Shown: positions 1 to 60,167 of the stretch, one piece after another
How positions within the stretch are numbered: the first letter of the stretch is position 1
Layout of the letters: the number at the start of each line of letters is the position of its first letter
DNA from: Candidatus Pacearchaeota archaeon
GTDB taxonomy: Archaea > Nanobdellota > Nanobdellia > Pacearchaeales > GW2011-AR1
Length of the DNA stretch: 60,167 nt
Assembly (NCBI GenBank): GCA_018304105.1
Contig: JAGVWX010000017.1
Location: 1 to 60,167, forward strand
Direction of reading: 5' to 3'
Notes under the pieces: generated by a model
What the model was told of the DNA's origin: nothing
Databases searched by the model: none
The model's input: the letters and a program-made list of their open reading frames with translations, nothing else
Made by a program: the position numbers and the translations under genes

Positions 1-48
1 CGCAAAGTTTATTTAGAACAAGACAGTTACCACTATGAATTTCATTCA

Positions 49-74
49 GTGAGCAACATCCTGCTCACTTTTTT
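49..74 (+). terminator. hairpin plus T-run terminator
   Basis: A 7-bp stem (GTGAGCA at 49-55 with TGCTCAC at 62-68, loop of six) is followed at once by six Ts. This has the form of a terminator for a transcript entering from the left of the window. No gene end is visible inside the window, so its partner gene is unknown. Confidence 0.5.
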
Positions 75-107
75 ATATTAGTTCGAGAATAAATAGTGTA
101 CGCTCCC

Positions 108-169
108 GCGCCCCACTCAGCCTAAAGGCAGAGGCTCCAACGAATACTTTGTGGGTAGGGCGCAAACAA
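108..169 (+). ncRNA. structured RNA candidate with GCGCCC/GGGCGC closing stem
   Basis: GCGCCC at 108-113 pairs with GGGCGC at 158-163. CAC/GTG can pair just inside, and an inner hairpin forms from AGCCT (120-124) and AGGCT (132-136). The stem is followed by AAACAA, which fits the ANANNA pattern of H/ACA guide RNAs. It could instead be a transposon-end hairpin or an untranslated leader feature. A similar GC-rich closed hairpin lies at 60077-60119. No promoter was assigned. Confidence 0.3.
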
Positions 170-199
170 TCGACGGAAAATGTCAAAAGAGCCAAAAAG

Positions 200-232
200 T
201 TTAAATACTCGTCTCTGCAAAAGATTTATAAA
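200..232 (+). promoter_or_regulatory. TATA-like boxes before TFB gene
   Basis: TTTAAATA at 200-207 and TTTATAAA at 225-232 are both archaeal TATA-like. Either would give a leader of some tens of bases before the ATG at 294. A GGAG ribosome-binding site at 281-284 lies nine bases before that ATG. Confidence 0.5.
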
Positions 233-293
233 GCTTTCGGCAAGAAATCATGTTACTTTCAAATAATAAAAATCTAATTAGGAGTTAATTTCA

Positions 294-1247
294 ATGAGCT
301 ATGTCAAACGTTGTCCTGAATGTGGAAGTGTCGGTCTTACTTACGACAGCCAAAATGGAGAAGTCATCTGCAATGAATGCGGACTCATCGTCGAAGAAAA
401 AATAGTGGACACTGGTCAGGAATCGGGCGGCCAATTCGACAAAGCAGACAAAAAAGGCCGTGGCGGCGCCCCAATGTCGATGCAAAAATACGACAAGGGC
501 CTCACAACAAACGTCGGCGAAATCTCAGATATTTATCGTTTAGAAGCTGGTCAAACAAGAAAATTCCTAAGACTAAAAAAATGGCAGGAAAGAGTTTCAA
601 CCTCTATCGAAAGAAATCTTCGTCTGGCAATGGCCGAATTAAGAAGAGTCGCTTCTTTCCTAAACCTCCCATCAGTCATCCGAGATGAAGCTTCAAGAGT
701 TTACAATTATGTCTTGCAAAGAGGTTTAGTCCGCGGCCGCTCAATGGAATCAGTCATCGCGGCCTGCATTTATGCCGCTTGCCGTTCATACAACATTCCA
801 AGAACTTTAGACGAAATAGCAGAAGCATCAGATGTTGAGCGAAAGGAAATCGGCCGGACTTACAGATTCATCGTAAGAAAACTAAAAATCAAAGTCACGC
901 CTTCAAGTCCAAAAGATTACATCTTAAGATTTTCTTCAATCCTTCATTTGTCTCCTAAAACACAAAACGAAGCATTCAAGATTCTCAAAAAAGCAGACAT
1001 CTCTGAATTAACTTCTGGAAGAGGCCCAGCAGGAATTGCCGCAGCCGCATTATATGTCGCAGCTTTATTAAACGATGAGAAAAAGACACAGAGAGAAGTC
1101 GCCGACGTCGCAGGCATCACCGAAGTCACAATCAGAAACCGTTACAAAGAACTTACAGATCGTCTAGGTCTTGAAGACAAGCTCAACTCAAAAGTCAACT
1201 CCGCAGAAAAAAACAAGAACAGAAAGTTCCCGCTAAGAATTAAGTAG
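294..1247 (+). CDS. tfb: transcription initiation factor IIB (TFB)
   Basis: TFB recruits RNA polymerase to the TBP-bound TATA box. The 317-residue protein has an N-terminal zinc ribbon with cysteines at 7, 10, 26 and 29, a B-finger/linker region, and two cyclin-like repeats at roughly 115-200 and 210-300 ending in the helix-turn-helix that reads the BRE. Length and order are normal for the family. The ATG has a GGAG site nine bases upstream. The C-terminal tail after the second repeat is Lys/Asn-rich and carries no motif. Identification is secure; whether other TFB paralogs exist cannot be told from this window. Confidence 0.97.
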   Translation: MSYVKRCPECGSVGLTYDSQNGEVICNECGLIVEEKIVDTGQESGGQFDKADKKGRGGAPMSMQKYDKGLTTNVGEISDIYRLEAGQTRKFLRLKKWQERVSTSIERNLRLAMAELRRVASFLNLPSVIRDEASRVYNYVLQRGLVRGRSMESVIAACIYAACRSYNIPRTLDEIAEASDVERKEIGRTYRFIVRKLKIKVTPSSPKDYILRFSSILHLSPKTQNEAFKILKKADISELTSGRGPAGIAAAALYVAALLNDEKKTQREVADVAGITEVTIRNRYKELTDRLGLEDKLNSKVNSAEKNKNRKFPLRIK

Positions 1248-1305
1248 CACTCATCGAATAAACAAACATTTAAAACAACAAAATTTTTCTCTAATTGATT
1301 AACGA

Positions 1306-1410
1306 GCGGGGTTGCCGGAAAGCGAATCACTTCGTGATTCTCATTCGTTCGTCTGCTAATGCAGCCAAACGAGCGGTCCCGCTCCGATAAAAATCGGAAA
1401 ACAAACAAAT
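1306..1410 (+). other. partial tRNA-Leu 5' copy and hairpin-rich spacer
   Basis: GCGGGGTTGCCGGA at 1306-1319 repeats the first 14 bases of the tRNA-Leu gene that starts at 1411. It is interrupted by a ~50-base insert with the hairpin GAATCAC-TTC-GTGATTC, and then GAGCGGTC, also part of the D-arm region, reappears. A short CCGAT/ATCGG hairpin follows. The stretch looks like a disrupted extra copy of the tRNA 5' half. Confidence 0.55.
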
Positions 1411-1494
1411 GCGGGGTTGCCGGAGCGGTCAAACGGGACGGACTCAAGATCCGTTGGCTTAGTGCCTTCACAGGTTCGAATCCTGTATCCCGCA
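1411..1494 (+). tRNA. tRNA-Leu (anticodon CAA)
   Basis: The acceptor stem GCGGGGT pairs with ATCCCGC. The anticodon stem ACGGA/TCCGT closes a seven-base loop CTCAAGA giving anticodon CAA. A long variable arm follows, as in leucine tRNAs, and the T-arm is ACAGG-TTCGAAT-CCTGT. The discriminator base is A and CCA is not encoded. No intron is visible. Confidence 0.93.
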
Positions 1495-1499
1495 TTTCA

Positions 1500-1684
1500 T
1501 GTCCGAAGGACATGTCAATTCCGCAGGAATTGTGAACTTCCGACAAGCCTGTCGGACTATTGTAGTTTAGGGAACTCATAGAAAACCCTCTTCTAAAGGG
1601 GTTTGTATTTCGAATCCTTCGAATGTGAACTTGTTCGCGTTCGAATGAAAATCGCGAGGCGATTTGCTTTATCCCGCATTTCAA
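1500..1684. repeat. string of short palindromes ending in a tRNA-Leu 3' fragment
   Basis: Consecutive small hairpins fill this stretch: CATGTCC-GAA-GGACATG, CAATTCC-GCA-GGAATTG, TCCGACA/TGTCGGA, AAACCC/GGGGTTT, TTCGAA-TCC-TTCGAA and AAATCGC-GAG-GCGATTT. The block ends with TATCCCGCATTTCA (1671-1684), a copy of the tRNA-Leu 3' end and its flank at 1486-1499. The first two hairpins have the same build (7-bp stem, 3-base loop) as those in the family A elements. No convincing gene lies here. Confidence 0.6.
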
Positions 1685-1689
1685 AAGAA

Positions 1690-2268
1690 TTACTTAACCG
1701 CATCTATTTTTCTTTCATTGTTCCTACGCTTAAGAAAAAGAATTATTATTCCAATTAATAAAACAATAACGATTATAGCAATCGTGATGTATATTATTGA
1801 TTTTGAAATTGTGCTCGGAACATCTAGTGTAGATGATGCGTCTTCTTGAGATACTACTTCTATTGGAAAGTCTACGTCGTATCCGACGTTAAGTTTTACA
1901 TTGCCTTCTCCTCCTGACGGAATATATGATACTTTAAATCCCACCGTATAATTATCGCCAATCTCCGCAGTATTCGGAATGGAAATACCCAATATTACTC
2001 CTCCTTCATTTTCTCCAGGGTTCACAGTGTATTTGTTTTCACCGATTACTTCTGCAATGTCGTCTCCTTTTGTAAGAGAAACGCTTGCTTCTGTAGTCGG
2101 TTCATTCACACCATTCACTAACGAGAAAAATACTTCTCTTGTTTCTCCAGGATACATTTTCAGAGGATTGCCTTGCCAGTAAGGGGCGTTTACACCTAAA
2201 GTAGCTGCTAAATTTAGACTTAACACTGCTAGAATTATTGCTGAGATTAATTTATTGCTATTACCCAT
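1690..2268 (-). CDS. secreted protein with C-terminal membrane anchor
   Basis: Unrecognised family. The 192 residues show an N-terminal signal peptide (about 10-27), an extracellular beta-rich domain with no cysteines, and a C-terminal transmembrane helix (about 158-180) followed by a Lys/Arg tail, so the bulk should face outside. Its start overlaps the end of the upstream gene by 22 bases, so it is probably the last gene of the surface operon running leftward from 13 kb. A role as an anchored surface or accessory pilus protein is only inferred from context. Confidence 0.75.
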   Translation of the reverse strand: MGNSNKLISAIILAVLSLNLAATLGVNAPYWQGNPLKMYPGETREVFFSLVNGVNEPTTEASVSLTKGDDIAEVIGENKYTVNPGENEGGVILGISIPNTAEIGDNYTVGFKVSYIPSGGEGNVKLNVGYDVDFPIEVVSQEDASSTLDVPSTISKSIIYITIAIIVIVLLIGIIILFLKRRNNERKIDAVK

Positions 2269-3143
2269 GCGTTACCTCCTATTGCAGAATACGTTTGAGA
2301 GCTTATATCCGGAACAGATGTCAAACAATATGAAAGAGTTTCAGTGTTCCCTGTAGGGCCTCTTGAAAGTGAAGAAGTAGCTATTGGTTTTGGAGAAGAG
2401 TGTATGAGCGAATCTCCTTGTCCGCACACATCCGCCTGGGATGCTCCTGCTGCTTTGAAATTAGCTGCTGGAATGTTTTGTATAGAATCTACTTCCCCAA
2501 CTAAATCATATGATGTTACTATAATCGCGCCCGGAGGAGCTTCAAAATTTCCGTTGTTTGTGATTACTGTTTGTTCTGTTGAAATAATATTAAAATCGCC
2601 CGGGGCAGCAGAAGGAAAATTAATTATTGCCGAACTTAGCGAAATATCTCTTAAAAGATTCACAATAAATGTTGATGATGATGTTGCAGAAACTAATTTT
2701 GTATCATTTACTTTTACATTTACTGCCCATCCGCCGCTTTTATCAAAATAGTCCATTAAAACGGCGCATTGATATGTTTTTTCTTTTTGTGTTTGGGATT
2801 GAACAGAACATGTCCCGGTCCGTGTTTGCTCTCCTGCATTTGTAAACTCTGCTAAAGCTGTTTCATCAACCAAATCGCTTGCTCCATTTGAATCTCTTGC
2901 AGTAAACGTAACTGTAACGGAAGTTGTCGATGGAGAGGGGTTTAAATTTACATTGGGTATTGGTTGCAGATCGACAATGGTCGGGATTGCATTTCCCACA
3001 TTAATTTTTACTCCTGTTGGTTGAGACGGAGAAAAACTTATATCTTCTTTAAACACAAGCACCAAAACAAGAAAAGCTAGCACAACCGCCAAAATCACAA
3101 CCATCACCAAATATTTATTCCCCCTCTTTTTCCTTTTATTCAT
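2247..3143 (-). CDS. secreted protein with N-terminal membrane anchor
   Basis: Unrecognised family. The 298 residues begin with a Lys/Arg-rich stretch and one transmembrane helix (about 11-31). The rest is a Ser/Thr/Pro-rich, Ig-like beta-strand exterior with a few cysteines (about residues 112-126 and 240-272). It lies between the giant secreted protein and the anchored 192-residue protein on the same strand. The 135-base gap to the upstream gene contains no clear terminator, so co-transcription with the giant gene is plausible. Confidence 0.75.
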   Translation of the reverse strand: MNKRKKRGNKYLVMVVILAVVLAFLVLVLVFKEDISFSPSQPTGVKINVGNAIPTIVDLQPIPNVNLNPSPSTTSVTVTFTARDSNGASDLVDETALAEFTNAGEQTRTGTCSVQSQTQKEKTYQCAVLMDYFDKSGGWAVNVKVNDTKLVSATSSSTFIVNLLRDISLSSAIINFPSAAPGDFNIISTEQTVITNNGNFEAPPGAIIVTSYDLVGEVDSIQNIPAANFKAAGASQADVCGQGDSLIHSSPKPIATSSLSRGPTGNTETLSYCLTSVPDISSQTYSAIGGNAWVIAIN

Positions 3144-3278
3144 ACACGCTAAAGAGAATTAATCTTTAAATAGATTTTGCCCAGAGGAATTCTGAAACCT
3201 TATACAGTTATTTCAGTATTTCAATAGGATTTTTTCCTGTGCCCGCATTTCATAATTATAGTCCATCAGAATAAATTA

Positions 3279-6200
3279 CTACGAATCACAAATACTCTTT
3301 CTAATTTGTAATTCAGCAAGGCTATGACCTAAAATTTTTTGTAACATTTTATTAGCATATTGACCAAACTCATCGCTTGGAAGAGAAGCGCCAGAAGAAA
3401 TAAATGTTTTAAAAACACTGTTAATTTCCGCAACAACTAAATGAGCTGTTCCCGACTGTGGATCTCGGTATTTAATGATTACATTATTTATATCGTTAAT
3501 ATCCAACTCAAGATATGTCTTAACTCCGCCATACTGTATTCCAAATATTTTTGAGTCAGGGTCATTGTTTACTAACTCAAAACACGTCTGACCATCAGAA
3601 GTAACTAGTATTGAAAAAGTATTACTATCCTTTCTTTCAAACCTTGCAAATTCAGATAATTTGATTGCATCTTCTCCTTCACCAAAAGTAATGTCTGAAG
3701 AAGAAACAAGAGAAGAAGGAGATATTATAACTTCAGACACTGAGGCACTCAAAGGTTTATCAAGCCGAGCTACAACATTATCCGAGGTGGTATAAGATAT
3801 TGCAAGAGCACCCTGTTTTACAAACAAATATGTGCCTTCCGATTCTCCATCTCTTCTTAACTGGTAAAAGATTCCATATTGCCCATTATTAAGAAGAATC
3901 GCCTTTAAACGTTCATTACGGGGCAGTATATCTTTTCCACTCGCCGCCCCGTCCGTCCCAGCGCCGCCAGTCCCCGCTCCGTTCGTCGTCCCGCTCGTTC
4001 CAGCTTCGCCATTTGTCCCATCATCCGCCGCTCCAGTTCCGGCAGTTCCACTAACAAAACTTTTACATTTTCCATTATCACGGTCATAAACACAATTGTT
4101 ACTCGGAACACTGCAATCATTATTTTCACAAGAATTTCTAGTTTCAGATGGATAACCCTCACAGCTTTTTACGTTAGCACACGAAGAACAACTGCCAGAG
4201 AAAGTTCCGCTCACAAAATAACATTTGGCATCTCCGCCCCCCTTTCCCTTGCACTCATCATAGTCACAAGTATTAAACCACCCATCTCCGCATTCATCAC
4301 AATGATATTGCAATGGTTCATTCGCCTGTTGAGTTTGAGCAGGAGCTGAATCCAAACTTGCTGAAGGACAAATGGGATTATTACTACTATCCTCCAAAGC
4401 GCGATAACTATTCCCCTTTAACTTTTCAAAGATATTATGAAAGGGTTTATCTGTCTTAGTAACTTCTAAATTTGCGTATCCAATTAAATCATCAAAATTC
4501 TTTGAATATGCAACATAAACGTAATCTTGAAGATTGTCAGAATATATAATGTAATGCTGTGCTCCTTTTCCATAATATAAAGAAGTCTTTTCGCCTCCAA
4601 ACAAAATTTCTTGCACTTGTGAATTTATAATTGTAACCGTATTGCCCAATGTAAAACAATTTGTTGACGTCCCAGCACTCGGAGTTGTGCTTGCTGGCTT
4701 ACCAAACTCCTCGCTAATTTCAACACGATAACGGTATCCGTCCTGGCTGTTTACCCTTACAATCTTCTCAAAATACTTAAGAGGAATTCCTGCAAAATCT
4801 CTGTCTTCATACCCAGAAACAATACTCTTAAATTCTGCCTGTGAATCAATTTTAACAAATCTGCTCTTGAGTTCTCCAACTTGAACAGAATCTTTCTCAG
4901 CCCTAATTTTATCTAAAAGATTATTATCGAGATAGATTATAGTTCCGCCGTCTTTCATCCACAGCCCAGTATAAGTAAGTTTATTATCTGACGTATTAGA
5001 ATAAAATACCATATCATAATACCTCTGAAACACCGTGTCAGGCATACCATAAACCAAAATCCTCTCATTTGGGGGAAGCTGCGCCTGTTCCTGCTGTTGA
5101 GCCTGTCCAGTTTCTGGCGTCGCTTCTGTACATTCAGTTACTTTAATTTCATTGTTGGCCAATGCTTGCGGAGTCCTCCCTTCTAACGCTTCTGCAACTT
5201 TCTTTTGGTCTGCACTAAGTTTACTAAGATCAACTTGTCTAATCAATTGATATGCTCCATTAACAACTTCAAAAATCGTAATTCTATTTCCATCGCTATT
5301 CGTTGCGGTTGCTCCCTGAGCACTTACCTCAACGCCTGTCTCAGCTCCGCCAACTTTTACCTTGTTATTTTCAACTACAACGTCCCGAGCAGTGCATACT
5401 GGTGCAACACTTCCAGTCGTCCCCGTTCCAGCTCCAGCAGCTGGAGGATTACTAACACAGTTACTAGATGTAATCACGCCCTGTTGCAATGTTTCTGGCT
5501 TTTTCCCAGTTAATGCTTCAACAACTACTTTCACATCTTCGTCGTATTTACTCAAATCAATTCCCAGAGCTAGTTGATATGTTCCATCAGAACCCACATT
5601 CATAACCACAAGGGTTTCTCCGTTAATGTTTGTTGCAGTCACTACACCGCTACCTAGCTCGACACTTGTCAAAATTCCACCGAGCGTTACCTTATTATCC
5701 TTATTAACTTCAACTTTACTAGATATGCAGATTTGTTGTGTCTCGCCATTTTCGTCCACAACCCTTGTCCCTCTAATCTCTTCATCTTCAGCACCCTTAT
5801 AATGCCAAGCAATATACGCCTGCGCGTCTCCTCTGATTATCAGCACCTGCGCCTTGTGCCGATTCCAGAACAATTTCTCAAACAAAGCATTTGCCTTATC
5901 AATCGCAAGTTTAGCAGCATCAATAGAACCCAACTTCGCAACATCGCTCTTCAGCAACATCAATTCATTCTCTACCGCAGAAACTTCCAATGTCTGTCCC
6001 TGCGCATCAAGCATTTCCTTCGCCCTCGCATCCAAAACTTCAAGTGTTTCATCAAGCGTTCCGACATTCCCTTGCGTTATCGCCTGCTCAACGCTCCTTT
6101 GGTCAATCCAGCATCTTATCTTTGGCTGGTCGCAATATCCAACATCAACATACCTGCTTGGGTCTGTCTGGCTTCCCGGATTATCCGTCGAGCAAATTCT

Positions 6201-9200
6201 TATAATTCCCCTATTATAAATCTCCGGACTTACTGTCTCTTCAACTCCTGCCTGAACATTCGGATTCAATAAAGCTGCAGGATTGTTGCTTCCGCTAACA
6301 CACTCTTTCTGCGACGTTATAGTAACCTTGCTCGCCTCGCTTTTTATGTAAGAATCTCTAAGATAATTAACTGCAAAACTAGTGCTGACTTGCTTAAACC
6401 CGCACTTTTCATCCCTATTAATCCTAACGCACAATTCCTTGTAGCCCTGCGGCGCAGTAAAGTCCTTTGTCTCTGACTTATATTCCCCCGTAGCTATAAA
6501 TCCAGACGCAACTGAAACCGTCGGATTCGCAGCATAATATCCCGAAGTCGGCGGATCTCTAAGATAAACGCTGTACTGAACTCCTTGGTCGTTCCCCGCA
6601 AAAATATGATAAAACAATTTGTATTGCGACGTCGCTGGAACTGTCGCGGTTGTGAAAGTCTTCTCGTCAAACCACGCATGGAACTGCGGAGGCGAATCCG
6701 GCTGAAGCAATGTGTCAAATTTCGTTGGCGCCTTAATCGAAATGAAAGACTTGCAGACCTCGCTCCCAATGTCCTGCAAATTTCCTGCCTTGAACGCCGT
6801 AAACGAATTAACCGCATAGCTCTGAGTAAAGTAATCAACAGAATTCTGCATGTTCTGCCACGCGCCCATAACTGAAAGATACTCCGCTCCCCCCCTAACT
6901 CCCTGCCCATACGCCATCTCAATCAGCTTCGGAATCAGTATGTTCACAATCGGAGCGACCTGGTTCCAGAAAAACTCGCAAAGATAAATCGAATAGACCT
7001 CGTCGCATATTCCAGTCATTTGTCCCGTGTCTAAATTATTCTGCAGGCAGTCTCTGAAATTCTTCAATATTGAAATCCATCCTTCAATTCCCGCGTGAAT
7101 TCCCGTCAGGCAGACCGGAATCATAATTCCTTCTCTAATGTTCGGCAGGCACAAGAAAATGCTCCCTATAATTCCTGTCTGCGCAACATTCGCCACATAG
7201 TACGTCCCTCCAAGATTGCATCTCGACGGTGGACACACTACTGGGTCGCATACATTAAACATCAAGTGGCAGTCTTTAGGCGACATGAAATCCTGGCATT
7301 GCGTTGAAGGCGTTCCCGTCATAGGCTTCCCAACCTCAAACCTCTCTCCCCCAATACTAACAAATTTGTTTCCATACTGCTTCGCCGCTTCCATAATCGC
7401 CTGCTGTCCTCTTTGAATTAATATCGTTGCTTTGCCACTATCCAATCCAGGAAACGCATTCAATGGTTGTCCGGTGTTCATATTTATCTGCTGGCACAAA
7501 TCATCTCCGAATCCTGAATCAAACTGTATCTTCCCATTCTTCCCGACATTGCATATCCAGAAGCTCGTTACTCTTCCCGAAGCATCAAACGCCCCAATTC
7601 CCCCAAACGCCGGAAGAGTCTGCTGTGTCGCCGCGTACCATCCTGCCTTCGTGTCAAACGGCACAATCGCCGGCATTCCCTTGTACGGCTCCATCTCGTA
7701 ATACCTCACATGCCTGTCGCTCGACTGTATTTCATTTTGATAACTCGTGCTATCTAATGATTTCACATTCCCGAGTCCGTATGCTCCGGTAAATGCAACA
7801 GGGTCTATCTTCGTTCCTGGCTCACTTTGTTTAGTTACTTCCATTATCCCATAATTGCCAGTCTGTGGATTTCCCTTAAGTCCTAAATAATAAACTCCAG
7901 TACCAAAACTCTTTTCTACGCCCCCTTTATCTTTAGTCGAAACTCCATTCGGAACACTAATAACTGCAAAATGCGTGCTTTCACCAATCAAACCAGTTTC
8001 TGTACGTTGCTCGGCAGTCAACGGCTTCAAAGGCGCTGCAAAATTTGGCGCATGCTGGCTTGAAAGCTCCAGCACAGAAGGATATCCCTTTTTCTCATTT
8101 TCCTTGCTCTGCTTGAATTCCTGGTTCACAATCATATTTTCATTAACTCTCATAGCAACATCTGTCAATTTGCCGTTAACATTCTGCGCCTGCCCTTCCC
8201 CAAGTCCGGTTCCTTGTCTCTGCAGTTCCGCATTCAGCATCAGCGACCTCATTGCTTCCGTCGAAATCAAACTATTATTCACATTTTCCTCGCTCAACAA
8301 TTCTTCAACTCTGACTGTCTTGCTCTCTGTCCCGTCCGCATTCTTCCAAGTATTGTCTCCAAGGTCAATCGTCATTCCAGGATAATCTGCTTTTATTTGT
8401 GCAGCAAGTTTCTTCCTCACCGCATCAGTATCAACGCTCTTCCCGAAAATATCTGTCGATTTTGTCTCTGTATTTTGTATCTGCTGTATCTTCGCATTTA
8501 CTTTATTCATTGCAGCAGTCGTCCTTGAAATTTCAGAATCTATTTCAGATGACTTCGCAATGTAACAAGCATCCATAGTCGGATAAGTTTTCGGCACAAG
8601 CTCTTTGCATCTTTCCGTCCATCCATTCTCTCCGTTCATTACCTCCTGTCTTGCAATCGCTTCTCCGCTCAATCCTGTCATGAAATTCTTGAACGTCAGC
8701 AGCGTTGCAGTCGCAAAGCACGCGCCCTTCAATCCGCTAACAACTTTCCCAAGATTGTCCGCAATCTTCTGCCACTTCTGAATCGTCTTGTTAAGATTCT
8801 CAATCTTTTCGTTTACTTTGTCCGGCGTCAGCTGTATCGCTCTCTTTTCAATCCCGACAAAAACAGTCATATTCGTTTCAGTCCTGCCCCCCTGCGCACT
8901 CGGAATCAATCTTATTTTAACAGACTTCTCAACGTCCACACTATCAAGCTTTACATCAACCCCGCATATTGGCTTTACAGCCTCATCAACTTTTAAAGGA
9001 CGAGTTTCCGTTTTAGGAACACTATCTTTCTTAGCCGTATCGATACAGGAAACTCCAACTTCCACTTTATCAACTTCGACCTTATTCAACTTTATAGTCC
9101 CGACTTTCTTATCATCTCCGTTTTTCAAATCATAACTGGAACCCAAAACCATTCTCATTCCTCTTCCTTGAACAGTAAAATCAGCGCTTGCCTTTTTCGC

Positions 9201-10829
9201 CGGCTCGCTCAAAGACACAAGCCTCAAAACTTTCACGCTGTTGTCAAATTCTATCGCTTCCCCGCTCAAAGAACTGTCAAACTGCCTCAAACTTTCCAGC
9301 TCGCTCTGGTAAGATTCTGTCATCGCATCCCCTGGATAAAGCCCGATATAACGATTGCTCAACCTCGCCTGGCTCTTATCGTCCCCGAACCCTCTCGCAA
9401 GATTAATCGCTTTTTGCAGCGCTTCTTTTCCATAAATCCCATCGTTCTCGCTAGGGTAGTCGTCCGCAACTCTTTCATAAGATTCTATCGCATTATCATA
9501 ATGCTCCGTATATTGCGGCTTAACCGCATTCCCAGATTTTTCCCCAGCATAAATCTTAATCAAACCATAAACAGTATTGAAAAATTTCTTCTGGACATCG
9601 CTCAAAGTCCCTTCGGAAGTAGAGTTCATAATAAATGTCCCGTCTCCCTTCACCAAATTCTCTCCATCAAAATAATATTCTCCTTTGATTGTCGAATCAG
9701 CATTATTATTCAAATCAATCCAATACCTTCCCCCTATTTCTTCAATAGAATAAGATTTTCCATCAATAAAAATAGAGCTAGCGTCACCCTCACCTTTTGT
9801 TTTCAACTCAAGCACAAACTGCTTTCCCGAGCATGTTCCGATTACCTTTCCGCTTTCTCCGTCCCCCATTAGCTCTATTCTCTTTACACTGCATCTCCCA
9901 TCGAGAAAGTTGCTCCCCTCATACACATCAAATGAATCATATGAGCTTCCGGATGAAACTTCTATTCTCGCTTTTTTCTGTGCTGCAACATAACTATCAT
10001 ACGCGACACTCACTCCAGCTCGGCAATACATTCCCGGAACAAAAAATTCCCTTGACGTCTGCCCTTTCTGAACCCGTGTAGTAATCGCCTTTCTGTCTCC
10101 TTCATAAATCGAAACCTCCGCATAATTTTCATCAGCGTTCTCAAGCCTCACAAAATATCTTCCATTCCAGAAACTGCTCTTCAGTTTCTCGCTCTGCCAA
10201 TCCTCAAAGCTCGTCGGCTCTAAAATAAAATCGCTTCTTCCTATTCCGTAGGCATTATCCGCATCATAAGAAATTCTCGCCTGCAATGTCACGTTTACCG
10301 AATCTGGAAGTTTCGCTTCTTCCGGCTGTCTCTTCAGTAAAACAACTGCATATCCGATATTGTTCACAAGCGGGCTTCCAAGAAGAGTGCTCTGCGTCCT
10401 CAACGCTGCTCTCGCCGGATGAAACCCGACATCAAGAACTTCATCCGAGCCAGATACAACTGTAAAATCAATATTTTTTATTTGATTCACTTTAATCAGT
10501 GGGTTAATATCAATCGCGTTTATCTGGCAGAACACCGGAACATCCTGCTCGGCAAGAAGGTCGCTCCTCACAACCTTTGGTTCACACCCGAAAGGCGCAA
10601 CTTGCAGCATAAAATCTTCTCTCGAATCGCACGTGTCTTTGTTTCCTAAAATCGGCCAGTATGTGCTTGCCTGGCTTCCATAAGTGGTCTGGAAAGACGG
10701 CGCTGGCTGGTACGTCGCTGAAACCGCACTTCTGCTGCTATACATTGCGGCAATCGAAAAACTGCTCGAGAAAATAGTTCCAACTAAAAATATCACTACA
10801 AACGCTGCAAAAAGTTCTTTAGTTCTCAT
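3279..10829 (-). CDS. giant secreted Cys-containing surface protein (~2516 aa)
   Basis: Unrecognised as a named family. The ATG at 10829 is chosen because it begins a good signal peptide (MRTKELFAAFVVIFLVGTIF) and overlaps the upstream stop by 11 bases. In order there are beta-rich domains with scattered cysteine pairs, a helical repeat-like stretch near 450-510, coiled-coil segments near 670-800, hydrophobic segments near 1230-1300, two ~85-residue repeats around 1740-1920, a cysteine-dense module near 2200-2290, a Gly/Thr linker and a final beta domain. It probably builds the envelope or a large appendage with the pilin-like protein encoded just upstream. That role is inference; the intact long frame argues strongly that it is a real gene. 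Confidence 0.85.
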   Translation of the reverse strand: MRTKELFAAFVVIFLVGTIFSSSFSIAAMYSSRSAVSATYQPAPSFQTTYGSQASTYWPILGNKDTCDSREDFMLQVAPFGCEPKVVRSDLLAEQDVPVFCQINAIDINPLIKVNQIKNIDFTVVSGSDEVLDVGFHPARAALRTQSTLLGSPLVNNIGYAVVLLKRQPEEAKLPDSVNVTLQARISYDADNAYGIGRSDFILEPTSFEDWQSEKLKSSFWNGRYFVRLENADENYAEVSIYEGDRKAITTRVQKGQTSREFFVPGMYCRAGVSVAYDSYVAAQKKARIEVSSGSSYDSFDVYEGSNFLDGRCSVKRIELMGDGESGKVIGTCSGKQFVLELKTKGEGDASSIFIDGKSYSIEEIGGRYWIDLNNNADSTIKGEYYFDGENLVKGDGTFIMNSTSEGTLSDVQKKFFNTVYGLIKIYAGEKSGNAVKPQYTEHYDNAIESYERVADDYPSENDGIYGKEALQKAINLARGFGDDKSQARLSNRYIGLYPGDAMTESYQSELESLRQFDSSLSGEAIEFDNSVKVLRLVSLSEPAKKASADFTVQGRGMRMVLGSSYDLKNGDDKKVGTIKLNKVEVDKVEVGVSCIDTAKKDSVPKTETRPLKVDEAVKPICGVDVKLDSVDVEKSVKIRLIPSAQGGRTETNMTVFVGIEKRAIQLTPDKVNEKIENLNKTIQKWQKIADNLGKVVSGLKGACFATATLLTFKNFMTGLSGEAIARQEVMNGENGWTERCKELVPKTYPTMDACYIAKSSEIDSEISRTTAAMNKVNAKIQQIQNTETKSTDIFGKSVDTDAVRKKLAAQIKADYPGMTIDLGDNTWKNADGTESKTVRVEELLSEENVNNSLISTEAMRSLMLNAELQRQGTGLGEGQAQNVNGKLTDVAMRVNENMIVNQEFKQSKENEKKGYPSVLELSSQHAPNFAAPLKPLTAEQRTETGLIGESTHFAVISVPNGVSTKDKGGVEKSFGTGVYYLGLKGNPQTGNYGIMEVTKQSEPGTKIDPVAFTGAYGLGNVKSLDSTSYQNEIQSSDRHVRYYEMEPYKGMPAIVPFDTKAGWYAATQQTLPAFGGIGAFDASGRVTSFWICNVGKNGKIQFDSGFGDDLCQQINMNTGQPLNAFPGLDSGKATILIQRGQQAIMEAAKQYGNKFVSIGGERFEVGKPMTGTPSTQCQDFMSPKDCHLMFNVCDPVVCPPSRCNLGGTYYVANVAQTGIIGSIFLCLPNIREGIMIPVCLTGIHAGIEGWISILKNFRDCLQNNLDTGQMTGICDEVYSIYLCEFFWNQVAPIVNILIPKLIEMAYGQGVRGGAEYLSVMGAWQNMQNSVDYFTQSYAVNSFTAFKAGNLQDIGSEVCKSFISIKAPTKFDTLLQPDSPPQFHAWFDEKTFTTATVPATSQYKLFYHIFAGNDQGVQYSVYLRDPPTSGYYAANPTVSVASGFIATGEYKSETKDFTAPQGYKELCVRINRDEKCGFKQVSTSFAVNYLRDSYIKSEASKVTITSQKECVSGSNNPAALLNPNVQAGVEETVSPEIYNRGIIRICSTDNPGSQTDPSRYVDVGYCDQPKIRCWIDQRSVEQAITQGNVGTLDETLEVLDARAKEMLDAQGQTLEVSAVENELMLLKSDVAKLGSIDAAKLAIDKANALFEKLFWNRHKAQVLIIRGDAQAYIAWHYKGAEDEEIRGTRVVDENGETQQICISSKVEVNKDNKVTLGGILTSVELGSGVVTATNINGETLVVMNVGSDGTYQLALGIDLSKYDEDVKVVVEALTGKKPETLQQGVITSSNCVSNPPAAGAGTGTTGSVAPVCTARDVVVENNKVKVGGAETGVEVSAQGATATNSDGNRITIFEVVNGAYQLIRQVDLSKLSADQKKVAEALEGRTPQALANNEIKVTECTEATPETGQAQQQEQAQLPPNERILVYGMPDTVFQRYYDMVFYSNTSDNKLTYTGLWMKDGGTIIYLDNNLLDKIRAEKDSVQVGELKSRFVKIDSQAEFKSIVSGYEDRDFAGIPLKYFEKIVRVNSQDGYRYRVEISEEFGKPASTTPSAGTSTNCFTLGNTVTIINSQVQEILFGGEKTSLYYGKGAQHYIIYSDNLQDYVYVAYSKNFDDLIGYANLEVTKTDKPFHNIFEKLKGNSYRALEDSSNNPICPSASLDSAPAQTQQANEPLQYHCDECGDGWFNTCDYDECKGKGGGDAKCYFVSGTFSGSCSSCANVKSCEGYPSETRNSCENNDCSVPSNNCVYDRDNGKCKSFVSGTAGTGAADDGTNGEAGTSGTTNGAGTGGAGTDGAASGKDILPRNERLKAILLNNGQYGIFYQLRRDGESEGTYLFVKQGALAISYTTSDNVVARLDKPLSASVSEVIISPSSLVSSSDITFGEGEDAIKLSEFARFERKDSNTFSILVTSDGQTCFELVNNDPDSKIFGIQYGGVKTYLELDINDINNVIIKYRDPQSGTAHLVVAEINSVFKTFISSGASLPSDEFGQYANKMLQKILGHSLAELQIRKSICDS

Positions 10830-12870
10830 CAAACTCCAGATACAAATGTTTACTTTCAAACGAATCAAAATTCTCAGACAGTTTCTCAAGCGAATCCGGC
10901 CTCGGCAATCTCTCAGCGCTGATTTTCAATTTGCCTTTCTCCAGCTCGCTGTCGAGCAAATATGTATTCAAAACTCCACCCCCGACTAATGAACTATCTA
11001 TTTTAGTCGCGGGAATAGTAATATCAAAACATTCCTCCTTCGTGCTTCCAAACAATCCGAGAAGCCCTCCCCTCGACGCTTCAATGCACTGCGTCTTCGT
11101 ACTCTCTGGAATTGTTATCGTTGAATTTCCGTAAACATAAACCTTCACTTCGTAGCTTCCTTCAGAAAGCTTAATTTCCTTCTGTTCAGGCATTGCAATC
11201 GTCGTAATCTTCCCATCATCTCTCGCGAAAGAAACAATCGCTATCTCATTTCCTATTTCCTTTCCTCCGACTTTCAATTCAAGCTCAACTTTTCTCTCCC
11301 TCTCCAAAATAACTTCCACAAAACTTTGTTCGTTGCTCGAAACCAGTTCCTTCTTTTCGGCAAATCCTCCCGCTTGGACATCAAGATAACCATTCACGCA
11401 AGCCGGAGCAGGCGTTCTCAAAACTCCGTCAATGCTCTCCCCAAGCCTGCACTTCTGGTTGAAGCACTCGTAACTTAAATTTCCGTTTACTTTATTCAGG
11501 TTCGCGTCATAAAGATGTATCTCCAAATCCTGCGTCATAAACTCGCAAAGGTCGGACTCCTCTTCTTCGACAATAGTCTCTCCTGACAGAGCATTTCTCG
11601 GCATGTTCTTATCAACTATCACAACAATTGGAAACTGGAATAATTCTGCCTTGTCATAAAGTTGCACCATCACTGGAAATTGCACATCATAAATAAACTG
11701 ATAAGGCACATAACAGAATCCCATCAGCCCCATTCCAGCAGCTGTCCCTATTGGCTCTCCCATCATAAGCTCATCGTCAACCCCATCCCCATAAATCTCA
11801 ACCTTCGAAGGCCAATCTTTAAAGTAAAGAAAATTCACTGCCTCATCGGTGCTCTTATCATACACAAAATACTCCCTTTCCTTCTTCGTTATGTCATAAT
11901 AATTTCCTTTTAGCTTAATCGTCTGAAAATTTTCTTGCAATCCTGTCTTTAGCGAATCCATTACTTCTCTTGTTTGCCATATCTTGGGTCCGCACTGAAT
12001 TTCCGCCCCGCTTACCGGAGCATAATTATACAAAACATCAACCGCATAATTTTCTAAAAATGCCTTTTCCATTTCTTCGTTATAAATTCCAGTAGCTAAA
12101 TTGTAAAACTTTCCAAGTTTGCTGTCTACTTCAATTTTATAAGAATCCTTGCTCGCGCTTTGCTCTGCCCTCGAAACACTCAATGAAGAATCAACGCTAA
12201 CTTCTACCTTATTCTCCAGGATGCTGACATCTGCCGTCGGCTCTCCCAATTGAATACCAAATCCTTGGCTATAATAATATTCAAAATCGCAATTCCTTAC
12301 TCCCTCTTCAACATATCTTGCTATTTCATCCTCGATATCGTTCAAAGTAGGAACATTCTCTTTTATAACTCCATTTCCTTCGAGAGAATACCAATATTCT
12401 ACCGGGCTTCCCAGGAAATTCAAATGAGAAGAGAACGGCGCATACTCGCTTCCAGGCACATAATCTTTTATGAAAATCCTTCCTCCCCCCGCCCCAGCAA
12501 GATTCACAGCAGTTCTTGCCTCCCCTTCAATGCACTCGCTGTAATAATCAAAAACCGGCTTCAGCTCCTGCGGAATCTGCCCATCCTCAACATTTCTGTT
12601 TATCGTAAACAAGAACACAACAAGCACAACCAGGATTATCGCAATGATAATGTAAATCGAAACCTGTGCTTTCTTAGACAGATACTTACCGAAAAAATGA
12701 TTCGCATAAATATCTTGGCTAGGCACTATTTGTGGGGAGGAGTTGGCTTGGGAAAATAGTGCATCGCGGGTGGGCGAGCATGTTACGCGAGAGTAATCTG
12801 TAGATAAATTACGAGCGTGGCTGCGAGTTGGGTTAGACAAATCGTCACCAAAAGATTTTCCAGATTTCAT
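10819..12870 (-). CDS. large protein with class III (prepilin-like) signal, in-frame element insertion
   Basis: The 683-residue protein carries SKKAQVSIYIIIAIILVVLV at about residues 65-84, an archaeal prepilin-type signal with its hydrophobic helix, followed by a long extracellular part with several Cys residues. The start at 12870 is supported by an ATGA overlap with the 43-residue gene upstream and a G-rich Shine-Dalgarno run. About 55 residues lie between that start and the signal, and they are translated from a family A hairpin element. Without the element the leader would be a few residues, as is normal. The protein is probably cleaved by prepilin peptidase and works with the giant protein; this partnership is inferred from the coupled genes. 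Confidence 0.8.
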   Translation of the reverse strand: MKSGKSFGDDLSNPTRSHARNLSTDYSRVTCSPTRDALFSQANSSPQIVPSQDIYANHFFGKYLSKKAQVSIYIIIAIILVVLVVFLFTINRNVEDGQIPQELKPVFDYYSECIEGEARTAVNLAGAGGGRIFIKDYVPGSEYAPFSSHLNFLGSPVEYWYSLEGNGVIKENVPTLNDIEDEIARYVEEGVRNCDFEYYYSQGFGIQLGEPTADVSILENKVEVSVDSSLSVSRAEQSASKDSYKIEVDSKLGKFYNLATGIYNEEMEKAFLENYAVDVLYNYAPVSGAEIQCGPKIWQTREVMDSLKTGLQENFQTIKLKGNYYDITKKEREYFVYDKSTDEAVNFLYFKDWPSKVEIYGDGVDDELMMGEPIGTAAGMGLMGFCYVPYQFIYDVQFPVMVQLYDKAELFQFPIVVIVDKNMPRNALSGETIVEEEESDLCEFMTQDLEIHLYDANLNKVNGNLSYECFNQKCRLGESIDGVLRTPAPACVNGYLDVQAGGFAEKKELVSSNEQSFVEVILERERKVELELKVGGKEIGNEIAIVSFARDDGKITTIAMPEQKEIKLSEGSYEVKVYVYGNSTITIPESTKTQCIEASRGGLLGLFGSTKEECFDITIPATKIDSSLVGGGVLNTYLLDSELEKGKLKISAERLPRPDSLEKLSENFDSFESKHLYLEFDEN
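12690..12862. repeat. family A structured element, copy A1 (inside a coding region)
   Basis: The core is TTACGC (12783-12788) facing GCGTGG (12815-12820) and GTAAT/ATTAC (12793-12797, 12808-12812). A further hairpin GCACTATTT/AAATAGTGC encloses a G-rich loop. The right end reads GATTTTCC; the left end (near GAAAAAAT) is only partly complementary. It is translated in frame near the start of the 683-residue gene. Exact borders are uncertain. Confidence 0.75.
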
Positions 12871-12998
12871 TTCTTCCCCCCCTTCTTAACCTTGCTCTCA
12901 ATCAAATTCATAATTTCGGTATTCAAATCTTTCTCAATAACTTCCTTAAACTTGTTCCAAAGTTCCTCATTCTCCACTAAAAGCAAATACTTTTTCAT
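12867..12998 (-). CDS. small conserved-looking protein, first gene of surface operon (43 aa)
   Basis: The frame begins MKKYLLLVENEELWNKFK and ends KKGGKK, with TGA overlapping the next ATG (ATGA at 12867-12870). It is mostly helical and charged, with no membrane segment or cysteine. It resembles short archaeal proteins of the pattern KKYLL-DEELW-KFK that behave like tiny DNA-binding or regulatory proteins, though I cannot name the family. Tight overlap with the downstream gene and a promoter about 145 bases upstream, beyond the E element, make it the first gene of the operon. Confidence 0.65.
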   Translation of the reverse strand: MKKYLLLVENEELWNKFKEVIEKDLNTEIMNLIESKVKKGGKK

Positions 12999-13019
12999 CT
13001 GCACTCTTTATTTTAGCTG

Positions 13020-13114
13020 CGTGAACTCAAATTGTTCGCAACTAATAACTGATTTAATTTATTAAATCAGACTCTCCGGGTGGGAGGGTGGGCGCGAACA
13101 GTAAAAAATTCACG
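13020..13114 (-). other. structured leader element E with G-quadruplex motif
   Basis: The outer stem CGTGAA (13020-13025) pairs with TTCACG (13109-13114). TGTTCGC (13033-13039) pairs with GCGAACA (13094-13100), and CTGATTTAA/TTAAATCAG forms an inner hairpin. The plus strand holds GGGTGGGAGGGTGGG at 13078-13092, a four-tract G-quadruplex motif with one-base loops. It lies in the presumed 5' leader of the surface operon, where the RNA would carry the C-rich complement. Confidence 0.6.
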
Positions 13115-13137
13115 AACTGTTCCAAAAGCCAATTTTC

Positions 13138-13149
13138 CAAAATTTATAA
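13138..13149 (-). promoter_or_regulatory. TATA box for the surface operon
   Basis: On the minus strand GGTTTATAAATT lies just upstream of element E and about 145 bases before the first ATG at 12998. Transcription would start near 13115, placing element E in the leader. The box is nearly palindromic, so a plus-strand use cannot be excluded. Confidence 0.45.
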
Positions 13150-13251
13150 ACCTTGTTATTAATTAAATAAGTAACTTACTTAGTTAGTAAGATAAATGGC
13201 CCCTAGACTGGCCAAGCTTGGACGGTTGCGGGGAGAACCTTGTAAAACTAA

Positions 13252-13271
13252 TGGCCCCAGGCAGAATTGAA
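13252..13271 (-). other. extra copy of tRNA-Val 3' end
   Basis: TGGCCCCAGGCAGAATTGAA is identical, over 20 bases, to the 3' end and T-arm of the tRNA-Val gene at 13391-13410 (both read as the complement). After this the sequence departs into hairpins (such as AAGACC/GGTCTT) and no full tRNA can be folded. Confidence 0.7.
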
Positions 13272-13390
13272 GCCAAGACCTCCTGCGGGTCTTAGCGAAC
13301 CCAGCAACCTTTCGACTCACATCTTGGGAGTCGAGTTGTTAAACATCGACTCTCCGAGCCGATTGCTGTTTCATTTCATTCAACAGCACA

Positions 13391-13462
13391 TGGCCCCAGG
13401 CAGAATTGAACTGCCGCCTCATCCACGTCAAGGATACGTCTTAACCACTAGACTATGGGACC
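13391..13462 (-). tRNA. tRNA-Val (anticodon GAC)
   Basis: The 72-base gene folds fully: acceptor GGTCCCA/TGGGGCC, D-stem GTCT/AGAC, anticodon stem TATCC/GGATG around TTGACGT (anticodon GAC), and T-arm GGCAG-TTCAATT-CTGCC. The discriminator is A and CCA is not encoded. The acceptor contains one T-G pair and the anticodon stem another. Confidence 0.9.
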
Positions 13463-13643
13463 ACAGACCCTTGTCTCTTGGGGAGATTGCATCTCACCTT
13501 AGACTATGGGGCCAATATTCTATTACTTCCCATTGTCTTGGGATGAAATCCCACTAGACTATGGGGCCAACCCGTAATTTCTTCCGACTTCATTTCCCGT
13601 AGTCTCTTGAAAACCCCGCAGGTTTGCCTTAGACTATGGGGCC
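13463..13643 (-). repeat. three tandem copies of a tRNA-Val 5' fragment with hairpins
   Basis: Reading the minus strand, GGCCCCATAGTCTAR occurs with 5' ends at about 13643, 13568 and 13513, and the real tRNA begins at 13462 with nearly the same bases. Each fragment is followed by a small hairpin (AAACC/GGTTT, GGGAT-TTC-ATCCC, GAGAT/ATCTC) and then a related CAAGA-GAC-type tail, giving units of about 75, 55 and 51 bases. None can complete a tRNA. Confidence 0.7.
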
Positions 13644-13706
13644 GAGCGAATAAAATAATCGGCTACTTCAAAACTCAAAAATTGTAGATATTTAACTTTA
13701 TTGTTT

Positions 13707-14078
13707 CTACAAAACAAACCAAAAGACAGCGGCCAAGGCAATCATAATTAAAGCCAAAATCCAAAACATCCATCTCAAGAGCTTAAGTCCTATAAGAAGA
13801 AACAAAACCGCTCCAACAACTGACAAACCAATCCAAAAATAATTCCCAAAAACAAAACTTTCTCCTGACGAATCACTCTGATTTTCACCTTGAATAATGC
13901 AATCCTGCGGGCAACTTTCTGTTGTTTCATAACACGGACAGCCTTCTTGGCCTTGACAGATATCTTGCTGACAGCCCGCATCGCCGCAAAAATCCAAGCA
14001 AGCAAAGTTCTCCTGGGCCGCAGCCAAAGGCAAGACTGCTAAAAATAAAACAATCGATAATATCACCAACTTTTTCAT
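13707..14078 (-). CDS. secreted Cys-rich protein with C-terminal membrane helices
   Basis: Unrecognised family of 123 residues. A signal peptide (1-21) is followed by a short domain with eight cysteines in about 40 residues (27-60), probably disulfide-bonded or metal-binding. An acidic spacer and two hydrophobic helices (about 78-97 and 102-121) separated by a short turn then embed the C-terminus. It stands alone on the minus strand between the tRNA-Val cluster and a divergent secreted-protein gene, so it probably has its own promoter. Confidence 0.7.
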   Translation of the reverse strand: MKKLVILSIVLFLAVLPLAAAQENFACLDFCGDAGCQQDICQGQEGCPCYETTESCPQDCIIQGENQSDSSGESFVFGNYFWIGLSVVGAVLFLLIGLKLLRWMFWILALIMIALAAVFWFVL

Positions 14079-14186
14079 AAATCAATCACGAAAACAAATG
14101 TTATAAAAGTTACTAAATCAAAAGTGTTAATATTAAAGAGTAGTAACAAAAGAAAGATTTAAATAGTTCTTCCCATCTAAAATATC

Positions 14187-14795
14187 ATGCAAAACAGAAA
14201 AACAATCGCAATATTAATCGCAGCAATTTTAGTTTCAGCAGTTTTTATAGCCGAAGCCATAGCTGCTAGCCCATCAATTACCGGCAATGCTCAAGTTATA
14301 AGCGTCACTGGCCACGGTCCCGCACTCCTTACAAAAAATCAAGCCGAACGATGGCTCTTCTCTGGGAAAGATTTCACATTTAACTTTTACAAACCACGCA
14401 CATATGATTATTCAACAGACATGACAATTGAATTTACTGTCAAAGCAGATGTTTTCGCTAGCGCGAAGCTCACGATTGATCAAATAGTGGGTGCATACGA
14501 TGAATCTCAAGGTCCGCCTTACAACTTACAGGAATGGTATGCCTACGATTTCTCACAGCATCAATACGTTTTCCGAGGTTCAAGCCAAAACGATAATATC
14601 TTTCAGCCAAACCCATCAACACCTGTTCCCAAAAATGAATTAACAATCACAAATCTCCCGCACCAGTACATCTCACCCGAAGGATATCTAACAATCAGAT
14701 ATCACTTTGTCTCTCAAGACCACGCTCAAACAACCGCAGTAAGTAATGAATATATTCATTACATGCCCATTCAAATTACAACTATCGAGATTTAA
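14187..14795 (+). CDS. secreted beta-rich protein (202 aa)
   Basis: Unrecognised family. The signal peptide (about 7-27, ending AIAA) is followed by a single cysteine-free extracellular domain of about 175 residues rich in beta strand, Tyr and Thr, without an anchor, so it is probably released or held by other surface proteins. The TATA box TTTAAATA at 14158-14165 lies 22 bases before the ATG, pointing to a leaderless transcript and confirming the start. It is divergent from the Cys-rich gene to the left and convergent with the gene to the right. Confidence 0.75.
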   Translation: MQNRKTIAILIAAILVSAVFIAEAIAASPSITGNAQVISVTGHGPALLTKNQAERWLFSGKDFTFNFYKPRTYDYSTDMTIEFTVKADVFASAKLTIDQIVGAYDESQGPPYNLQEWYAYDFSQHQYVFRGSSQNDNIFQPNPSTPVPKNELTITNLPHQYISPEGYLTIRYHFVSQDHAQTTAVSNEYIHYMPIQITTIEI

Positions 14796-14835
14796 TTAAA
14801 ACTTTAAAATTACCACCATACATTGCTAGAATTAA

Positions 14836-16158
14836 TCAAATCCCGCTCGCAAGAAAACTCCACCACGGCTTCTTCACAAAAGTAACCTCGCCGGTTTCAG
14901 CATCAACTTCAGTTATAACTTTTCCTTTTGTCTTAAACAACCCCAAAAATCTTCCATGCTTATCACCAACTAATTCGTAAACGACTCTCGTTTCATTTCC
15001 TTTTGTTATTGTGCTCTTTTTCAATTCAATTGTAAAATTCATTTCTCCCAGTCTTTCTCTTGCCTTTTCTGCAGCTCTTGGAGGCAAAACTTTCAAAGTA
15101 ACATTCCTTCCGTCAGGAAGATTTAATATCAATTTTGTTTTATTATTTTCGCTAATAGTTTCCAACTCAAGAGTTGTATTAACTTCTATTTTTTCAATAA
15201 CAATTGTAATAATCCTTCCAGAATTTCCCGCAGTTATATTGATGATTCTTCCGTCTTCAGTTTCACAAGACACAACCGCCCCTCGGCATTTGCATCCTTC
15301 AGGACATTCAGACTCGTTTCTTTTCTGCCAAGGAAGAAATTTCCTAAACCTGTCTTTGTCTTCCTCTGTCCTTTGGATTTTGCATTCCCCGTTGATACAT
15401 TTACTAATTGATCCTAAACATTTTACATTTGTCCCACACTTTGGTTGAGAACAATCTGCATCAGTCACGCATTCAGAAATGCCGTTCAAAGCTTTTTCAC
15501 ATGCTCTCTTCGTCTCAAAAGTCTGCAATCCTTCATACATAAACGTTCCGCAGAATTGTTTTTGAGAACATTCTTTGTTTGCATTGTCGAACCAATAATA
15601 ATTATTACAAGATGAATCATCTGGCGTTTCTTCTTCACATTCACTTGATTGTACCGAGCGACAACCACATCCAGTACCAGAATATCCGCAATTGTATATT
15701 TTTTTCCCATCGGGGCACTCGTAATACTTGTAAATACACGATCGCGGTAAAATTGTTCCTTCTGGTACGTCTTCGTTAATACGTTTAATAAAAATAGTTG
15801 CATTTTCCTGCCCAAAATATTCTGACCATTGCGCTTCTTCTAGACGTATCGAAATGTCGTAACTATTATCTCCAGTTAGTTCGTATTTTTTTTCTTCTCC
15901 CGATGAGACATATTGCATATCATCTAATGGCGTAATCGATAAAAGAACTTGACCCCGTACAACCGAGCTTAACATTATTTTTCTTGCTTGTTCATCTATG
16001 GAAAAAGTCAATGTATCTCCATTTTTGATAAGTGGACTGGTGTAACCCTCATTTAGCTGTTCGTTGGAGACAGAATAAGTTTCATAAGCAGAAACAAAAC
16101 CCAAACTCGCTACAAAAATAAGAACGAACAAACCAAATAACATCGCTACTTTTTTCAT
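14836..16158 (-). CDS. secreted Cys-rich protein with Kunitz-like segment (440 aa)
   Basis: A signal peptide (1-24) precedes a beta domain, a Cys-rich stretch, and a segment near 182-226 with the spacing C-x-YYWFD...C...FCG-x3-Y-x-GLQTFET-x3-C, which resembles a Kunitz/BPTI fold pattern. A second Cys cluster follows, then a domain containing an ERLGEMNFTIELK block, and the C-terminus reads PWWSFLASGI. The neighbouring 277-residue protein shares the Kunitz-like segment and the C-terminal domain, so the two are paralogs. A protease-inhibitor role is a suggestion from the spacing only. Confidence 0.75.
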   Translation of the reverse strand: MKKVAMLFGLFVLIFVASLGFVSAYETYSVSNEQLNEGYTSPLIKNGDTLTFSIDEQARKIMLSSVVRGQVLLSITPLDDMQYVSSGEEKKYELTGDNSYDISIRLEEAQWSEYFGQENATIFIKRINEDVPEGTILPRSCIYKYYECPDGKKIYNCGYSGTGCGCRSVQSSECEEETPDDSSCNNYYWFDNANKECSQKQFCGTFMYEGLQTFETKRACEKALNGISECVTDADCSQPKCGTNVKCLGSISKCINGECKIQRTEEDKDRFRKFLPWQKRNESECPEGCKCRGAVVSCETEDGRIINITAGNSGRIITIVIEKIEVNTTLELETISENNKTKLILNLPDGRNVTLKVLPPRAAEKARERLGEMNFTIELKKSTITKGNETRVVYELVGDKHGRFLGLFKTKGKVITEVDAETGEVTFVKKPWWSFLASGI

Positions 16159-16225
16159 ACCAATCTTTATCCATCAAACTTTTTAAACATGCCGTTAAGT
16201 GCAATTAAATTTGAAGTAAAGCCGT

Positions 16226-17059
16226 TTAAATCCCACTCGCCATAAACGCCCACCAAGGCCTATGCACAGAAACAACTTCGCCTGTTTCAGCATCAACTTC
16301 AGTAGAAACCTTCCCTCTCACCTTAAACAATCCTAACATTTTTCCTTCTTTCTCAGCAGTCAATTCGTATGCAACTTTGTCAGTTCCGACTTCTTTCAAT
16401 TCAATCGTGAAATTTAACTCTCCAAGCCTCTCAATCGCTCTTTCCGATGCTGTCGAAGGCATGATTTTTATTTCTGCTTTGCGACCGTTTGATAAATTGA
16501 AAGTTTTATTCTCTTCATTTCCTGTATCGCTCTCTAAATCACATGGGGAAGTTCCGTCTGATTTAACGCAACGATAACCCCAAATATCCCCATAAACTAT
16601 TCCAGACTTAGCAATTAGACCATCTGCACATTTATTAATCTTCTTATTATAATCATCATAAAACGTCACTAAAACACCGCATTCTTCAATAATTGTTTTT
16701 CTTGTTACATTGAACTTTGCAGCCAACGTTAACTGACATTTTTCCATCGTCTCAAAAGTCTGCAAGCCCTGATACATGTACGCTTCACAAAACTTCTCGT
16801 AGCTACATCTGTCATAAGAATTATTAAGCCAATAATAAAAATGACAGTTTCCCTGAGGATTAGGAGCAAAATTTTCAACACAAGAACTGGTTTGTTCATT
16901 CCATGAACAAGTATCCGCCCCGTATCTCTCGCACAAATCTCTTGCTTTTATTTGGAGACAAATTGACGATAATTCACTACCTTGCGCATCAGCCGCAACA
17001 AAACCCAAACCTACTACAAAAATAAGAACAAACAAACCAAATAACACAGTTTTCTTCAT
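16226..17059 (-). CDS. secreted Cys-rich paralog with Kunitz-like segment (277 aa)
   Basis: This is the shorter paralog of the 440-residue protein. It has a signal peptide, a Cys-rich start, the Kunitz-like block (YYWLNN...FC...YQGLQTFET), and the shared C-terminal domain with ERLGELNFTIELK, ending PWWAFMASGI. The ATG at 17059 is preferred over an upstream TTG because a TATA box (TTATAAAG, about 17085-17092) sits about 26 bases before it. The pair arose by tandem duplication; both probably act outside the cell. Function is unknown. Confidence 0.75.
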   Translation of the reverse strand: MKKTVLFGLFVLIFVVGLGFVAADAQGSELSSICLQIKARDLCERYGADTCSWNEQTSSCVENFAPNPQGNCHFYYWLNNSYDRCSYEKFCEAYMYQGLQTFETMEKCQLTLAAKFNVTRKTIIEECGVLVTFYDDYNKKINKCADGLIAKSGIVYGDIWGYRCVKSDGTSPCDLESDTGNEENKTFNLSNGRKAEIKIMPSTASERAIERLGELNFTIELKEVGTDKVAYELTAEKEGKMLGLFKVRGKVSTEVDAETGEVVSVHRPWWAFMASGI

Positions 17060-17114
17060 CCCTTCATAAACAACTTCCAAACTTTATAACTCTTTCCATA
17101 ACTTCAACCTCATT

Positions 17115-18326
17115 CTATCCCATAAGATAATACAAAATCGTCGGAACAAGCAGCACGCCCATTAGCTGGATTCTCCTGACTCTGCTTTGAATGCAAAAAA
17201 CACCCAGCGCGCTCGAGGTAATCAAAACCAAGATTCCTAGAGCATTCGTTAAAAACAAATTAACAACCAAAAGCAATCCAATCACACTCCATGAAAGTCC
17301 CCTATAGCTCAGCTTGCTTATTCTAGAAGAAAAGAGCTTCGCTAACTGCAGGCCCGCAAAAAACGCTAAAACGCCCGAGGCTAAAACCATAGCAACAATA
17401 ACAGCCAAATCTGAAGAAGTCATCTCTCCTAAAAGCTCTGATACTGCAACAGCTGCTCCGCTTCTGGTTTTCCCAATTGCATAAATCGTCACAAAACTTA
17501 AAGCCATCATCATCGTGTTAATCATCCCAACAAGAAACAAAAAACTTCTCTGGTTTTCTTTGACGCTTCCGCTTATCTCGCTTCCCATTACTGCAGCATG
17601 TCCCGAGCCTATTCCGGGAAGAAAACTGCAAACTCCCGCAGAAAAAGCTCCAGCAGCAATCGAACTCCAAAAATCTTTTCTGCTTAGTTTTACCTCCTTC
17701 AAGCTTTTAATTTTCTGGTTAGGGATTTGTACTTTTGACTTCAAGCTTACAATCAAGCCGGAAACCCCAAACAATCCCGTAAGCATTGGAAGCAAAGGCT
17801 CCTTGACTGGAAGGTTAAAAACAAACATTCCAAGAAAACCCGCAAGCAAAAAAATAGCTCCCGACAAAATCCATTCCTCTTCCGCCAAAACCAAATACAA
17901 AGAAACCAGAATCAAAAGATAAGGAATGGCAATTCTAACAATTTCATAAATTCCTGGAAGAAAGAGGACATAAGCAAAGCTGAAAACCAAAACAATTGGC
18001 AATGCAGCCAGTCCCCCGTACAGCGTCATGACTATCGCTTCAAATCCTCTCCCTTCTATGAGCAGCTGGTGCCCAGGCAAAACCGCCAAAAAAGAATCCT
18101 CTTCCGGCGCTCCAAGAAAAACGCTAGGGATAAAGTCAACAAAAGTATGCGTAATCGCCATCGCAACAATAAAGACAACAAGCACAATCGGTTCAACCCT
18201 TGAAAAATAGCCCAACGATGCCAGCAGCGTCGCAGCAACAAGATTGATATGAATCCCTGGAAACAAGCCCGTGAAAGTCCCGAGCAATACTCCAACTAAA
18301 AGCGCAACCACCAACCAGATAATCAT
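17115..18326 (-). CDS. DUF112/TctA-type integral membrane permease
   Basis: About 403 residues with many transmembrane helices, and the PGIH-NLVA motif near the N-terminus and a second GIGSGHAA motif near residue 250, which mark the DUF112/tripartite tricarboxylate transporter permease superfamily found in archaea without the other two subunits. The substrate is not known. An ATG at 18359 exists but the sequence just after it contains a TATA box (TTATATAA, 18349-18356). The ATG at 18326 then fits a leaderless transcript and is chosen. Confidence 0.8.
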   Translation of the reverse strand: MIIWLVVALLVGVLLGTFTGLFPGIHINLVAATLLASLGYFSRVEPIVLVVFIVAMAITHTFVDFIPSVFLGAPEEDSFLAVLPGHQLLIEGRGFEAIVMTLYGGLAALPIVLVFSFAYVLFLPGIYEIVRIAIPYLLILVSLYLVLAEEEWILSGAIFLLAGFLGMFVFNLPVKEPLLPMLTGLFGVSGLIVSLKSKVQIPNQKIKSLKEVKLSRKDFWSSIAAGAFSAGVCSFLPGIGSGHAAVMGSEISGSVKENQRSFLFLVGMINTMMMALSFVTIYAIGKTRSGAAVAVSELLGEMTSSDLAVIVAMVLASGVLAFFAGLQLAKLFSSRISKLSYRGLSWSVIGLLLVVNLFLTNALGILVLITSSALGVFCIQSRVRRIQLMGVLLVPTILYYLMG

Positions 18327-18374
18327 CGAAAGACAAAAAGAAACATTTTTATATAACATTCGATTAATAATAAG

Positions 18375-18536
18375 ATGAGTCAGAATAATTGTATAACCCT
18401 GAGAGTTCTTGGTGCTTTACTAACCTCCCTCGCATTTTGGCTGGAGTTTTCAAAAGGAGATATATTATGGTTGTGGTTTATTGGGATTTTAACAATCGGA
18501 TTGGTTTTGTTAACCTGGCCATGCAATAAGAAATAA
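18375..18536 (+). CDS. small membrane protein (53 aa)
   Basis: A 53-residue frame starting MSQNNCITLRVLGALLTSLA with two hydrophobic stretches (about 10-22 and 31-47) and ending WPCNKK. It is divergent from the permease gene, with 48 bases between the two start codons. The membrane-like composition supports it as real, but it is short and the family is not recognised. Confidence 0.5.
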   Translation: MSQNNCITLRVLGALLTSLAFWLEFSKGDILWLWFIGILTIGLVLLTWPCNKK

Positions 18537-18602
18537 TCAAACAATCTTTTATTATTTTACTGAAACAAATAATTTTATAAACTTCCTTCGTCTATTTAAC
18601 AA

Positions 18603-18821
18603 ATGAAAAAGAAAGGAAAAAAGTACGACCCAAACCCAACTCCAAAAAAAATTCTAATCGTTCTCCTTGCGCTTGTCTTCGGCAACATCTTGTTTGCTTA
18701 CAGCGCAACGATTGCAAGTGCCATGCCCATGGCATCGTTCTTTTTCGAGCCCGCAATCCTCTCAACAAGCATCTTGCTGGCTACCGCATCATATATAATA
18801 ATAAGTTTAGTCAGAGACTAA
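18603..18821 (+). CDS. small membrane protein (72 aa)
   Basis: Two predicted transmembrane helices (about 17-40 and 46-67) follow a strongly basic N-terminus (MKKKGKKYDPNPTPKK). A TATA box TTTTATAA at 18573-18580 sits 23 bases before the ATG, typical of a leaderless archaeal gene. No family or function recognised. A family A element begins immediately after its stop codon. Confidence 0.65.
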   Translation: MKKKGKKYDPNPTPKKILIVLLALVFGNILFAYSATIASAMPMASFFFEPAILSTSILLATASYIIISLVRD

Positions 18822-18824
18822 TCT

Positions 18825-18973
18825 CTGTTGGAAAAAGTCAAATGTCGGTTTACTATTTTGTTTTGGGGCAGGGTTGAAGGCGATAGCAAGGGCAGGCATG
18901 CTACGTGAGAGTAATTTGCAGATAAATTACGAGAGTGATTGCGAGTAAAACAATTCAAAAAGATTTTCAACAA
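18825..18973. repeat. family A structured element, copy A2
   Basis: The ends CTGTTGGAAAAAGTC and GATTTTCAACAAG pair approximately. The core hairpin is GTAATTT (18911-18917) with AAATTAC (18924-18930), flanked by the conserved GGGCAGGCATGCTACGTGAGA and GAGAGTGATTGCGAGT sides, where the outer helix is partly decayed. The G-rich segment is TTTTGGGGCAGGG. Confidence 0.7.
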
Positions 18974-18988
18974 GTTTTTTACATTCGC

Positions 18989-19084
18989 TCAGGAGATAGT
19001 TCGCTTCTTAGGCATCATGTCTTGGTCTACTTCAAATCTGTAAACAACAAATATTTTATTTTCAACATCAATCAGTATATTCAT
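18989..19084 (-). CDS. possible tiny ORF or gene remnant (31 aa)
   Basis: The frame begins MNILIDVENKIFVVYRFEV and ends PKKRTIS. Its composition is protein-like, but there is no clear promoter or ribosome-binding site and it sits beside a family A element. It may be the tail of a decayed gene. Nothing else is seen between 18974 and 19120. Confidence 0.25.
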   Translation of the reverse strand: MNILIDVENKIFVVYRFEVDQDMMPKKRTIS

Positions 19085-19120
19085 AAGTGCATCTTAAGTC
19101 AAGGGATTATGAGTTATTTT

Positions 19121-20965
19121 TTAACGAGTACTCACTGGTGGAAGACCCTTACAAGAGTTGCACTTGACCGTACAGCAACCGCCCGTACCTGAGAAAGTGT
19201 ACCATGGTCTTTTATCATTGCAGCCGGCATTCCGCCAGCCCCAAGTGAAAAATTGTACAGAACCTTCAGCACACTTTGCATCGCTACCAAATAGGTTTTC
19301 ACATGCGGTTTGTCCGGTTTTTCCTATTTTTATACTTGGAGCTATACTATTTGCTTCACAAACATCCCGAACAGCAGGGACAACACAATTTCCGTTTTCG
19401 CATTTTTCGTTAGTATGACAATAACTATCCATCCATATTTCATTCTCTCCACAGATTTGAAAACGCGTCGGATCGTTATCGACACATCTTTTTTGTCCTG
19501 CCGTGCATGCGACTGGGGGAGTTGTAGGGGGAGTTATAACAGGGGGGTTTATGGTTTCTTCCCCTGTTGGAATTGTTGGCGAAGTTGATGATGTAGGTTG
19601 AGAATTTGGACAATTCATTGCAGTAAATGTCCTTGACTCGGAGTTAGCACCATTCCATATCCAAACAGTGTATTGCTGTCCGGAAATTAGTTTTAATTCT
19701 GGGAATGTCTGGTATTCCCCATTGTTTACATTGGATTGGGTGTGTAAAACAAAACCTGTAGGAATTTCAGCAGCAGGGGATGTTCCAACATCTCTGCCGT
19801 AATAATCATTTCCATTTGCAGCAGAACCTTGACTGATCGCTATCCAATAACGGCCGTGTGAAGGGCCATTTATATCAAGTGGAGTGCCTCCCGACCATTG
19901 GAGCAATGCTTTTGATTCTCCTATCGATGAAGAACAAAAAAGGTTGACAGATGGAACATTAGTCGGAGTTATTACTGTGGAGGTTGTTGAAGGGGGTGTG
20001 GTTGGAGTTGTGGGGGTTGTTGAAGGAGGAGCTGTTGATAAGTTTGAACATATCTTAGCAGTAAAGGAGGTTGGTTGTGAATTTTGACCGTTCCATATCC
20101 AGACAGTGTATTGCTGTCCAGAAACGAGTTTTAATTCTGAAACAGTTTGGTATGCTCCGCTATTGACTGATGATTGAGAATGTAATATAAAGTTTGTGGG
20201 GATTTCGGCAGCAGGGGATGTTCCAACATCTCTGCCGTAGTAATCAGCATGATTTGCTGTAAAACCTTGACTGATCGCTATCCAATAACGGCCATGTGAA
20301 GGACCATTTATATCAAGTGGAGTGCCTCCCGACCATTGGAGCAAAGATTTAGATTCTCCTGTCGGTGAAGAACAAAATGTATTGACTGAAGGTGCACTAG
20401 TTGGCTGAATTGCTAATGCCGGTGGAGTTGTAGTTGTTGGCGAAGTTGAGGAAGTAGGTTGAGAATTTGGACAGTCTTTTGCAGTAAATGTTCTTGACTC
20501 GGAATTCACGCCATTCCATATCCAAACAGTGTATTGTTGTCCAGAAACTAGCTTTAATTCTTGGACAGTTTGGTATGCTCCGCTATTGACTGATGATTGA
20601 GAATGCAATACGAAATTGGTCGGAGCTTCTGCAGCAGGGGATGTTCCAACATCTCTGCCGTAATAATCATTTCCATTTGCTGTAAAACCTTGACTGATCG
20701 CTATCCAATAACGGCCATGTGAAGGACCATTTATATCAAGTGGAGTGCCTCCCGACCATTGGAGCAATGCTTTTGATTCTCCTGATGGGGAGGCGCAGAA
20801 TGTATTTACTGTCGGTGCATTTGTTGGCTGAATTTGTACATCCGTTGTCCTTCCGTTGATATTCCCAAATAAATCTCCCAAAAATGACGCAGAAACAAAC
20901 TGTGCTAAAGCAACAGCAAGAACGACGCAAGCAATAAATGAAATGTCTTTCCTCATTTTATCCAT
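19121..20965 (-). CDS. secreted three-repeat surface protein
   Basis: After a signal peptide the protein has three near-identical ~110-residue domains (containing LLQWSGGTPLDINGPSHGRY and QQYTVWIWNG) joined by Ser/Thr/Pro linkers, then a Cys-rich C-terminal region of about 150 residues with at least twelve cysteines. The DNA of the repeats is also nearly identical, so they duplicated or were homogenised recently. The likely start is ATG 20965 or 20956, since a TATA box (TTTATATATT) lies at 20981-20990; an upstream TTG is less likely. A carbohydrate- or cell-binding role is a guess from the architecture. Confidence 0.8.
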   Translation of the reverse strand: MDKMRKDISFIACVVLAVALAQFVSASFLGDLFGNINGRTTDVQIQPTNAPTVNTFCASPSGESKALLQWSGGTPLDINGPSHGRYWIAISQGFTANGNDYYGRDVGTSPAAEAPTNFVLHSQSSVNSGAYQTVQELKLVSGQQYTVWIWNGVNSESRTFTAKDCPNSQPTSSTSPTTTTPPALAIQPTSAPSVNTFCSSPTGESKSLLQWSGGTPLDINGPSHGRYWIAISQGFTANHADYYGRDVGTSPAAEIPTNFILHSQSSVNSGAYQTVSELKLVSGQQYTVWIWNGQNSQPTSFTAKICSNLSTAPPSTTPTTPTTPPSTTSTVITPTNVPSVNLFCSSSIGESKALLQWSGGTPLDINGPSHGRYWIAISQGSAANGNDYYGRDVGTSPAAEIPTGFVLHTQSNVNNGEYQTFPELKLISGQQYTVWIWNGANSESRTFTAMNCPNSQPTSSTSPTIPTGEETINPPVITPPTTPPVACTAGQKRCVDNDPTRFQICGENEIWMDSYCHTNEKCENGNCVVPAVRDVCEANSIAPSIKIGKTGQTACENLFGSDAKCAEGSVQFFTWGWRNAGCNDKRPWYTFSGTGGCCTVKCNSCKGLPPVSTR

Positions 20966-21227
20966 CAACAAGAGCAGAGTAATATATAAACATTTCTTTA
21001 AATTATTTCTGTTTGTTTTATCCAGAAATTATTTCATAAGGCTGTTTTTTGATTTTCTCCATTTTGTTTACTCATATACTCCAATTCTTTTAAGGATAAA
21101 AAAAGACATTATTCGGCCTATACCGTTATCTTTCCATTATTTTTTCGTTACGTAATCAGGTTATCAATGATAGTCTCCTTCTAATTATTTAGTTTCATCA
21201 ACTGCTCATTTATTTTATCGTTGTGAA

Positions 21228-21602
21228 CTATTTTTCGGATATTCCTTCTCGGTATTTATCAATCGCGTCCCTCAAAGACCGCGTCCCCAAAATTGAGCAA
21301 TGCACTTTAACAGGTGGCAAGTCTTTCAATCCGTTAACAATCTCCTGGTTTGACATTTCATACGCTTCATCCAAAGTTTTTCCTTTTACAAGCTCGCACA
21401 TCATATCAGTCGAAGCAATCGCCGCGACGCATCCATAAGTTTCAAATTTTATATCTTCGATTCTGTCGTCTTTTATCTTAAGATAAACTTTCATCACGTC
21501 CCCGCATTTAAAATTTCCAATTTCTCCAACAGCGTCTGGATTTTCCATATCGCCAACAAATTCCGGGTTCTTAAATCTCTTAAGCGTCTCTGTTGAATAC
21601 AT
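21228..21602 (-). CDS. iscU: Fe-S cluster assembly scaffold IscU
   Basis: A 124-residue IscU/NifU-N-type scaffold on which [2Fe-2S]/[4Fe-4S] clusters are built from sulfur delivered by cysteine desulfurase. The three cluster-ligand cysteines are at 33, 58 and 102, the last in the family signature LPPVKVHCS. Its start overlaps the end of the desulfurase gene by 23 bases, so the two are translated together. No C-terminal NifU domains are present, as is usual for the archaeal short form. Confidence 0.95.
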   Translation of the reverse strand: MYSTETLKRFKNPEFVGDMENPDAVGEIGNFKCGDVMKVYLKIKDDRIEDIKFETYGCVAAIASTDMMCELVKGKTLDEAYEMSNQEIVNGLKDLPPVKVHCSILGTRSLRDAIDKYREGISEK

Positions 21603-22761
21603 GCTGCTCCTCCTTGAACGGCGAAATTTCCCTTAGCCTTCTGATGACCAAAGGAAGAACCTCAAGAACATAATCAATTTCTTCTTCCGTAGTGAACCTG
21701 CTCAAAGTCATTCTCAAGCTTCCATTCATCATTTCATGATTCAAACCAAGAGATTTCAAAACATAACTCGGCTCCAAAGTTTTTTCCGAGCACGCACTTC
21801 CCGTAGAGCCGCAAATTCCATAATCGTCCAGCAGTCCGTTTATCGCTTCTCCTTCTATAAACTTAAAGGAAAAATGCGCGTTATTGCAAAGTCTCTTCTC
21901 TCCTCTCGGCCCATTCAATCTCACATAAGGAATCCTAGTCATAACTCCGTCAATTAATTTGTCTCTTAATCTTGTCATGTAAGAAATATGCTTGCTCGAC
22001 AAGGAAAGTTTTACAGCCTCAGCAAACCCGACAATTCCGTGAATATTTTCCGTGCCTGCTCTGATTCCCATTTCATGAAAACCCCCATGCTGCCACCCTT
22101 CAATCTTCACCCCGTCTCTCACATAAATCGCCCCAACTCCTTTCGGCCCATGGATTTTATGCGCATTTAAAGTCAGCAAGTCAACAGGCATTTCCTGCAC
22201 GTCAATCGCAACTTTAGTATAGCTCTGGCAAGCGTCAGAATGAAAATAAACTCCCTTCTCTCCGCAGATTCTTCCAATTTCCTTCAAGTCATTTATCGTA
22301 CCGATTTCATTATTCCCATGAATGACCGAAACCAAAATTGTCCTATCACTAATCGCATTTTTTAGCTGTTCAATATCAACAAATCCTTCTTCATCAACAT
22401 CCAAATAAGTAATTTTGAATCCTTGTTTCTCAAGCCACTTGCAGCTTTCCAAAACACATTTATGTTCAACTTTCGTCGTGATAATATGGTTTCCCTTCTC
22501 CCGATTTGCAAAAGCAACCCCTTTCAAAATCAAATTATTTCCTTCGGTTCCTCCCGAAGTAAAATAAATTTCATCAGCTCTTGCGTTGATTGAACTCGCG
22601 ATTGTGTGCCTTGCTTTGTCAAGCGCTTTCTTCGCTTCCCTTCCCTTGAAATGCAAAGACGAAGCGTTCCCATACCTGTCATTCATATACTTGATAATCT
22701 TGCCCGTTACTCTCGGATCAACCTGCGTCGTCGCCCCATTGTCTAAATAAACATACATCAT
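21580..22761 (-). CDS. iscS: cysteine desulfurase IscS/NifS
   Basis: A PLP-dependent class V aminotransferase fold enzyme that takes sulfur from cysteine for Fe-S assembly. The 393 residues start with VYLDNGATT, carry the PLP lysine at 202 (NAHKIHGPKG) and the catalytic cysteine at about 324 in a GSTGSACSE loop. It overlaps iscU. Immediately upstream lies a family A element flanked by a repeat of this gene's own first bases (TACATCATTTT as read on the plus strand), so the native leader has been split from the start codon. Confidence 0.95.
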   Translation of the reverse strand: MMYVYLDNGATTQVDPRVTGKIIKYMNDRYGNASSLHFKGREAKKALDKARHTIASSINARADEIYFTSGGTEGNNLILKGVAFANREKGNHIITTKVEHKCVLESCKWLEKQGFKITYLDVDEEGFVDIEQLKNAISDRTILVSVIHGNNEIGTINDLKEIGRICGEKGVYFHSDACQSYTKVAIDVQEMPVDLLTLNAHKIHGPKGVGAIYVRDGVKIEGWQHGGFHEMGIRAGTENIHGIVGFAEAVKLSLSSKHISYMTRLRDKLIDGVMTRIPYVRLNGPRGEKRLCNNAHFSFKFIEGEAINGLLDDYGICGSTGSACSEKTLEPSYVLKSLGLNHEMMNGSLRMTLSRFTTEEEIDYVLEVLPLVIRRLREISPFKEEQHVFNRDA

Positions 22762-22765
22762 TTTT

Positions 22766-22962
22766 CATCCCTCACTGAAAAAATCAGAAAGTTTTGGTCT
22801 GCTAATTTCGTTGGGGGCGAGGTTGGCGTGGTGGCTGGGGCGAGCATGTTACGCGAGTGCAAGTAATTAATAAATTTCGAGCGTGACTGCGAGTAGGGCT
22901 TTTGACCGAAGGTCAAATTAATGTGAGAATCCCAAACCCCTACAAAAAGATTTTCAGTGAAG
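22766..22962. repeat. family A structured element, copy A3, between 11-bp direct repeats
   Basis: The ends are CACTGAAAAAATC (22773-22785) and GATTTTCAGTG (22949-22959), which pair. The core stem is TTACGC (22849-22854)/GCGTGA (22881-22886), followed by the hairpin TTTGACC-GAA-GGTCAAA. TACATCATTTT occurs on both sides, at 22754-22764 and 22963-22973. The element separates iscS from the regulator gene. Confidence 0.8.
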
Positions 22963-22966
22963 TACA

Positions 22967-23293
22967 TCATTTTCTTTCTCCCACAGGACTGCACAGCCCG
23001 CACTCCTCGCAGCTTCCTCCACACCCGCCAACATGTTTTTCCACCAGTTCCAGCATCGGATAAACCGTCTTCTTATTCAAACTATAAATCCTCTTCTTCC
23101 CTTCCTTCTTAACATTCAAAATGCTGCACTTCCTCAAACTTTCAAGATGGTGGCTCACATTGCTCTGTTCCCCTCCAACTTTATCAACAATCTCGGAAAC
23201 AGAAAGCGGCCCATCCATCAGCGCAGTCAGAATCCCCAGTCTAGTTTTATTTGAAAAATTCGCGAAAAAGTTCTCATATGAAATTTGTTTCAT
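22967..23293 (-). CDS. ArsR-family winged-helix regulator with Cys-rich tail
   Basis: About 108 residues: a winged helix-turn-helix (LSVSEIVDKVGGEQSNVSHHLESLRK) typical of ArsR/SmtB repressors, then a C-terminal tail CGGSCEECGLC with five cysteines that could hold a metal or Fe-S cluster. The ATG at 23293 is chosen because a TATA box (ATTTATAAAT, 23314-23323) lies about 25 bases before it; an upstream ATG at 23347 precedes the TATA box. Its position before iscS-iscU suggests it senses Fe-S or metal status and controls that operon, which is inference. Confidence 0.85.
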   Translation of the reverse strand: MKQISYENFFANFSNKTRLGILTALMDGPLSVSEIVDKVGGEQSNVSHHLESLRKCSILNVKKEGKKRIYSLNKKTVYPMLELVEKHVGGCGGSCEECGLCSPVGERK

Positions 23294-23378
23294 ATAAACA
23301 TCAGCGAAGAGCAATTTATAAATATTGCGCCAACCAAATTTAATCAAGATTTATTAATTCCAATTTCATTAAAATCCC

Positions 23379-24452
23379 ATGAATCGAAAAGTTCAATTCA
23401 CAATTTTCCTAAGCATCTTCCTCTTAATATATTTAGGAATCCATTTCTTCGTAGTCTCTGCCCTTGCCAATCTCTTCAGCATTCCAAAAAATATCTTCTT
23501 TTACCCGCTCATCTTAATCCTTGCGTCATCTTTTCCCCTTTCTGTTTTAATAGAGAGAAAAAGCCCAAGTAAAAAGTCGAGATACTTTCATCTTGTTTCT
23601 GCAACCTGGATGGGCATTCTTCTTTACCTTTTCCTTCTTCTTTTGATTTATCAAATACTTGACATCTTTTTAATTATTCCAAAAACCCAAGCAGAAATTA
23701 CAATTCTCTCTTTCGCCTTAGTTCTGACTGTTTACTCCTTAATCAACGGCTCGCTCATCCGAATTAGAGAAATAGAAATACCAATGGAAAAACTAAAGAA
23801 AGAAATCAAACTTGTCCAGCTTTCAGACGTCCACATCGGCTCGGTCAGAGGTTCAAATTTCCTAAAAGAAATCGTTGAAAAAACAAACCAGCTTTCTCCA
23901 GACATCGTCATCATAACCGGCGATTTAGTCGATGGAACCGCCCCGCTCACTCACGAAATTATCAATCCAATAAACAAACTTAAAGCTCCGGCACTCTTCG
24001 TGACTGGCAACCACGAATTCTATGAAGGCTTTGACAATATCTTCAAACTCCTCAAAAAAACAAAATTAAAACTTTTAAGAAATTCAGAAACAAACTTTCA
24101 AGGTGTGCAATTCCTAGGCGTCAATTATTCAGAAGAAAAGAACTATCTTGATAACACACTTAAAGGAATAAAAATAAAACAACCTTCAGTACTTCTTTAT
24201 CATCTTCCTACAAATCCGGAATACCTTTCAACTAAAAAAATCAATTTACAGCTCGCAGGTCACACTCACAACGGCCAAATTTTTCCATTCAATATTTTTG
24301 CAAAATTAGCTTATCCAAACGTTTCTGGTTTTTACACTTCAAAAAACAAAAAGTCAAGCATTTATGTCTCTCAAGGCACAGGCACTTGGGGCCCGCCAAT
24401 GCGCCTCAGCTCTTTCAATGAAATTACCCTGATAAGGCTAAAACTAAGATAA
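23379..24452 (+). CDS. membrane-linked metallophosphoesterase
   Basis: The N-terminal ~130 residues hold four transmembrane helices. The C-terminal part is a calcineurin-like phosphoesterase with the motifs DVHIG, GDLVDG, GNHE and GHTHNGQ, giving the two-metal site. This layout matches the YkuE/YaeI family, some of which act on lipid-linked substrates such as UDP-diacylglucosamine; the substrate here is unknown. It is divergent from the regulator gene, with 85 bases between the start codons. Confidence 0.88.
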   Translation: MNRKVQFTIFLSIFLLIYLGIHFFVVSALANLFSIPKNIFFYPLILILASSFPLSVLIERKSPSKKSRYFHLVSATWMGILLYLFLLLLIYQILDIFLIIPKTQAEITILSFALVLTVYSLINGSLIRIREIEIPMEKLKKEIKLVQLSDVHIGSVRGSNFLKEIVEKTNQLSPDIVIITGDLVDGTAPLTHEIINPINKLKAPALFVTGNHEFYEGFDNIFKLLKKTKLKLLRNSETNFQGVQFLGVNYSEEKNYLDNTLKGIKIKQPSVLLYHLPTNPEYLSTKKINLQLAGHTHNGQIFPFNIFAKLAYPNVSGFYTSKNKKSSIYVSQGTGTWGPPMRLSSFNEITLIRLKLR

Positions 24453-24628
24453 CAAAATCCGATCGTGAAAATAAAAACCCACAACCCAATGGTTTAGAAA
24501 GTTAGTAATATAACCTGGGCGAGCATAGCGAGCTAAATCAATTAAAGCCAGATAAAACAATTCACAAAATCCCAGACAACGCCCGTTTCCAAATACCTTT
24601 AAATAATCCTCGCCCCATCATAAATAAA

Positions 24629-26135
24629 ATGAGGTTAAATATTATCATCGGCGGGCGCGCAGGCCAAGGCATCAACTTAGTTTCTGGAATCGTATCAAGC
24701 GTCCTAGCCCAGCAAGGATACTTCACATTCAACTATCGCGACTATCCTTCAGTAATCCGGGGCGGCCACAACTTTAACATTCTCTCAATTTCAGACCAAC
24801 AGGTAGAAAGCCACGAATCATCTATAAACGGCATCGTCGCCATGGACGACTTAACTTTGGAAGTCCACAAAAAAGAATTAAAAAAATCCGGCTTCACCAT
24901 CCCATCAGACAAATATATTGAATTCGGAATTAATCTTAACATTGCTCTCGCTGGAGCGTTAATGAAAACTCTCGGAATTGAAAAATCTGTCCTAAACCAA
25001 GAAGTCAAAAAAGTCATCAAGAACAATTCTGAAGAGGCGTTGAAAGCAGCCGGTTTCGGCTTTGATTCTGTTGAAAAAAAATTTTCTCTCAACAAATTAA
25101 ACAACAATCTGACAATTTTTTCAGGAAGCGACGGAATTGTTCAGGGAGCGATAAATTCCAAAATAGATGTTTATTTCGGCTATCCAATGACTCCTTCAAC
25201 TGCAGTTCTTCAATCTCTCGCTTCCTCACAGGAAAAAGTCGGCCACTTGGTCTTCCAGCCAGAAGGAGAAATTGCAGTTGCGAATATGGCTTTAGCATCT
25301 AGCTTCGCAGGCGCTCGCACAATGATTGGCACTTCCGGCGGCGGCTACGACCTCATGACCGAAGCCCTTTCCTTGCAAGGCCAATCTGAAATTCCATTAG
25401 TTGTATATTTAGCATCTAGAGTCGGTCCTGCAACAGGCCTTCCGACTTACACACTTCAAGGAGATTTAGACATCGCATTAAGGGCAGGTCACGGCGAATT
25501 CCCAAGAGTCGTCATCGCCCCCGGCACTCCTCAAGAAGCAATTGAAAAAACAAATGAAGCTTTCTACCTTTCAGAAAAATTCGGGGCGCTCTCAATTATT
25601 CTCTCAGACAAGCACCTCGCTGAATCAGAATACTCTTTCGTCGAACAAACCAAAAAGCCTCTAAAAATAGAAATCAAACGTCCAATTCCAGGAGAAAAAA
25701 TCGTCAAAGCAACTTCTTACGAGCACGATGACTTTGGTAATACCACTGAAGCAGCCGAACTAACATTCAAAAAAGCAAATACATAAAAAAAGAATGCGAA
25801 AAATTAGAGACAATAAAATTCCATGGAAATCAAAAATCTAAAAACCTAATAATAGGCTGGGGCTCAACCGCTGGTGCAATCAAAGACGCAATTAAAGGCC
25901 TCGACGCAAAATTCCTCCAAGTTTTATATCTCAAACCACTTTCAGATAACATTAAAACAGAAATAGAAGAAGCAAAAAACGTAATCCTAATCGAAAATAA
26001 TCTTACCGGCCAATTAGGAAGATTAATCCGAGAAAAAACAGGCATCTCGATAAAAAACCGAATCTTAAAATACAACGGCCTTCCATTCCTTTCGGACGAA
26101 CTTCAAGCTCAAATCAAAAAGGAGCTGAAGATATG
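24629..26135 (+). CDS. 2-oxoacid:ferredoxin oxidoreductase gamma-alpha subunit, one-base frameshift
   Basis: The first 385 residues (to a TAA at 25784) comprise the gamma domain (GGRAGQGI at 8-14) and the start of the alpha domain (GYPMTPST near 190). The following bases in the -1 frame encode the missing C-terminal part (LIIGWGSTAGAIKDAIKGLD and on to KKELKI, stop at 26135). One added A in the run at 25769-25774 would join them. A TATA box near 24597-24604 fits a leaderless ATG at 24629. With the beta subunit the enzyme oxidises 2-oxoacids to acyl-CoA with ferredoxin. Whether the break is a sequencing error, a decay event or recoding cannot be told. Confidence 0.9.
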
Positions 26136-26339
26136 AAGAAAACAAGACATGACGGAGATTGTTCAATTTACGCAGCTATAAGAAATAACATACCAGAAAC
26201 GGGTATCTGTACTTGTGGTTATGGCCTGCAATATTTAAGACAAACCAGCGGAGATAACTCTGAAATGTATTCAAAAGAATTAAACGAAAAATTAGCAAGA
26301 GAAAGAAGCGAATCACGATTAGAAGGAAAAACAAAATGA
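26133..26339 (+). CDS. small protein between oxidoreductase subunits (68 aa)
   Basis: Its ATG overlaps the restored stop of the alpha gene (ATGA) and its own stop overlaps the beta-subunit ATG, so it is translationally locked into the operon. It carries H-D-G-D-C near residue 10 and a CTCGYG pair near 27-29 in a conserved-looking GICTCGYGLQYLRQ context, then a charged helix. It may be a small subunit or maturation factor of the oxidoreductase; the family is not recognised. Confidence 0.7.
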   Translation: MKKTRHDGDCSIYAAIRNNIPETGICTCGYGLQYLRQTSGDNSEMYSKELNEKLARERSESRLEGKTK

Positions 26340-27202
26340 CGGAAATATCCAAAACAGAAACAAGCAAAAAACTCGATACTAACTATAAAATAACTTGGTG
26401 TCCAGGTTGTCCGGACTTCAAGATTCTAGAAGCAGCAAAAATAACAATTACGAGCCTTATGAACCAAGGTTACAAGCATGAAAATTTCGCAATGGCGTGC
26501 GGCATCGGCTGTCACGGAAAAATATTTGATTACTTAAACATCTCGGGATTTTACGGCTTGCATGGAAGAACAATTCCAACAGCCATTGGCTTGAAGTTGG
26601 GAAATCCCAATCTTAACGTTATCGCATTTGCAGGCGATGGCGACACGTACAGCGAAGGAATGGAACACTTCGTCTCGGCAGGAAAGCACAACGCCAACGT
26701 CGCATTATTCGTCCACGACAATCAGTCGTTCTCGTTAACAACCGGCCAGCCAACTCCAACATCTGAAAAAGGTTTCAAAAACAAGATAGATGTAACTGGC
26801 GTAAAGCAAACCAACCCGTTAAATCCGCTCATGCTGGCATTTTCCTCGGGAATAAGTTTCATCGCCAGAGCAAACGCCCGCGACCCGCAGCACACTGCAC
26901 AGATAATGGAGCAGGCAATCAAGCACAAAGGATTCGCTTTCGTCGAAATAATCCAAGACTGCATCGTCTTCAACATCCCGATAAATAACCGCGACAAGAA
27001 TATGTATTACTTAAATAAAATCCCAACAACGAAAGAGGAATCTCTTAAGTTAATGCAAGAATACGACTACAACATTGGAAACGGAAAAATTCCCCTCGGC
27101 GTTTTCTGGAAAGAAGAAAAAATAACTCTTGAAAGCCAATTTTCCCAGCTGCAAAAAATAATCAAGAATAAAGTTGTCGGCTGGAAAGGCCTAAAGAGAT
27201 AA
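26336..27202 (+). CDS. 2-oxoacid:ferredoxin oxidoreductase beta subunit
   Basis: The TPP- and Fe-S-binding subunit, 288 residues. Cysteines C22 and C25 lie in WCPGCPDF, another in GIGCHGK, and the TPP/Mg motif GDGDTYSEG...HDN lies near 100-130. It completes the enzyme encoded by the gamma-alpha gene, and matches the 2-oxoglutarate/pyruvate class without a separate ferredoxin-like delta subunit nearby. Substrate specificity cannot be read from the sequence. Confidence 0.93.
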   Translation: MTEISKTETSKKLDTNYKITWCPGCPDFKILEAAKITITSLMNQGYKHENFAMACGIGCHGKIFDYLNISGFYGLHGRTIPTAIGLKLGNPNLNVIAFAGDGDTYSEGMEHFVSAGKHNANVALFVHDNQSFSLTTGQPTPTSEKGFKNKIDVTGVKQTNPLNPLMLAFSSGISFIARANARDPQHTAQIMEQAIKHKGFAFVEIIQDCIVFNIPINNRDKNMYYLNKIPTTKEESLKLMQEYDYNIGNGKIPLGVFWKEEKITLESQFSQLQKIIKNKVVGWKGLKR

Positions 27203-27205
27203 TCT

Positions 27206-27448
27206 ATGGTAAAGAAAAGAGAAACGCTCGATATACTAAAAAGAGAATATGACTACGAAGATGACATAATGAAAGACCTTACAGAATTCTTTATTTCCGC
27301 TTTAGGCAAAATCAAAGGCATTTCAAACGAAGAAATATCAGAGCTTGATGTAAAACTCCGACTAATAAGAGATGAAAGCAGAGGACACAAGCAAGCATTT
27401 TGTGAATTAATTGAATTCGTGGAGAAAGATGGAACCGATAACTTCTAG
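27206..27448 (+). CDS. short helical, ferritin-like half protein (80 aa)
   Basis: A charged all-helical protein following the oxidoreductase by three bases. It has an RDESRGHKQAF stretch of the E-x-x-H kind seen in rubrerythrin/ferritin-like helices. The next reading frame (27429-27631) has a similar DEVRHIKIL stretch, so the two may be halves or paralogs of one four-helix fold. Whether it binds iron is unknown. The ends overlap by 20 bases. Confidence 0.6.
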   Translation: MVKKRETLDILKREYDYEDDIMKDLTEFFISALGKIKGISNEEISELDVKLRLIRDESRGHKQAFCELIEFVEKDGTDNF

Positions 27449-27631
27449 AGCAAAGCTCATTGAAAGTCTGAAGAACGTTCTTTCAGTTGAAACTCTCGCC
27501 AGAGATTCCTACAGCAAAGATGTCCACATTTTCAAGAACAAAAGGCTAAAAGTTGTAATTGAAAAAATAAAAAAGACGAAGTCCGCCACATCAAAATTCT
27601 CGATGACCTTATTGAAATGTTAGAAGATTAA
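27429..27631 (+). CDS. ferritin-like half protein, one-base frameshift
   Basis: The frame starts MEPITSRAKLIESLKNVLSV. After the A6 run at 27569-27574 the good coding continues in the -1 frame (DEVRHIKILDDLIEMLED, stop at 27631). The break lies exactly on the heptamer A-AAA-AAG in phase, the classical -1 slippery sequence, but a missing A in the assembly explains it equally well. It appears to be a helical partner of the preceding 80-residue protein. Confidence 0.6.
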
Positions 27632-27672
27632 ATCCGCCTTCCCCTCAGCAAATTCCCGCGCCCTGCATCAAA

Positions 27673-29637
27673 TTATATCCTTGCTCTTCTCAGTAAATTA
27701 GCATTCATCACGACAGAAATGCTCGACAACGCCATGGCCAGTTCAGCGACAATCGGATTCAATAAGCCTGCTACTGCAAGGGGAATGGCGATGACATTAT
27801 ATCCGAACGCCCAGAACAGATTTTGTTTTATTTTTTTGAATGTTGCTTTTGACAAATTAATTGCCTGAACAACCCCAATTAATGAGCCCTTGACAAGTAC
27901 AATGTCTCCTACTTCGATTGCGATATCGCTCCCCGAGCCCATGGCTATGCTGACATTGCTTTGTTTAAGCGCGGGAGCATCATTTATTCCATCTCCTACA
28001 AATGCAACCATTCCGCGTTTTTGCAACTCTTCTACTTTCTTTGCCTTTTCCTCTGGAAGAACATTTGCAATGACTTCATCAATGCCCACTTGCTTAGCAA
28101 TGGCCTTGGCCGTCGTCTCATTATCTCCCGTAATCATAACCGTTCTGTATCCTCTTTTTCTCAAGGCGCTAATGGCTTTAACAGAATCATCCTTTACCGC
28201 ATCAGCAACTGCAACAGCTCCAATAACTTTAGCATTCTCCGCAACAATCATTGTAGTCTTCCCTTCTTCTTCCCAGCTTTTAATTTGCCGTTCTATTAAT
28301 TTAAAAGATATATTCTTCTCATTCATTAATGTTCTATTCCCGATTACAATCTTCTTGTTTCCGAGCTTGCCTTCCAATCCTCTGCCTCGCACTACCGAGA
28401 AGCCCGTAAATTTCTTATAGCTCTTCAAAGCAGCTTTTGCAACAATTGCCTTAGCGATTGGATGCTCACTCATATGCTCCAAGCTTCCTGAAACCTCCCA
28501 GAAATAATCTTCTTTGACTTTGCTGACGAAATCGGTTACCTCCGGTTTTCCTTTTGTTATTGTTCCGGTTTTATCGAATGCAATTATCTTTACCTCTTTC
28601 ATAGTTTGAATTGCTTCTCCCTTTCTGATTAATATTCCTCGCTTTGCGCCCATTCCTGAACCAACAGTCAAAGCAATAGGAACTGCAAGCCCAAGCGCGC
28701 ACGGGCATGCAATGACAAGAACAGAAATTGCCGCTCCAAGAGCCTTGCTCCAGTCTCCCGAGAAAATAACCCATCCAACAAACGTAAGTACAGTGAGAAC
28801 TAATATCGCAGGAACGAAAATATTGGTAACTTTATCAGCAACTTTTTGAATCGGCACTTTTGTTCCCTGAGCTTCTTCAACAAGATTAATAATATGAGCA
28901 AGGAACGTATCGCTCCCTATTTTCGTTGCCTTCACATAAAGAATGCCGTCTTGATTAATAGTTGCTCCTATAACTGTATCTTTTATTTTCTTTTCAACTG
29001 GCATGCTCTCCCCGGTAATCATGCTTTCATCAATTGCGCTTTGTCCTTTAATGACGATGCCATCCGTGGGTATTTTCTCTCCCGGCCGGATAACTATAAC
29101 ATCATCAATCTTAACTTCACTTATTGGAATTTCAATTTCTTCTTTCCCTCTTAAAACTCTTGCTTTTTTAGCTCCAAGCTCCAATAATTTTTTAATCTCC
29201 TGGCTCGCTTTGCCACGGGCTTTAGTCTCGATGTATTTTCCCGCGATGAATATAGCCATAATCATGGCAGAAACGCCAGAATAATCTTGTACATTAATAA
29301 AAAATGCTAAAATGCCCGTTGCATATGCTATAAGAGTCCCTAATGCAATGAGAGAATCCATGCTAAAATAAAAACTAATAAATCCCCTTATCCCCGCTTT
29401 AATAGTCTGCCACCCAAAGAAAAATATAACAGGAAATCCGATAATCAAAATAATAAGCGAAGTGCGCTCGCCAAAGGGCATAATTTCAAAAAACCTTTCT
29501 AATATCATAAGTATTGCAATTGGAACTGCGAATACCCACGCGCCCCAAAGTCTTCGCTTCCAGAGACGCATCTCCTGCTCTTCAAATGATTCTGCTTGGT
29601 GTTTGTGTTCCATAAAATTATCCTGCTTGTACTCCAA
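27673..29637 (-). CDS. copA: copper-translocating P1B-type ATPase
   Basis: A membrane pump of 654 residues that exports copper ions using ATP. Visible motifs are TGES (208-211), the metal-binding CPC in a transmembrane helix (311-313), DKTGT with the phosphorylated Asp (355-359), SEHP (390-393) and GDGINDAP (about 538). The N-terminus is a short His/Glu-rich tail with no fused metal-binding domain; that domain is encoded as the separate CopZ-like gene overlapping the start by 20 bases. It ends the copper operon. Confidence 0.95.
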
Positions 29638-29836
29638 TCACCTTATATCCTGTTCTTGCAACTGCTTGCTTCAATGCTTCTTCAGAAACATTGTCTTCAG
29701 CTTCAACAATGCTTTTGTTAGTCATTAAGCTAACCGAAACATTTTTCACGCCTTGAACTTTTCGCAAGCTGCGCTCAACATTTCCCGCGCATGAGGCGCA
29801 GTGCATTCCAGATATAGTTATCTTGAATTTTTTCAT
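29618..29836 (-). CDS. copZ: CopZ-like heavy-metal-associated chaperone
   Basis: A 72-residue HMA domain with the GMHCASC metal-binding loop near residues 10-16 and the usual beta-alpha-beta-beta-alpha-beta pattern. It probably carries Cu(I) to the ATPase encoded just after it. It overlaps the ATPase gene by 20 bases and the preceding membrane-protein gene by four. Confidence 0.92.
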
Positions 29837-30096
29837 CTTTTACCTCCATTCAGTTGTCTGTAAAGCCAGAATATAAACAAGACCAAAGCGATGGTTATCA
29901 GAATCTGAATCACAAAACCAAAAGAAGGCCAATAGCACCAAATTCCTCCCATCATCCCGCACATCAAATTAGACCCATATCCCCCATATCCGCGACCCAT
30001 CATTCCATATCCTCCAAACCCTGCAAATCCAAATAAAACTAAAGCCGCCACTATAATCAGAATTACAATTGCCGTTTGATTGTCTGAATTTTTCAT
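29833..30096 (-). CDS. Gly/Met-rich two-helix membrane protein (87 aa)
   Basis: Two transmembrane helices (about 8-25 and 60-79) enclose a GYGMMGRGYGGYGS stretch and MCGMMGGIWC. The Met/Cys residues are suited to binding copper at the membrane. It overlaps copZ by four bases, and its own ATG is joined by TAATG to a 19-residue microprotein. Paralogs follow in the same operon. A role in copper handling is inferred from composition and position. Confidence 0.75.
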   Translation of the reverse strand: MKNSDNQTAIVILIIVAALVLFGFAGFGGYGMMGRGYGGYGSNLMCGMMGGIWCYWPSFGFVIQILITIALVLFIFWLYRQLNGGKR

Positions 30097-30155
30097 TATG
30101 TTTTAACAATCTTCTCCATTATTTTTAAAATATCTTGAAAATTGAAGATTTTCAT
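30096..30155 (-). CDS. 19-residue microprotein, copy 2
   Basis: The frame MKIFNFQDILKIMEKIVKT starts in an ATGA overlap with the upstream 83-residue gene and ends in a TAATG overlap with the 87-residue gene. A paralog (MKIINFQDILEIIKENAKT) occupies the same position before a cupredoxin gene at 31024-31083. Duplication and coupling at both ends argue that it is translated. It forms one amphipathic helix; its function is unknown, possibly a coupling or sensing peptide. Confidence 0.6.
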   Translation of the reverse strand: MKIFNFQDILKIMEKIVKT

Positions 30156-30403
30156 CTCTTGCCCCCCTGAATTTGTTTAGTCATCCATATTATAAACAAG
30201 ACAAGAGCTATTAAAACTAGAATCATAATTAACCATCCAAATATCCACATGGAACCAAAGCCCCCATAGATTCCACCCATCATTCCGTACATCCCGCCAT
30301 AGCTGCCATAATTACCAAGGCCCATCATTCCAAAACTGCCTAAAGCTAAAAAAACAAGTAATGCAATTAATACGGCAAGAACGATATTATTTTCTTTATT
30401 CAT
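30152..30403 (-). CDS. Gly/Tyr/Met-rich two-helix membrane protein (83 aa)
   Basis: The start MNKENNIVLAVL is chosen because its ATG overlaps the upstream stop (ATGA); a longer frame from 30535 runs through the neighbouring gene. Two transmembrane helices flank a loop of GMMGLGNYGSYGGMYGMMGG. It ends in WMTKQIQGGKR, like the [10 protein letters not shown] and MMRQNLGGRK ends of its neighbours, so the three are paralogs or share a membrane-exit motif. Confidence 0.75.
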   Translation of the reverse strand: MNKENNIVLAVLIALLVFLALGSFGMMGLGNYGSYGGMYGMMGGIYGGFGSMWIFGWLIMILVLIALVLFIIWMTKQIQGGKR

Positions 30404-30630
30404 TTTCTTCCTCCCAAATTTTGCCGCATCATCCACACGACAATTAAAGCAAAAACCGCAACAACTAAAAGTTGAATCGCAAAGCCAAAATAACTTCCGT
30501 ATTGAGTTCCATAAACCGCACTTCCCATTCTGCACCCATAGTTTCCATCATCCAAATCCGCAGACGCAAAGCCCAAACTAAGAAAAAACACTGCTGCCAA
30601 AGCCACGTAACCCAAATTTCTCCTAATCAT
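30400..30630 (-). CDS. small secreted/membrane protein of copper operon (76 aa)
   Basis: A signal-like helix (about 8-24, ending SADLDDG), a short loop with one Cys and Met/Tyr (GCRMGSAVYGTQYGS), and a second transmembrane helix ending MMRQNLGGRK. Overlaps the 83-residue gene by four bases and starts one base after the cupredoxin gene's stop. Same general build as the other Gly-rich proteins of this island. Confidence 0.7.
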   Translation of the reverse strand: MIRRNLGYVALAAVFFLSLGFASADLDDGNYGCRMGSAVYGTQYGSYFGFAIQLLVVAVFALIVVWMMRQNLGGRK

Positions 30631-30631
30631 C

Positions 30632-31024
30632 TTATTCTACCACCACCAATTTTCCTGTGCCCATACCCATGCTGCATGCAAAAATAAATGTTCCGGTTTT
30701 TGTCGGCGTAAAAGTTATCTTATCCTGCGGAGTTTGCAAATACTGATGAATCCCAAAATCCCTAATCGTAAAATCTCTCAAACATCCGCCAACGCTTCCA
30801 TCAAGATATATCTCAACTGGTTGATTAACCTTAACTCTTATCTCTTGAGGATAATAATTGCCACTTTTCATTCCAATAACCACCTTCTGAACATCTCCGT
30901 TAGATCCCCCATCATTAGATTCTGTTGAAGAAGCCCATCCTCTGCTATTCACCAAGAAAAATCCAAAACTAATTATTAAAACTATCGCTAACACTGCATA
31001 CAAAGTCGTTTTTTTCATTTTCAT
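30632..31024 (-). CDS. membrane-anchored cupredoxin-like protein
   Basis: 130 residues: a short N-terminal anchor (about 6-25), then a single cupredoxin-type beta domain whose end reads FACSMGMGTGKLVVVE, with the Cys and Met residues at the place where copper ligands lie in the family. The usual C-x2-H-x2-M pattern is not complete, since no His follows the Cys. It probably binds copper outside the cell. It is preceded by the 19-residue microprotein (TAATG). Confidence 0.82.
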   Translation of the reverse strand: MKMKKTTLYAVLAIVLIISFGFFLVNSRGWASSTESNDGGSNGDVQKVVIGMKSGNYYPQEIRVKVNQPVEIYLDGSVGGCLRDFTIRDFGIHQYLQTPQDKITFTPTKTGTFIFACSMGMGTGKLVVVE

Positions 31025-31083
31025 TATGTTTTAGCATTCTCCTTTATAATTTCTAAAATATCTTGAAAATTTATAATTTTCAT
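31024..31083 (-). CDS. 19-residue microprotein, copy 1
   Basis: MKIINFQDILEIIKENAKT overlaps the cupredoxin ATG as TAATG. A GGGAG site lies upstream, next to the family A element. It is a paralog of the microprotein at 30096-30155, with about 60 percent identity by eye. Confidence 0.55.
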   Translation of the reverse strand: MKIINFQDILEIIKENAKT

Positions 31084-31104
31084 ATTTTAGCACTCCCAAT
31101 ATTT

Positions 31105-31395
31105 GTATTAAAGATTATGTTGCAGGTTTCATTATTTCGATTGGGGTGGGAAGGGGTTGGGGATAGGGCGAGCATGTTACGCGAGGTAATCTGCAGATAA
31201 TTTACGAGCGTGACTGCGAGTAGAGTTTTTAACCGATAGGTCAAATCCTTGTGGGAATCTGAAACCTGCCAGAAAGTTAGAGTTGGTTGCAACAAATGAT
31301 TCGGCTTGTAAGATTCATTAACTATAAGCCGAACTGTCTGGGCGGGCGAGCACGTTACGCGAGAGTAGCAACCAACTCGTAAGAAAATCTTCAAT
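31105..31395. repeat. composite A+B structured element (copy A4)
   Basis: The A part has GGGGTGGGAAGGGGTTGGGG (31143-31162, four G-tracts) and the core TTACGC (31177-31182)/GCGTGA (31208-31213), then the hairpin TTTAACC-GATA-GGTCAAA. The B part has GAGTTGGTTGC (31280-31290) pairing with GCAACCAACTC (31368-31378), enclosing TTCGGCTT/AAGCCGAA. It separates the two cupredoxin-like genes of the copper island. Confidence 0.75.
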
Positions 31396-31405
31396 AAATT
31401 CATCT

Positions 31406-31888
31406 TCATCCTCCGCACCCACATCCCCCGCCGCCACCGCCGCAGCTCCCCCCGCTCGCGCCCTGTTGCTCAACATAACTTGCCTTGCTCCCGTCGCTCT
31501 CAAGAACTGTAAATGTTCCCTTATACATATTCATTGAACACGCAATGTTGAAAGTCCCCGCTTTATTTGGAACAAACTCCACAAAATTAGAGCTTGAGGT
31601 GAAAGTCTTTGAAACTCCAAAAGCAGAAATAACAATTGACTTCGAACAGCCCGGCATTCGCGACAAATCCGCTTCCAATCGAACACGAGCATCTTTCTTC
31701 AATTCACTTGGTTCAAGGACATAATTCCCGTTTTCTACATGGAGCTTAACAATCTGAACATCTCCGTTTCCTGCGTTTACAACCTGCCCTGTCACTTTTC
31801 CCGAACCCGGAAACAAAAAGAAAACTCCAATTAAGACAATCAAAATCGTTCCAACTGTGTACAAAGTATTTTTCTTTATTTTTACCAT
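31406..31888 (-). CDS. membrane-anchored cupredoxin-like protein with Cys/Gly tail
   Basis: 160 residues: an N-terminal anchor (about 6-25), a cupredoxin-like domain related to its neighbour (NIACSMNMYKGTFTVLE), and a C-terminal GGSCGGGGGGCGCGG tail with three cysteines that could hold metal. The gene lies between two identical 100-bp repeats (31269-31368 and 31900-31999), so it may have been copied or inserted with them. A copper-binding surface role is likely but not shown. Confidence 0.8.
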   Translation of the reverse strand: MVKIKKNTLYTVGTILIVLIGVFFLFPGSGKVTGQVVNAGNGDVQIVKLHVENGNYVLEPSELKKDARVRLEADLSRMPGCSKSIVISAFGVSKTFTSSSNFVEFVPNKAGTFNIACSMNMYKGTFTVLESDGSKASYVEQQGASGGSCGGGGGGCGCGG

Positions 31889-31899
31889 GTTAAAACCTT

Positions 31900-32030
31900 C
31901 CAGAAAGTTAGAGTTGGTTGCAACAAATGATTCGGCTTGTAAGATTCATTAACTATAAGCCGAACTGTCTGGGCGGGCGAGCACGTTACGCGAGAGTAGG
32001 GTGCAATCAACTCGCAAAAGGACTCTCATA
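31900..32030. repeat. B structured element, isolated copy B2
   Basis: The first 100 bases (31900-31999) are identical to 31269-31368. GAGTTGGTTGC (31911-31921) pairs with GCAATCAACTC (32003-32013) with one G-T pair, and TTCGGCTT/AAGCCGAA forms inside. The element lies between the cupredoxin-like gene and the 227-residue membrane gene. Confidence 0.8.
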
Positions 32031-32034
32031 ACTA

Positions 32035-32718
32035 TCATTGGAACAACAAACTCCTTGGCCCGAAGACCATCAGCCAAATCGTGACAATCGTTAATACAAA
32101 ACTCCAAAAGACCGTGAAAAACTGATCCTCCCTAATCTCCCTCTTCGCACCTTTAGTTTCAACATAAATCATATAATTAAGTCCAAGCAGTATTGCTCCG
32201 CAAACCAAAAAAACCAAGACGCTCGCCGCCTTAAGATTGTCATTGTACATCATAACCGCAGTCATTGCTCCCATCAATCCCCCCATAAACCCAGCCATCA
32301 TCCCTTCCATCAAGCCCATAACCCCGCAGCATTTCCCGTTCCAAATCCCGAATAGCATTCCCACCGCAACTCCAAAAAATCCCCCATAAAACATTCCGTT
32401 AGTCGCACCGACGTAAAACCCTGCAAGAAATCCAATTATCATTCCTATAGTCATTCCAATCATCATTCCTGACATGCAGGGAAATTGCTTGAACGCCCTG
32501 ACCTGTCGAACTGCTGGCATAACCGCAGCATAACTCAAAACCGCAAAAAACAAATAAAATCCATATTTTGGAATAAAATTCTCAATACTTCTCAAACGAA
32601 AATAATAAATAACTCCCAAAGTAATCAAAGAAACAACTAAAGAAACAAAAACCGTTTTAATTAGTTCTCCTTCTGCTCCGTCTCCATTCAATTCTTTGGT
32701 AAATTCTTTGAAGCTCAT
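32035..32718 (-). CDS. Gly/Met-rich multi-helix membrane protein
   Basis: A 227-residue integral membrane protein with about six transmembrane helices. The middle ones are packed with Gly/Met (MIGMTIGMIIGFLAGF, GLMEGMMAGFMGGLMGAM) and a KCCG pair. This composition and the copper neighbours suggest a copper import, sensing or storage role in the membrane, though no named family is recognised. It is the first gene of the leftward copper operon, and the region to its right holds the divergent regulator. Confidence 0.75.
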   Translation of the reverse strand: MSFKEFTKELNGDGAEGELIKTVFVSLVVSLITLGVIYYFRLRSIENFIPKYGFYLFFAVLSYAAVMPAVRQVRAFKQFPCMSGMMIGMTIGMIIGFLAGFYVGATNGMFYGGFFGVAVGMLFGIWNGKCCGVMGLMEGMMAGFMGGLMGAMTAVMMYNDNLKAASVLVFLVCGAILLGLNYMIYVETKGAKREIREDQFFTVFWSFVLTIVTIWLMVFGPRSLLFQ

Positions 32719-32874
32719 TTATTTCTCCTTTGTCGCGCGGGCAACAAGCAAGCGATAGCGAGCGAAGTTGCTAATAAATCAAAACACCAGTCACAAGAAC
32801 GGGTGTTCAATTTATGCCGAAAATTTTTATTATTTATCATGCCAATTTCAGAAATCAAAACTACTTAACTCCTT

Positions 32875-32905
32875 CTGTGAAACTAGTTTCACAGCGATTT
32901 AAAAA
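32875..32905 (+). promoter_or_regulatory. 20-bp perfect palindrome plus TATA box
   Basis: CTGTGAAACTAGTTTCACAG at 32875-32894 is a perfect inverted repeat directly before a TATA-like GATTTAAAAA (32895-32904). It is the likely operator of the winged-helix gene starting at 32944 and could also act on the divergent copper operon 157 bases to the left. Confidence 0.7.
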
Positions 32906-32943
32906 TTCGTAAAGTTCTTAAACCCGTTTTCCGAGAAGAAAAT

Positions 32944-33429
32944 ATGGAAAACAAAAATGTCGGCTACCTGCTTTTAGGACTCTCAATAGTTATAATATTT
33001 ATTATCTTTCTTTTCAACAATGCTATGAAAGTCATAATCGTCGAGCAATGCGGTCCAGTCCACGGCCCAACCTGCGAAATGAACAAAAACGTTGAACAGC
33101 AAACCTACTTGTCCCTTGGAATAGTAGCCATCTTAATTATCGCTTCGGTCGTCCTTATCTCTTCAAAACCAAAAGAAAAAATCATAGTTAAAAAAATCAA
33201 AGAAAAACAAGTCAAAAAACAATTTAATCTCGAAGGTCTAAGAAAGGAAGACAAGCAAGCATTCGCTATCATCCAAGATTCTAAAACAATATTTCAGGCA
33301 GACTTAATTGAAAAGCTCAGCTTCGGCAAAGCCAAAATGTCTAGAGTTCTCGACCGTCTGGAAAACAAGGGCTTGGTTGAAAGAAAAAGAAGAGGCATGA
33401 CTAATGTCGTCGTGCTAAAAGAAAATTAA
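32944..33429 (+). CDS. membrane-tethered winged-helix transcription regulator
   Basis: 161 residues: two N-terminal transmembrane helices (about 7-24 and 53-72) with an exposed loop containing two Cys (CGPVHGPTCEMN), a basic linker (KEKIIVKKIKEKQVKK), and a C-terminal MarR/DUF7343-type winged helix (ADLIEKLSFGKAKMSRVLDRLENKG). The loop would lie outside the membrane, so it may sense external copper and control the neighbouring genes. A 20-bp palindrome lies just upstream. The role is inferred from layout. Confidence 0.8.
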   Translation: MENKNVGYLLLGLSIVIIFIIFLFNNAMKVIIVEQCGPVHGPTCEMNKNVEQQTYLSLGIVAILIIASVVLISSKPKEKIIVKKIKEKQVKKQFNLEGLRKEDKQAFAIIQDSKTIFQADLIEKLSFGKAKMSRVLDRLENKGLVERKRRGMTNVVVLKEN

Positions 33430-33638
33430 CAATAAAAGATTCACATAAAAAACAAATTCTCTTCCAGATATTCCCAACACTAACCATTAAATCTCATTAT
33501 TTTATCGTATTCAGAAAACTTAAGCTATATTAAAACTTTCAAAAATCAAATCCTCGTCGGGAAAATAAATTTTGTCAACCCTGTTTACACCACAATTAAA
33601 TATAACGGCGGTTTAACTACGCAAGATAGGAGGTAAAA

Positions 33639-33806
33639 ATGCAAAGTCTAAAAGAAATATCTTGTGACCCTGTATGCGGCTTCATGATTCGCAGCCATGA
33701 AGAAAGAGAAGTTCTAGACGGAGCTGTGAAGCACGTCAAACACGCCCATCCAGACATGAAGCTCACAGAGAAAGATATAAAAACAAAAATGAAGACTGTT
33801 AAGTAA
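33639..33806 (+). CDS. DUF1059-like small protein (55 aa)
   Basis: The frame begins MQSLKEISCDPVCGFMIRSH and later has VKHVKHAHPDMK, matching the Cys-Pro/Cys-Gly and H-x3-H pattern of the DUF1059 family. A strong ribosome-binding site GGAGGT (33629-33634) precedes the ATG, and a TATA-like AATTAAATATA lies further up. The stop is one base from the next gene's ATG, so the pair form an operon. Function unknown. Confidence 0.8.
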   Translation: MQSLKEISCDPVCGFMIRSHEEREVLDGAVKHVKHAHPDMKLTEKDIKTKMKTVK

Positions 33807-33807
33807 G

Positions 33808-34299
33808 ATGAAAGCAAGAATACTTGTTGTAATAATTATTTTAATAGTGCTAGTATTAGGTGGAATTGCAGTTTATGTGATGCAACCTCAAACTGCTGTG
33901 GATTCTCCGTCGGGCAATGGCGGCTCAACAAATAAACAGCCTGACGATTCAACCAACGAGCAGTCTAATGGCTCAGTCAATGGACAGACTCCAGAGACTA
34001 ACTCCGGAACAGCTGTCAAGCCCGAAACTTATAATATAGCAATAAAAAGCTCCGCGTTCTCCCCTAAGACTCTAGAAATAAAAGCGGGCGATAGTGTAGT
34101 CTGGCAAAATCAGGATTTTACCGCACATACAGTAACTTCAAATTCGGGAAGTGAATTAGGCTCCACAAATTTAGCGCAAAGTCAATCATATTCGCATCAG
34201 TTCGATACACCAGGAATTTATACTTATCATTGCAGGATTCATTCATCAATGCAAGGCACAATCACCGTCGCTCCCAACCCCGATTATACTCCCAGCTAA
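33808..34299 (+). CDS. membrane-anchored type 1 copper protein (plastocyanin/amicyanin-like)
   Basis: 163 residues: N-terminal anchor (about 5-24), a Ser/Asn/Gln-rich linker, then a cupredoxin domain with the full type 1 copper ligand set: His107 in AHTV and Cys142, His145, Met148 in YHCRIHSSM. It should carry electrons outside the membrane as a small blue copper protein. Located beside the copper island; its gene follows the DUF1059 gene by one base. Confidence 0.92.
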   Translation: MKARILVVIIILIVLVLGGIAVYVMQPQTAVDSPSGNGGSTNKQPDDSTNEQSNGSVNGQTPETNSGTAVKPETYNIAIKSSAFSPKTLEIKAGDSVVWQNQDFTAHTVTSNSGSELGSTNLAQSQSYSHQFDTPGIYTYHCRIHSSMQGTITVAPNPDYTPS

Positions 34300-34316
34300 A
34301 ATCGTCCTACAAATAT

Positions 34317-34547
34317 CTAACTTCCTCTTTCGGGAGGCGGAGTTATCAAAGGCAGGCGATTTTCCGCTCCGCAACTATCACACCTCACCTTAGGCAAATC
34401 TTTCACTTCAACAATACCTGAATTACTCCTATTGCATCCTCCGCAATCATAATCAACACGCACACCAAATAATAAAGACAAATATTGTAACATCCTTAAT
34501 GTTCTAGGTCTTACGGCTTCTCTTTGAGTTTCATATTCTCTTGCCAT
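34317..34547 (-). CDS. small zinc-ribbon protein (76 aa)
   Basis: The protein has an N-terminal charged region and a CGGC...CDSC pair of knuckles (about 35-60) forming a zinc ribbon, followed by a Pro-rich C-terminus. It is convergent with the copper protein gene, the two stop codons being 17 bases apart. No family name can be given; it may bind nucleic acid or protein. Confidence 0.65.
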   Translation of the reverse strand: MAREYETQREAVRPRTLRMLQYLSLLFGVRVDYDCGGCNRSNSGIVEVKDLPKVRCDSCGAENRLPLITPPPERGS

Positions 34548-34687
34548 AAAACTCGTTTGTTCAAACCCTATTTAATTCTTTTTACAAAAAATTTCAACAA
34601 GTCATACGGCTCCATACCTTTATATAGACACCCAAGTTGAACAAGTCATAGATATTCAGATAAAGAATTAGTTTTCTTCTTCTTGAA

Positions 34688-34897
34688 ATGTTTACAATGA
34701 GAAAAAATCAGCCGTGGATTAGACGGGAACCCCTGCAGAAAACCAGAACTTGCCCTTGTGGTGGCACAACCAAGCTTATGTCTAGGCGGAACTATCCTTT
34801 CGGAAGAAAGTCAGATAGCGTTCTAATCAGAGGCTACGTCTGTAAATTATGCAGAACCCTAACATTACTAAACAAAGATAGAGGAGGTAAAAGATAA
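34688..34897 (+). CDS. small Cys-rich zinc-ribbon protein (69 aa)
   Basis: The CPCGG and C-x-x-C (VCKLC) pairs at about 22-24 and 52-55 suggest a zinc ribbon in a strongly basic protein. An internal ATG at residue 4 may be the real start. The gene is joined to the next by TAATG. A TTATATA box lies about 65 bases upstream, which gives a leader. Confidence 0.7.
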   Translation: MFTMRKNQPWIRREPLQKTRTCPCGGTTKLMSRRNYPFGRKSDSVLIRGYVCKLCRTLTLLNKDRGGKR

Positions 34898-35055
34898 TGG
34901 AAGGTTCATACGGAAGAAGAAATTTCGACGGCCCAAGAGAAATGCACAAAGCTGTCTGCAATGATTGCAAGAAAGAATGCGAAGTGCCATTCAAGCCAAC
35001 AGAAGGCAAGCCAGTTTATTGCAAGGAATGTTACGCCAAGCACAGGAAATTCTAA
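34897..35055 (+). CDS. CxxC-x-CxxC small zinc protein (52 aa)
   Basis: The frame MEGSYGRRNFDGPREMHK continues with CNDC (21-24) and YCKECY (41-46), the 4-Cys zinc-binding pattern of a small family common in archaea and candidate phyla. It is preceded by GGAGG and overlaps the upstream stop (TAATG). Probably a nucleic-acid- or ribosome-associated zinc protein; the role is not known. Confidence 0.8.
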   Translation: MEGSYGRRNFDGPREMHKAVCNDCKKECEVPFKPTEGKPVYCKECYAKHRKF

Positions 35056-35068
35056 TTTTCTAAGTTAA

Positions 35069-35208
35069 TTGATGTGCAAGCGTGCTGGCTGCCTCATGAG
35101 CGAAGCGAATGACTTAGTCAGTCGCGCAAGTGCTAACAAGACAGCAGGCTGCCTCGCGAACAAAGTGAGCGACTTTGTCAATAAAACGGCTGTCCTATTG
35201 CACATCAA
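35069..35208. repeat. family C structured element, copy C1
   Basis: TTGATGTGCAA (35069-35079) pairs with TTGCACATCAA (35198-35208), 11 bp. Inside are two copies of a GGCTGCCTC module (35087 and 35147), each followed by a small hairpin (TCAT/ATGA; TCGC/GCGA) and GACTTNGTCA, and then GGCTGTCCTATT before the right arm. Confidence 0.75.
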
Positions 35209-35253
35209 ATGATGTTGTGATTTAAGCTAACTCAAAAATATTTTTTATTTTAT

Positions 35254-36075
35254 TTACCGAAAGCTCTTACTCAAACTCTGCGACCAAAACGAAGGAAGCG
35301 AATTAGTCACAAACCCTCTGAAATCGTCTGAATAAAGATAAGTCAATCCTTTTCTAGAGCCATATTTCTTAAAGAGCGGTTCAAGCGAAACATAAAGATT
35401 GCGTATTATCTTTCTTTCAAAATCCTTCTGCAAAAGCGAACTTGGTTTTAAAACAAGAAAGTCTGCCTGGCGGATAATGTTAACATCAAGGTTAGACGAA
35501 TTCTGCGAAATAAATAAGATAGTCAGATTCTTGTGCCTTGAAATAAATATCAAGTCAGAAAGAAGCTTATTAGCAATGGACATGGAGTCTCTCGAGCTGA
35601 AAAAAATTCCCCCTTCGTCAACAAGTACTATCGCATCATTGTGTATTTCATTTATATTCTCAACAGAAATAATCCACGACGGCAAATCCTCGCTCTTGAA
35701 ACCCATCGCAAAACATTTCTTCTTTGTCTTTGTATAAATATTCTCCATTAGTTTAATTCCAAATGCAGTTTTCCCAGACCCTCTCGAGCCAAGAATAATT
35801 CCTATTTCGTTTTTCGTTAATAGTTTCTTTTCCCATCCATAAAGGTTCCCGGATTCTGTCTCAAGAACTGAAAACCCTTCATATCTCGCGCCCCGCCTCT
35901 CCCGAACTTCTTCAACTACTTCCTCGTGATGCTCTTTTCTCATCTTCTTCACGAGCCAAATAATTCCCTTCACAATAAAATACGGAATCTTCACGATGAA
36001 CCAAAGTGTTCTCCAAAACCAATGGCTTCCCTTCTTCTTTCCTTTCTCTTCTTTGCGCTCTTTTTTCTTTGGCAT
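35254..36075 (-). CDS. membrane-associated P-loop ATPase (Zot/packaging-ATPase-like)
   Basis: About 273 residues: a Lys/Glu-rich N-terminus, one hydrophobic segment (about 18-40), then a P-loop domain with Walker A GSRGSGKT, Walker B IVLVDEG and a following FISQN motif. This resembles Zot-like or HerA/FtsK-type virus packaging ATPases and may assemble or export DNA or appendages. The ATG at 36075 is chosen since upstream reading runs through element C2. Substrate unknown. Confidence 0.7.
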   Translation of the reverse strand: MPKKKERKEEKGKKKGSHWFWRTLWFIVKIPYFIVKGIIWLVKKMRKEHHEEVVEEVRERRGARYEGFSVLETESGNLYGWEKKLLTKNEIGIILGSRGSGKTAFGIKLMENIYTKTKKKCFAMGFKSEDLPSWIISVENINEIHNDAIVLVDEGGIFFSSRDSMSIANKLLSDLIFISRHKNLTILFISQNSSNLDVNIIRQADFLVLKPSSLLQKDFERKIIRNLYVSLEPLFKKYGSRKGLTYLYSDDFRGFVTNSLPSFWSQSLSKSFR

Positions 36076-36086
36076 GTTGTAGATTG

Positions 36087-36168
36087 GTTCGGTGCACAGG
36101 CGCGTTCTACGCACAAGAACAAATAAGACAGCTGCAATACGAAACTGGCTGTCCTATTAGCACCGAAC
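36087..36168. repeat. family C structured element, copy C2
   Basis: GTTCGGTGC (36087-36095) pairs with GCACCGAAC (36160-36168), and GGCTGTCCTATT precedes the right arm exactly as in C1. The stem bases differ from C1 with the pairing preserved. It lies 11 bases upstream of the ATPase start. Confidence 0.7.
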
Positions 36169-36274
36169 AACTTTATTATTTATATGTAATAACTTAGAAA
36201 TTTGACAATTTATAGTTTACGCTTAAAAACCTTTTAATTAAATCCCAATATTTCTGCTTTCCTTTCAACATTAT

Positions 36275-36580
36275 ACTCACAAGACGGTCTGGTGGGATTA
36301 GCATATTAATTTTGGCGGGGGGCGAGCTGGCTGCCTCAACGACTGAAAGGAGTTGACTTCGTCTCTAGATGCCTCAACGACTGAAAGGAGTTGACTTCGT
36401 CTCTAGATGCCTCAACGACTGAAAGGAGTTTCTAGATGCCTCAACGACTGAAAGGAGTTGACCAAGTTCAAACGAGCCCATATAATCAAGACTTGCAGCT
36501 TTCCAAAACGGCGAGTCCTATTGAAGCAAAAAAGCAAGCAAATAATCTAGACTCGCTTGCGAGTCCAATTAAAAAAAATA
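36275..36580. repeat. family C related region with 38-bp tandem repeats
   Basis: A GCCTCAACGACTGAAAGGAG unit recurs at 36334, 36372, 36410 and 36439. The first two intervals are 38 bases and the last is 29, through a 9-base deletion. Each unit can fold TCAAC/GTTGA and the first three are preceded or followed by GACTTCGTC-like bases as in C1. The left side shares GGTGGGATTAGC-type sequence with A5, and the right has a GACTC-GCTTGC-GAGTC hairpin. No gene is evident; no spacer-like unique units, so not CRISPR. Confidence 0.65.
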
Positions 36581-36585
36581 ACAAC

Positions 36586-36686
36586 AAATATTTTGGTGTT
36601 AGGCGATATTGCCAAATACCGTAATATCTTGGTCGATATCGCATCGGGCGGGTGGGCAGGTTAAAGAAGCCGTCACCAAAATATTT
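36586..36686. repeat. structured element D
   Basis: AAATATTTTGGTG (36586-36598) pairs with CACCAAAATATTT (36674-36686), 13 bp. An inner stem GCGATAT (36603-36609)/ATATCGC (36636-36642) and the tail GGGCGGGTGGGCAGG resemble the B elements. Confidence 0.65.
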
Positions 36687-36746
36687 CGCAGCAAGTACAA
36701 TTGAATAAATAAACAAACTTAAAAACTTCTTTCTCTCAATAATTAA

Positions 36747-37103
36747 ATGAAAGAACAAGATAACAATCTCACTAAATCAATTATCACAATTATCCTTCTT
36801 GTCATTGCATTGATTATCATTTCAATTCTTTATTTAAGAACGTCGGCAAACTCAGAAGAAGTTACCTTCGAAAACAGAGCTTCAGAATTCTGCAACCAAG
36901 AAAATGTCGACCCTGTGGAAATTTGCAACAACCAGGTTATTGAAGTCAAATCCGATTCTCTCGGCGGCGGCTCAACTTACCATCACCGCGACGGCACATC
37001 ATTCTCCTGCCCAGTAATAGCCCCAGAAGCCATGTCACCAACCTGCAAAGCCATTTTCGACGCCCAACAAACCAATCAATGGAACTGCGTGAGTGTCTGC
37101 TAA
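36747..37103 (+). CDS. membrane-anchored secreted protein with Cys (118 aa)
   Basis: A single N-terminal transmembrane helix (about 11-31) anchors a short extracellular domain with six cysteines (from FCNQ to the final VSVC), probably disulfide-bonded. A TTAAAAAC TATA-like box lies about 25 bases upstream. Unrecognised family. Confidence 0.6.
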   Translation: MKEQDNNLTKSIITIILLVIALIIISILYLRTSANSEEVTFENRASEFCNQENVDPVEICNNQVIEVKSDSLGGGSTYHHRDGTSFSCPVIAPEAMSPTCKAIFDAQQTNQWNCVSVC

Positions 37104-37210
37104 TCGAATCTACTCCGTAGCCAATTAAAACCACCATCAACGAAAGATATACAAATGTATGACTTTGGTTAATATCCTAAAAAATCAACTCTCCTCAATT
37201 ATCTTCTCGT

Positions 37211-37283
37211 CATCATCAACCAGCCAAAAGCATCAGAGGCAAAAACATTCTTTCATCAAGGACAACGCGGACGAAGAGAGGTT
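37211..37283 (-). pseudogene. relic of Cas4-like nuclease gene start
   Basis: On the minus strand the bases encode LSSSALSLMKEC, then a shifted CFWLV, resembling the start of the Cas4-like nuclease at 43529-44185 (LSPSSLSLMKECPRCFWL). It carries indels and an in-frame stop, so only a decayed fragment remains. The remaining bases from 37104 to 37288 show nothing else. Confidence 0.55.
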
Positions 37284-37288
37284 GCATA

Positions 37289-37395
37289 TCACTTTATTTC
37301 TCCCAAATCTTCGCTTATTTCCTTCAACTGTTCGAGAGCGTTTCCTAGTTCTTCAACAAGTTCCTTTGCAATTAAAAACCTTTGTTAACCATCAT
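37289..37395 (-). CDS. small helical protein, one-base frameshift (about 35 aa)
   Basis: If one T is added to the run complementary to 37374-37378, the frame reads MMVNKGF then LIAKELVEELGNALEQLKEI and SEDLGEIK, an amphipathic helix. It lies downstream of acs on the same strand, 48 bases after its stop. Without the added base the ATG frame stops after seven codons. Real gene or relic is undecided. Confidence 0.35.
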
Positions 37396-37443
37396 CCCAA
37401 CCCTTTCATTTTCCACTAGTTCAACCCACCCAAAAACCCTAAC

Positions 37444-39390
37444 TCATTTCTTCTTATCTTCCTTCTTCCCAACGGGCGCTGCCTTGCTATCTACTGGCTT
37501 AACGTTCTTCAACTCGGGGTGCTTCGCTTCAACCTGCGCCTTGATTTTATTCACGCACTCTGGATTAATCAGTGTCATAATATTTCCTGCATCCTCGCCA
37601 TGCAGCAGCGCCCGCAAAACTCTCCTCATCATCTTTCCGCTTCTCGTTTTTGGAATATCTTCGACAAAATAAACTTCAGCCGGCTTTGCAATCGGCCCAA
37701 TCCTTTCTATAACTTTCCCGACAACTTGCTCCTCTGTAATATCCCCCTTCGTCTTAACAAATGCAACAGGCACCACTCCACGAAGAGCATCATTCTTTCC
37801 AACAATCACCGCCTCAACAACTCCCTTCAAGCCATCAATCGCGTCTTCAATCTCCGCAGTAGATAATCTATGCCCCGCAACCTTAATCACATCATCTGCC
37901 CTCCCTAAAATCCTAAACCTTCCGTTCTTGTCCATAATTGCATTATCTTCCGCATTATACAATTTCCCAACAAAGTATTTCTTGTACCTTTCTTCATTCT
38001 TCCAAACTCCCCGTATCAGCGCAGGCGAATAAGGCGGCTTCTCCATAAGAATTCCTTCCTTCCCATTCGGAACTTTCTTTCCTTTCTCATCGAAAACATC
38101 AAACTCGATTCCAGGGAAAGTCACAGCCGCATAAGTCGGAATAAACGGCCCGTGTCCTGGCAAAGACATAATCACCGCGCTCCCGGTTTCAGTCTGCCAG
38201 TAAGTATCAATAACGGGACATCTTCCTTTCCCGATATTATCAAAGAACCACATCCACGTCTTCTCGTCAATCGGCTCTCCTACACTTCCAAGAATCTTCA
38301 AGCTTTCCATTTTATACTTCTTCGCATAATCGCTCCCTTCAAGCGCAAACATTCTCAGCGCAGTAGGCGCAGTGTAAAACACATTAACCTTCTGTTGCTC
38401 AATAATCTGCATAAACCTATCTGGCGTTGGATGATTTGGCAAGCCTTCAAAAATTACCGTCGTCGCTCCATTGAGCAATGGTCCGTAACATGCATAAGTA
38501 TGCCCTGTAATCCATCCAATATCTGCCGTGCACCACATTACCTCTCCTGGCTTCAGATTGAAAACAAATCTCGAAGTGTAATACGCCTGGACTGTGTAGC
38601 CCCCGACCGCGTGCATTACCCCCTTAGGTTTTCCCGTTGTTCCGGAAGTGTAAAGCAGCAGCGCAATGTCCTCCGATTCCATAACTTCTGGCTTTACAAT
38701 GACATCTGCTTTTCCTTCAAACATTTTCCCGCTCTTCGCCCTGTCAACCACAATCTTAGTTACTTGCATTCCAGTTATCGCCTTGTCCGCGTCCTTCTCC
38801 AGCTCAACTTTCTTCCCTTTCCTCGAATAATAATTCGCAGTAACCAAAACTTTCGCTCCTCCATCTTCAATCCTTGTCTTCAGAGCATCCGCGCTAAACG
38901 CGCTAAACACAACTGAATGTATCGCGCCGATGCGAGCGCAAGCCAGCATGAAAATCAGCGCTTCAGGAATCATAGGCAAGTAAATAGCGACAACATCGCC
39001 CTTCTTTACCCCTTTTTCCTTGAGCAACGCCGCCGCCTGATTTACCTGCTTGTAAAGTTCAAAATAAGAAATATATTGTGGCTTTTCGTTCACGTCTTCC
39101 GGAACAAAAATTATTGCTGTCTGGTCCGGATTATTCAAATGTCTATCAACAGCATTATAACATAAATTTAATTTCCCTCCGACAAACCACCCAAACCCGT
39201 TAGAAGTCTGCTCGTAAGTCTTGCTCCATGGCTTCGCCCAGCTCAAACCATCTCGCGCAAGCTCGCCCCAAAGTTTCACTCTGTCAGCTTTCGCCCTTTT
39301 ATAAATATCCTGGGGCGCTAAGCTTTCTTCCTTCGCAGCTTTAGTTGGAACAAAAAACTTTCCCTTTTTTTCTACATACTTCGTCGCCAT
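37444..39390 (-). CDS. acsA: acetyl-CoA synthetase (AMP-forming)
   Basis: A 648-residue enzyme forming acetyl-CoA from acetate, ATP and CoA. The adenylation motif YTSGTTGKPKGVMH is near residue 246, a YWQTETG motif near 397, and the C-terminal Lys-containing PKTRSGKMMRR with the regulatory lysine near 606. Its length matches the family. It ends in a Lys-rich tail. It could feed acetyl-CoA made by, or used with, the 2-oxoacid oxidoreductase at 24.6-27.2 kb. Confidence 0.96.
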   Translation of the reverse strand: MATKYVEKKGKFFVPTKAAKEESLAPQDIYKRAKADRVKLWGELARDGLSWAKPWSKTYEQTSNGFGWFVGGKLNLCYNAVDRHLNNPDQTAIIFVPEDVNEKPQYISYFELYKQVNQAAALLKEKGVKKGDVVAIYLPMIPEALIFMLACARIGAIHSVVFSAFSADALKTRIEDGGAKVLVTANYYSRKGKKVELEKDADKAITGMQVTKIVVDRAKSGKMFEGKADVIVKPEVMESEDIALLLYTSGTTGKPKGVMHAVGGYTVQAYYTSRFVFNLKPGEVMWCTADIGWITGHTYACYGPLLNGATTVIFEGLPNHPTPDRFMQIIEQQKVNVFYTAPTALRMFALEGSDYAKKYKMESLKILGSVGEPIDEKTWMWFFDNIGKGRCPVIDTYWQTETGSAVIMSLPGHGPFIPTYAAVTFPGIEFDVFDEKGKKVPNGKEGILMEKPPYSPALIRGVWKNEERYKKYFVGKLYNAEDNAIMDKNGRFRILGRADDVIKVAGHRLSTAEIEDAIDGLKGVVEAVIVGKNDALRGVVPVAFVKTKGDITEEQVVGKVIERIGPIAKPAEVYFVEDIPKTRSGKMMRRVLRALLHGEDAGNIMTLINPECVNKIKAQVEAKHPELKNVKPVDSKAAPVGKKEDKKK

Positions 39391-39476
39391 TTTTCCTCTT
39401 TATATATTTCTTGCCCTAGTCGCTTCGCCCATTATTTAATATCAATTCACCAGTTACGTTTCAGTCAACCGAAGCA

Positions 39477-40082
39477 TCACTTCTTTCCTTTCAGCTTCTT
39501 AGTTATAAAATATTTCCTGTCCCTTATCTTCTTGTCATACAATCTTCTCGTATATCCGATATTATCAATCATATCTTTCGTCACTCCAAGTTCATGCAGC
39601 GTATCAATTATCGCCTTCCTCGCCTTCTCAACCTCGCTGTCCTTAGCAAGATATTCTATTTCCATATAAGTTCCAACATGTTCAACGTGATTTATTTCAA
39701 TCTCAATTCTCTTGTCTTTCTTATGCTCGAACTTCTCTGTATGCTTTCTCTTCTTCACCCACTCCTTAAATCCAAAATCCTCCAGCAGCGCCAAAAAATT
39801 ATCAAGATGCTTCCTGTCACTCAGCTCAAACTCGTACTCTCTCTTCACAACAACCCCGTCTTTCCAAAGTTTCTTCAGATGCCTCTTGAAATTAACAATT
39901 AGTTTCTCTCCGTCATCTCTTATTCTGAAAGCCTTCGTCGGATAGCCCTTCGCATGCAGCGCAAAATAATCATCCCCCCTACTAACTTTCTTCTTAAAAT
40001 TCGCAATCCTCAGAATCCTCTTCCTCAGTAAATTGACATCGTCAATCTTAACCTTCACCTCAACTTCAAGCCAATTAACCAT
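39477..40082 (-). CDS. CYTH-domain protein (CyaB/ThTPase-like)
   Basis: About 201 residues with the EVEVKV (E-x-E-x-K) signature at the N-terminus and further conserved Arg/Lys/Glu strands of the CYTH fold, which binds triphosphates and metal. In archaea such proteins act as class IV adenylate cyclases or thiamine/inorganic triphosphatases. The activity here is not predictable. A TATA box TTTATAAAC (40119-40127) gives a short leader before the ATG at 40082. Confidence 0.85.
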   Translation of the reverse strand: MVNWLEVEVKVKIDDVNLLRKRILRIANFKKKVSRGDDYFALHAKGYPTKAFRIRDDGEKLIVNFKRHLKKLWKDGVVVKREYEFELSDRKHLDNFLALLEDFGFKEWVKKRKHTEKFEHKKDKRIEIEINHVEHVGTYMEIEYLAKDSEVEKARKAIIDTLHELGVTKDMIDNIGYTRRLYDKKIRDRKYFITKKLKGKK

Positions 40083-40358
40083 TTTCACTCTTTTACTCAG
40101 AAATCAAGCATGATAAGTTTATAAACATTTTGCAGCCACTGGCTTTGCTGAAAAAATAAAAATTGCGGCTCGCTAAACTCTGCGTCTAATCCTTCACTTA
40201 AGACATGCAGAACAAATAATAGAAATCCACTGACTCCGACCAAAGAAGAAATTGCGAGTCCAATTTAGCACGGACAAGTCAAACAGCTCATAAAAGAATT
40301 CAGCCGAGCAGAGCCCTGTTAACCCAAACCTTATAATGTCTGCCCTCCTTCTTAAACA

Positions 40359-40952
40359 ATGCACTATCAAATAATCGTGATCGGCGCAGGCGCAGCTGGG
40401 CTTTCGGCGGCGATTTACCTAGCCCGTGCTGGATTAAAAACTTTAGTCGTCGGAACCCAAAACTGCTCTCAATTAAACTCGGCGTATGACATTGAAAATT
40501 ATTTAGGTTTTTCAAATGGAACAAATGGAAAAGAACTCCTGAGAAACGGAACAAAACAGGCAAAAAAATTCGGGGCAATGATTATCGAAAAAAACGCAAA
40601 GAAGATAACAGAAACAAACAGCAAATTCGAAATCAGGTTAGAAAACGGCACCCCTTATTCTTCAGATTACATAATTATCGCTTCAGGAATGCTTTCCTCA
40701 TTTGATTTCGCCAGCTCGTTAAACCTTGAATTAAATGGCAAATTGATAAAAATCAACAACGAAAACCAAACATCCCATGATAAAGTCTTCGCCGCAGGAA
40801 ACTGCTGTACAAAAACTCGTCAAATCGCAAAAGACGTAGGAGACGGCTGCAACGCCGCAATAAACATAATAAAGAAGCTCAAAAATCTCCCAAGCTACAC
40901 AGATTATGGCTCCTTAGAAGACCAAGTCCAAGAAGTCCAACAAGCTCAATAA
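40359..40952 (+). CDS. thioredoxin-reductase-like FAD protein lacking its NADPH domain
   Basis: 197 residues. The N-terminal FAD motif GAGAAG (9-14) and the later VFAAGNC FAD-contact strand of the thioredoxin reductase family are present. The central NADPH-binding domain and the active-site C-x-x-C are absent, so it is about 110 residues shorter than usual. It may use another donor, such as ferredoxin, or be a cut-down enzyme with a different job. No frameshift is visible at the join. Confidence 0.8.
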   Translation: MHYQIIVIGAGAAGLSAAIYLARAGLKTLVVGTQNCSQLNSAYDIENYLGFSNGTNGKELLRNGTKQAKKFGAMIIEKNAKKITETNSKFEIRLENGTPYSSDYIIIASGMLSSFDFASSLNLELNGKLIKINNENQTSHDKVFAAGNCCTKTRQIAKDVGDGCNAAINIIKKLKNLPSYTDYGSLEDQVQEVQQAQ

Positions 40953-41072
40953 TAAAAAATCCAATCCTGAATAAAATATTTTAATAAAATCCAATAATCA
41001 ACTTAGAAATAACAAACTCAGCCCATATCTTTATTCACCTCCAATCATTAATATTATTTTGCAACGAGCGTC

Positions 41073-41605
41073 AGCGAAGTTGCCAGCAGATTTAAGCTAT
41101 TTTGAAAAATCAGTATTACCATCCAAGTTCAAAAAACAAAAACATTTTAAACCCTTAACTTCTTTTACAATAAATTAAAAGATGGCAAAAAAATACACAA
41201 TAAAATACGACAGGACAAAATGCATTGGTGCAGCTTCAATTAAAAAAAGAATTCACAGAAGTCGAACTTGCAAAGCAGACAAAAGCCGCAAAATCCTGCC
41301 CAGCCCACGCAATTGAAATCTACGACGACGCAGGAAAAAAGATTGTTTAAGAATTAACGGCTAAATTAACACTTTAAATGTCAAATATCAATTCTCTAAT
41401 TTTAACTTTTCATTTTATTATTTCAATCAGCAAATTTAAGCTATTTTTTAATTCCATCTGCAAAAATTTATTATCCCGGACAACATCTTTTACTTTATCG
41501 TCTTCACTTTTTCCGATGCTATTCTGAGAAATATTATCTTTCAAATCAACCAGTTATTTATTATATCTACTTAACAGTTATCAGCAAATTTAAGCTATTT
41601 TAACC
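41073..41605. repeat. repeated AATTTAAGCTATTTT motifs
   Basis: The motif ATTTAAGCTAT occurs near 41083, 41432 and 41581, usually after CAGCA and often followed by TTTCAAAAATCA-like bases. Related copies are at 33519 and 59967, where about 40 bases (CAGAAAA...TTAAGCTATATT...CTTTCAAAAATCA) are shared. Apart from a broken ferredoxin-like gene, this region holds no convincing coding sequence. Confidence 0.5.
41182..41350 (+). pseudogene. broken ferredoxin-like gene
   Basis: The frame opens MAKKYTIKYDRTKCIGAAS and then, after an A7 run (41242-41248), good coding resumes in another frame with FTEVELAKQTKAAKSCPAHA to KKIV. Compared with 4Fe-4S ferredoxins of this type, the middle with two or more cysteines is missing. 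It looks like an internal deletion plus a frameshift, so probably no working cluster. Confidence 0.65.
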
Positions 41606-41638
41606 AACAATTAAATATTTCAAAATCTCTTTAACTCA

Positions 41639-42031
41639 ATGAAAACAATCTATATTCTCGGCAACCCCAACTTTGAGCAAGACTCTCTGCCTTTGCGTCT
41701 CTTGCCAAAACTCCAATCTTCTCTCCCAAATTTCCAATTCATTCATCTAGACCCAACAGAAAACCTCCCCGAAGAATCTCACCTAGTTCTTATCGATACA
41801 GTCCTCGGCCTCAAGGAAGTTAAAACTCTCTCAGAAAATGACCTAAACAAAATTCAATCTTCTCCAAATTATTCGCTCCATGACTTCGATCTTTCTTTTT
41901 CCCTGAAGCTCATGAAAAAGCTCAACAAGATTCAGAAGGTCACGATTATCGGCGTTCCTTCAGACTACGAAGAAAATAAAGCCCTTAAAGAAATCAAAGA
42001 AATCGTTAATAAAATCAGCCAAGTCCCTTAA
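41639..42031 (+). CDS. [NiFe]-hydrogenase maturation protease-like protein
   Basis: 130 residues with the N-terminal ILGNP motif, a central LVLIDTV aspartate and IIGVP near the C-terminus, as in the HycI/HyaD family of nickel-dependent endopeptidases that trim the C-terminal tail of the hydrogenase large subunit. The large subunit at 56028-57305 ends with a tail after the DPC-x2-C-x2-H motif and is its likely substrate, although the genes are about 14 kb apart. Confidence 0.8.
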   Translation: MKTIYILGNPNFEQDSLPLRLLPKLQSSLPNFQFIHLDPTENLPEESHLVLIDTVLGLKEVKTLSENDLNKIQSSPNYSLHDFDLSFSLKLMKKLNKIQKVTIIGVPSDYEENKALKEIKEIVNKISQVP

Positions 42032-42101
42032 TCGCAATAGATATCGCACTTAATATAAACAACATCAATGCAATCGCAAAATAAACTCTTTCCCTGTCCA
42101 T
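42015..42101 (-). CDS. tiny membrane peptide (28 aa)
   Basis: MDRERVYFAIALMLFILSAI continues to SIAIKGLG, one membrane helix. A TATA box AATTTAAATA (about 42123-42132) lies 22-30 bases before the ATG, consistent with a leaderless mini-gene. It overlaps the stop of the convergent protease gene. Confidence 0.45.
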   Translation of the reverse strand: MDRERVYFAIALMLFILSAISIAIKGLG

Positions 42102-42222
42102 GTTTTCTAAAAAAACCAGTCCTATTTAAATTATGTGTTAGCTTCGAAGGTGTTTGAAGCTAGAGATCAAAATCGGTTCACACAAGTGCCGCAATAATCG
42201 CAAACATTAACTCTCTTTCTGT

Positions 42223-42555
42223 TTAGTATCTAAACCTTCTTTCGTAATCTTTATGCCTTGTAAACCATTCTAAGATAATTGCAACTATTTCAACTTTCTC
42301 TTCTGCAGTTAGCGTGTAAATAAGTCTCCAGCCCATGCCCTTACTCAGCTCAACCCAATATGCGTTATTCGTTCCCTTTTTCGTATACTCTTTGGGAATC
42401 AGACGTTTAGGTATTGGCTGCCCGAACGTCGGATTTTCTTTTATTCTTCCAATGACATAATCAATTCGTTTTCTAAGTGGCGCGCCTTTTGATAAATTCA
42501 GATATTCCCGTTCCAACTTGTCATCAATAAAAACAACCCTGACTGGTTTTGCCAT
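42223..42555 (-). CDS. RelE-family toxin
   Basis: About 110 residues of the RelE/ParE fold (KLEREYLNLSKGAPLRKRIDYVIGRI and a C-terminal WRLIYTL...VEIVAIILEW...YERRFRY). RelE-type toxins cleave mRNA at the ribosome. The gene follows the putative antitoxin gene by 21 bases on the same strand. The start at 42555 begins MAKPVRVVFID, an upstream in-frame start being less likely. Confidence 0.85.
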   Translation of the reverse strand: MAKPVRVVFIDDKLEREYLNLSKGAPLRKRIDYVIGRIKENPTFGQPIPKRLIPKEYTKKGTNNAYWVELSKGMGWRLIYTLTAEEKVEIVAIILEWFTRHKDYERRFRY

Positions 42556-42576
42556 AATAAACAAAAGATAAAAGAA

Positions 42577-42861
42577 TTAATAATGTTTTCTAGTCGCCAT
42601 CTTCTTAGCTAGCTTTGGATTCCATATGTAAGTAATAATGCCATCATCAGAAGTGATTATTTTATTAATTTCTTCAAGATAATCCAAGATTATGACGTAA
42701 GTCGGCCACATTACCTTCCTCGGCAATCTCTCCCAAATCTGTGTTTTCTTAAACTCTCCGCTATTTTTCTCAACGGTCTCCTCTACCATCCTAACAGTTT
42801 CAAGTGTTGGGGCCCTGAACAGCCTTGCAACTCCTTTTCTGTCTTCTAATTTTTGTGCCAT
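42577..42861 (-). CDS. putative antitoxin with winged-helix-like fold
   Basis: A 94-residue basic protein upstream of the RelE-like toxin gene. It contains helix-rich segments ending IITYIWNPKLAKKMATRKHY and may bind the palindrome at its own promoter. The family is not recognised by name. The ATG at 42861 lies four bases from that palindrome, and the TATA box overlaps the operator. Confidence 0.7.
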   Translation of the reverse strand: MAQKLEDRKGVARLFRAPTLETVRMVEETVEKNSGEFKKTQIWERLPRKVMWPTYVIILDYLEEINKIITSDDGIITYIWNPKLAKKMATRKHY

Positions 42862-42864
42862 TCA

Positions 42865-42893
42865 TACCTATCAATTGATAGGTATTTATATTT
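42865..42893 (-). promoter_or_regulatory. toxin-antitoxin promoter with 20-bp perfect palindrome
   Basis: TACCTATCAATTGATAGGTA (42865-42884) is a perfect palindrome that overlaps the end of the TATA box (minus-strand TATAAATA, 42883-42890) and covers the expected start site, four bases before the antitoxin ATG. This is the expected place for repression by the antitoxin or the complex. Confidence 0.8.
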
Positions 42894-42962
42894 TTCCATA
42901 ACTCTGTGAAATTAAAGTTAGAAAAAGATAAAATACTTTAAGCAATCCATCTTAATTACTTT

Positions 42963-43222
42963 ATGTACGAAATCTTCACCGCAAATTCTAAAACCGAAAA
43001 AAGATTATCATGGTATGCAAAATCAAGAAAAGACATCAAAGATAAACTAGACAGGTTAAAAGAAGCTCCTCGCAAAGCGAACGGTGCCCATCCATTGCAT
43101 GGACGATTAGATGGCAAGTGGGGGGCTGCTGGCTTGGCGCAAATATCAGAGCAGTTTATTCAATCGACGAAAAAGACAAACGCATTATCATCGAATCAGT
43201 TGGTTCACACAAAATTTACTAA
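42963..43222 (+). pseudogene. RelE-like toxin gene, one-base frameshift
   Basis: The frame starts MYEIFTANSKTEKRLSWYAKS and carries PLHGRLDGKW; after the G6 run at 43120-43125 the RelE-type tail continues in the next frame (CWLGANIRAVYSIDEKDKR, then IIIESVGSHKIY, stop 43222). A single added G restores the gene. Expression would depend on that base. It is convergent with a ribbon-helix-helix gene, which may be its old partner. Confidence 0.7.
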
Positions 43223-43228
43223 GAATAT

Positions 43229-43456
43229 CTAATAATTAAATTTCTTCACGTTTCCTTTCTTTATGTTCTTCTCGCTCGCAACAATCTGTTCCATCATATC
43301 CTTGTCCTCGACTATTTCCTTTTCTTCCAGCTTTCTTATCTTATCTCTGATTGATTCTCTGACAAATTCCGTCTTCGTAGTATAATGATGCTTCTTCATT
43401 ACTTTCTCTATCGCATCCAAGAAGTTCCTCTCCAGCTTCAAGCTTATATTTTCCAT
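43229..43456 (-). CDS. ribbon-helix-helix antitoxin-like protein
   Basis: A 75-residue protein with a typical RHH N-terminal strand and helices (MENISLKLERNFLDAIEKVM...TKTEFVRESIRDKI) and a charged C-terminal tail that could wrap a toxin. The promoter contains two direct ACTATGTA repeats 10 bp apart, as RHH dimers bind. The neighbouring relE-like gene is on the other strand, so pairing is uncertain. Confidence 0.8.
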   Translation of the reverse strand: MENISLKLERNFLDAIEKVMKKHHYTTKTEFVRESIRDKIRKLEEKEIVEDKDMMEQIVASEKNIKKGNVKKFNY

Positions 43457-43461
43457 CTTAC

Positions 43462-43490
43462 TACTATGTATTACTATGTAGTATTTAAAT
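43462..43490 (-). promoter_or_regulatory. RHH operator and TATA box
   Basis: TACTATGTA occurs at 43462-43470 and 43472-43480, spaced one helical turn, between the ATG (43456) and the TATA box (minus ATTTAAATAC, 43481-43490). The site is placed for autoregulation. Confidence 0.65.
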
Positions 43491-43528
43491 ATTCTGGCTT
43501 ACCATGTTTTCTAAGACATTTCGTAGAA

Positions 43529-44185
43529 CTAGGACAACTCAACCTTCTCGCACCACTCGCAGTTCTTCTCAGGACATTTCTCATTTAATAACCCAATCGC
43601 CTTCTCAAATATCTTCTCCGCGTTCTTAATGTCAATCTTTCTCTTCACAAGCGAAGTGTCGAATATGACTTCTCCTGTTTCGGTTACTTCTTTTGGAACG
43701 TAAAACAAAAGGAAAGCATATTCTTCTGTCTCGTATCCTTTCTTCCTCAAAAGAAAATTGTAAATGTCAAGCTGGTCCTGGTAATGGTCCGCCGTGTCTT
43801 CTTTCAGCTCATACCCCCTCGTCTTGTAATCCAGGACTATGAGTTTCTTTCCCTTCATAAGAATATTGTCCACCGCCCCCCTCAGAATATTTCCCCCCTT
43901 ATCCTCGTAAGCAATCCCCTTGAAGTTGCTTCTCCATATAGCAAGCAGTTCGTGGTCATCAAACAGTTTCATGCTCTTGCACTCTCCGTTCTTCCTCAGC
44001 TCTGGAGGCAATTCCCCTCTCTCCATGAACTTGTTGAAATGCGTTTTGAGTATCGCATCCATCCCTGACGGCAGTGAAGGAAAAATTCCAGCAGGCCTTT
44101 TCCATATCTTGTGCTGTGTCAGCCAAAAGCATCGAGGGCATTCTTTCATCAAGCTTAGCGAGGACGGAGATAGTTTATACATCAT
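43529..44185 (-). CDS. Cas4/RecB-like PD-(D/E)XK nuclease with Cys cluster
   Basis: About 218 residues: an N-terminal ECPRCFWL pair of cysteines, a RecB-family nuclease core with GAVDNIL, LIVLDYKTRG (D-x-K) and QLDIYNFLL, and a C-terminal CPEKNCEWC. Cysteines at both ends match the [4Fe-4S] site of Cas4/AddB-type exonucleases. No cas genes are near, so it is more likely a general or defence-linked nuclease. Two decayed copies of its first bases occur at 37.2 and 45.6 kb. Confidence 0.85.
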   Translation of the reverse strand: MMYKLSPSSLSLMKECPRCFWLTQHKIWKRPAGIFPSLPSGMDAILKTHFNKFMERGELPPELRKNGECKSMKLFDDHELLAIWRSNFKGIAYEDKGGNILRGAVDNILMKGKKLIVLDYKTRGYELKEDTADHYQDQLDIYNFLLRKKGYETEEYAFLLFYVPKEVTETGEVIFDTSLVKRKIDIKNAEKIFEKAIGLLNEKCPEKNCEWCEKVELS

Positions 44186-44400
44186 CACATCAGTTTAGTA
44201 AGAAAAGTTAATAAGGTTTTGTAATTTGAAGATTTTATGGAATTAAAGGATGTCAGAAGTTTTTTAGAAGAAATAAATTAAGGCCCAAAGTAACGTTTAT
44301 ATAATGCCTAAACTTTTAATATTTATGAAAAAGAAAGACAGAACCGTCGTTAACTCTGATTTATCAAAATATTTAAATAGATCTTGTTTTAGGAAATAAT

Positions 44401-44649
44401 ATGGCAGAACAATCATCTCAACCAAGAGGAATGGAAGAATTTGAAGGCGATAGCAAATGGTTCTATAAAAATATAGATTCCCTCAGAAAAGAAAATTCAG
44501 GAAAATACGTTGCAATAAAAGATAAAAAAATTATAGCTTCTGGAAAAGACATTGAAATAGTGGTAGAAATGGTAGAAAAAAAAGGAGAGAACCCCGCTTA
44601 TATAGTAATGGAGTTTTTATACCCTGAGGGAACAGTGATTCTTTTATAA
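44401..44649 (+). CDS. DUF5678 protein (82 aa)
   Basis: The pattern W-F-YKN...GKYVAIKDKKIIASGKDIE...YPEGTVILL is that of DUF5678. A TATA box ATTTAAATA (about 44370-44378) lies 22 bases before the ATG. The gene is followed one base later by a retropepsin-like gene, a partnership seen in other archaea, and the two probably work together. Function unknown. Confidence 0.8.
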   Translation: MAEQSSQPRGMEEFEGDSKWFYKNIDSLRKENSGKYVAIKDKKIIASGKDIEIVVEMVEKKGENPAYIVMEFLYPEGTVILL

Positions 44650-44650
44650 A

Positions 44651-45082
44651 ATGAGAATTCCAGTAAGGGTTGAGTTTTTTGCTGGAGGACTAAGACCGGT
44701 AGTGACATTAACGATTCGTTCTGAAATACCACACATTTTTGGTTTTGTAAATGCTGTCATCGACACTGGAAGTCCAACTACTATCCTTGGCGCTGGTGAT
44801 GTTCAGAGAATGCGAATATCACAGATTCAAATGCAAAAACTAACTGGAGAAGAAAAAGAAGTAAATCTTGGTGGAGCTCAAATAAAAACAAGAATTCTAT
44901 CAGAAGCAAATCTAAGCGTAGGAGAAAAATTGAACGTAAAGATACCTGTTCAGATACCTGTAAAAATAACCAAAGGTACTCCGCCCCCATCAATCATCGG
45001 AGTAGATTTTTTGCTTGAAGGAAAACTAAAGTTTCTCTTTGACCCCAATGCAAAAGAAGCATATCTTGAAACATCAGATTAA
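44651..45082 (+). CDS. retropepsin-like aspartic protease (143 aa)
   Basis: The motif AVIDTGSPTTIL (catalytic Asp38) and a later IIGVDFLLEG fit the clan AA retropepsin fold, which dimerises to make an active site. It is probably cytosolic, as no signal peptide is present. It is coupled to the DUF5678 gene, which may be a substrate or partner. Which protein it cuts is unknown. Confidence 0.8.
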   Translation: MRIPVRVEFFAGGLRPVVTLTIRSEIPHIFGFVNAVIDTGSPTTILGAGDVQRMRISQIQMQKLTGEEKEVNLGGAQIKTRILSEANLSVGEKLNVKIPVQIPVKITKGTPPPSIIGVDFLLEGKLKFLFDPNAKEAYLETSD

Positions 45083-45113
45083 TCTCATTTCAAACTCCCC
45101 TTGAAAAAATAGG

Positions 45114-45182
45114 AAACCCGGCATATCCTCTGAAGAGGGTAACACCGGGGACTTGAATATGATTCATAGTATCCTCGGGTTT
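45114..45182 (+). other. structured intergenic element with alternative pairings
   Basis: AAACCCG (45114-45120) pairs with CGGGTTT (45176-45182). CCCGG (45117-45121) can instead pair with CCGGG (45145-45149), and hairpins CCTC-TGAA-GAGG and TGAAT/ATTCA form inside. The two outer pairings exclude each other. It lies between the retropepsin stop and a TATA box (45180-45187), so it may be a 3' end, a terminator or a small RNA. Confidence 0.45.
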
Positions 45183-45215
45183 AAAAGTGATAAGCGCATG
45201 GAATAGTGATAGAAA

Positions 45216-45575
45216 ATGGCAAGACAAATTAAAACAATAGACTATGACGCCGGCAACGATATATTTTTTATTTCTGATGGCGAGAAGGTAAAAGCCTCTT
45301 TAGACATTGGAGATTTCGTCTTAGACGTAAATCATAATAACCTTATCTGCGGCATAGAAATAATGGATGCGAGTGAGAATTTAGGCATCAGCAAAGAGAA
45401 TTTAAAATATATTCAAAACATAAAAATGTCTGTTACATATAAAACAAATCATGTTTACGTTCTGCTCATGATAGCCTTCGAGAAAGATGGAAAGGAAGTG
45501 AATGTGCCAATCCCTTTAACTCTCAGCCTAGGGCACAAGATCCCAAGAAAAGAAGTTCTCGTTTATAATTTGTAA
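45216..45575 (+). CDS. DUF2283 protein (119 aa)
   Basis: The N-terminal half has the DUF2283 pattern (IDYDAGNDIFFI...LDIGDFVLDVN...CGIEIMDAS). A TTTAAAAG box 29-36 bases before the ATG gives a short leader. These proteins often lie beside toxin or restriction genes, and this one is next to the type I restriction locus. Function not established. Confidence 0.8.
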   Translation: MARQIKTIDYDAGNDIFFISDGEKVKASLDIGDFVLDVNHNNLICGIEIMDASENLGISKENLKYIQNIKMSVTYKTNHVYVLLMIAFEKDGKEVNVPIPLTLSLGHKIPRKEVLVYNL

Positions 45576-45595
45576 TTTATAGTTGCGTTGGTCAG

Positions 45596-45710
45596 TCAGC
45601 CAAAAGCATCTCGGGCATTCTTTCATCAAGCTCAAAGATGATGGGGAGAGTTTGTATGTGGACGTCATTACATCAGTTTAGTAGGAAAAGTTAATAAGGT
45701 TTTGTAATTT
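45596..45710. repeat. duplicated start of the Cas4-like gene, upstream of hsdM
   Basis: These 115 bases repeat 44119-44227 with about 80 percent identity by eye. The minus strand still encodes TYKLSPSSLSLMKECPRCFW before running into other sequence, so it is a truncated gene relic. On the plus strand the same bases form the upstream region of hsdM. Confidence 0.7.
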
Positions 45711-45719
45711 GTGCAATGT

Positions 45720-47162
45720 ATGGAAAACAACCACAATCTAGGCGGAATCATAAAATCGCTTAGAGACATAATGAGAAAAGATCCGGGTGTAGACGGCGAC
45801 GCTCAAAGAGTATCTCAAATGGTTTGGATGATTTTTCTTAAAGTGTTTGATTCCATGGAAGAAGAACGAGAAGCAGAGGACAGCAGCTACAAATCTCCTT
45901 TGCCTGGAAAAATTCGTTGGAGAAACTGGGCTGCAGATGAAGAAGGTTTGACTGGGGACGACCTGCTTGATTTTGTAAATAATACTGTATTCAAAGAACT
46001 AAAAGGTCTGGCATTAGACGAGAAAACTGACCCAAGAGGGTTTATTGTTAAACAAGTATTTGAGGATGCATACAATTACATGAAAAGTGGCGTTTCAATG
46101 CGCCAAGTTATCAACAAGATTAATCAAATTGATTTTACTAAGGCTGAAGACAGGCATTTGTTCAACGATATTTACGAGACAATTCTAAAAGAGCTACAAA
46201 ACGCAGGCAGCGCGGGAGAATTTTACACACCGAGGCCAGTTACTCAATTTATTGTTGACATGGTAAATCCAAAACTAGGAGAGAAAGTACTTGACCCAGC
46301 ATGCGGAACAGGTGGCTTTCTAATCTCTGCCTTGAACAACATGCAAAAAGAAGTGAAAAGCATCGATGACAACAAAGTCTTACAAGAAAACCTTCATGGA
46401 ATAGAAAAGAAGCCGATGCCTCATTTACTTTGCATGACGAATATGATTCTTCATGATATTGATATTCCAAACATCCGTCACGACAACTCTCTTTCACGGC
46501 CAATCATAGACTACACAGCAAGAGACATGGTCAATGTCGTAGTCACAAATCCACCTTTCGGCGGAGCCGAAGAAGAAGGCATTGAGAATAATTTCCCAAG
46601 CGAATTCCGAACTCGAGAAACCGCAGATCTTTTTCTAGTTCTAATAATGAAGTTGTTGCGAGATGAAGGGCGGTGTGGCTTAGTCCTCCCAGACGGTTTT
46701 CTCTTCGGCGAGGGCGTTAAGACAAGAATCAAACAAAAACTCCTCGAGGAGTTTAACTTGCATACTATTGTCAGACTTCCAAATGGAGTTTTCAATCCCT
46801 ATACTGGAATCCGAACAAACCTCTTGTTCTTCACAAAGGGCCAACCAACAAAAGAGATTTGGTATTTCGAACATCCTCTTCCAGAAGGTTACAAAACTTA
46901 CAACAAAACCAAGCCTATGAGACTTGAAGAGTTCAAACTAGAAAAGGAATGGTGGAACGACCGCAACAACAAGAAGTTCAAGCAATTTTGTTGGAAGGTC
47001 CCTCTAGAAGAAATTCACAAGAGGAATTTTAATCTGGATATTAATAACCCAAACAATGTTGACAAAACTAAAGACATGACTTCAAAAGAAATAGCAGAAT
47101 TGATAAGAAAAAATCTCGAAGCTTCAATTAAATCCATACAGAATCTTTCAAAAGAAATCTAA
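45720..47162 (+). CDS. hsdM: type I restriction-modification methylase subunit HsdM
   Basis: 480 residues. The N-terminal helical HsdM_N region is followed by the N6-adenine methylase domain with GEFYTPRPV, the SAM motif DPACGTGGFL and catalytic NPPFGG, which methylates DNA at the site chosen by HsdS. The start is taken as ATG 45720, a GTG nine bases upstream being in frame. HsdS follows after one base. Confidence 0.96.
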   Translation: MENNHNLGGIIKSLRDIMRKDPGVDGDAQRVSQMVWMIFLKVFDSMEEEREAEDSSYKSPLPGKIRWRNWAADEEGLTGDDLLDFVNNTVFKELKGLALDEKTDPRGFIVKQVFEDAYNYMKSGVSMRQVINKINQIDFTKAEDRHLFNDIYETILKELQNAGSAGEFYTPRPVTQFIVDMVNPKLGEKVLDPACGTGGFLISALNNMQKEVKSIDDNKVLQENLHGIEKKPMPHLLCMTNMILHDIDIPNIRHDNSLSRPIIDYTARDMVNVVVTNPPFGGAEEEGIENNFPSEFRTRETADLFLVLIMKLLRDEGRCGLVLPDGFLFGEGVKTRIKQKLLEEFNLHTIVRLPNGVFNPYTGIRTNLLFFTKGQPTKEIWYFEHPLPEGYKTYNKTKPMRLEEFKLEKEWWNDRNNKKFKQFCWKVPLEEIHKRNFNLDINNPNNVDKTKDMTSKEIAELIRKNLEASIKSIQNLSKEI

Positions 47163-47163
47163 A

Positions 47164-48492
47164 ATGAAAACGGTTCCATTGTCTCAAGTCGTAAAGCAAA
47201 AAAAAGATATAATCAGAATTGATGATTCGCAAGAATACAAAAGAGTAAGAATCCGGATTCACAGAAAAGGAATGGTTCTAAGAGATATTGTAAAGGGTTT
47301 AGAGATTAAGACTAAATCTCAGCAAGTTTGCAAAGAAGGACAATTATTAGTTGCAGAGATTGATGCAAAAGTCGGGGGATATGGAATAGTAACAAAAGAC
47401 TTAGACGGTGCAATTGTTAGTAGCCACTATTACCTGTTCGACATTGATAACGCCCGGCTCTCACAAGAATACCTCGGGCATATATTAAAAACTGATATGT
47501 TCTTTTCCCAGATAAAAGCAGAAGGAAGTACAAATTATGCGTCAATTAGACCAAAGCACATTTTAGAAATCGAAATCCCCCTTCCGTCACTCGAAGAACA
47601 AAAGAAAATCGTTAGAAAACTAGATAGCTACTCCTCGGCAAAAGACAAAGTAGAAAGTCATAATTCTGAGAACATAGAATTAATCACAAAGCTCCGTTCC
47701 TCCATTCTCTCCGAAGCTGTCCAAGGCAAACTCGTTCCGCAAAATCCAAAAGACGAACCAGCATCTGAACTTCTCAAGAAAATCAAAGCCGAAAAAGACA
47801 AACTCATCCGCGAAAAGAAAATCAAAAAGGAAAAACCTCTGCCACCAATCTCCGAGGACGAAAAGCCTTATGCGTTACCGAAAGGATGGGCGTGGACGAG
47901 GTTGCCCAAAATTGTTACTTTTGATAATGGTTCAATAAGACGAGGCCCATTTGGTGGTTCGATAACAAAGCCGATGTTTGTTTCAAAAGGTTACAAAATT
48001 TATGAACAAAAAAATGCAATTTACAATAACTTCAAACTTGGCCATTATTATATTGATGAAAATAAATTTAATGAAATGAAAAATTTTGAAATAAAACCAA
48101 ACGATATAATAATTAGTTGCTCAGGAACGATTGGAAAGTTAGCAGTCGTACCTTTTGATGCAGAGAAAGGCATAATAAATCAAGCATTGCTCAAATTAAC
48201 TTTAAACCAAGAAATAATTACTAATGATTTTTTCAAAATTCTTTTTTATGCATATATAATGTCGACTAACACTTTAAATGACCTAAAAGGAACTGCGATG
48301 AAAAATATAGTTTCGATTGGAATTTTAAAGAAACTTCCCATTCCGCTTCCACCTCTCCCCGAGCAACACCGTATCGTGGAAAAAGTTGACAAGCTCATGA
48401 AACTCTGCGACGAGCTTGAAGCAAAAGTCAAAGAGAACCAACACAATGCTGAGAAGTTGATGGAAGCTGTTTTGAAAGAGAGTTTTGAATAA
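47164..48492 (+). CDS. hsdS: type I restriction specificity subunit HsdS
   Basis: 442 residues with two target-recognition domains, each followed by a conserved helix (IPLPSLEEQKKIVRKLDS; IPLPPLPEQHRIVEKVDK) that sets the spacing of the bipartite DNA site. The two halves of the target cannot be read from sequence. It is coupled to hsdM by a single-base gap. A long charged linker (about 190-240) joins the halves. Confidence 0.93.
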   Translation: MKTVPLSQVVKQKKDIIRIDDSQEYKRVRIRIHRKGMVLRDIVKGLEIKTKSQQVCKEGQLLVAEIDAKVGGYGIVTKDLDGAIVSSHYYLFDIDNARLSQEYLGHILKTDMFFSQIKAEGSTNYASIRPKHILEIEIPLPSLEEQKKIVRKLDSYSSAKDKVESHNSENIELITKLRSSILSEAVQGKLVPQNPKDEPASELLKKIKAEKDKLIREKKIKKEKPLPPISEDEKPYALPKGWAWTRLPKIVTFDNGSIRRGPFGGSITKPMFVSKGYKIYEQKNAIYNNFKLGHYYIDENKFNEMKNFEIKPNDIIISCSGTIGKLAVVPFDAEKGIINQALLKLTLNQEIITNDFFKILFYAYIMSTNTLNDLKGTAMKNIVSIGILKKLPIPLPPLPEQHRIVEKVDKLMKLCDELEAKVKENQHNAEKLMEAVLKESFE

Positions 48493-48547
48493 AAATGAGG
48501 TATACTAATAACTACTCTATCTTCTAAAATACTCGACGTTGTAATGC

Positions 48548-48576
48548 TTAAACTTCACAACAACAAAGTTTAAATA
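48548..48576 (+). promoter_or_regulatory. promoter and inverted repeat before the HTH-HEPN cluster
   Basis: TTAAACTT (48548-48555) and AAGTTTAA (48566-48573) form an inverted repeat overlapping the TATA box TTTAAATA (48569-48576), 22 bases before the ATG at 48598. The cluster therefore has its own regulated promoter, separate from hsdMS. Confidence 0.65.
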
Positions 48577-48597
48577 TACCCAAATTTTAACTGGGGC

Positions 48598-48825
48598 ATG
48601 GCTAAAAAAGATTTTGAGGAGCAGATTTTAAGAAGATTAGACGCTGTTATAGCCCTCATGCTTGAACCACAAACAAAAGAAATGAATGTTAAGGACAAGG
48701 TAGAAAGATTATACAATCTGGGACTAGACTATAATCAAATTGCCACGATTCTAAACAAGACTCCGGGCAATATTGCTGTCATAATCAATTCGCTGAAGAA
48801 AAAAGATGGAAAAGGAACAAACTGA
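48598..48825 (+). CDS. small HTH protein 1 of 4 (75 aa)
   Basis: An N-terminal helix (KKDFEEQILRRLDAVIAL) is followed by a helix-turn-helix close to sigma-region-4 or Trp-repressor type (RLYNLGLDYNQIATILNKTPGNIAVIINSL). The next three genes share this layout. It is the first of five genes that overlap one another, and it starts at a leaderless promoter. The overlap with the next gene is 20 bases. Function unknown. Confidence 0.8.
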   Translation: MAKKDFEEQILRRLDAVIALMLEPQTKEMNVKDKVERLYNLGLDYNQIATILNKTPGNIAVIINSLKKKDGKGTN

Positions 48826-49060
48826 CCTGTTAAAGAAGATTGACATGAAATTAGGGGCTTTGATAGCCTTGCAAATGGTAGAAGATAAACCGGAAAAAAA
48901 CAGGGAGAAAATAAAACTACTGTCTGACCTTGGCTTTGGTTATGCCGAAATAGCATCAATGTTAAATGTGCCGGCAGGATACGTTTCTAAAGAACGAAGT
49001 TTGATTAAAAAGAAATTAAAAGGAGAAGAAAAACAGGAGATTGAAATAAAAAATGGATGA
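48806..49060 (+). CDS. small HTH protein 2 of 4 (84 aa)
   Basis: Paralog of the previous protein: N-terminal helix LLKKIDMKLGALIALQMV, then DLGFGYAEIASMLNVPAGYV as the HTH and a basic tail. It overlaps the next gene by eight bases. Conservation of the hydrophobic LDA/ALIAL helix across the four proteins suggests they bind one another in a helical bundle. Confidence 0.78.
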   Translation: MEKEQTDLLKKIDMKLGALIALQMVEDKPEKNREKIKLLSDLGFGYAEIASMLNVPAGYVSKERSLIKKKLKGEEKQEIEIKNG

Positions 49061-49313
49061 AAAGACAATAATAGAAAAATTAGATATTCTAATAAAATTA
49101 AATGCATCAAATGTTATCAAAGAAGATAAAACACAAACAGAATCAATATTAAAATTAAATGGCATTGGAATTGGATATAAGGACATAGCAAAAATAATCG
49201 GAACCAGCGATAGCTATGTTGCTATGATAATTTCTAAAAACAAAAACAAAGATAGAAAGAAAAAAGATAATGCAAACATGAAGGAAGAAGCAGAAAATGC
49301 CAAAGAAGAATAA
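49053..49313 (+). CDS. small HTH protein 3 of 4 (86 aa)
   Basis: Third paralog, with IIEKLDILIKLNAS at the N-terminus, an HTH (NGIGIGYKDIAKIIGTSDSYVAMII) and a Lys/Asn/Glu-rich tail. It overlaps the fourth gene by 17 bases. Confidence 0.78.
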   Translation: MDEKTIIEKLDILIKLNASNVIKEDKTQTESILKLNGIGIGYKDIAKIIGTSDSYVAMIISKNKNKDRKKKDNANMKEEAENAKEE

Positions 49314-49530
49314 AGAAATTGAAGATAGATTGCAAACTATAGAATACCTGCTTGCAGGCATTCTAATGAAGAGAGAACCAAATATAAAAGAAGTTGCTAA
49401 AGTTATTGGGTGTTCAGATACAAAATTAAGTTCTCTATTTCCTGATAGAAAAAAGAAAGGAAAAAATAAACTTGATAATGAAGAGTCGATTGATAAAGGA
49501 GATGTAGAGAATAATGAGCAAATTAACTAA
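49297..49530 (+). CDS. small HTH protein 4 of 4 (77 aa)
   Basis: Fourth paralog (EDRLQTIEYLLAGILM, then NIKEVAKVIGCSDTKLSSLF). It is the most divergent of the four and has a shorter HTH spacing, with an acidic C-terminal tail. Its end overlaps the HEPN gene by 17 bases, so production of all five proteins is coupled. Confidence 0.75.
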   Translation: MPKKNKEIEDRLQTIEYLLAGILMKREPNIKEVAKVIGCSDTKLSSLFPDRKKKGKNKLDNEESIDKGDVENNEQIN

Positions 49531-50269
49531 TGAAATAATTCAAGAATTTATTAAAAGAGGTTATTTCAAGAGCGAAGGGGCTGTCAAAAATTTTATATCT
49601 CAAGTTAAAACTGATGAGGGATTAGATTGCACACAACCTGCCGCCGCACAAGTTGCAGCGAAAATTAAAGGATTTTCCATAAAACGCAGATTGAAGAAAG
49701 AGGATAAGGGGCCATCTAATTTATCAGAAATTGTTGAGAAATATAGAAACAAAAATTCAAATTCTAGTAGCAAAGTAAAAAAATTAAATAAGCCAAATTT
49801 CAAGAATAAAATACAAAATTCTAATGACCCTATTGAAAAGGCGGCTTATTTTAATGCAAGTCTTTATTCAGATATTTATATTTTAGAAAATAAACTGAGA
49901 CTATTAATTTTCAAACAATTAGGAAATGATTTATCATGGTGGAAAAAAGAAAAAGTTACTCAACCGATTATTGATTATGCAAATAAAATAGCAGAAGATG
50001 ATAAAAAGACTCCTTGGATACCAAGGGCAGACAAACACCCATTGTATTTAGTTACTCTTAAACATTTGAGTAAAATTATAGAATTAAATTGGACAAGGAA
50101 TTTCGATAAACTAGGAAGGATGACTAATTTTCTAACATATTTAGACGATTTATTAAAAATAAGAAATTGCCTAGCTCATAACATTTCTTTAGGAAGCAGA
50201 GATAAAAAAGAAGTTGAAACTCAAGTTCCAAAAATATTGAGTTTGACAAAACAGAATTATTCTATTTAA
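49514..50269 (+). CDS. Swt1-like HEPN protein (251 aa)
   Basis: The C-terminal ~130 residues look like a Swt1-type HEPN domain: a long helix with LRLLIFKQLGNDLSWWKKEKV, a P-x-x-Y-block and the catalytic motif R-N-x3-H at 217-222 (RNCLAH). HEPN proteins with this motif are RNases, often of tRNA or mRNA. The N-terminal ~110 residues form a Lys-rich helical region with a DNA-binding-like start. The gene ends four bases into the convergent hsdR, so it sits between hsdS and hsdR, like the anticodon nuclease PrrC in a type I locus. An RNase guard role is inference. Confidence 0.8.
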   Translation: MSKLTNEIIQEFIKRGYFKSEGAVKNFISQVKTDEGLDCTQPAAAQVAAKIKGFSIKRRLKKEDKGPSNLSEIVEKYRNKNSNSSSKVKKLNKPNFKNKIQNSNDPIEKAAYFNASLYSDIYILENKLRLLIFKQLGNDLSWWKKEKVTQPIIDYANKIAEDDKKTPWIPRADKHPLYLVTLKHLSKIIELNWTRNFDKLGRMTNFLTYLDDLLKIRNCLAHNISLGSRDKKEVETQVPKILSLTKQNYSI

Positions 50270-52611
50270 CTCTTATACAGCCTATCTTCAATCTCCTTAA
50301 TCATCTTCAAATAAGCCAGCTTCCCTCCGAATAGCTTCATAATTTCTAATGGCCTGCCGAACTGCGTCAACGGCGGAATGTTCAAAACCTCTGGGTCCTC
50401 GAGATTTTCAATTCCCTCGTCTGAATATTTTTCTAAAAGAGCCGTGATAACCTTCTGCGCTTTCTCGCTGTATTTTTTGAAGTGTGCGTCTTTCTTCACC
50501 TTCTTCGCTCTCTCTGTTCGTGTCATTGGTTTCTGGCCATACGCAACTTTCAAAATCAAATCAAACGGGTCGTAGTCCTTTCCATATTCCTCTCGCAACG
50601 CGTCAAGCAAAACCCCCTCTTTTTCCAACTCGTCGATAATCGCTCGCTTCTGGTCCACAATATTCCATTTCTGAATAAACTCATTCAACGAACGAAACTC
50701 TTTCTTCATTCCTTTCTTTGTATAGTCTTCCAAAGATTCTGTTATCAACTTTCCAGAAGGATCCAAATGCTGAACCGTCTGGTTAATTACCGTAACCTCC
50801 GTCGAACCTTTCTTAACATAATACTTCCTAACCTTTCCATCCCCTTCGTCCATTGAAATATCTGGAGAAACTAAAATCTGCTCCCCATCTTGCAATTCTT
50901 CCGCGCCTTCTTGTTCTATGTCCTTAATTTCCATCTTTCCCTTAGGAGACGTATAAATCTGTATTGGCTCGCCATCAAAATCAGAATCGGCAAAATGATT
51001 TGTGATATTTCTAAAGTCCATAATCGTGAAATAATGTTTTCCATAGTCTTCTCTTATCCTCGTCCCTCTTCCGATAATCTGCTTGAACTCAGTCATCGAG
51101 TTAATAACTGAATCCAAAACAATCAGTTTGCAAGTCTGCGCGTCCACTCCCGTATTCATCAACTTAGATGTCGTCGCAATAACGGGATACCTCGAAGCAG
51201 GATCAATAAAATTATCTAACTGGGCTTTTCCGACATTATCGTCGCCAGTAATCCTCATGATATACTTCTTGTTCTTTCCGTAAAGGTCTTTGTTTTCATT
51301 AACTAACGCCCTTTTCATTCGTTCAGCATGTTCAATGTCTACACAAAACACAATCGTCTTTGAAAATCTGTCCGTTTTCTTCAGGAACTCTGTTATTTTC
51401 TTAGCAACAGCTTCTGTCCTCTCGTCAATCACAAGAGTGCGATCAAACTCCCTAGTTCCATAAACGTAATCTGGAATTTCGTTCTCAAATTTATCTTTCT
51501 CGCCTTTCTTCGGCCTAAAGCCGTGAACGTCTTTATCTAGCGCAACTTTGATAACTCTAAACGGTGCAAGAAAGCCGTCCTCAATTCCTTGTTTCAAAGA
51601 ATATGAATAAATGGGCTGGCCAAAATAATCTATGTTTGAGACTTTATTACTTTCTTTTGGCGTAGCTGTCATTCCAATCTGAGTAGCAGATTTGAAATAT
51701 TCTAAAATTTCTCGCCATCTTGATTCGTCTCTTGCGCTTCCCCTATGACACTCGTCCACAATCACCAAATCAAAAAAATCAGGAGAAAACTGTTTGTAAA
51801 TATTTTTTGAGTCTTCGTTTCCAGACAAACCCTGATAGAGAGCCATATAAATCTCATAAGCTTTGTCCGCCTTGCGGTTCTTTACCTTCGTAATAACCTT
51901 AGAAAACGGCTTGAAATCATTATTCTTCGGCTGGTCAAGTAGAACATTTCTATCTACAAGATACAAAATTCTTTTTTTCAATCCGGCTTTTCTTAAACGG
52001 TGCATTATCTGAAACGCGACAAATGTCTTTCCAGTTCCAGTAGCCATAACTAGCAAAATTCTATCTTTGCCTTTTGCTATCGCTTCGACAATCCGATTAA
52101 TCGCAATTGTCTGATAATATCTCGGTTTCTTAGAATTTTCTTCATAATAATAGTCTGTTGTAACCGCTTCTTCAATAGCTTCATCAATCCCCTTAAACGA
52201 CTTGTACTTTCTCCACAATTCATCAGGAGAAGGAAACTCCGAAAGAGTTAGCTCATTTTCCTCACCTGTAGTTTTATCGTAAAAAACAAAACCGTCTCCG
52301 TTTGAACTAAACACGAAAGGAATGTCTAGCATTTCGGAATACTCAACTCCTTGTTGCATTCCTTGGCCAATCGGACAAGTGTTATCTTTTGCCTCAATTA
52401 ATGCTATCGGCATGTTGGGCTTATGATAAAGAATATAGTCTGCTCTTTTTCTAACGCCCCTCTTCACAATTTTCCCATAAACTAAAATTTTTCCAGCAGT
52501 AAAGGAGACTTCCTCCCTAACCTGTTTATCTCTATCCCATCCAGCCTCGATAACAGCCGGCGTAATAAACTTCGTACATACGTCCCTTTCAGACATTTGC
52601 TTCTTATCCAT
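50266..52611 (-). CDS. hsdR: type I restriction-modification translocase/endonuclease HsdR
   Basis: About 781 residues: an N-terminal nuclease domain with an RADYILYHKP...ALIEAKD PD-(D/E)XK motif, then SF2 helicase motifs MATGTGKT, DECHR and GMTATP and the C-terminal motor. It cuts DNA after ATP-driven translocation when hsdMS meets unmodified sites. It lies on the opposite strand from hsdMS and converges on the HEPN gene. ATG 52611 fits a TATATA box at 52629-52636. It is shorter than EcoKI HsdR but normal for the EcoR124-like group. Confidence 0.94.
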   Translation of the reverse strand: MDKKQMSERDVCTKFITPAVIEAGWDRDKQVREEVSFTAGKILVYGKIVKRGVRKRADYILYHKPNMPIALIEAKDNTCPIGQGMQQGVEYSEMLDIPFVFSSNGDGFVFYDKTTGEENELTLSEFPSPDELWRKYKSFKGIDEAIEEAVTTDYYYEENSKKPRYYQTIAINRIVEAIAKGKDRILLVMATGTGKTFVAFQIMHRLRKAGLKKRILYLVDRNVLLDQPKNNDFKPFSKVITKVKNRKADKAYEIYMALYQGLSGNEDSKNIYKQFSPDFFDLVIVDECHRGSARDESRWREILEYFKSATQIGMTATPKESNKVSNIDYFGQPIYSYSLKQGIEDGFLAPFRVIKVALDKDVHGFRPKKGEKDKFENEIPDYVYGTREFDRTLVIDERTEAVAKKITEFLKKTDRFSKTIVFCVDIEHAERMKRALVNENKDLYGKNKKYIMRITGDDNVGKAQLDNFIDPASRYPVIATTSKLMNTGVDAQTCKLIVLDSVINSMTEFKQIIGRGTRIREDYGKHYFTIMDFRNITNHFADSDFDGEPIQIYTSPKGKMEIKDIEQEGAEELQDGEQILVSPDISMDEGDGKVRKYYVKKGSTEVTVINQTVQHLDPSGKLITESLEDYTKKGMKKEFRSLNEFIQKWNIVDQKRAIIDELEKEGVLLDALREEYGKDYDPFDLILKVAYGQKPMTRTERAKKVKKDAHFKKYSEKAQKVITALLEKYSDEGIENLEDPEVLNIPPLTQFGRPLEIMKLFGGKLAYLKMIKEIEDRLYKS

Positions 52612-52689
52612 ACAAATCAAACTCAACCTATATATTTTAAACTTTCCTACAGGATCATCCTTAAATATTCAAAAGATCCCAGATCCGAC

Positions 52690-52971
52690 ATGGAAATAGA
52701 ACAAACGACTCTGCAAAAAACCTTCACGATAAAACTCAAAGATAAAACATACTTCGTGGATTACCTAAACTCCGACGGTCAGATACTCGGTCTCATAAAC
52801 AGAGATAACTGGGAAATTTACGACGAGAACTCCGAAGAATTGCAAATTTACACATTTAAGAGCTCTAGCAAGAAAGAAAAAGAACAAGCCGAAAAAAACC
52901 TAGAGTTAGCTGACAAGCTAATCAGTTTTTGTATCAAGCACTTTGAAGATTACAACCCTGTTAAAGATTAA
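52690..52971 (+). CDS. hypothetical protein (93 aa)
   Basis: Unrecognised. The N-terminal part is beta-rich (KTFTIKLKDKTYFVDYL) and the C-terminal part is a long charged helix ending ISFCIKHFEDYNPVKD. A TTAAATAT box about 28 bases upstream gives a short leader and supports ATG 52690 over earlier in-frame codons. It is divergent from hsdR and may belong with the defence cluster. Confidence 0.6.
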   Translation: MEIEQTTLQKTFTIKLKDKTYFVDYLNSDGQILGLINRDNWEIYDENSEELQIYTFKSSSKKEKEQAEKNLELADKLISFCIKHFEDYNPVKD

Positions 52972-53024
52972 CTTCCCGTCCCACAAATGCAAACCTATAT
53001 AACCTTCGCTTCTAGTCGTTAAAC

Positions 53025-53333
53025 ATGAAATCCTCACCAATTTCCATTCATCCCAGAAATCCAAACCCCCAACTCACCCCGAAAGAAACCAAATTCCTCA
53101 CAATCCTTAACGAAACAAGATTGTCCGATGGAAAAATGTTTGGAAGATATTATGATTTGATTAAAGAGCATTTCGAGTTCTCAAACACAGAATTAAAGAA
53201 TGCCGTAGATAAATTGTTGAAAATGAATCTTCTTATGAGCATAGACGCCGGCGGCAAAGAATTTGTCTACTTCCACACAAACAAAGTAGCCAAAGCAGAC
53301 CTCGACAAAGACCTTATTAAAATCAGGCACTGA
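53025..53333 (+). CDS. winged-helix-like protein (102 aa)
   Basis: A short protein with a winged-helix pattern (ETKFLTILNET...EHFEFSNTELKNAVDKLLKMNLL) and a beta-hairpin wing (IDAGGKEFVYFHTN). A TATA box CTATATAA around 52994-53001 lies about 24 bases before the ATG. It is probably a DNA-binding regulator. Its end overlaps the tiny zinc-protein gene on the other strand by 11 bases. Confidence 0.65.
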   Translation: MKSSPISIHPRNPNPQLTPKETKFLTILNETRLSDGKMFGRYYDLIKEHFEFSNTELKNAVDKLLKMNLLMSIDAGGKEFVYFHTNKVAKADLDKDLIKIRH

Positions 53334-53472
53334 TGTGCGCCCTTACGCGGTTGATTGTGATTTTAGATTTGCACACCTCGCAAATTCCTACAATATACGA
53401 AGCCCCCACTAATTTCACTATGATATTCCTTTCGGCTTCACAATTAACGCAATGAAATTTTAACGCTTTCAT
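53323..53472 (-). CDS. small zinc-ribbon protein (49 aa)
   Basis: MKALKFHCVNCEAERNIIVK continues with CEVC (31-34), making two C-x2-C knuckles (8-11 and 31-34), enough for a zinc ribbon. It ends SKITINRVRAHISA. It is convergent with, and overlaps by 11 bases, the winged-helix gene. Likely a nucleic-acid-binding mini-protein. Confidence 0.65.
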   Translation of the reverse strand: MKALKFHCVNCEAERNIIVKLVGASYIVGICEVCKSKITINRVRAHISA

Positions 53473-53548
53473 GATGACAATTAAAGAATTAGATAACTCG
53501 ATAATCTGACCTCAAAGAAAATGTATCTATTTAGAAGTATGTATATGG

Positions 53549-53711
53549 GACTTCGTTGAAAAAATAAAATTATGGTTTATTATCTGACGCAAACAAACCA
53601 ATCACAAGTCGGTCCGGTGGGTTGGATGATAACTTTTCATGGGAGGATTGGGCAGGATTAGGACAAACAGGGCACACGAAAGCAGCTCAAAAACAGATTT
53701 TCAACAAAGTC
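53549..53711. repeat. family A structured element, copy A5 (divergent)
   Basis: The ends GACTTCGTTGAAAA (53549-53562) and TTTTCAACAAAGTC (53698-53711) pair with one mismatch. The middle keeps GGTTTATTATCTGACG but lacks the usual GGGCGAGCATG core. It holds GGTGGGTTGG and GGGAGGATTGGG instead, and a stretch similar to 36275-36330. Nothing else is seen between 53473 and 53810. Confidence 0.65.
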
Positions 53712-53810
53712 TATTGAGTCTTTTCCTCTTCCATTCTTCCCGCCCCACACCCCGACCCCATCAAAACTCAGCATCTTCAAATTAGGTGCCTACAAAAAAC
53801 CAAAATGTAG

Positions 53811-54746
53811 TCACCCAAGAATCCTTTTCAATGCCTTGTACTCTTTGGCGAATAAATCCAAAGTCGGCTTCAAATCATGCTTCTGCTGGTACGACTGAAG
53901 CGAAGCGTAATATTCTGCTCTGTTTCTTAAATCGATATTGATGGGCGGCAGCCCATTCTTAATCAGAATATTATTTAGTAATATTCTTCCCACCCTCCCA
54001 TTCCCATCTCTAAACGGATGTATGTTCTCAAACTGATTATGCACGACCGCTGCTAAAATCAATCCAGGATATTTTTTCTTATTCCCCTGATACCACTCCG
54101 TTAGCTCATTCAACAAATAAAGCACCCTTGATTGCGGAGCTCCCTCATGCACTATCTCCCCCAACCTATTCTTAACGACAACCTCTTCCCCCGCCTTTCT
54201 TAGCTGTCCAGCAAAGCTTTTCGAGTTCTTAAAAATAATCTGGTGTATCTTCTTCATCAAATCTATAGACAGTTCTTCTTTCGTTCCTCTTATGTATCTT
54301 ACAGCTTCGCTGACGCCGTATGCTTCAGAGATGTCTTGTTTTGATTTCTCCTCAGGCCACTTGTCTTCTTCAAGTATTTCTTTTACTTCTTTGCTGTTAA
54401 GCTCGCTTCCTTCGATAGCGTTGGTATTGTATGTAAACAATTCGGAAAACCGCGCCCATTGCTTCTCAGACAAATGGCTTATCTTTAGCGGAATTTCTTT
54501 TTCTATCTTCTTGGCAAAAAGAAAGTCTTTCTCAGATAATTCAAAATCAAGCGGGTCTTTTATTATGCGGTACTTTTCAATCTCCTCTAAAATTAATTCC
54601 TTAGCTTTGTCAACTCTTTCATCCAAAAGCGTTTTGTTCAAGTCGATTCCTAAGAACTTCCTGAGCTTATGCACTTTCGGCCCTTCCCTGAATGAGTGTC
54701 CCAGATAATATTTCACTTTTTTGCCAGCCTTTCTTTTCTCAACATG
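53811..54746 (-). CDS. Fic-family protein
   Basis: About 311 residues with the catalytic HPFRDGNGRVGR motif (about 243-254) and an N-terminal inhibitory helix motif TNAIEGS of the S/T-x3-E-G type. Fic proteins transfer AMP or other groups to target proteins. ATG 54746 is chosen because a TATA box (GTTTATATAT, 54771-54780) lies 25-34 bases upstream and earlier codons are in it. Type II fusion (inhibitory helix in the same chain) is likely. Confidence 0.93.
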   Translation of the reverse strand, partial: HVEKRKAGKKVKYYLGHSFREGPKVHKLRKFLGIDLNKTLLDERVDKAKELILEEIEKYRIIKDPLDFELSEKDFLFAKKIEKEIPLKISHLSEKQWARFSELFTYNTNAIEGSELNSKEVKEILEEDKWPEEKSKQDISEAYGVSEAVRYIRGTKEELSIDLMKKIHQIIFKNSKSFAGQLRKAGEEVVVKNRLGEIVHEGAPQSRVLYLLNELTEWYQGNKKKYPGLILAAVVHNQFENIHPFRDGNGRVGRILLNNILIKNGLPPINIDLRNRAEYYASLQSYQQKHDLKPTLDLFAKEYKALKRILG

Positions 54747-54824
54747 CATAATAATATAATGGGTGCCTACATATATAAACATTTCTAAAGTCTTGTCTAC
54801 AATTCTAAAATCAGAGTTTAAGCT

Positions 54825-54998
54825 TTAATTTTTCTTCTTCCGTCTCTCAATCTCTTCTTCCAACTTCTGGGGAAATCCTTCTCGGCACTTGCAGTTTTTA
54901 TTATGTTCGGTATGCCACTTCACCCTCTGCTCAAAGCTCGCGTTCTTAGACATTCTATTTTTCATATGCCATTCTTTGTTTATCTTACTTTTCTCCAT
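54825..54998 (-). CDS. small basic Cys-His protein (57 aa)
   Basis: MEKSKINKEWHMKNRMSKN begins a small protein with a K-W-H-x3-H...C-x-C pattern (KWHTEHNKNCKCR, about 27-39), followed by an acidic-basic helix. It resembles a widespread short family with the W-H-x-E-H-x-K-x-C-x-C-R layout. Its start overlaps the stop of the DUF3175 gene by 14 bases. Confidence 0.7.
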   Translation of the reverse strand: MEKSKINKEWHMKNRMSKNASFEQRVKWHTEHNKNCKCREGFPQKLEEEIERRKKKN

Positions 54999-55245
54999 AC
55001 TTCTTCATCTTCTTTTGTAACAATTTCTTTGCTTTTTCCAACTCTTTTTTTCTTCCTACTGAAAGCCCCTTTCCTCCTCTATTGATAAAATATTGAACCA
55101 TTCTTACCGCCGAGCCAATTCCCTTCGGGCTCACATCTTTTCTTGCCATAACTTTCGCTATCGTCTCCGCATCTTTTGCAAATATTCCTTCTGGCGGCGA
55201 GGTGGAATCGCTCATCACATCTTGCACCCATTTTTTCTTTTTCAT
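54985..55245 (-). CDS. DUF3175 protein (86 aa)
   Basis: KKKWVQDVMSDSTSPPEGIF and the following MVQYFINRGGKGLSVGRKKELEKAK match the DUF3175 pattern of small basic proteins. The function is not known; these are often present in aerobic and stress-related gene sets. The next gene begins within its end. Confidence 0.82.
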   Translation of the reverse strand: MKKKKWVQDVMSDSTSPPEGIFAKDAETIAKVMARKDVSPKGIGSAVRMVQYFINRGGKGLSVGRKKELEKAKKLLQKKMKKYGEK

Positions 55246-55254
55246 TGTCTAGAA

Positions 55255-55572
55255 TCATCCCGCAGCAATCCAAATCAATAGAATCAGCACAACAAAAGTA
55301 ATAAGCATAAAAATCCCAAGCGTGTGGACAAGCAATTTCAGAGCGTCTTTTTTCTTCCCATCCAAATACCACATTATTGGTCTTCCAAACATCATCGTTC
55401 CTGTAAGAGCCGCAGAAAAAACAAATAGCATAAGCATTGCAATAGGAATCAGCACGCTCTTGCTCGTTCCAATCATTCCTTGTCCCGCAAGATACATAAA
55501 TGAAGCTACAACTGCAACATAAACCGCCGTCGCCAAAGCGTCAATCAAAGCATATTTCACAACTTTTCCCAT
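55255..55572 (-). CDS. three-helix membrane protein (105 aa)
   Basis: Three predicted transmembrane helices (about 10-30, 38-62 and 80-103) with a short cytoplasmic loop DGKKKDALKLL. No family recognised. It is 9 bases upstream of the DUF3175 gene, so the two are probably transcribed together. Confidence 0.7.
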   Translation of the reverse strand: MGKVVKYALIDALATAVYVAVVASFMYLAGQGMIGTSKSVLIPIAMLMLFVFSAALTGTMMFGRPIMWYLDGKKKDALKLLVHTLGIFMLITFVVLILLIWIAAG

Positions 55573-55620
55573 TTTTTATCAAGGAAACTGGTAAATAAAT
55601 ATCTTACTAATTTTTAAGCC

Positions 55621-55800
55621 CTGTTGAAAAAGTCAGATTATGGTTTACTATCTTGATTGGGGCAAGATAGTAGTGTGGGAAGGGCGAGCATGGTACACGA
55701 GAGTAATGTATAGAAAATTCGAGAGTGCCTGCGAGTAGGGCTTTTGACCGTTAGGTCAAATTCCTGTGGGAATCCTAAACTAAAGAAAGATTTTCAACAG
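55621..55800. repeat. family A structured element, copy A6
   Basis: CTGTTGAAAA and TTTTCAACAG are perfect inverted ends. ACTATCTTG/CAAGATAGT forms a hairpin, the core is GGTAC (55692-55696)/GTGCC (55725-55729), and TTTGACC/GGTCAAA is at 55743-55760. The core stem replaces TTACGC by GGTAC and GCGTGA by GTGCC with pairing kept. AGCCC occurs on both sides. Confidence 0.8.
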
Positions 55801-55810
55801 AGCCCAATTC

Positions 55811-55996
55811 TCACTTCCAAAAAAGAACCAAATATGCATAAATCAATGCAAGAACTAAAGTCAAAAAAGCAAAGAACCGGTGATACTTGAAAACAGGCTT
55901 TCCTTTCCTCATCAAAATTCCCAATATGAAAGTAGTAACCAAAGAAACAAACGCCAAAATCCCCAACACGAGAGTATTCGAATATTCCAACATCAT
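55811..55996 (-). CDS. two-helix membrane protein (61 aa)
   Basis: Two transmembrane helices (about 8-26 and 38-57) with a basic loop KPVFKYHRFF. A TTTATATAAC box about 15-20 bases before the ATG supports the start. Family unrecognised. Confidence 0.6.
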   Translation of the reverse strand: MMLEYSNTLVLGILAFVSLVTTFILGILMRKGKPVFKYHRFFAFLTLVLALIYAYLVLFWK

Positions 55997-56027
55997 TTAT
56001 CAAAGTTTCAGAGTTATATAAATTTGT

Positions 56028-57305
56028 CTAAACCCAATTCACTTTCAAAAAATGCACCGCGCACGAAATGCAAGGATCGTAACTTCTGATTAGCTTCTCA
56101 ATTTCATATTGTATCTCTTCCTTGCTTAATTTATCCAGCGAATTTTGCACTAATTTCTTAATATCCAATTCCATGTTAATCTGGTTCTGCTGTGTCGGCG
56201 TGATTATCGTCCCGTCTTTAATCGTTCCGTCCTTCTTCAAAGCCAAATGATAAAACAAAATTCCCCTCGGCGCTTCAATCACCCCAACTCCCTGGCAATC
56301 TTTATAATTCAGTTGAGGCGGCTCTTCTTGCTTCAGTTTCAAATTTTGTATTATCTCAATAGAATGGTCTATCGAATGAATAATCTCAATTCCCTGCGCA
56401 AGATTGTTAAGAAAAATATTATTCGAAGGGAACATTTTAAGATACTTCGCGCAGTCCTTCCTCGTCTGCGAATGCAGTTTGTCTTTGTTCAAATTCAACC
56501 TCGCCAAAGCACCAAGCATGTAAGTGTCGTCCTCAAACTCATACCCCACGGATTGCGAATAAGGTATGACGACTTTCTCAAGATGCTCAAAATACTTTTC
56601 CTCAGGAATTTTCTCTCCCTTAGAAGTTAAGATATAATCTCCAAGAAAATTAAATTCCTCTCCCGATAATGCAACAAACTTCGTCTCTCTTTCATAATTC
56701 CTGTCGCACCTCGCGTAAACCCCAAGCACTTTCATTACTTTCTCTCTTGCAAGTTTCAGCTCCGGAATCAGCTCTCGAAGTTCCTTAATATCTGGAATAT
56801 TTGCAAATCCCCCAGGAACAGGATACGGCGCGTGAACCGCTCTTCCTGCAACAACCTGCGTTAACTTGTTCCCCGCCCGCTTCACATCAAAAGAATCCTT
56901 AAGATACTGTGTCTCATCTCCAGTAAAATCCAAAACAGAATCTTTCTCAAAAACATCTGGCAAAGCAAAAAGATAAATATGCAGCGCGTGGTCTCTTATC
57001 ATCAGCCCATACATCGTAAGTTTCTTCAACGCTCTTGCCTGTTCCGAGACAGAAACGTTCAGCGCTTTCTCAATCGCTTCAATGCAGCACATCGTATGCG
57101 CAATCGAACACGTCCCGCATATCCTTGCAACGCTCTGCGGAAGCGTCTCAACGCTCTGCCCTCTTATCGCCTGCGTGAAAAACCTTTTGTTATCAGCAAA
57201 CCTCAAATTCACGCTTTGCACTTTCCCTTCCCGCACTTTCACATCTAAGTCCGCGTGCCCTTCAATCTTAGAAATGTTCTGTATTGATATGTCTACTTTT
57301 TTCAT
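56028..57305 (-). CDS. [NiFe] hydrogenase large subunit (group 3-like)
   Basis: The catalytic subunit, 425 residues, with the nickel ligands RICGTC (Cys63, Cys66) near the N-terminus and DPCISCAVH (Cys412, Cys415, His418) near the C-terminus. A seven-residue tail FLKVNWV follows His418 and is probably trimmed by a maturation protease. The layout fits cytosolic group 3b sulfhydrogenase alpha subunits that react with NAD(P)H and H2. Beta and gamma subunits are not in the window. Its start overlaps the HEPN stop by four bases. Confidence 0.93.
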   Translation of the reverse strand: MKKVDISIQNISKIEGHADLDVKVREGKVQSVNLRFADNKRFFTQAIRGQSVETLPQSVARICGTCSIAHTMCCIEAIEKALNVSVSEQARALKKLTMYGLMIRDHALHIYLFALPDVFEKDSVLDFTGDETQYLKDSFDVKRAGNKLTQVVAGRAVHAPYPVPGGFANIPDIKELRELIPELKLAREKVMKVLGVYARCDRNYERETKFVALSGEEFNFLGDYILTSKGEKIPEEKYFEHLEKVVIPYSQSVGYEFEDDTYMLGALARLNLNKDKLHSQTRKDCAKYLKMFPSNNIFLNNLAQGIEIIHSIDHSIEIIQNLKLKQEEPPQLNYKDCQGVGVIEAPRGILFYHLALKKDGTIKDGTIITPTQQNQINMELDIKKLVQNSLDKLSKEEIQYEIEKLIRSYDPCISCAVHFLKVNWV

Positions 57306-57721
57306 CTCATCTCTCCAAGATATTTCTTAATCAAATAATCGATGCTATCTTTAATACTTTCAATCGCGTCTTTTGCTTCCTGAACTGAAATAATTCTTCC
57401 GTAATAATTAATTTTGTTCCTCAAAAGCCTGAATCTATCAAACTTGCCTGCAGCAGCCTCTTCATTTTTCTTCTTAAGATAATATGTAAATGCTTCATGA
57501 GCATACACTTTATAGCCATCTAAGGCAGCCATTGCTTCTAAAATACTTCTAAGAAAGTCATAATAATTACTGACAAGTTTTCTGGCAGATTTTTCATTTA
57601 TTTCTAAGTCTCCAAAAAATTCCATATCTATTACCGTTTCTTTTAACAATGATTTCGCTAGCTGCTCATCTCTGCTGGCCCTTCTAACCTGCCCCAGCTT
57701 GATAAAATCTTCAAAATTCAT
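57302..57721 (-). CDS. HEPN-domain protein of an MNT-HEPN pair
   Basis: A 139-residue all-helical HEPN protein with the RLLRNKINYYG motif (101-111), the R-N-x-x-x-Y variant found in MNT-associated HEPN toxins. It overlaps the MNT gene by four bases and the hydrogenase large-subunit gene by four. HEPN toxins of this kind are often adenylylated by their MNT partner. Being inside a hydrogenase operon is unusual. Confidence 0.87.
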   Translation of the reverse strand: MNFEDFIKLGQVRRASRDEQLAKSLLKETVIDMEFFGDLEINEKSARKLVSNYYDFLRSILEAMAALDGYKVYAHEAFTYYLKKKNEEAAAGKFDRFRLLRNKINYYGRIISVQEAKDAIESIKDSIDYLIKKYLGEMR

Positions 57722-58248
57722 TTGAAAACCTCCAAATAGCCATAAAGAATAATGCCATTTAAAATGTTGTTAAGTAACTCTTTATTCTTTTGTTTCATTT
57801 TTTCGATATCGTTCCTAGAAAAAACAAACAATTGAATCTTGTGCCCCAAATTTTTCTCGTATTTTTTTAAAACAGGTTGCTTGTCTGACGAACTAATGAC
57901 AAACAAATCAATGTCGCTAATCGGGATATTTTCAGCTTTCGCAAAACTTCCAAACAGTCCAATAGCTTCCGGATGATTGAACTCATTTTCAAGAAATTCA
58001 ATAAGCCCCGATTTATTAAGTATTTCTAAATTATAATTCAATTTCAATTGTTTGAAAGCCTTATTTTCAGCATTTGCCTTGTAAACAAGATGGTTTAGTT
58101 TCCTTTCTGATTTTAATATCCCCTCTTCTTCAAACTTTTCAAGATAAAAAGATGCCGTCGTAGGAGATTTCTCCACAAGCCTGGCTACTTCTCTGACATG
58201 AAATTCCCTTTCAGGTTCTTTTACAAACAATTCAAGTATTTTGTTCAT
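57718..58248 (-). CDS. wHTH-MNT nucleotidyltransferase (antitoxin of HEPN pair)
   Basis: About 176 residues: an N-terminal winged helix of ArsR type (FHVREVARLVEKSPTTASFYL), then a minimal nucleotidyltransferase with GSF...SDIDLFV (about residues 100-115). In related systems it modifies and silences the HEPN toxin. The ATG at 58248 is supported by a TATA box (TTCTATAAA, 58268-58276) and has a GAACA/TGTTC palindrome just upstream, so the winged helix may regulate its own gene. Confidence 0.87.
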   Translation of the reverse strand: MNKILELFVKEPEREFHVREVARLVEKSPTTASFYLEKFEEEGILKSERKLNHLVYKANAENKAFKQLKLNYNLEILNKSGLIEFLENEFNHPEAIGLFGSFAKAENIPISDIDLFVISSSDKQPVLKKYEKNLGHKIQLFVFSRNDIEKMKQKNKELLNNILNGIILYGYLEVFK

Positions 58249-58267
58249 TTTACAAGACAATCGTCCA

Positions 58268-58286
58268 ATTTATAGAACAGTTGTTC
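58268..58286 (-). promoter_or_regulatory. promoter and short palindrome of MNT-HEPN-hydrogenase operon
   Basis: The TATA-like TTCTATAAATT (about 58267-58277 on the minus strand) lies 20-27 bases before the ATG at 58248, and a GAACA-AC-TGTTC palindrome (58275-58286) touches its upstream edge. It is a plausible autoregulatory site. Confidence 0.55.
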
Positions 58287-58313
58287 ATTTTTATATCTTT
58301 CGTAAATTCAGGA

Positions 58314-58603
58314 TTTGTTGAAAAAGTAGGAGATTGCAGGTTTATTATATTGATTGGGGCGAGCGCACTACATGACGAGTATTATCGATAATATTTCGCA
58401 TGTGGTCGCGAGAAGAAGGGATCTGGGAGAGGTAAGGGCGGGCTTTTCACTGAAAGTGAAATTTATGTGGGAATCCTAAACCTGCTAAAAAGTCAGAGTT
58501 ATTTGCGACAAATAATTCGACTTGCGAAATCCATTAGCTGCAAGTCGAAACTATCTGGGCGGGTGGGTGGGTGCAAATAACTCAAGAAATATTTTCAACA
58601 AAG
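58314..58603. repeat. family A+B structured element, copy A7
   Basis: The ends TTTGTTGAAAA and TTTTCAACAAA pair perfectly. The A core is ACTACATG (58367-58374)/CATGTGGT (58399-58406) and TTTCACT-GAA-AGTGAAA follows. The B part has GAGTTATTTGC (58496-58506)/GCAAATAACTC (58573-58583) with TTCGACTTGC/GCAAGTCGAA inside and the G-run GGGCGGGTGGGTGGG (58557-58571). Confidence 0.85.
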
Positions 58604-58618
58604 CAGCAAATTCGCTCT

Positions 58619-58831
58619 TCAAAACTTCTTCATAACATAACTTCCAGTCTTCCACTGCACAATCCCTACAATAATTCCCCCAATTCCAATAAGCAGAAGA
58701 ACAAACCCAAGAGAAAGATTAACATAAATCCATGCAAGAATCGCGAATATAATAAAAATCACTCCTGTAAGAAAAGGCTTAATTCCTTTAAGCCTATATC
58801 CCCAGCCCGTAACTGTTCCAACACTTGACAT
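58619..58831 (-). CDS. two-helix membrane protein (70 aa)
   Basis: Two transmembrane helices (about 19-36 and 40-59). The C-terminal tail QWKTGSYVMKKF is basic. No family recognised; it lies between the hydrogenase small-subunit operon and the A7 element. Confidence 0.6.
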   Translation of the reverse strand: MSSVGTVTGWGYRLKGIKPFLTGVIFIIFAILAWIYVNLSLGFVLLLIGIGGIIVGIVQWKTGSYVMKKF

Positions 58832-58886
58832 ATTAAAAACAAGACTACTTTCTTTTTAAAATTATTGACACTACGACTTTTTCAGA

Positions 58887-59306
58887 TTATCTCAACGCCC
58901 TGCCCGGCTTCCACTTGCCTTTGTATTTAACAAACGTAACAAAATTTTCAAGCTTTTCCATTGCTTTCATCCTCACAGCTAAAGGTGCGCTGATAAAAAT
59001 AAATACTTTTCTCTTCCCGTAAAACAAATCTGCCCTCCTCGTCCGCGTCTTATTCAAATAGTAATACTCGTGCTTATCGATATTTTTAACTGCGTTTCTT
59101 TTTCTTCTTACGACTTTCCCGCCTGAATAAAAAGTTTCGGTATATTTTCCTATAGAAATGCCTGCGTTGAAACCTTGATTCAGAAAACCTTCCAGCCAAA
59201 AGTAAAAATCAGAAGATTTGTTAACAATCAAATAACTAAATGTTTCCTGATTTGCAAACCCATATGCTTTTATTTTCTTAATTTTCTTAATTTGTGAAAC
59301 TGTCAT
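58887..59306 (-). CDS. protein of unknown function in the hydrogenase operon (139 aa)
   Basis: Its start overlaps the small-subunit gene by four bases, so it is translated with it. The protein is basic, beta-rich and without cysteines or membrane segments, with repeated aromatic residues (DFYFWLEGF, EYYYLNKTRTRRADLFY, VFIFISAPL). It may be a hydrogenase accessory or an unrelated passenger. Unrecognised. Confidence 0.65.
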   Translation of the reverse strand: MTVSQIKKIKKIKAYGFANQETFSYLIVNKSSDFYFWLEGFLNQGFNAGISIGKYTETFYSGGKVVRRKRNAVKNIDKHEYYYLNKTRTRRADLFYGKRKVFIFISAPLAVRMKAMEKLENFVTFVKYKGKWKPGRALR

Positions 59307-59806
59307 TTTCCTATTCCAAACTCCACGAGCATCTTATTCAAAACCTCAAGAAACTTCTCCTCATTCATCGGGCATCCCGGAACTTTCGCATCAACTCTCA
59401 CCAAGTCCTCGAGCTTATGCACCTTGTCCGATTGATGAAATTTTCTAAGCAAAAATTCAATCTCTTTCTCCAGCTCTTTAGAAAACATATTTCTCTGAGC
59501 GCTCGGCCCCCCAGTGCAGGCGCAACTCCCAATAGCCACAAGCTTCTTGCAGTTCTTCCTAATCTCAAGCAGTTCTTTCTTTTCCCTATCAGAAGCAATC
59601 GCACCCTCGACAAAAGCCACATCAAGTCCTTCAAGTTTATTCTTCTTCCTTAAAACCCTGACATATTGAAAATCCACTACCTTGCTCCACTCTTCAAAAT
59701 GATCATTCAATAATTCAGTAAAAACAATAGTAGAATCCTCACAGCACGAAAAACTAAACCACCCAATCTTAAGTTTCTTATTTTCCGCAACCTCTTTCTT
59801 TGCCAT
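59303..59806 (-). CDS. [NiFe] hydrogenase small subunit (group 3-like)
   Basis: 167 residues of the group 3 small-subunit fold (20-kDa NADH:ubiquinone oxidoreductase-like), carrying the proximal [4Fe-4S] cluster that passes electrons to the nickel site. Visible are the C-C pair in SFSCCED (21-22), GSCAC (94-97) and VPGCP (145). Length is normal for the delta subunit. The large-subunit gene is about 2 kb downstream on the same strand, separated by the 139-residue gene, a small membrane-protein gene, the A7 element and the MNT-HEPN genes. Confidence 0.9.
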   Translation of the reverse strand: MAKKEVAENKKLKIGWFSFSCCEDSTIVFTELLNDHFEEWSKVVDFQYVRVLRKKNKLEGLDVAFVEGAIASDREKKELLEIRKNCKKLVAIGSCACTGGPSAQRNMFSKELEKEIEFLLRKFHQSDKVHKLEDLVRVDAKVPGCPMNEEKFLEVLNKMLVEFGIGK

Positions 59807-59958
59807 AAAAGAAAAAGCCCAAGACAGTTTTTATTTGTTTCTGCTCACTCTCAAACCACAAAACAAAAATCCAAAGTCATCACCGCCTCAGATTGATATT
59901 TTATCTTCATCCATATGCTTGGTGCTTTCTCACCTTTCAAAATAATCGTCATAATATC

Positions 59959-60005
59959 AGCAATTCTGAAAATTTAAGCTATATTTTTAGGGCTTTCAAA
60001 AATCA
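59959..60005 (+). repeat. TTTAAGCTAT motif, copy related to 33510-33555
   Basis: CAGCAATTCTGAAAATTTAAG and GCTATATTTTTAGGGCTTTC with AAAAATCATATC match 33510-33555 closely, where TCAGAAAAC, TTAAGCTATATT and CTTTCAAAAATCAAATC recur. The stretch 59807-59958 shows nothing else. Confidence 0.5.
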
Positions 60006-60076
60006 TATCGATAAAGACACAGAAACTTAATCAGCAACAGCTTCATTTTAATAATATTCGTCAGAAAATTTAATTA

Positions 60077-60126
60077 GGCGCGGGAAATCTACACCTTTCA
60101 AGGTGGGGATGAGAGCGCCCCAAACT
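60077..60126 (+). ncRNA. structured RNA candidate at the window end
   Basis: GGCGC (60077-60081) pairs with GCGCC (60115-60119), with a CACCTT/AAGGTG hairpin inside (60092-60105) and a GGGGATGAGA right arm. AAACTA follows the stem. It resembles the candidate at 108-169 and may be the same sort of small RNA; the inner hairpin also resembles transposon-end stems, but no transposase is present here. Confidence 0.3.
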
Positions 60127-60167
60127 ATTTTTAGTAAAAAGATTATAAAAAAGTGAACAAGATTGTT

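Follow-up and report, generated by a model that had tools for sequence, protein, structure and literature searches.

An in-frame palindromic repeat between the start codon and the prepilin-like signal of a nanoarchaeal gene

How does a repeat element come to lie in frame between the start codon of a gene and the signal that should follow directly behind it? The locus considered here is part of a stretch of 60,167 nucleotides (the window) from a Pacearchaeota genome; the sequence is that of a MAG. Element A1, a palindromic element of 179 nt (12685..12863, + strand), provides the larger part of the N-terminal leader of a predicted surface protein encoded on the opposite strand. We consider it very likely that A1 is a MITE-like element that inserted behind codon 2 and is read in frame as a leader, and that members of the same family occupy permissive sites elsewhere.

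Host gene, start codon and signal

The host gene (10819..12870, − strand) encodes 683 amino acids. Residues ~3-62 come from A1 and are followed by the KYLSKKAQVSIYIIIAI helix and a beta-rich body of extracellular type. Its start is fixed at 12870, as the first-pass annotation had proposed, because the stop codon of a small upstream gene of 43 amino acids (12867..12998, − strand) overlaps the start codon: in the ATGA at 12870-12867, the TGA of the upstream gene shares bases with the ATG of the host gene. This ATGA junction and a purine-rich, Shine-Dalgarno-like stretch are common to most same-genus orthologs. On the coding strand, A1 starts right behind ATGAAAT and the frame is open as far as KYLSKKAQVSIYIIIAI, in agreement with the earlier claim that the element stands in an open frame between start codon and signal. 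Between A1 and the signal there is no in-frame ATG, GTG or TTG, and inside A1 there are one TTG and one GTG. In the predicted structure, nearly all leader residues (1-65) have a pLDDT below 50 and the helix begins at residue 66. A PDB sequence search with the host protein yielded zero matches and a fold search just weak ones to pilin- or adhesin-like beta-domains (TM about 0.1), from which we draw no function. The end of the host gene is overlapped by a gene for a very large protein (3279-10889, 2536 amino acids) that is without any Pfam or NCBIfam match.

Orthologs have much shorter leaders. The conserved (G/A)-Q motif is preceded by 68 residues in the host protein versus 4-32 (median 9) in 29 orthologs, consistent with the expectation in the first-pass annotation that, in the absence of A1, the start would lie a few residues from the signal. 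The closest ortholog (genome G003, 72% identical) begins MKRGQVSIYIIIAI, and the ortholog in G002 reads MNFSKRAQVSIYIIIAI. Taken together, the alignments support the view that A1 was inserted into a leader that was originally short. Even where no A1-type element is present the junction varies, since the next relative after these two, G008, has a leader of 23 residues of unique sequence. We also observed that the small upstream gene of G003 (contig C3, about 5900-5959) carries ~17 additional in-frame codons near its C-terminus, at the same junction as that of A1 in the window. Both the longer G008 leader and these extra codons were considered as further copies of the element and found unsupported, the inserts being unique or having short matches only.

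The prepilin-like motif SKKAQVSIYIIIAI (residues 65-78; 12637..12678, − strand) has a (G/A/S)-Q junction that is conserved across orthologs: position −1 is G, A or S in all 30 sequences and position +1 is Q in 29 of them. Charged residues and a hydrophobic helix are present. Position +5, on the other hand, is Y, so that the Glu of class III signals is absent, and a Pfam search, including PF04021, gave no match to the host protein. The designation as a prepilin-type signal in the first-pass annotation thus stands for the junction and falls short for Glu+5 and family membership. Each of 10 genomes of the genus encodes an A24 prepilin peptidase (PF01478, above cut-off), and class III signals are cut by enzymes of this family (PMC4858521). 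Cleavage of the A1-encoded leader by this peptidase is plausible and probably occurs, with caution because of the missing Glu.

The repeat family

On sequence grounds, A1 is a member of a family of MITE-like palindromic repeats, non-autonomous elements that are short, multicopy, dispersed and without a coding gene of their own. The ends of A1 are approximate, having been placed on TIR-like sequences by alignment to other copies and by TIR comparison; DNA similarity to other copies extends over at least 12708-12860. The core hairpin module of A1, GGGCGAGCATGTTACGC...GCGTGGCTGCGAGT (12772..12828, + strand), matches the repeat query at 97% identity across 61 bases and scores highest among 58 core copies in the 1.06-Mb source genome (G000), a rank to be read in the light of a core model built from 29 sequences with A1 among them. 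Nine other genomes of the same genus hold 42 (G002), 20 (G003), 12 (G001), 5 (G008), 2, 2, 1, 0 and 0 core matches. According to a search of 93 genomes with a weaker blastn query, the family is almost confined to the genus.

Covariation provides the better evidence for the hairpins. In the core, 92.6% of cells are paired, with six pairs changed on both sides and 12 double-changed cells. This pairing was reached by none of 500 shuffles, a control that ignores relatedness, and was far lower in slid controls, which keep it. A second hairpin of A1, GCACTATTT...AAATAGTGC (12723..12763, + strand), is replaced in the other two copies of the subfamily by GCGATATT/AATATCGC or GCGATGTTGCC/GGCAACATCGC, changes that are compensatory as judged by eye only. 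Folding of A1 alone as a single strand is not striking (z −1.0 as DNA, −2.1 as RNA), its own terminal ends have diverged, and a possible flanking target-site duplication is weak (CAGAT/CAGAT only, 5 bp).

Family elements measure ~140-280 bp and contain one or more core hairpin cassettes, several copies having at least two cores in tandem. A search for the TIR pattern GCTTTGTTGAAAA gave 88 matches, as opposed to 29 with the reversed pattern as control; inverted pairs are separated by 138-280 nt. Candidate target-site repeats of 9 bp in a pilin-like gene and 8/9 in the phosphoglycerate kinase (PGK) gene were found, and none was obvious at several intergenic copies. In the assembly, which is fragmented and 89% complete, we saw neither an autonomous transposon with a matching TIR nor an inverted pair of IS length. 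An Rfam scan of the window returned two tRNAs and nothing else, and none of the viral contigs searched for the core 18-mer had a match.

Within the window, further core copies lie at 18890..18946 and 22838..22894, neither with a conserved gene around it, and at 31166..31221, identified by its core match. A full-length copy with inverted ends GCCCTGTTGAAAAA / GCTCTGTTGAAAAT was recognised by core and TIR match at 55618..55803, and another copy (58312..58604) has its core at 58357-58413 and TIRs at 58312 and 58604; all five are on the + strand.

In-frame copies in other genes and tolerance of the leader

An ORF scan of the stretches around core matches in all genus members with matches, leaving aside a few tandem or weak matches in G002, detected 12 in-frame copies in four species, A1 included; the genus thus has a minimum of nine affected genes besides the host of A1. 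Besides A1, G000 has such copies in genes for a class III pilin-like protein (contig C6), FtsY, Bud32 and an LPG-synthase-TM protein. In G003 the affected gene encodes PGK; in G005 it is again Bud32, at a site other than one of those in G000. Those of G001 lie in genes for a PMT-like protein, a 571-aa protein and UppP, in a pilin-like leader, and at the 3' end of a reverse-transcriptase ORF. Host genes were identified by Pfam, the 571-aa protein and two pilin-like proteins being without Pfam identity. The G001 reverse-transcriptase ORF (C15:3016-3765) ends within a core copy, from which its final ~19 codons and its stop codon derive, and was possibly truncated by the element.

Sequence comparison shows that the insert is missing from orthologs of the host gene, of the pilin and PGK, and of the LPG-synthase-TM gene, as well as from most of those of Bud32. 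PGK has 441 amino acids in G003 versus 374-386 in seven other genomes; its insert is flanked by the direct repeats TTCAAAACA/CTCAAAACA and falls between residues 211 and 219 when aligned to the solved structure 2cun. The LPG-synthase-TM protein has 383 amino acids in G000 versus 311 and 314 in orthologs. Its loop is empty in G003 and G009 and, in G001 (442 amino acids), filled by an apparently unrelated long insert. Bud32 has 307 amino acids in G000 versus 204-249 in orthologs, with an insert of ~73 amino acids between adjacent residues 130 and 131 of solved Bud32, just ahead of the DFG strand. G000 Bud32 has two insert sites; the first is also occupied in G005, and at the second G001, G002 and G008 have other sequence. 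Because they are filled in several genomes, partly with other sequence, these Bud32 loops look like repeated landing sites. The near-N-terminal in-frame insert of Bud32 is recognisably related in G000 (C19:29585-30508) and G005 (C27) and absent in other genus members; it is either old, with losses, or the product of independent hits on one loop. For UppP, alignment to a solved structure puts the insert between the two conserved halves, and the FtsY linker is too variable among orthologs at the insert position for presence and absence to be compared.

The copy at G000 C6:28457 is a second leader case. The protein begins with MQNKRGQI, which the element separates from NKGQISTEYLIV / NKGQISTEYLIVISF, and has a textbook Q-x-S-x-E class III motif (QISTEYL). 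AGGACAAAT stands on both sides of the element as a direct repeat, and the G008 ortholog reads MQNMKRGQISTEYLIVISF, without the element. Judging by this arrangement, duplication of AGGACAAAT would have rebuilt the signal behind the insert. A probable third leader insertion (copy at C22:13184) was noted in G001, in the gene for the pilin-like protein NKKGLAEVVGTWALV (C22:12708-13262), where a downstream internal ATG makes the start uncertain.

Among 52 other, mostly intergenic copies, 5.8% of frames are open over 177 nt. Combined with the one-in-three length requirement, this means that about 2% of random insertions would leave the ORF open, and the best reading of the in-frame copies is that they have survived selection. 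Strand and frame agree in 7 of the 12 (binomial P 0.01-0.03 against an openness-weighted expectation, with copies that are not independent), which is suggestive only, since the copies share ancestry.

These data fit a model in which transposition of a non-autonomous element would have placed A1 behind codon 2 of the host gene, whose surface protein has a prepilin-like N-terminus, leaving start codon and ribosome-binding site preserved from the upstream gene. Both would drive translation through A1, because the length of the insert is divisible by three and the frame in use is free of stop codons. The resulting extra leader of ~60 residues is predicted to be disordered and lies N-terminal of the signal helix; we propose that A1 persists for this reason, with a near-neutral effect, and that the leader is probably removed by the A24 peptidase. 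Elsewhere, selection would spare copies that are open and sit at permissive sites, which would explain why the family is seen in frame at loops, linkers and leaders.

An unlikely alternative is that translation begins within or behind A1, for instance at the GTG in ...SPQIVPSQD, in which case A1 would effectively be 5' untranslated. That GTG is in frame about 20 codons ahead of the motif and would give a leader of ~20 residues, and orthologs with leaders of 20-32 residues exist. It is, however, preceded by the pyrimidine-rich CTCCTCCCC and lacks a Shine-Dalgarno sequence, whereas the host ATG shares with the orthologs both the conserved ATGA overlap and a purine-rich site. Moreover, the ATG frame would have had no need to stay open, yet it is open, as only ~2% of insertions would be by chance, and family copies lie in frame in mid-gene elsewhere. 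That the leader is instead an old host peptide merely resembling the repeat, with the family derived from the host gene, is hardly credible: we found nothing in its favour, orthologs do not have the leader, and the same element is mostly intergenic and occurs in many unrelated genes.

Prepilin processing might also be the specific condition under which elements are kept, that is, mainly in leaders that are cut off. Apart from the presence of an A24 peptidase, this agrees with the position of two of the 12 in-frame copies (A1 and G000 C6:28457), possibly of a third (G001 C22:13184), between start codon and class III-type signal. Eight in-frame copies, however, reside in proteins not so processed (PGK, Bud32 in two species, FtsY, LPG-synthase-TM, UppP, PMT-like and the 571-aa protein), making such a rule highly improbable. 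The first-pass annotation had suggested that removal of the leader lets the extra residues be tolerated; this is too narrow, and we reject it as the general reason, because the inserts in PGK, Bud32, FtsY and UppP are not cleaved by any known step. Returning to in-frame insertion at permissive sites, a possible, though rather doubtful, extension is that the family is itself shaped for read-through: in unrelated genes of several species, its copies would preserve a single frame that is poor in stops and encodes a disordered peptide rich in Arg and Ser (P-T/A-R-D-H-A-R...Y-S...R-S-P), tolerance by proteins would aid its persistence, and prepilin peptidase would act as a protein-level eraser in pilin-like genes.

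Relation to known coding palindromes and further repeats of the window

The Rickettsia palindromic elements (RPE) are palindromic repeats of 105-146 bp with TIRs, found between genes and fused in frame in conserved genes, where the inserts fall in parts of globular proteins that lack structure (PMC2229807, PMC10969869, PMC2996958); one example is an expressed, active guanylate kinase (PMC2229807). The resemblance to them put forward in the first-pass annotation is strong, because many genes carry the present family in frame. Like RPE, it is palindromic with TIRs, intergenic, and also placed in frame within several conserved genes that are unrelated to each other. It differs in its nanoarchaeal host, in core hairpins that are modular or in tandem, in flanking duplications of 8-9 bp at two sites, in the use of several frames, and in having prepilin-type leaders among its sites; the likeness is one of behaviour.

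Coding palindromes are also cited for Wolbachia and Methanocaldococcus jannaschii in reviews (PMC2996958, PMC2229807). As cited there, the M. jannaschii repeats reported in 2005 are likewise archaeal, palindromic and coding, and fused into protein genes, whereas here the host is a DPANN genus and empty sites in orthologs are shown for several genes. Coxiella QMITEs and the enterobacterial RU (ERIC, YPAL) are likewise MITEs that sometimes give in-frame fusions (PMC5896051, PMC2759123); by description, they differ in being bacterial and in the host genes involved. Archaeal MITEs (Sulfolobus, Haloquadratum and others; PMC10969869) are also short, non-autonomous TIR elements, in contrast to which in-gene, in-frame copies are frequent here and no autonomous partner was found.

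By analogy, the A1-type family would act like RPE and the M. jannaschii palindromes, as selfish DNA whose copies are retained if they leave the ORF open and fall in a permissive site (leader, linker or surface loop). It is a new archaeal family of an already known type, given the coding palindromes reported for Rickettsia, Wolbachia and M. jannaschii in the works cited above (PMC2229807, PMC2996958); the lineage is new, and prepilin-type leaders are an additional type of site, a refuge in which the inserted residues may later be cut away. Because such inserts recur in a DPANN genus, with orthologs that show the empty site, and lie in assayable enzymes (PGK, Bud32, UppP), the old question of how selfish DNA can live inside proteins can now be put to the test in archaea. 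In practice, gene calling and MAG curation could mistake such inserts for wrong starts or assembly errors.

The window contains other repeats. A second module, GTTGCAACAAATGATTCGGCTTG...CTGTCTGGGCGGGCGAGC, occurs at 31262-31368 and 31893-31999 (99% identical, 631 nt apart), and both copies are joined to partial A1-type cores, which suggests mosaic or cassette elements. At 53550-53710, a TIR-bounded element of about 160 nt has no detectable core hairpin; similar core-less elements lie elsewhere in G000 (C5:6464-6603, C8:28719-28878 and C2:1412-1549). Finally, 19566-20726 comprises three direct repeats of 300 nt, 72-84% identical, at spacings of 438 and 423 nt.
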